From contig JAUXFI010000083.1 of assembly GCA_030620125.1 (NCBI GenBank), positions 1 through 8,027 on the forward strand: a stretch of DNA of 8,027 nt, given 5' to 3'. This document shows positions 1-8,027 of the stretch, in pieces; positions within the stretch are counted from its first letter, which is position 1, and every line of letters begins with the position of its first letter. Both the position numbers and the translations under genes were made by a program. This DNA comes from Anaerolineae bacterium. Lineage in GTDB: Bacteria; Chloroflexota; Anaerolineae; B4-G1. Below the pieces are notes generated by a model that saw only the letters and a program-made list of their open reading frames with translations, was not told the DNA's origin and did no database searches.

Positions 1-1
1 C

Positions 2-520
2 GAGGACGAAGCCGTCATCTGGCGTGGGCCATTGATCAGCAGCGCCATCAAGCAGTTCTGGAACGAGGTCTTTTGGGGAAAACTCGACTATCTGGTGGTG
101 GATTTGCCGCCCGGTACGTCCGACGCATCGCTGACGGTGATGCAGTCCATTCCGCTCAATGGGATAGTGCTGGTGACCACGCCGCAGGACCTGGCGGGGA
201 TGGTGGTGCGCAAGGCAGCACAGATGGCCGGGCACATGAATGTGCCCATCGTAGGACTGGTTGAGAATATGAGTTACGCCATTTGTCCCGCGTGCGGGGA
301 AAAAATCGAGGTCTTTGGCCCCAGCCAGGCGTTCCACACGGCGCTGCAGACCGGGGTGCCGCTCCTGGGACAACTCCCGCTGGACCCCGAACTGGCCCGC
401 CGCTGCGACACGGGGAAGATTGAGGAGTATGCGGCAGAAGCGTTTGAGCCTATCGCCGCACAGGTGGTGGAACGACTCCCGGCGACCAAGAGCGTGCCGA
501 TATTTTTGCAGAGGTCGTAG
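2..520 (+). CDS. mrp: Mrp/NBP35 (ApbC)-type Fe-S carrier P-loop ATPase, C-terminal part
   Basis: This is the C-terminal 172 residues; the Walker A region lies before the window. The reading frame is open from base 2, so the TTG at 32 is internal and not a start. Visible family signatures are DLPPGTSD (bases 101-124, Walker B/switch region), the following SLTVMQSIPLNGIVLVTTPQDLA stretch read in pieces, and a CPAC motif (Cys codons at 284 and 293). In Mrp/NBP35 proteins such a CxxC pair binds a [4Fe-4S] cluster bridging two subunits. These cytoplasmic ATPases hold and pass on Fe-S clusters to apo-proteins. The C-terminus is short (ends LPATKSVPIFLQRS) and carries no fused NifX/ORP domain, unlike some Desulfovibrio Mrp proteins. 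The TAG stop at 518-520 abuts the ATG of the next gene with no gap, so the two are probably translationally coupled. The family call is secure; the cluster it carries is unknown. Confidence 0.95.
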   Translation, partial: EDEAVIWRGPLISSAIKQFWNEVFWGKLDYLVVDLPPGTSDASLTVMQSIPLNGIVLVTTPQDLAGMVVRKAAQMAGHMNVPIVGLVENMSYAICPACGEKIEVFGPSQAFHTALQTGVPLLGQLPLDPELARRCDTGKIEEYAAEAFEPIAAQVVERLPATKSVPIFLQRS

Positions 521-1366
521 ATGAAGACCTATCTGGACTGCTACCCTTGTTTTCTGCGCCAGGCGTTGGAGGCGGCGCGTATGGCCGGGGCCGACGAACG
601 GCAACAGCGAGCAGTGCTCGGTCACGTGCTCGATGTGCTCAAGCAGATCGAGCCGTCGAGCACGCCGCCGGAGATCGGTGATCAGGTTCATCGTATCGTG
701 CGGCAAGAGGTCGGCGACGGCGATCCCTACCGGGCGGCCAAGGATGCCAGTACCCGCCAGGCGCTGGCCCTATATCCTCGGCTAAAGGGGCTGCTGGCAG
801 AGGCGGACGACCCACTGGAGATGGCCGTGCGGTTGAGCATCGCCGGCAACATCATTGACCTGGCTGTGGCCCAGGAGTACGATCTGTGGGGTGCGGTGGA
901 GCGAGTGCTGGCCCAACCCTTCGCCATTGACGACGGGGCGGCTTTCCGGGACGCGCTCTCGGAGGTTGAGCAGGTGCTCTACCTGGCCGACAACGCTGGC
1001 GAGACGGTCTTTGACCGGTTGCTGATCGAGACGCTTGAGACGCCGGTCGTCTGTGGTGTGAAGGGCGGCCCCACCCTGAATGATGCGACGCTGGAAGATG
1101 CTCGCGCCGCCGGGGTGGATCGAGTGGCGGAACTCGTCAGCACCGGCTCGGATGCTCCGGGCACGATTCTGAGCCACTGCTCGGAAGAGTTCCGGCGGTT
1201 ATACGACGAGGCCACGCTGATCATCGCCAAGGGGCAGGCCAACTACGAGACGTTGAGCGAAGAGGGGCCTCGGCTGTTTTTCTTGCTGCAGGTCAAGTGC
1301 CCGATCATCGCCTGCGACGTAGGCGTGCCAGTCGGGAGCATTGTGCTCGAGCAGGGGCAAAAGTAG
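521..1366 (+). CDS. DUF89/ARMT1-like damage-control phosphatase family protein
   Basis: This 281-residue protein has the length and motifs of the stand-alone prokaryotic DUF89 branch. It opens with MKTYLDCYPCF (Cys7 and Cys10). The presumed metal and phosphate site is formed by LADNAGE (155-161), the KGGPTLND segment (181-188) and AKGQANYETL (236-245). It closes with a conserved FFLLQVKCPII and GVPVGSIVL region. Known DUF89 enzymes are metal-dependent phosphatases that hydrolyse damaged or surplus phosphometabolites and cofactors (the Hess/Hanson damage-control family). The natural substrate of this branch is not established, and nothing here identifies it. The start is the ATG immediately after the Mrp stop; the reading frame supports no longer form. 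Position directly behind mrp suggests work connected with the cofactor island rather than general sugar-phosphate repair. That link is inference. Confidence 0.88.
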   Translation: MKTYLDCYPCFLRQALEAARMAGADERQQRAVLGHVLDVLKQIEPSSTPPEIGDQVHRIVRQEVGDGDPYRAAKDASTRQALALYPRLKGLLAEADDPLEMAVRLSIAGNIIDLAVAQEYDLWGAVERVLAQPFAIDDGAAFRDALSEVEQVLYLADNAGETVFDRLLIETLETPVVCGVKGGPTLNDATLEDARAAGVDRVAELVSTGSDAPGTILSHCSEEFRRLYDEATLIIAKGQANYETLSEEGPRLFFLLQVKCPIIACDVGVPVGSIVLEQGQK

Positions 1367-1382
1367 TCTGATGCAAGAGATG

Positions 1383-1390
1383 AAGGAGGA
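1383..1390 (+). promoter_or_regulatory. Shine-Dalgarno site selecting a GTG start
   Basis: AAGGAGGA at 1383-1390 lies nine bases before GTG 1400-1402. It is the only strong ribosome-binding site in the 33-base gap after the DUF89 gene and fixes the start of the CGGC protein. Confidence 0.75.
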
Positions 1391-1399
1391 GCAATTGAC

Positions 1400-1837
1400 G
1401 TGAAAAAAGTCGGCATCATCATCTGCAACCGCTACCATACCTGTGCAGGCGGAAAGTGCCTGCGGGCTTTGCGAAATCGGGAGGGCGCTTTCGCCCTATA
1501 CGAGGGAGAAAAAGTCGAGTTGGTAGGCTACACCACTTGCGGAGGCTGTCCGGGTGGCAACGTGGAGTACACTCCGGCGGAGATGAAGAAGAATGGCGCA
1601 CAGGTCATCCATCTGGCTACGGGCCTGGTGGTCGGCTACCCGCCCTGCCCGCGTCTGCAAGCCTTCTGTGAGTTCATCCCCGCCAAGTACGGGCTGGACG
1701 TGGTTATCGGTACCCATCCCATTCCGCAGAATTATTACTTGACCCACGATGAGTTGGGGACATGGCGGTCAGCCGGATGGCAAGCGCGTATTCAGCATGT
1801 CTTGACAGACAAAGAGACACGGCTGGCGTACGATTGA
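1400..1837 (+). CDS. CGGC-domain protein, putative metal-binding redox protein
   Basis: This 145-residue cytoplasmic protein has no signal peptide. It begins MKKVGIIICNRYHTCAGGKC and carries the family signature TTCGGCPGG (Cys47, Cys50). Further cysteines are Cys9, Cys15, Cys20, Cys83 (GYPPCPR) and Cys90, seven in all, so cluster or metal binding is likely. The CGGC domain (PF08821) is common in anaerobic bacteria and archaea and has no proven biochemical role; a metal-binding function is only proposed. The C-terminal half includes a conserved GTHPIPQNYY-type segment. The GTG start is chosen because AAGGAGGA sits nine bases upstream. Its place among DUF5320 and NifX-like genes fits a role in handling metal or sulfur species, but no reaction can be assigned. 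Confidence 0.87.
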   Translation: MKKVGIIICNRYHTCAGGKCLRALRNREGAFALYEGEKVELVGYTTCGGCPGGNVEYTPAEMKKNGAQVIHLATGLVVGYPPCPRLQAFCEFIPAKYGLDVVIGTHPIPQNYYLTHDELGTWRSAGWQARIQHVLTDKETRLAYD

Positions 1838-1880
1838 CAAAGTGAGAGACGAACAGACTGATGGAAAGAAGGTGAGAGAG

Positions 1881-2132
1881 ATGCCAAGATTTAATGGGAC
1901 AGGACCGCAGGGCCAAGGGCCGATGACCGGTCGCGGCGAGGGGTACTGTGCGATGGCGCTTCCTGAATCAGGACAGTCACCTTACGGCTACGCAGGGTTG
2001 CAGGGCATGCCTGTGCGTGGGTCTCGCTTTGCCCGCTGGTCGCGTCCGGCGACGTGGCTGGGGCGCGCGTTCGGGCGCGGTCGAGGCCGTGGCGCGGGCG
2101 GAAGAGGACGAGGGCGCAGAGGACGTTGGTAG
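1881..2132 (+). CDS. DUF5320-family Gly/Arg-rich small protein, short form
   Basis: This 83-residue protein has the N-terminal signature MPRFNGTGPQGQGPMTGRGEGYC, typical of DUF5320 proteins. The ATG at 1881 is preferred over the upstream in-frame GTG at 1842: AAGGTGA (1869-1875) lies five bases before it, and the family signature starts exactly there. After a variable middle the protein ends in a run of RG repeats from about residue 62, finishing GRGRRGRW. It lacks the coiled-coil tail of the next gene. DUF5320 proteins are small proteins of unknown function that very often lie next to NifX-like and Mrp genes. The RG-rich tail would be strongly basic. One Cys (Cys23) lies in the conserved GYC. 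Whether it binds metal, nucleic acid or a partner protein cannot be told from the sequence. Confidence 0.82.
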   Translation: MPRFNGTGPQGQGPMTGRGEGYCAMALPESGQSPYGYAGLQGMPVRGSRFARWSRPATWLGRAFGRGRGRGAGGRGRGRRGRW

Positions 2133-2170
2133 AGACAACGTCAGTGGTACAAGTAGCATACTTGAGTAAA

Positions 2171-2180
2171 AAGGAGGTGA
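2171..2180 (+). promoter_or_regulatory. Near-perfect Shine-Dalgarno site before second DUF5320 gene
   Basis: AAGGAGGTGA (2171-2180) matches the full anti-16S consensus and lies five bases before ATG 2186. It shows that the real start is 2186 and not the far-upstream ATG at 2054 in the same frame. The site implies high translation of this small protein. Confidence 0.85.
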
Positions 2181-2185
2181 GCGAG

Positions 2186-2524
2186 ATGCCAGCAGGAGAT
2201 GGAACTGGGCCTATGGGAATGGGACCGATGAGCGGACGTGGCGCTGGTTACTGTGGTGGCTACGGCACACCCGGCTATGCAAGCCCGATGCCTGGGCGCG
2301 GCTGCGGCATGGGCTGGGGCCGTGGTCGTGGCCAGGGCCGCGGCCGTGCCCGCTTTGGGTATGGGCCGGCCTGGGACGCGCCGCCGGCTGCGGCGTATGG
2401 TCCGTATGCCGCACCGCCGACCCCGGAGCAGGAGACAGGGTTCCTCAAGGCGCAAGCTGGGTGGCTGAAGCAGCAACTGGACGCCATCAGCCAGCGCATC
2501 ACGGAACTCGAGCAGGAAAAGTAG
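2186..2524 (+). CDS. DUF5320-family protein with C-terminal coiled coil
   Basis: This 112-residue protein is a paralogue of the gene before it. It opens MPAGDGTGPMGMGPMSGRGAGYC, followed by a Gly-rich and Arg-rich middle (residues 36-57, with Cys23 and Cys40) and a Pro/Ala/Tyr linker (61-80). The tail from about 81 to 112 (PEQETGFLKAQ, then WLKQQLDAISQRITELEQEK) is a predicted amphipathic coiled coil and is the common C-terminal form of this family. The same kind of heptad tail ends both NifX-like proteins downstream, which suggests assembly with them. The function is unknown in the literature as far as I recall. A near-perfect ribosome-binding site precedes it, so it may be one of the more abundant products here. 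The family call is secure and the role is inference. Confidence 0.88.
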   Translation: MPAGDGTGPMGMGPMSGRGAGYCGGYGTPGYASPMPGRGCGMGWGRGRGQGRGRARFGYGPAWDAPPAAAYGPYAAPPTPEQETGFLKAQAGWLKQQLDAISQRITELEQEK

Positions 2525-2530
2525 CCGCAA

Positions 2531-2630
2531 GTTAGGCGGCGGGACGCATCGGGGCGGGTGACGTTGCCATTACACTCCGCCATCCGCCCCGGGGTCCTAA
2601 CAAGGTGGGGGGCCTACAAGGCTCCCCGCC
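2531..2630 (+). promoter_or_regulatory. Candidate structured leader or attenuator RNA before the NifX-like pair
   Basis: The 150-base gap 2525-2674 is the longest gap inside the operon before 7720, and it can fold heavily. GTTAGG (2531-2536) pairs with CCTAAC (2596-2601). Inside this, bases 2549-2560 pair with 2581-2592 over 12 positions including G-T wobbles, leaving a 20-base loop. A second hairpin pairs 2604-2614 with 2620-2630 (core GGGGGGCC / GGCTCCCC, loop TACAA). A TTTTT tract follows only at 2654-2658, about 24 bases after the second stem, so this is not a textbook intrinsic terminator. It could be a regulatory leader, a processing site that sets different expression of the two halves, or chance pairing in GC-rich DNA. 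I could not match it to a known riboswitch class. Confidence 0.4.
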
Positions 2631-2674
2631 CAGTGGACAAATCAGATTATACCTTTTTACAGGGAGGAACGCAA

Positions 2675-3184
2675 ATGAGAATCGTCGTCACAGCTAATGG
2701 CGCAGACCTTGACGCGCAGGCCAGCCCGGTCTTTGGGCGCTGTCCCACGTATGCCTTTGTGGATACGGATACGATGGAGTTTGAGGCCGTGCAGAACCCG
2801 GCGGCCGCCGCCGCCGGTGGGGCGGGCATTCAGGCAGCCCAGTTCGTCGTCGAGCGCGGGGCGCAGGCGGTGGTAACGGGCAACGTGGGCCCCAATGCCT
2901 TTAACGTCTTCCGGGCAGCCAATGTGCCCGTCTACTTCTTCAGCGGGGGGACGGTGCGACAGGCGGCGGAAGCCTGCAAAACAGGCCAGTTACCCGCCGC
3001 TGGCGGGGCGAGTGGTCCGGCACACGCTGGAATGGGTATGGGCCGCCGCGCGGCTGTGCCTCCGGCCGCCCCCGCCCCTTCCCGCGAAGAGGAAGTCGCG
3101 GCTCTGAAGGATATGACCGGCGGCCTGCGCAAACAGTTGGGCGAGGTGATGGAGCGCCTCGACCGGCTTGAAAAAGGAGAATAA
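2675..3184 (+). CDS. NifX/NifB-like (dinitrogenase Fe-Mo cofactor family) protein with coiled-coil tail
   Basis: This 169-residue protein has a PF02579-type domain over about residues 1-108. It starts MRIVVTANGADLDAQASPVFGRCPTY, where SPxFGRCP is the family hallmark (Cys23), continues with GAQAVVTGNVGPNAF (62-76) and a VYFFSGGTVRQAAEAC segment (86-101). A Pro/Ala/Gly linker (about 105-135) leads to a coiled coil (137-168, ending LRKQLGEVMERLDRLEKGE). NifX, NifY, the NifB C-terminus and orange protein (ORP) share this fold and bind metal-sulfur clusters such as FeMo-co precursors or the Mo-Cu cluster of ORP. The ATG at 2675 is chosen because AGGGAGG (2661-2667) precedes it by seven bases and the domain starts at residue 1. 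No nitrogenase genes are visible, so a nitrogenase role is not implied. The next gene is a tandem paralogue. Confidence 0.92.
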   Translation: MRIVVTANGADLDAQASPVFGRCPTYAFVDTDTMEFEAVQNPAAAAAGGAGIQAAQFVVERGAQAVVTGNVGPNAFNVFRAANVPVYFFSGGTVRQAAEACKTGQLPAAGGASGPAHAGMGMGRRAAVPPAAPAPSREEEVAALKDMTGGLRKQLGEVMERLDRLEKGE

Positions 3185-3187
3185 GCG

Positions 3188-3679
3188 ATGCGAGTAGCAG
3201 TTTCGGCGGACGATAGCAACGGACTGGATAGTGTGGTCAGTCCTCACTTTGGGCGTTGTCCATATTTTGTGCTGGTGGACCTGGAGGGCAGAGAGATAGG
3301 AGCGGTTAACGCCATCTCCAATCCTTACTACGCCCAACACCAGCCGGGGCAGGTGCCAGGTTTCATCCACGGCCAGGGGGCCAACGTGATGCTCACTGGC
3401 GGGATGGGCAGGCGGGCCATCGGTTTCTTCCAGCAGTACGGTATCCAGGCGGCAACCAGTGCTTCCGGTACCGTGCGTCTTGCCCTGGAACAGTACCTGG
3501 GCGGAGGGTTGCGGGAGGCCAAGCCGTGTCGTGAAAGCGTCGAACACGCCCACGGAGAAGCCCACGCCGAGGGCGAGTACGAGCAGGACGAGGCAGGTCG
3601 CTTGCGGGAAGAGACCGAGATGTTGCAGCAACAGTTGGCCGAGGTGGCGGAGCGGTTGGACAAGTTGGCGACAAGCTAG
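3188..3679 (+). CDS. Second NifX/NifB-like protein with His-rich segment and coiled-coil tail
   Basis: This 163-residue protein is a tandem paralogue of the preceding gene, starting three bases after its stop with AAAAAGGAGA (3171-3180) as ribosome-binding site. The PF02579-type domain (about 1-107) shows SPHFGRCPYFVLVD (18-31), QVPGFIHGQGANVMLTGGMG (55-74) and the ASGTVRLALEQYLGGGL end. It lacks the alanine-rich insert of its sister. Cys114 and a small His/Glu cluster, EHAHGEAH (119-126), look like an extra metal-binding site. The last 25 residues (RLREETEMLQQQLAEVAERL) form a coiled coil very like that of the sister protein, so the two may form a heterodimer. The His-containing loop near the end of the domain is also seen in other Mrp-associated NifX-like proteins. 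It is probably a cytoplasmic cofactor carrier; the cargo is unknown. Confidence 0.92.
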   Translation: MRVAVSADDSNGLDSVVSPHFGRCPYFVLVDLEGREIGAVNAISNPYYAQHQPGQVPGFIHGQGANVMLTGGMGRRAIGFFQQYGIQAATSASGTVRLALEQYLGGGLREAKPCRESVEHAHGEAHAEGEYEQDEAGRLREETEMLQQQLAEVAERLDKLATS

Positions 3680-3711
3680 AAACCGGATTTTTCGGAAAAA
3701 CCCCGGTTTCT
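3678..3711. repeat. Palindromic intergenic hairpin (small repeat or terminator)
   Basis: AGAAACCGG (3678-3686) pairs perfectly with CCGGTTTCT (3703-3711). TTTTT (3688-3692) pairs with AAAAA (3696-3700), leaving a CGG loop and a small A/CC internal bulge. The element overlaps the last two bases of the NifX-like stop codon. It resembles the AGAAACCGGGTTTCT-type palindromes scattered in Chloroflexota and cyanobacterial genomes (from memory). It may act as a terminator or mRNA stabiliser, because transcription can be symmetrical here, but no U-tract follows the outer stem. Confidence 0.6.
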
Positions 3712-3718
3712 CTCAGTC

Positions 3719-3723
3719 GGAGG
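3719..3723 (+). promoter_or_regulatory. Shine-Dalgarno site selecting a TTG start
   Basis: GGAGG (3719-3723) lies six bases before TTG 3730-3732. The translation from this TTG begins LKIAGIVGYKNSGKTT, so the P-loop strand starts at once, and the TTG is accepted as the real start. Confidence 0.7.
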
Positions 3724-3729
3724 ACAAGA

Positions 3730-4443
3730 TTGCTCAAAATCGCAGGTATCGTAGGATACAAGAACAGTGGCAAGACTACGCTGACCCTCGCGCTGGCACG
3801 CGAGTTGACCGGCAGGGACCATCAGGTGGCTGTGATCAAGCACACATCCCACTCCCTGGACGTCCCAGGTAAGGATACCGCCATACTGGGAGAATCCGTC
3901 GGCCAAGTGGCTATTATCTCGCCGCAGGAGTCAGGGGTTTTCTGGAAGAAGCCGCTGAGCCTGGAGGACATCATCCCCTACCTGGAGGCGGACATCATCC
4001 TCGTCGAGGGTTTCAAGACAGAGCAGACGTTTCCCAAAATCGTGTGCTTGCGGGGAGAGCCGGATGATCGGGACCTTTTCGACGGCCTGGCTATGTGTGC
4101 CGTCGGGCCGGTTGACTACGTGGAGAGAGCGGATGTCCCCCTCCTCAGCCGGGACGAAGTGGGCAAAATCGCCGACATGGTGGAGGAGAAGGCTTTCAAG
4201 TTGCCCAGCCTCGACTGTGGCGGCTGTGGGCACGAGCGGTGCTACGATCTGGCCCGCGAGATCGTCGCCGGAACCGGCAGCGTTGGGGAGTGTATCTCCC
4301 TGCAACCGGCCACGGAGGTCAGGATAGACGGGCAGCCGATGCCTATGAACTCGTTCATCTCCGGCATAGTGAGAAGCACCATCTTGGGGCTCCTGTCGCC
4401 GCTCAAGGGCTTTAAGAAAGGGGAGATTGAGATTAGCATCTGA
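3730..4443 (+). CDS. MobB-type P-loop GTPase fused to an RnfB-type [4Fe-4S] domain
   Basis: This is a 237-residue protein. Residues 1-157 are MobB-like: a Walker A GYKNSGKTT (9-17), the MobB-type HTSHSLDVPGKDT segment (38-50) and a Walker B strand DIILVEGFK (88-96). MobB binds GTP and assists MobA in attaching GMP to molybdopterin. Residues 161-188 are a separate Cys motif, LDCGGCGHERCYDLA with Cys163, Cys166, Cys171 and later Cys188. This is the pattern of the small [4Fe-4S] domain of RnfB and of the CO dehydrogenase/acetyl-CoA synthase corrinoid subunit. The tail (209-237, FISGIVRSTILGLLSPLKGFKKGEIEISI in outline) is a conserved ending of such fusions. No moa or moe gene or molybdoenzyme is visible, so I suspect an NTP-driven metallocofactor handling role rather than ordinary MGD synthesis. 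The TTG start is supported by GGAGG. Its TGA overlaps the ATG of the scaffold gene by one base. Confidence 0.87.
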   Translation: MLKIAGIVGYKNSGKTTLTLALARELTGRDHQVAVIKHTSHSLDVPGKDTAILGESVGQVAIISPQESGVFWKKPLSLEDIIPYLEADIILVEGFKTEQTFPKIVCLRGEPDDRDLFDGLAMCAVGPVDYVERADVPLLSRDEVGKIADMVEEKAFKLPSLDCGGCGHERCYDLAREIVAGTGSVGECISLQPATEVRIDGQPMPMNSFISGIVRSTILGLLSPLKGFKKGEIEISI

Positions 4444-4892
4444 TGGAAAATCGGGAAGAGACGACGGACTTTGACCGTATGGTAGCTGATCTGCAGAGGC
4501 AGATTGATGAACAGGAACGGGCGCTCTACTCGGTCGAGGTTGTCGCGGAGGTACACAATCCCAGGAACGTGGGTCGTATGGAAGGGGCGGATGCACAGGC
4601 AGTCGTGCGCGGTTGGTGCGGCGACACGATGGAGTTTTACCTGCGGCTGGACGGTGAGCGGATCACAGAGGCCACTTTTGTGACCGATGGTTGTGCACCG
4701 ACGGTGGCCTGTGGGAGCAGGCTCACCACGATGGTGCGGGGAGTTTCGCTGGGGGAGGCGGGCGAGATCACGCCAGAGGGTCTGATCGCTGCCCTGGATG
4801 GCCTGCCCGAGGAGAACGTCCATTGCGCCGAATTGGCGGTGAACACGCTACGGGAGGCGATTGCCAACCGGCCCGCGGGGGGCGAAGCATGA
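4443..4892 (+). CDS. IscU/NifU N-terminal-type Fe-S cluster scaffold protein
   Basis: This 149-residue protein carries an IscU/NifU-N domain over about residues 32-141. All the ligand residues are present: Cys59 and Asp61 in GWCGDTM, Cys84 in DGCAPTVAC, and the His127-Cys128 pair before AELAVNTLREAI. These match Cys37, Asp39, Cys63, His105 and Cys106 of E. coli IscU, so it should be able to build [2Fe-2S]/[4Fe-4S] clusters with a cysteine desulfurase. Unlike IscU it has about 30 extra N-terminal residues (DFDRMVADLQRQIDEQERAL), predicted to be helical or coiled coil. There is no C-terminal NifU domain, and the HscA-recognised LPPVK motif is only LPEEN here. The gene overlaps the MobB-FeS gene by one base (TGATG) and the next gene by four (ATGA), so all three are translationally coupled. 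A NifS-type partner starts at 7868. Confidence 0.92.
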   Translation: MENREETTDFDRMVADLQRQIDEQERALYSVEVVAEVHNPRNVGRMEGADAQAVVRGWCGDTMEFYLRLDGERITEATFVTDGCAPTVACGSRLTTMVRGVSLGEAGEITPEGLIAALDGLPEENVHCAELAVNTLREAIANRPAGGEA

Positions 4893-5332
4893 GACAAAGG
4901 GATCGCGTGGGGGGCGTAGCTGCGCGGGCCGGCAATCTGGTCGAGCAGGGCTACCACTGAGCCGAGGCCATGTTGCTCGCCGTGGGCGAGCACGTGCTGG
5001 GCGACCTGGGGCCGCAGTGCGCGCGGATGGCGACCGGCCTCGCGGGCGGGTTGGGAGATACTCAACAGGAGATGTGCGGGGCGCTGAGCGGCGGCGTGCT
5101 TATCATCGGCGGGCTGCTTGGCCGGACGAGGTTGGACGAGGATGACCGTCCGGCCTTTGCCCTCGCCACCCGCTACCGGGCGCGCTTCCTGGCAGAACTG
5201 GGCGACACTCAATGCGCCCGGCTGCGTGAGTTGGTCTACGCGCCAGGGGGTTTGGGCTCCTGCGCGCTGCTGGTCGAGCGAGCGGCGACGATTCTCCTAG
5301 AGTTGCTCGCGGAGGCCGAACGGGAGGTTTGA
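4889..5332 (+). CDS. C_GCAxxG_C_C family redox protein, candidate selenoprotein (in-frame UGA at codon 24)
   Basis: Read through one TGA (4958-4960), this frame gives 147 residues. Upstream it encodes RVGGVAARAGNLVEQGYH, and downstream AEAMLLAVGEHVLG. The stop therefore replaces the family's first conserved Cys in the usual GYxCAEA motif. The other family Cys are present: Cys44 (PQCARMATGLAGGLG), Cys63 (MCGALSGG), Cys109 (DTQCARL) and Cys125 (GSCALLVERAA). The ATG at 4889 overlaps the scaffold stop (ATGA) and follows a G-rich ribosome-binding stretch at 4877-4882. A hairpin resembling a bacterial SECIS follows the TGA, so I favour selenocysteine insertion. Starting at ATG 4970 would give a 120-residue protein lacking the first Cys and most of the first helix, with no good ribosome site. 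A nonsense mutation cannot be excluded. From memory, this family does have members annotated as selenoproteins. The family is predicted to be redox-active or cluster-binding; no reaction is known. Confidence 0.82.
4969..4996 (+). promoter_or_regulatory. Bacterial SECIS-like hairpin directly after the in-frame UGA
   Basis: TGCTCGCC (4974-4981) pairs with GGCGAGCA (4985-4992), leaving the loop GTG (4982-4984). Below it a single unpaired T (4973) bulges out, and CATG (4969-4972) pairs with CGTG (4993-4996) with one wobble. The loop G lies 22 bases after the UGA, inside the spacing usual for bacterial SECIS elements. The bulged U below the upper stem and the G-U in the loop are the two features SelB reads in the E. 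coli fdhF element. The upper stem is longer here than in fdhF. GC-rich DNA pairs easily by chance, so this is strong but not conclusive. Confidence 0.6.
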
Positions 5333-5817
5333 TGGGAGCAACTGGTTACCTGGGCCGCTTGCGGGAATGTGTGGGACACGATCTATTGCTGGTCCCCGCT
5401 GCAGCGGCCTGCATCCGCGACGAGGAAGGTCGCATCCTGATCCTGCGACGCAGTGACGGAGACAATCTGTGGGGTTTCCCTGGCGGGGGGATGGAACTTT
5501 GCGAACGGGCTGCCGAGACGGTGGTGCGCGAGGTGCGCGAGGAGATTGGGCTGGAGGTCGAGCCAGTGGCGTTGATCGGTGTCTATTCCAATCCAGAGCA
5601 CGTCATTACCTATCCCAACGGCGATCAGGTGCAGCCGGTGATCATCTTTTTCGAGTGCCGGGTCGTGGGCGGCGAATTCCGGCCGGACCAGGAAGAGATC
5701 CTGGAAGGGCGCTATGTTGGCCCTGAGGATGAGTTGCCGCCCATGCTCCCTTGTTGCCTCGCCAAGGCCCGCGACGCTTTTGTGTTTCCTTTGCATGGCC
5801 AGGCGTTCTTTCGTTAG
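5332..5817 (+). CDS. NUDIX hydrolase
   Basis: This 161-residue protein has a complete Nudix box: Gly52, Glu58, then REVREEIGL (66-74), fitting GX5EX7REUXEEXGU exactly. Nudix enzymes cleave nucleoside diphosphates linked to another group, using Mg2+ bound by the box glutamates. The preceding ACIRDEEGRILILRRSDGDNLWGFPGGG stretch is the normal strand arrangement of small mutator/ADP-ribose-type members, but the substrate cannot be read from the sequence. The chosen start is ATG 5332, which overlaps the upstream TGA by one base (TGATG) with GGGAGG (5322-5327) before it. The in-frame TTG at 5329 is too close to that site. Unlike its neighbours it has no visible metal-cluster motif. It may be a housekeeping gene captured in the operon or may clean up damaged nucleotide cofactors alongside the DUF89 protein. 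Confidence 0.93.
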   Translation: MGATGYLGRLRECVGHDLLLVPAAAACIRDEEGRILILRRSDGDNLWGFPGGGMELCERAAETVVREVREEIGLEVEPVALIGVYSNPEHVITYPNGDQVQPVIIFFECRVVGGEFRPDQEEILEGRYVGPEDELPPMLPCCLAKARDAFVFPLHGQAFFR

Positions 5818-5831
5818 AGTGAAGGATGATG

Positions 5832-6275
5832 ATGGACACGCAGACGATGTGGGTGGACAGTGACCGCTGCACGGGCTGCGGCGCGTGTGTAGAAGTGTGT
5901 CCCACCGGAGCCATGGTTCTGTCGTATGGCAAGGCGCACGTTGACGAGAACACCTGTATAGGCTGCGAAGCCTGCGCCGACGAGTGCCCACAGGTCGCCA
6001 TTCAGCCCGTGGTTCAGGGCGAGCTCGTCCCCGTTCCAGAGCGACCGGCCCCCACCGTCTACCGGCCTGGTCCATTGACAGAGACCGCGGGCGCGGCGGT
6101 CGTCGTCGCTGGCGCCGGGTTGTTGGCAAGGGCGGCCGGGGCGCTGGTGCAAACGATGGGCCGCTGGTTGACGCGACGGCCCGTGGCGACGCAACCATCT
6201 ACGGGCGATCCGTCGTCGGCGAGAGGCGCGGGTGGCGGTGGCCGGCGAACGCGTCGCCGGCGGCGAGGAAGGTGA
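5832..6275 (+). CDS. Two-[4Fe-4S] ferredoxin-type protein with hydrophobic segment and poly-Arg tail
   Basis: This is a 147-residue protein. The N-terminal part is a bacterial dicluster ferredoxin fold with Cys13, 16, 19, 23 (CTGCGACVEVCP) and Cys42, 45, 48, 52 (CIGCEACADECP), enough for two [4Fe-4S] clusters. A Pro-rich linker (65-82) leads to a hydrophobic helix (about 84-108, ETAGAAVVVAGAGLLARAAG) and a low-complexity tail rich in Gly and Arg, ending RRTRRRRRGR. The helix could anchor the protein in the membrane with the basic tail in the cytoplasm, though it is Ala/Gly-rich and may instead be amphipathic. Three ATG codons occur in a row (5826, 5829, 5832). GTGAAGG (5819-5825) abuts the first and is six bases from the third, so 5832 is preferred. 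It probably supplies electrons to the cluster-building proteins or to the neighbouring redox proteins. Confidence 0.88.
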   Translation: MDTQTMWVDSDRCTGCGACVEVCPTGAMVLSYGKAHVDENTCIGCEACADECPQVAIQPVVQGELVPVPERPAPTVYRPGPLTETAGAAVVVAGAGLLARAAGALVQTMGRWLTRRPVATQPSTGDPSSARGAGGGGRRTRRRRRGR

Positions 6276-6281
6276 GACGGG

Positions 6282-7247
6282 ATGCGGCGGCGGCAGTTCA
6301 TAGGCTGGATGGTTGCAGGAGTGGCGAATCTGCTGGTCGTGGGGTGTAAGCCACGGGTGGAACAAACGGTCTCTGTTACTTCGACGTCCCCTCCCGCACC
6401 GACCCACCCGCCAACACCCACGGTCACACCGACGGCAGTGCCGACGCCTACTTCCGCGCCAGAGCCGACCCCGACAGAGGAGGTCAAGGTTGTGACTTTT
6501 ACGATTGCCTACGATAACAACGCCTACGATCCGGCACTGCGCACTGCCTGGGGCTTTTCCTGCCTGGTGGAGACCGGGGATGCAACGGTGCTCTTCGACA
6601 CCGGCGGCGATAGCCCCACGCTGTTGGACAATATGACAAAGCTGGGCATTGATCCGCAGGCGATTGACGTTGTCGTGCTCTCCCACATCCACGGCGATCA
6701 CACCGGCGGGCTAACGGGATTGCTGGACACGGGCGTTCAGCCGACGGTCTACGTGCCGGCCGCGTTTCCCGCCTCGTTCAAGAACAGCGTGCGCACCCGC
6801 ACCGATCTGGTAGAAGTGACCGGGCCGGTGGAGATCCTGCCCGGCGTCCACACTACCGGCGAGGTGGGTTCGGGTATCATCGAGCAGGCGCTGGCAGTGG
6901 AGACCGGGGATGGTTTGGTCGTCGTCACCGGCTGCGCTCACCCTGGCGTTGTGGAGATGGTGCGCCGCGCGGTAGGGGCGTGGTCGCCACGCCCTCACCC
7001 GCGCCCCTACCTCGTGCTGGGCGGCTTTCACCTGGGCGGCGCGAGCAAGCGTCAGGTCGAGCGCATCATCGCCGATTTCCGCGACCTGGGCGTGCAAAAA
7101 GTAGCGCCGTGCCACTGCACAGGCGACCAGGCGATAGGGATTTTCGCCGAGGAATATGGGGAGGACTTTATCCGAGTCGGTGTGGGATGCGTGATTACTA
7201 TTCCGGACAGTTTTGCTCGTAGTAACGACTTTAGTCGTTCAAAGTGA
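6282..7247 (+). CDS. Exported metallo-beta-lactamase-fold hydrolase (COG1237-like), Tat-type lipoprotein
   Basis: This is a 321-residue protein. The N-terminus MRRRQFIGWMVAGVANLLVVGC combines a twin-arginine-like RRQFIG with a lipobox LVVGC, predicting export and lipid attachment at Cys22. A Pro/Thr-rich spacer (33-66) follows, common in Chloroflexota lipoproteins. The catalytic domain (about 68-308) has HIHGDHTGG (135-143; His135, His137, Asp139, His140), TGCAHPGVVEMV (216-227), GGFHLGG (247-253) and PCHCTG (276-281). These are signatures of the COG1237 branch, which includes enzymes annotated as dihydropterin ribofuranosylaminobenzene phosphate synthases. Most members are cytoplasmic, so the surface-anchored form is less usual. 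The ribosome-binding site GGAAGGTGA (6267-6275) overlaps the ferredoxin stop. The last 11 or so residues (FARSNDFSRSK) are encoded by a palindromic repeat, so the native C-terminus has probably been replaced. The substrate is unknown. Confidence 0.9.
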   Translation: MRRRQFIGWMVAGVANLLVVGCKPRVEQTVSVTSTSPPAPTHPPTPTVTPTAVPTPTSAPEPTPTEEVKVVTFTIAYDNNAYDPALRTAWGFSCLVETGDATVLFDTGGDSPTLLDNMTKLGIDPQAIDVVVLSHIHGDHTGGLTGLLDTGVQPTVYVPAAFPASFKNSVRTRTDLVEVTGPVEILPGVHTTGEVGSGIIEQALAVETGDGLVVVTGCAHPGVVEMVRRAVGAWSPRPHPRPYLVLGGFHLGGASKRQVERIIADFRDLGVQKVAPCHCTGDQAIGIFAEEYGEDFIRVGVGCVITIPDSFARSNDFSRSK

Positions 7248-7277
7248 GGCCGGAGCGACTAGAGTCGCCACTACGAG
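7216..7277. repeat. Composite palindromic repeat (MITE/REP-like) overlapping a gene end
   Basis: CTCGTAGT (7216-7223) is the inverted match of ACTACGAG (7270-7277). Between these ends lie two smaller palindromes: AACGACTTTAGTCGTT (7224-7239) and GCGACTAGAGTCGC (7255-7268). The nested structure looks like a small non-autonomous mobile repeat of a type I recall from Chloroflexota genomes. It supplies the final codons and stop of the preceding gene and ends just before the next gene's ribosome-binding site at 7282. There is no transposase. Confidence 0.75.
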
Positions 7278-7293
7278 ACACAGGAGGGATGGA

Positions 7294-7719
7294 GTGAAAC
7301 TCACAGTGCAACACGTGGACGGCTCGCGCTTCCTGGCGACGGTAGAACTCCCCCCCGCCTCGGGGGGGCCGGGAGGGGTGGGCGGACACGCCGTGGTCGT
7401 GGACGCCGCGCCGGAGGATGGGGGCGCTGGCACCGCGTTGAGCGCACCGCAGTTGTTTGCGGCGGCAGTGGGCGCTTGCATGCTAGAGTTTGTGGCGAAC
7501 TCTTGCCGATTGCGAGGCATTCAGTTCGAGCGATTGAGCCTAGAGTTGGAATGCGAGGAATTGGAGCGTCCCCGTCGCGTCGGCGCGTTGGAGGCGACGA
7601 TCCACATTGAGCCGGAGCCGCCTGAGGACGTGAAACGCAGGCTGGTCGGAGTCGCAAAGCACGCTACCCTGGTCAACACGCTCGCACGCCCGCCGGAGGT
7701 TGCTGTCCGGTTCGCCTAG
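7294..7719 (+). CDS. OsmC/Ohr-family protein lacking the usual second Cys
   Basis: This 141-residue protein has the OsmC core: LSAPQLFAAAVGACMLEFV (49-67) containing Cys62 on the central helix, a LELECEELERPRRVGALEATIHIE strand pair, and the C-terminal AKHATLVNTLARPPEVAVRF. In active OsmC/Ohr peroxidases a second Cys comes in a CPVxxTL-like motif. Here the matching position is KHATLVNTL, with Ala124 where Cys is expected. A different Cys, Cys71, lies nine residues after Cys62. Classical peroxide reduction is therefore doubtful; sulfur or persulfide handling is possible but is inference. The GTG start at 7294 is chosen from AGGAGGG (7282-7288). An insertion-like low-complexity loop PPASGGPGGVGG (20-31) is encoded by a run of 7 C and a run of 7 G forming a perfect hairpin at 7350-7368. 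The cytoplasmic location follows from the absence of a signal. Confidence 0.87.
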   Translation: MKLTVQHVDGSRFLATVELPPASGGPGGVGGHAVVVDAAPEDGGAGTALSAPQLFAAAVGACMLEFVANSCRLRGIQFERLSLELECEELERPRRVGALEATIHIEPEPPEDVKRRLVGVAKHATLVNTLARPPEVAVRFA

Positions 7720-7742
7720 TGTTTGTGTGCCGCTGTAAACAG

Positions 7743-7860
7743 CCCCCCCCTCAATCCCCCCCATAGGGGAGAGGTGCGGATGGCGGGATCCCTCTCTCCA
7801 TGGGGAAAGTGCGGATGGCGAGCTCCCTCTCCCCATGGGGGAGGGCTGGGGTGAGGGAGG
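7743..7860. repeat. C/G-rich intergenic repeat block with degenerate direct and inverted repeats
   Basis: The 148-base gap 7720-7867 holds no gene. GTGCGGATGGCG occurs at 7774-7785 and again at 7809-7820, a 35-base period. Each copy is followed by a CCCTCTC(T/C)CC-ATGGGG junction. The second of these is a near-perfect palindrome centred on CCATGG at about 7825-7845, and GGGCTGGGGTGAGGG follows. Such CTCTCCCCATGGGGGAG-type blocks are a well-known intergenic repeat style in several phyla. The block could end transcription after OsmC, and its right edge (GGGAGGAG, 7855-7862) serves as the ribosome-binding site of the next gene. Confidence 0.7.
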
Positions 7861-7867
7861 AGACTGA

Positions 7868-8027
7868 ATGACATCACAACCCATCTACCTGGACTATAAC
7901 GCCACGACGCCCATTGACCGGGGCGTAGCGGAGGTGATGACGCCGTACCTCTACGAGCATTTCGGCAACCCGTCCAGTTCGCATCCCTACGGTGTGCAGG
8001 CCAAGCGGGCGGTCGAGCGCGCCCGCG
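7868..8027 (+). CDS. nifS: Cysteine desulfurase (NifS/IscS class V aminotransferase), N-terminal part
   Basis: This is the first 53 codons only; the gene runs off the window. [10 protein letters not shown] (7-16), the VMTPYL segment and [12 protein letters not shown] (31-42) are the standard N-terminal hallmarks of NifS/IscS-type PLP-dependent cysteine desulfurases. These take sulfur from cysteine as an enzyme persulfide and pass it to an IscU/NifU scaffold. AGGAG (7858-7862) lies five bases before the ATG. The catalytic Lys and Cys are outside the window. The obvious partner is the IscU-type scaffold at 4443-4892. Some NifS-like enzymes also release selenium from selenocysteine, which would fit the candidate selenoprotein nearby, but nothing seen here shows that. 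The repeat block before it may separate its transcription from the upstream genes. Confidence 0.93.

What the first reader, a model, noticed from the sequence alone, without database searches (positions are those of the whole stretch)
4889..5332. In-frame UGA exactly at the first conserved Cys of a C_GCAxxG_C_C protein: probable selenoprotein
Seen: the frame is open for 23 codons before and 123 codons after TGA 4958-4960, it starts in a 4-base ATGA overlap with the scaffold gene, and it reads GYH-UGA-AEAMLLAVGE, where the family has GYxCAEA. All the other conserved Cys remain. Known: Sec commonly replaces a redox-active Cys, and I recall from memory that some family members are annotated as selenoproteins. 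Inference: Sec24 is the reactive residue of a redox protein tied to a Fe-S assembly operon. Ordinary gene calling would start at ATG 4970 and lose this residue.
Basis: partly seen in the sequence, partly recalled or inferred. Interest (0 to 1): 0.85.

Follow-up and report, generated by a model that had tools for sequence, protein, structure and literature searches.

The report
Selenoprotein missed by ordinary gene calling
A small bacterial protein gene carries an in-frame UGA that most likely encodes selenocysteine rather than stop; relatives keep either UGA with a selenocysteine-insertion hairpin or an ordinary cysteine codon without it, so this is a well-supported new member of a known selenoprotein family.

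The parts
4889..5332 (+). C_GCAxxG_C_C selenoprotein gene, 147 aa with Sec24, stop TGA 5330-5332
4958..4960 (+). UGA read as selenocysteine (residue 24, first invariant Cys of the family)
4974..4992 (+). bacterial SECIS-type hairpin: 8-bp stem, GUG loop at 4982-4984, 21 nt between the UGA and the loop
4970..4972 (+). ATG at which ordinary gene calling starts the truncated 120-aa product
4443..4892 (+). NifU_N/IscU-like scaffold gene, ATGA overlap with the selenoprotein gene
3730..4443 (+). MobB domain plus FeS (PF04060) domain gene
5332..5817 (+). NUDIX hydrolase gene, its ATG overlapping the selenoprotein stop (TGATG)

Best explanation
The gene encodes a 147-aa selenoprotein of the C_GCAxxG_C_C family, most likely in a Chloroflexota bacterium (inferred from its relatives). 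The ribosome starts at ATG 4889, which overlaps the stop of the NifU-like gene. At UGA 4958 the hairpin 4974-4992 recruits SelB with Sec-tRNA, selenocysteine goes in at position 24, and translation ends at TGA 5330. Shown here by comparison: codon identity, hairpin covariation, and sel machinery in relatives. Inferred: Sec24, Cys63, Cys109 and Cys125 form one thiol/selenol or iron-centre site in a fold like split-Soret cytochrome c, acting in electron transfer or thiol redox chemistry. One Cys clade near the window lacks all four sel genes, which suggests Sec-to-Cys replacement there.
For: In-frame TGA at the family's first Cys. 42 of 52 relatives TGA, 10 Cys, no other codon; the only stop inside the tblastn alignments is this TGA. 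Hairpin: 95.8% of cells paired over 42 distinct rows, 11 cells changed on both sides, 0 of 500 shuffles as high on covariation score; 52.5% paired and no excess in the 10 Cys genes. Strict hairpin in 42 of 43 TGA genes, 0 of 10 Cys genes, 4 of 19,716 background TGAs; 7.67 of 8 positions paired against 5.67 in synonymous recodings. G001 (78% identical relative) has tRNA-Sec with anticodon TCA, SelB, SelA, and SelD with its own in-frame TGA. Over 41 TGA genomes: selA 40, selD 38, selB 37, tRNA-Sec 34. Tree: the Sec/Cys label needs 4 changes, shuffled mean 9.3. The truncated protein falls below the TIGR01909 cut-off (44.3 against 47.4), the full one passes (54.6).
Against: The window's own genome is not held, so its sel genes are unseen. 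One database homologue (P0121, 1 of 120) has Arg at position 24. Of 28 comparison genomes without a family match at the cut-offs used, 24 have SelB over cut-off and 22 tRNA-Sec, so machinery alone discriminates weakly. 5 of 10 Cys genomes hold three or four of the sel genes and 2 hold two, so Cys is not explained by loss of machinery alone; the 3 with none are one clade, hence one event. L109, the most divergent TGA gene, lacks the fixed-position hairpin. Shuffles do not keep relatedness. For the fold: helical models often reach high Z by chance arrangement (tool note), and Foldseek did not list the match. No protein-level evidence; the biochemical role is unknown.
Confidence: 0.95

Rival explanations
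1. UGA 4958 is a true stop: a 23-aa leader peptide is followed by reinitiation at ATG 4970, giving the 120-aa protein of the databases.
For: ORF calling and 119 of 120 listed homologues start downstream of codon 24.
Against: Codon 24 is TGA or Cys in all 52 relatives read; TAA and TAG do not occur there. Residues 12-23 are conserved in frame. The hairpin covaries where the codon is TGA and not where it is Cys.
Confidence: 0.03
2. Sequencing error or pseudogene with a TGC/TGT to TGA change.
For: A single-base change would make TGA from TGC or TGT.
Against: TGA at the same codon in 42 relatives with the rest of the frame intact.
Confidence: 0.005
3. UGA is reassigned genome-wide (for example to Trp or Gly) rather than recoded by a local signal.
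For: The frame is open through TGA.
Against: Other window genes end at TGA (1835, 4441, 4890, 6273, 7245) and the gene itself ends at TGA 5330. The partner residue in relatives is Cys, not Trp or Gly. tRNA-Sec and SelB occur in relatives.
Confidence: 0.005

Closest known systems
C-GCAxxG-C-C family (seleno)protein, TIGR01909 / PF09719 (forms 1 and 2 in table passages of the review PMC13188914; also listed in PMC9312934)
   Same: Score above the curated cut-offs; four invariant Cys/Sec; a listed prokaryotic selenoprotein family with one Sec.
   Different: The passages I saw give no Sec position (motif column is a dash), and the words Chloroflexi/Chloroflex had no hit in these two texts. Here Sec is at the first Cys and is the majority state in the Chloroflexota set read.
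Split-Soret cytochrome c, Desulfovibrio desulfuricans ATCC 27774 (PDB 1h21)
   Different: The window protein has no CxxCH haem motif and carries Sec; the sequence match alone is weak (E 0.3).
HUGP/GUXX-star fusion selenoprotein (NF045501)
   Same: Weak match over residues 12-100; 41 of 43 aligned members match at E up to 0.001.
   Different: 29.2 bits against a cut-off of 325; the window protein is 147 aa against a profile of 236.

Membership tests
C_GCAxxG_C_C (PF09719, TIGR01909) | Score over curated cut-off | tested here: met
   66.4 against 27 bits; 54.6 against 47.4; the truncated form scores 44.3, below the TIGR01909 cut-off
C_GCAxxG_C_C (PF09719, TIGR01909) | Four conserved Cys (first may be Sec) | tested here: met
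   positions 24, 63, 109, 125 invariant in 43 rows with TGA read as Cys
Bacterial selenoprotein | In-frame UGA at a position held by Cys in relatives | tested here: met
   42 TGA, 10 TGC/TGT of 52 relatives
Bacterial selenoprotein | bSECIS: loop 3-9 nt with G in the first two, stem 4-16 bp, 16-37 nt from UGA, MFE at most -7.5 (model quoted in PMC13188914, passage seen) | tested here: met
   loop GUG, 7-8 bp, 21 nt, -24.4 kcal/mol for a 42-nt piece; covariation
Bacterial selenoprotein | selA, selB, selC, selD in the same genome | not testable with these tools
   own genome not held; present in relatives
Bacterial selenoprotein | Selenium found in the protein | not testable with these tools
   needs mass spectrometry or 75Se
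Split-Soret cytochrome c | Shared fold | tested here: met
Split-Soret cytochrome c | CxxCH haem-binding motifs | tested here: not met
   none in the translation
HUGP/GUXX-star fusion selenoprotein | Score over curated cut-off 325 | tested here: not met
   29.2 bits
DVU_1555 family C-GCAxxG-C-C protein | Score over curated cut-off 103 | tested here: not met
   50.7 bits

The most novel reading that the evidence does not exclude
Sec24 is a natural selenolate ligand of an iron or iron-sulfur centre. The fold best matches split-Soret cytochrome c, whose structure entry is titled 'A novel iron centre...'; four invariant Cys/Sec residues sit at or beside helix N-termini, as cluster ligands often do (recalled); and the window gene lies among Fe-S-related genes. 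I recall no natural protein with a genetically encoded Sec ligand on an Fe-S cluster. Two paper searches listed one and four papers, none of whose titles reports such a ligand; none was opened, so this is a thin check.
Probability: 0.12. Interest if true: 0.85.

Novelty: new member of a known kind. Interest (0 to 1): 0.4.

Why it matters
Most of this clade's close homologues listed here are recorded as proteins of about 120 aa that lack the first conserved residue; the hairpin lets such genes be re-annotated. TGA and Cys copies in one group, with and without sel genes, are a natural experiment on Sec/Cys exchange. The fold link to an iron-centre protein makes the role of a selenoprotein family of unknown function directly testable.

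Tried and rejected
True stop with reinitiation, sequencing error, pseudogene and genome-wide UGA reassignment were considered and rejected (see rivals). Rfam gave no match in the window at gathering scores; as far as I recall it holds no bacterial SECIS family. A loose test of the bSECIS model was not discriminating (43 of 43 TGA, but also 4 of 10 Cys genes), so a strict fixed-position test was used. Its background of 19,716 TGAs comes from all fetched loci, some of which overlap; the four that passed did not look like genes. Foldseek against the PDB gave no match at E up to 0.001; the split-Soret match came from the second look. An attempt to read the 1h21 residue that matches Sec24 failed because the alignment did not extend that far, so only Cys63 and, weakly, Cys125 could be matched by sequence. 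Neighbours of other members gave no shared theme: GHMP kinase and M24 peptidase in L091 and L102, Yip1, Fe-ADH, TPP enzyme, C69 peptidase, MFS, phosphomannose isomerase, and two proteins without a match.

Rows dropped: in the class search 77 matches were listed; codon 24 was read in the 50 strongest plus G464, and the 26 weaker ones (three with a stop inside: G447 and G376 TGA, G573 TAG) were not read. One search also counts one TAG or TAA beside the TGA in four of the read matches (G364, G393, G484, G544); their ORFs after codon 24 end at 137-141 aa, so I take these as the genes' own ends. In one search, 23 loci from the phylum and order searches and L001 were given: 5 have a stop at codon 24 (L001, L048, L050, L005, L014), 15 Cys, 3 unresolved (L024, L028, L029); other loci were not read. 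L005 and L014 are not among the 52. L068 (contig edge) was left out of the tree and the protein alignment, which holds 43 of 53 rows.

Full report
What is there. The frame 4889-5332 has a single internal stop, TGA 4958-4960, 23 codons after the start, and ends at TGA 5330-5332. The ATG overlaps the stop of a NifU-like gene (ATGA), and the stop overlaps the start of a NUDIX gene (TGATG). Read with the TGA as a residue, the protein passes the cut-offs of PF09719 (66.4 bits) and TIGR01909 (54.6 bits), both named C_GCAxxG_C_C; NCBI describes the second as '(seleno)protein'. The truncated 120-aa product from ATG 4970 falls below the TIGR01909 cut-off (44.3 against 47.4).

Relatives. A protein search found 448 homologues; of the 120 listed, 119 begin downstream of residue 24 (101 at residue 28) and one, P0121, has Arg at 24. 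DNA of relatives shows why. The best match, L001 (a Chloroflexi genome, 78% identity), has TGA at the same codon. Searches of 48 genomes of its order and 396 of its class gave 14 and 72 genomes with matches at their cut-offs. I read codon 24 in 52 relatives: the 50 strongest of the 77 class matches, the one in G464, and L050 from the order search. It is TGA in 42, TGC in 6 and TGT in 4, and no other stop lies inside the tblastn alignments. The 26 weaker class matches were not read. One search counts a further TAG or TAA in four of the read matches, which I take as the genes' own ends (ORFs of 137-141 aa). Residues 12-23, before the UGA, are 50% identical to the window against 59% for residues 25-36, so the stretch upstream of the UGA is conserved as the same protein.

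The SECIS. The window folds a hairpin just after the UGA (z -2.69). In an ungapped alignment of the 43 TGA genes (42 distinct rows counted), the stem of columns 17-24 with 28-35 is paired in 95.8% of cells, with 11 cells changed on both sides, 14 further pair types, and 0 of 500 shuffles reaching the covariation score; slid controls pair at 28-51%. The shuffles do not keep relatedness, but the slid controls do. In the 10 Cys genes the same columns pair at 52.5% with no excess over shuffles. With at least 7 of 8 pairs and a GU loop required, 42 of 43 TGA genes pass (the divergent L109, loop CUC, does not), 0 of 10 Cys genes, and 4 of 19,716 other TGA triplets in the fetched DNA (overlapping loci included). 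TGA genes hold 7.67 pairs of 8 against 5.67 after synonymous recoding, Cys genes 4.20 against 4.18. Loop size, G in the loop, spacing (21 nt) and energy meet the published bacterial model, which I saw as a passage of PMC13188914; a loose form of that model also accepts 4 of 10 Cys genes.

Machinery. G001 has tRNA-Sec with anticodon TCA, SelB, SelA, and a SelD that itself has one in-frame TGA. Over the 41 genomes with TGA copies: selA 40, selD 38, selB 37, tRNA-Sec 34; G417 has two of the four and the other 40 at least three. Of 10 genomes with Cys copies, G341, G344 and G345 have none of the four, G452 and G520 two, G562 three, and G387, G501, G401 and G489 all four. None against any gives Fisher p 0.006, but the three are one clade, so this is one event. 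Twenty-eight class or order genomes without a match were run as a comparison for selB and tRNA-Sec: 24 and 22 have them, so the machinery is common in the class and by itself is weak evidence. The window's own genome is not held.

Evolution. On a tree of 52 rows (window included, L068 left out) with the Sec/Cys column masked, the label needs 4 changes (shuffled mean 9.3, 0 of 500 as low). The window groups with L001 and L048 (99/97). The Cys clade L049, L051, L052, from the three genomes without sel genes, lies in the same larger group, whose support is modest (80/85). Sec is the majority state; the direction of change depends on rooting, which is by midpoint only.

Context. Window genes include a NUBPL-type NTPase fragment, an ARMT1-like protein, a CGGC protein, a DUF5320 protein, two Nitro_FeMo-Co proteins, MobB-FeS, NifU-like, NUDIX, ferredoxin, metallo-beta-lactamase fold and OsmC. 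At least one other of these families lies in the fetched stretch in 8 of 20 extended loci, a NifU-like gene in 3 of 20, and none in L001 or in 20 shorter, more distant loci. The Fe-S link is thus local to the nearest relatives, and not to all of them.

Known or new. PF09719 is in published lists of prokaryotic selenoprotein families (table passages seen in PMC9312934 and, as forms 1 and 2, in PMC13188914), found by searching C_GCAxxG_C_C and C-GCAxxG-C-C. The words Chloroflexi/Chloroflex had no hit in those two texts. This is a new member of a known kind, with very strong comparative support.

Noticed in passing
window 7213-7719: OsmC gene matches NCBIfam 'OsmC-related (seleno)protein' only weakly (23.9 bits against cut-off 95) and its listed ORF has no internal TGA; no evidence of Sec.
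   Followed up: no
   Followed up: partly
G001:C42:1303-2238 and 43 other genomes: 44 of the 45 genomes with a SelD match have a match with one in-frame TGA, so SelD looks like a selenoprotein across this class; this includes G452, where selB and tRNA-Sec were not found.
   Followed up: no
L092, L098, L104, L105: One Cys clade keeps Cys although three of its four genomes have all four sel genes, so Cys there is not forced by loss of machinery.
   Followed up: partly
L091:1577-4503, L102:1894-4842: In two distant Sec members the gene lies between a galactokinase-like GHMP kinase and an M24 peptidase; ORFs of similar size flank the Cys member L098, not scanned.
   Followed up: partly
L001:86-1096: The relative with the highest identity has a pyridine nucleotide-disulphide oxidoreductase directly upstream, a possible reductant partner.
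   Followed up: no
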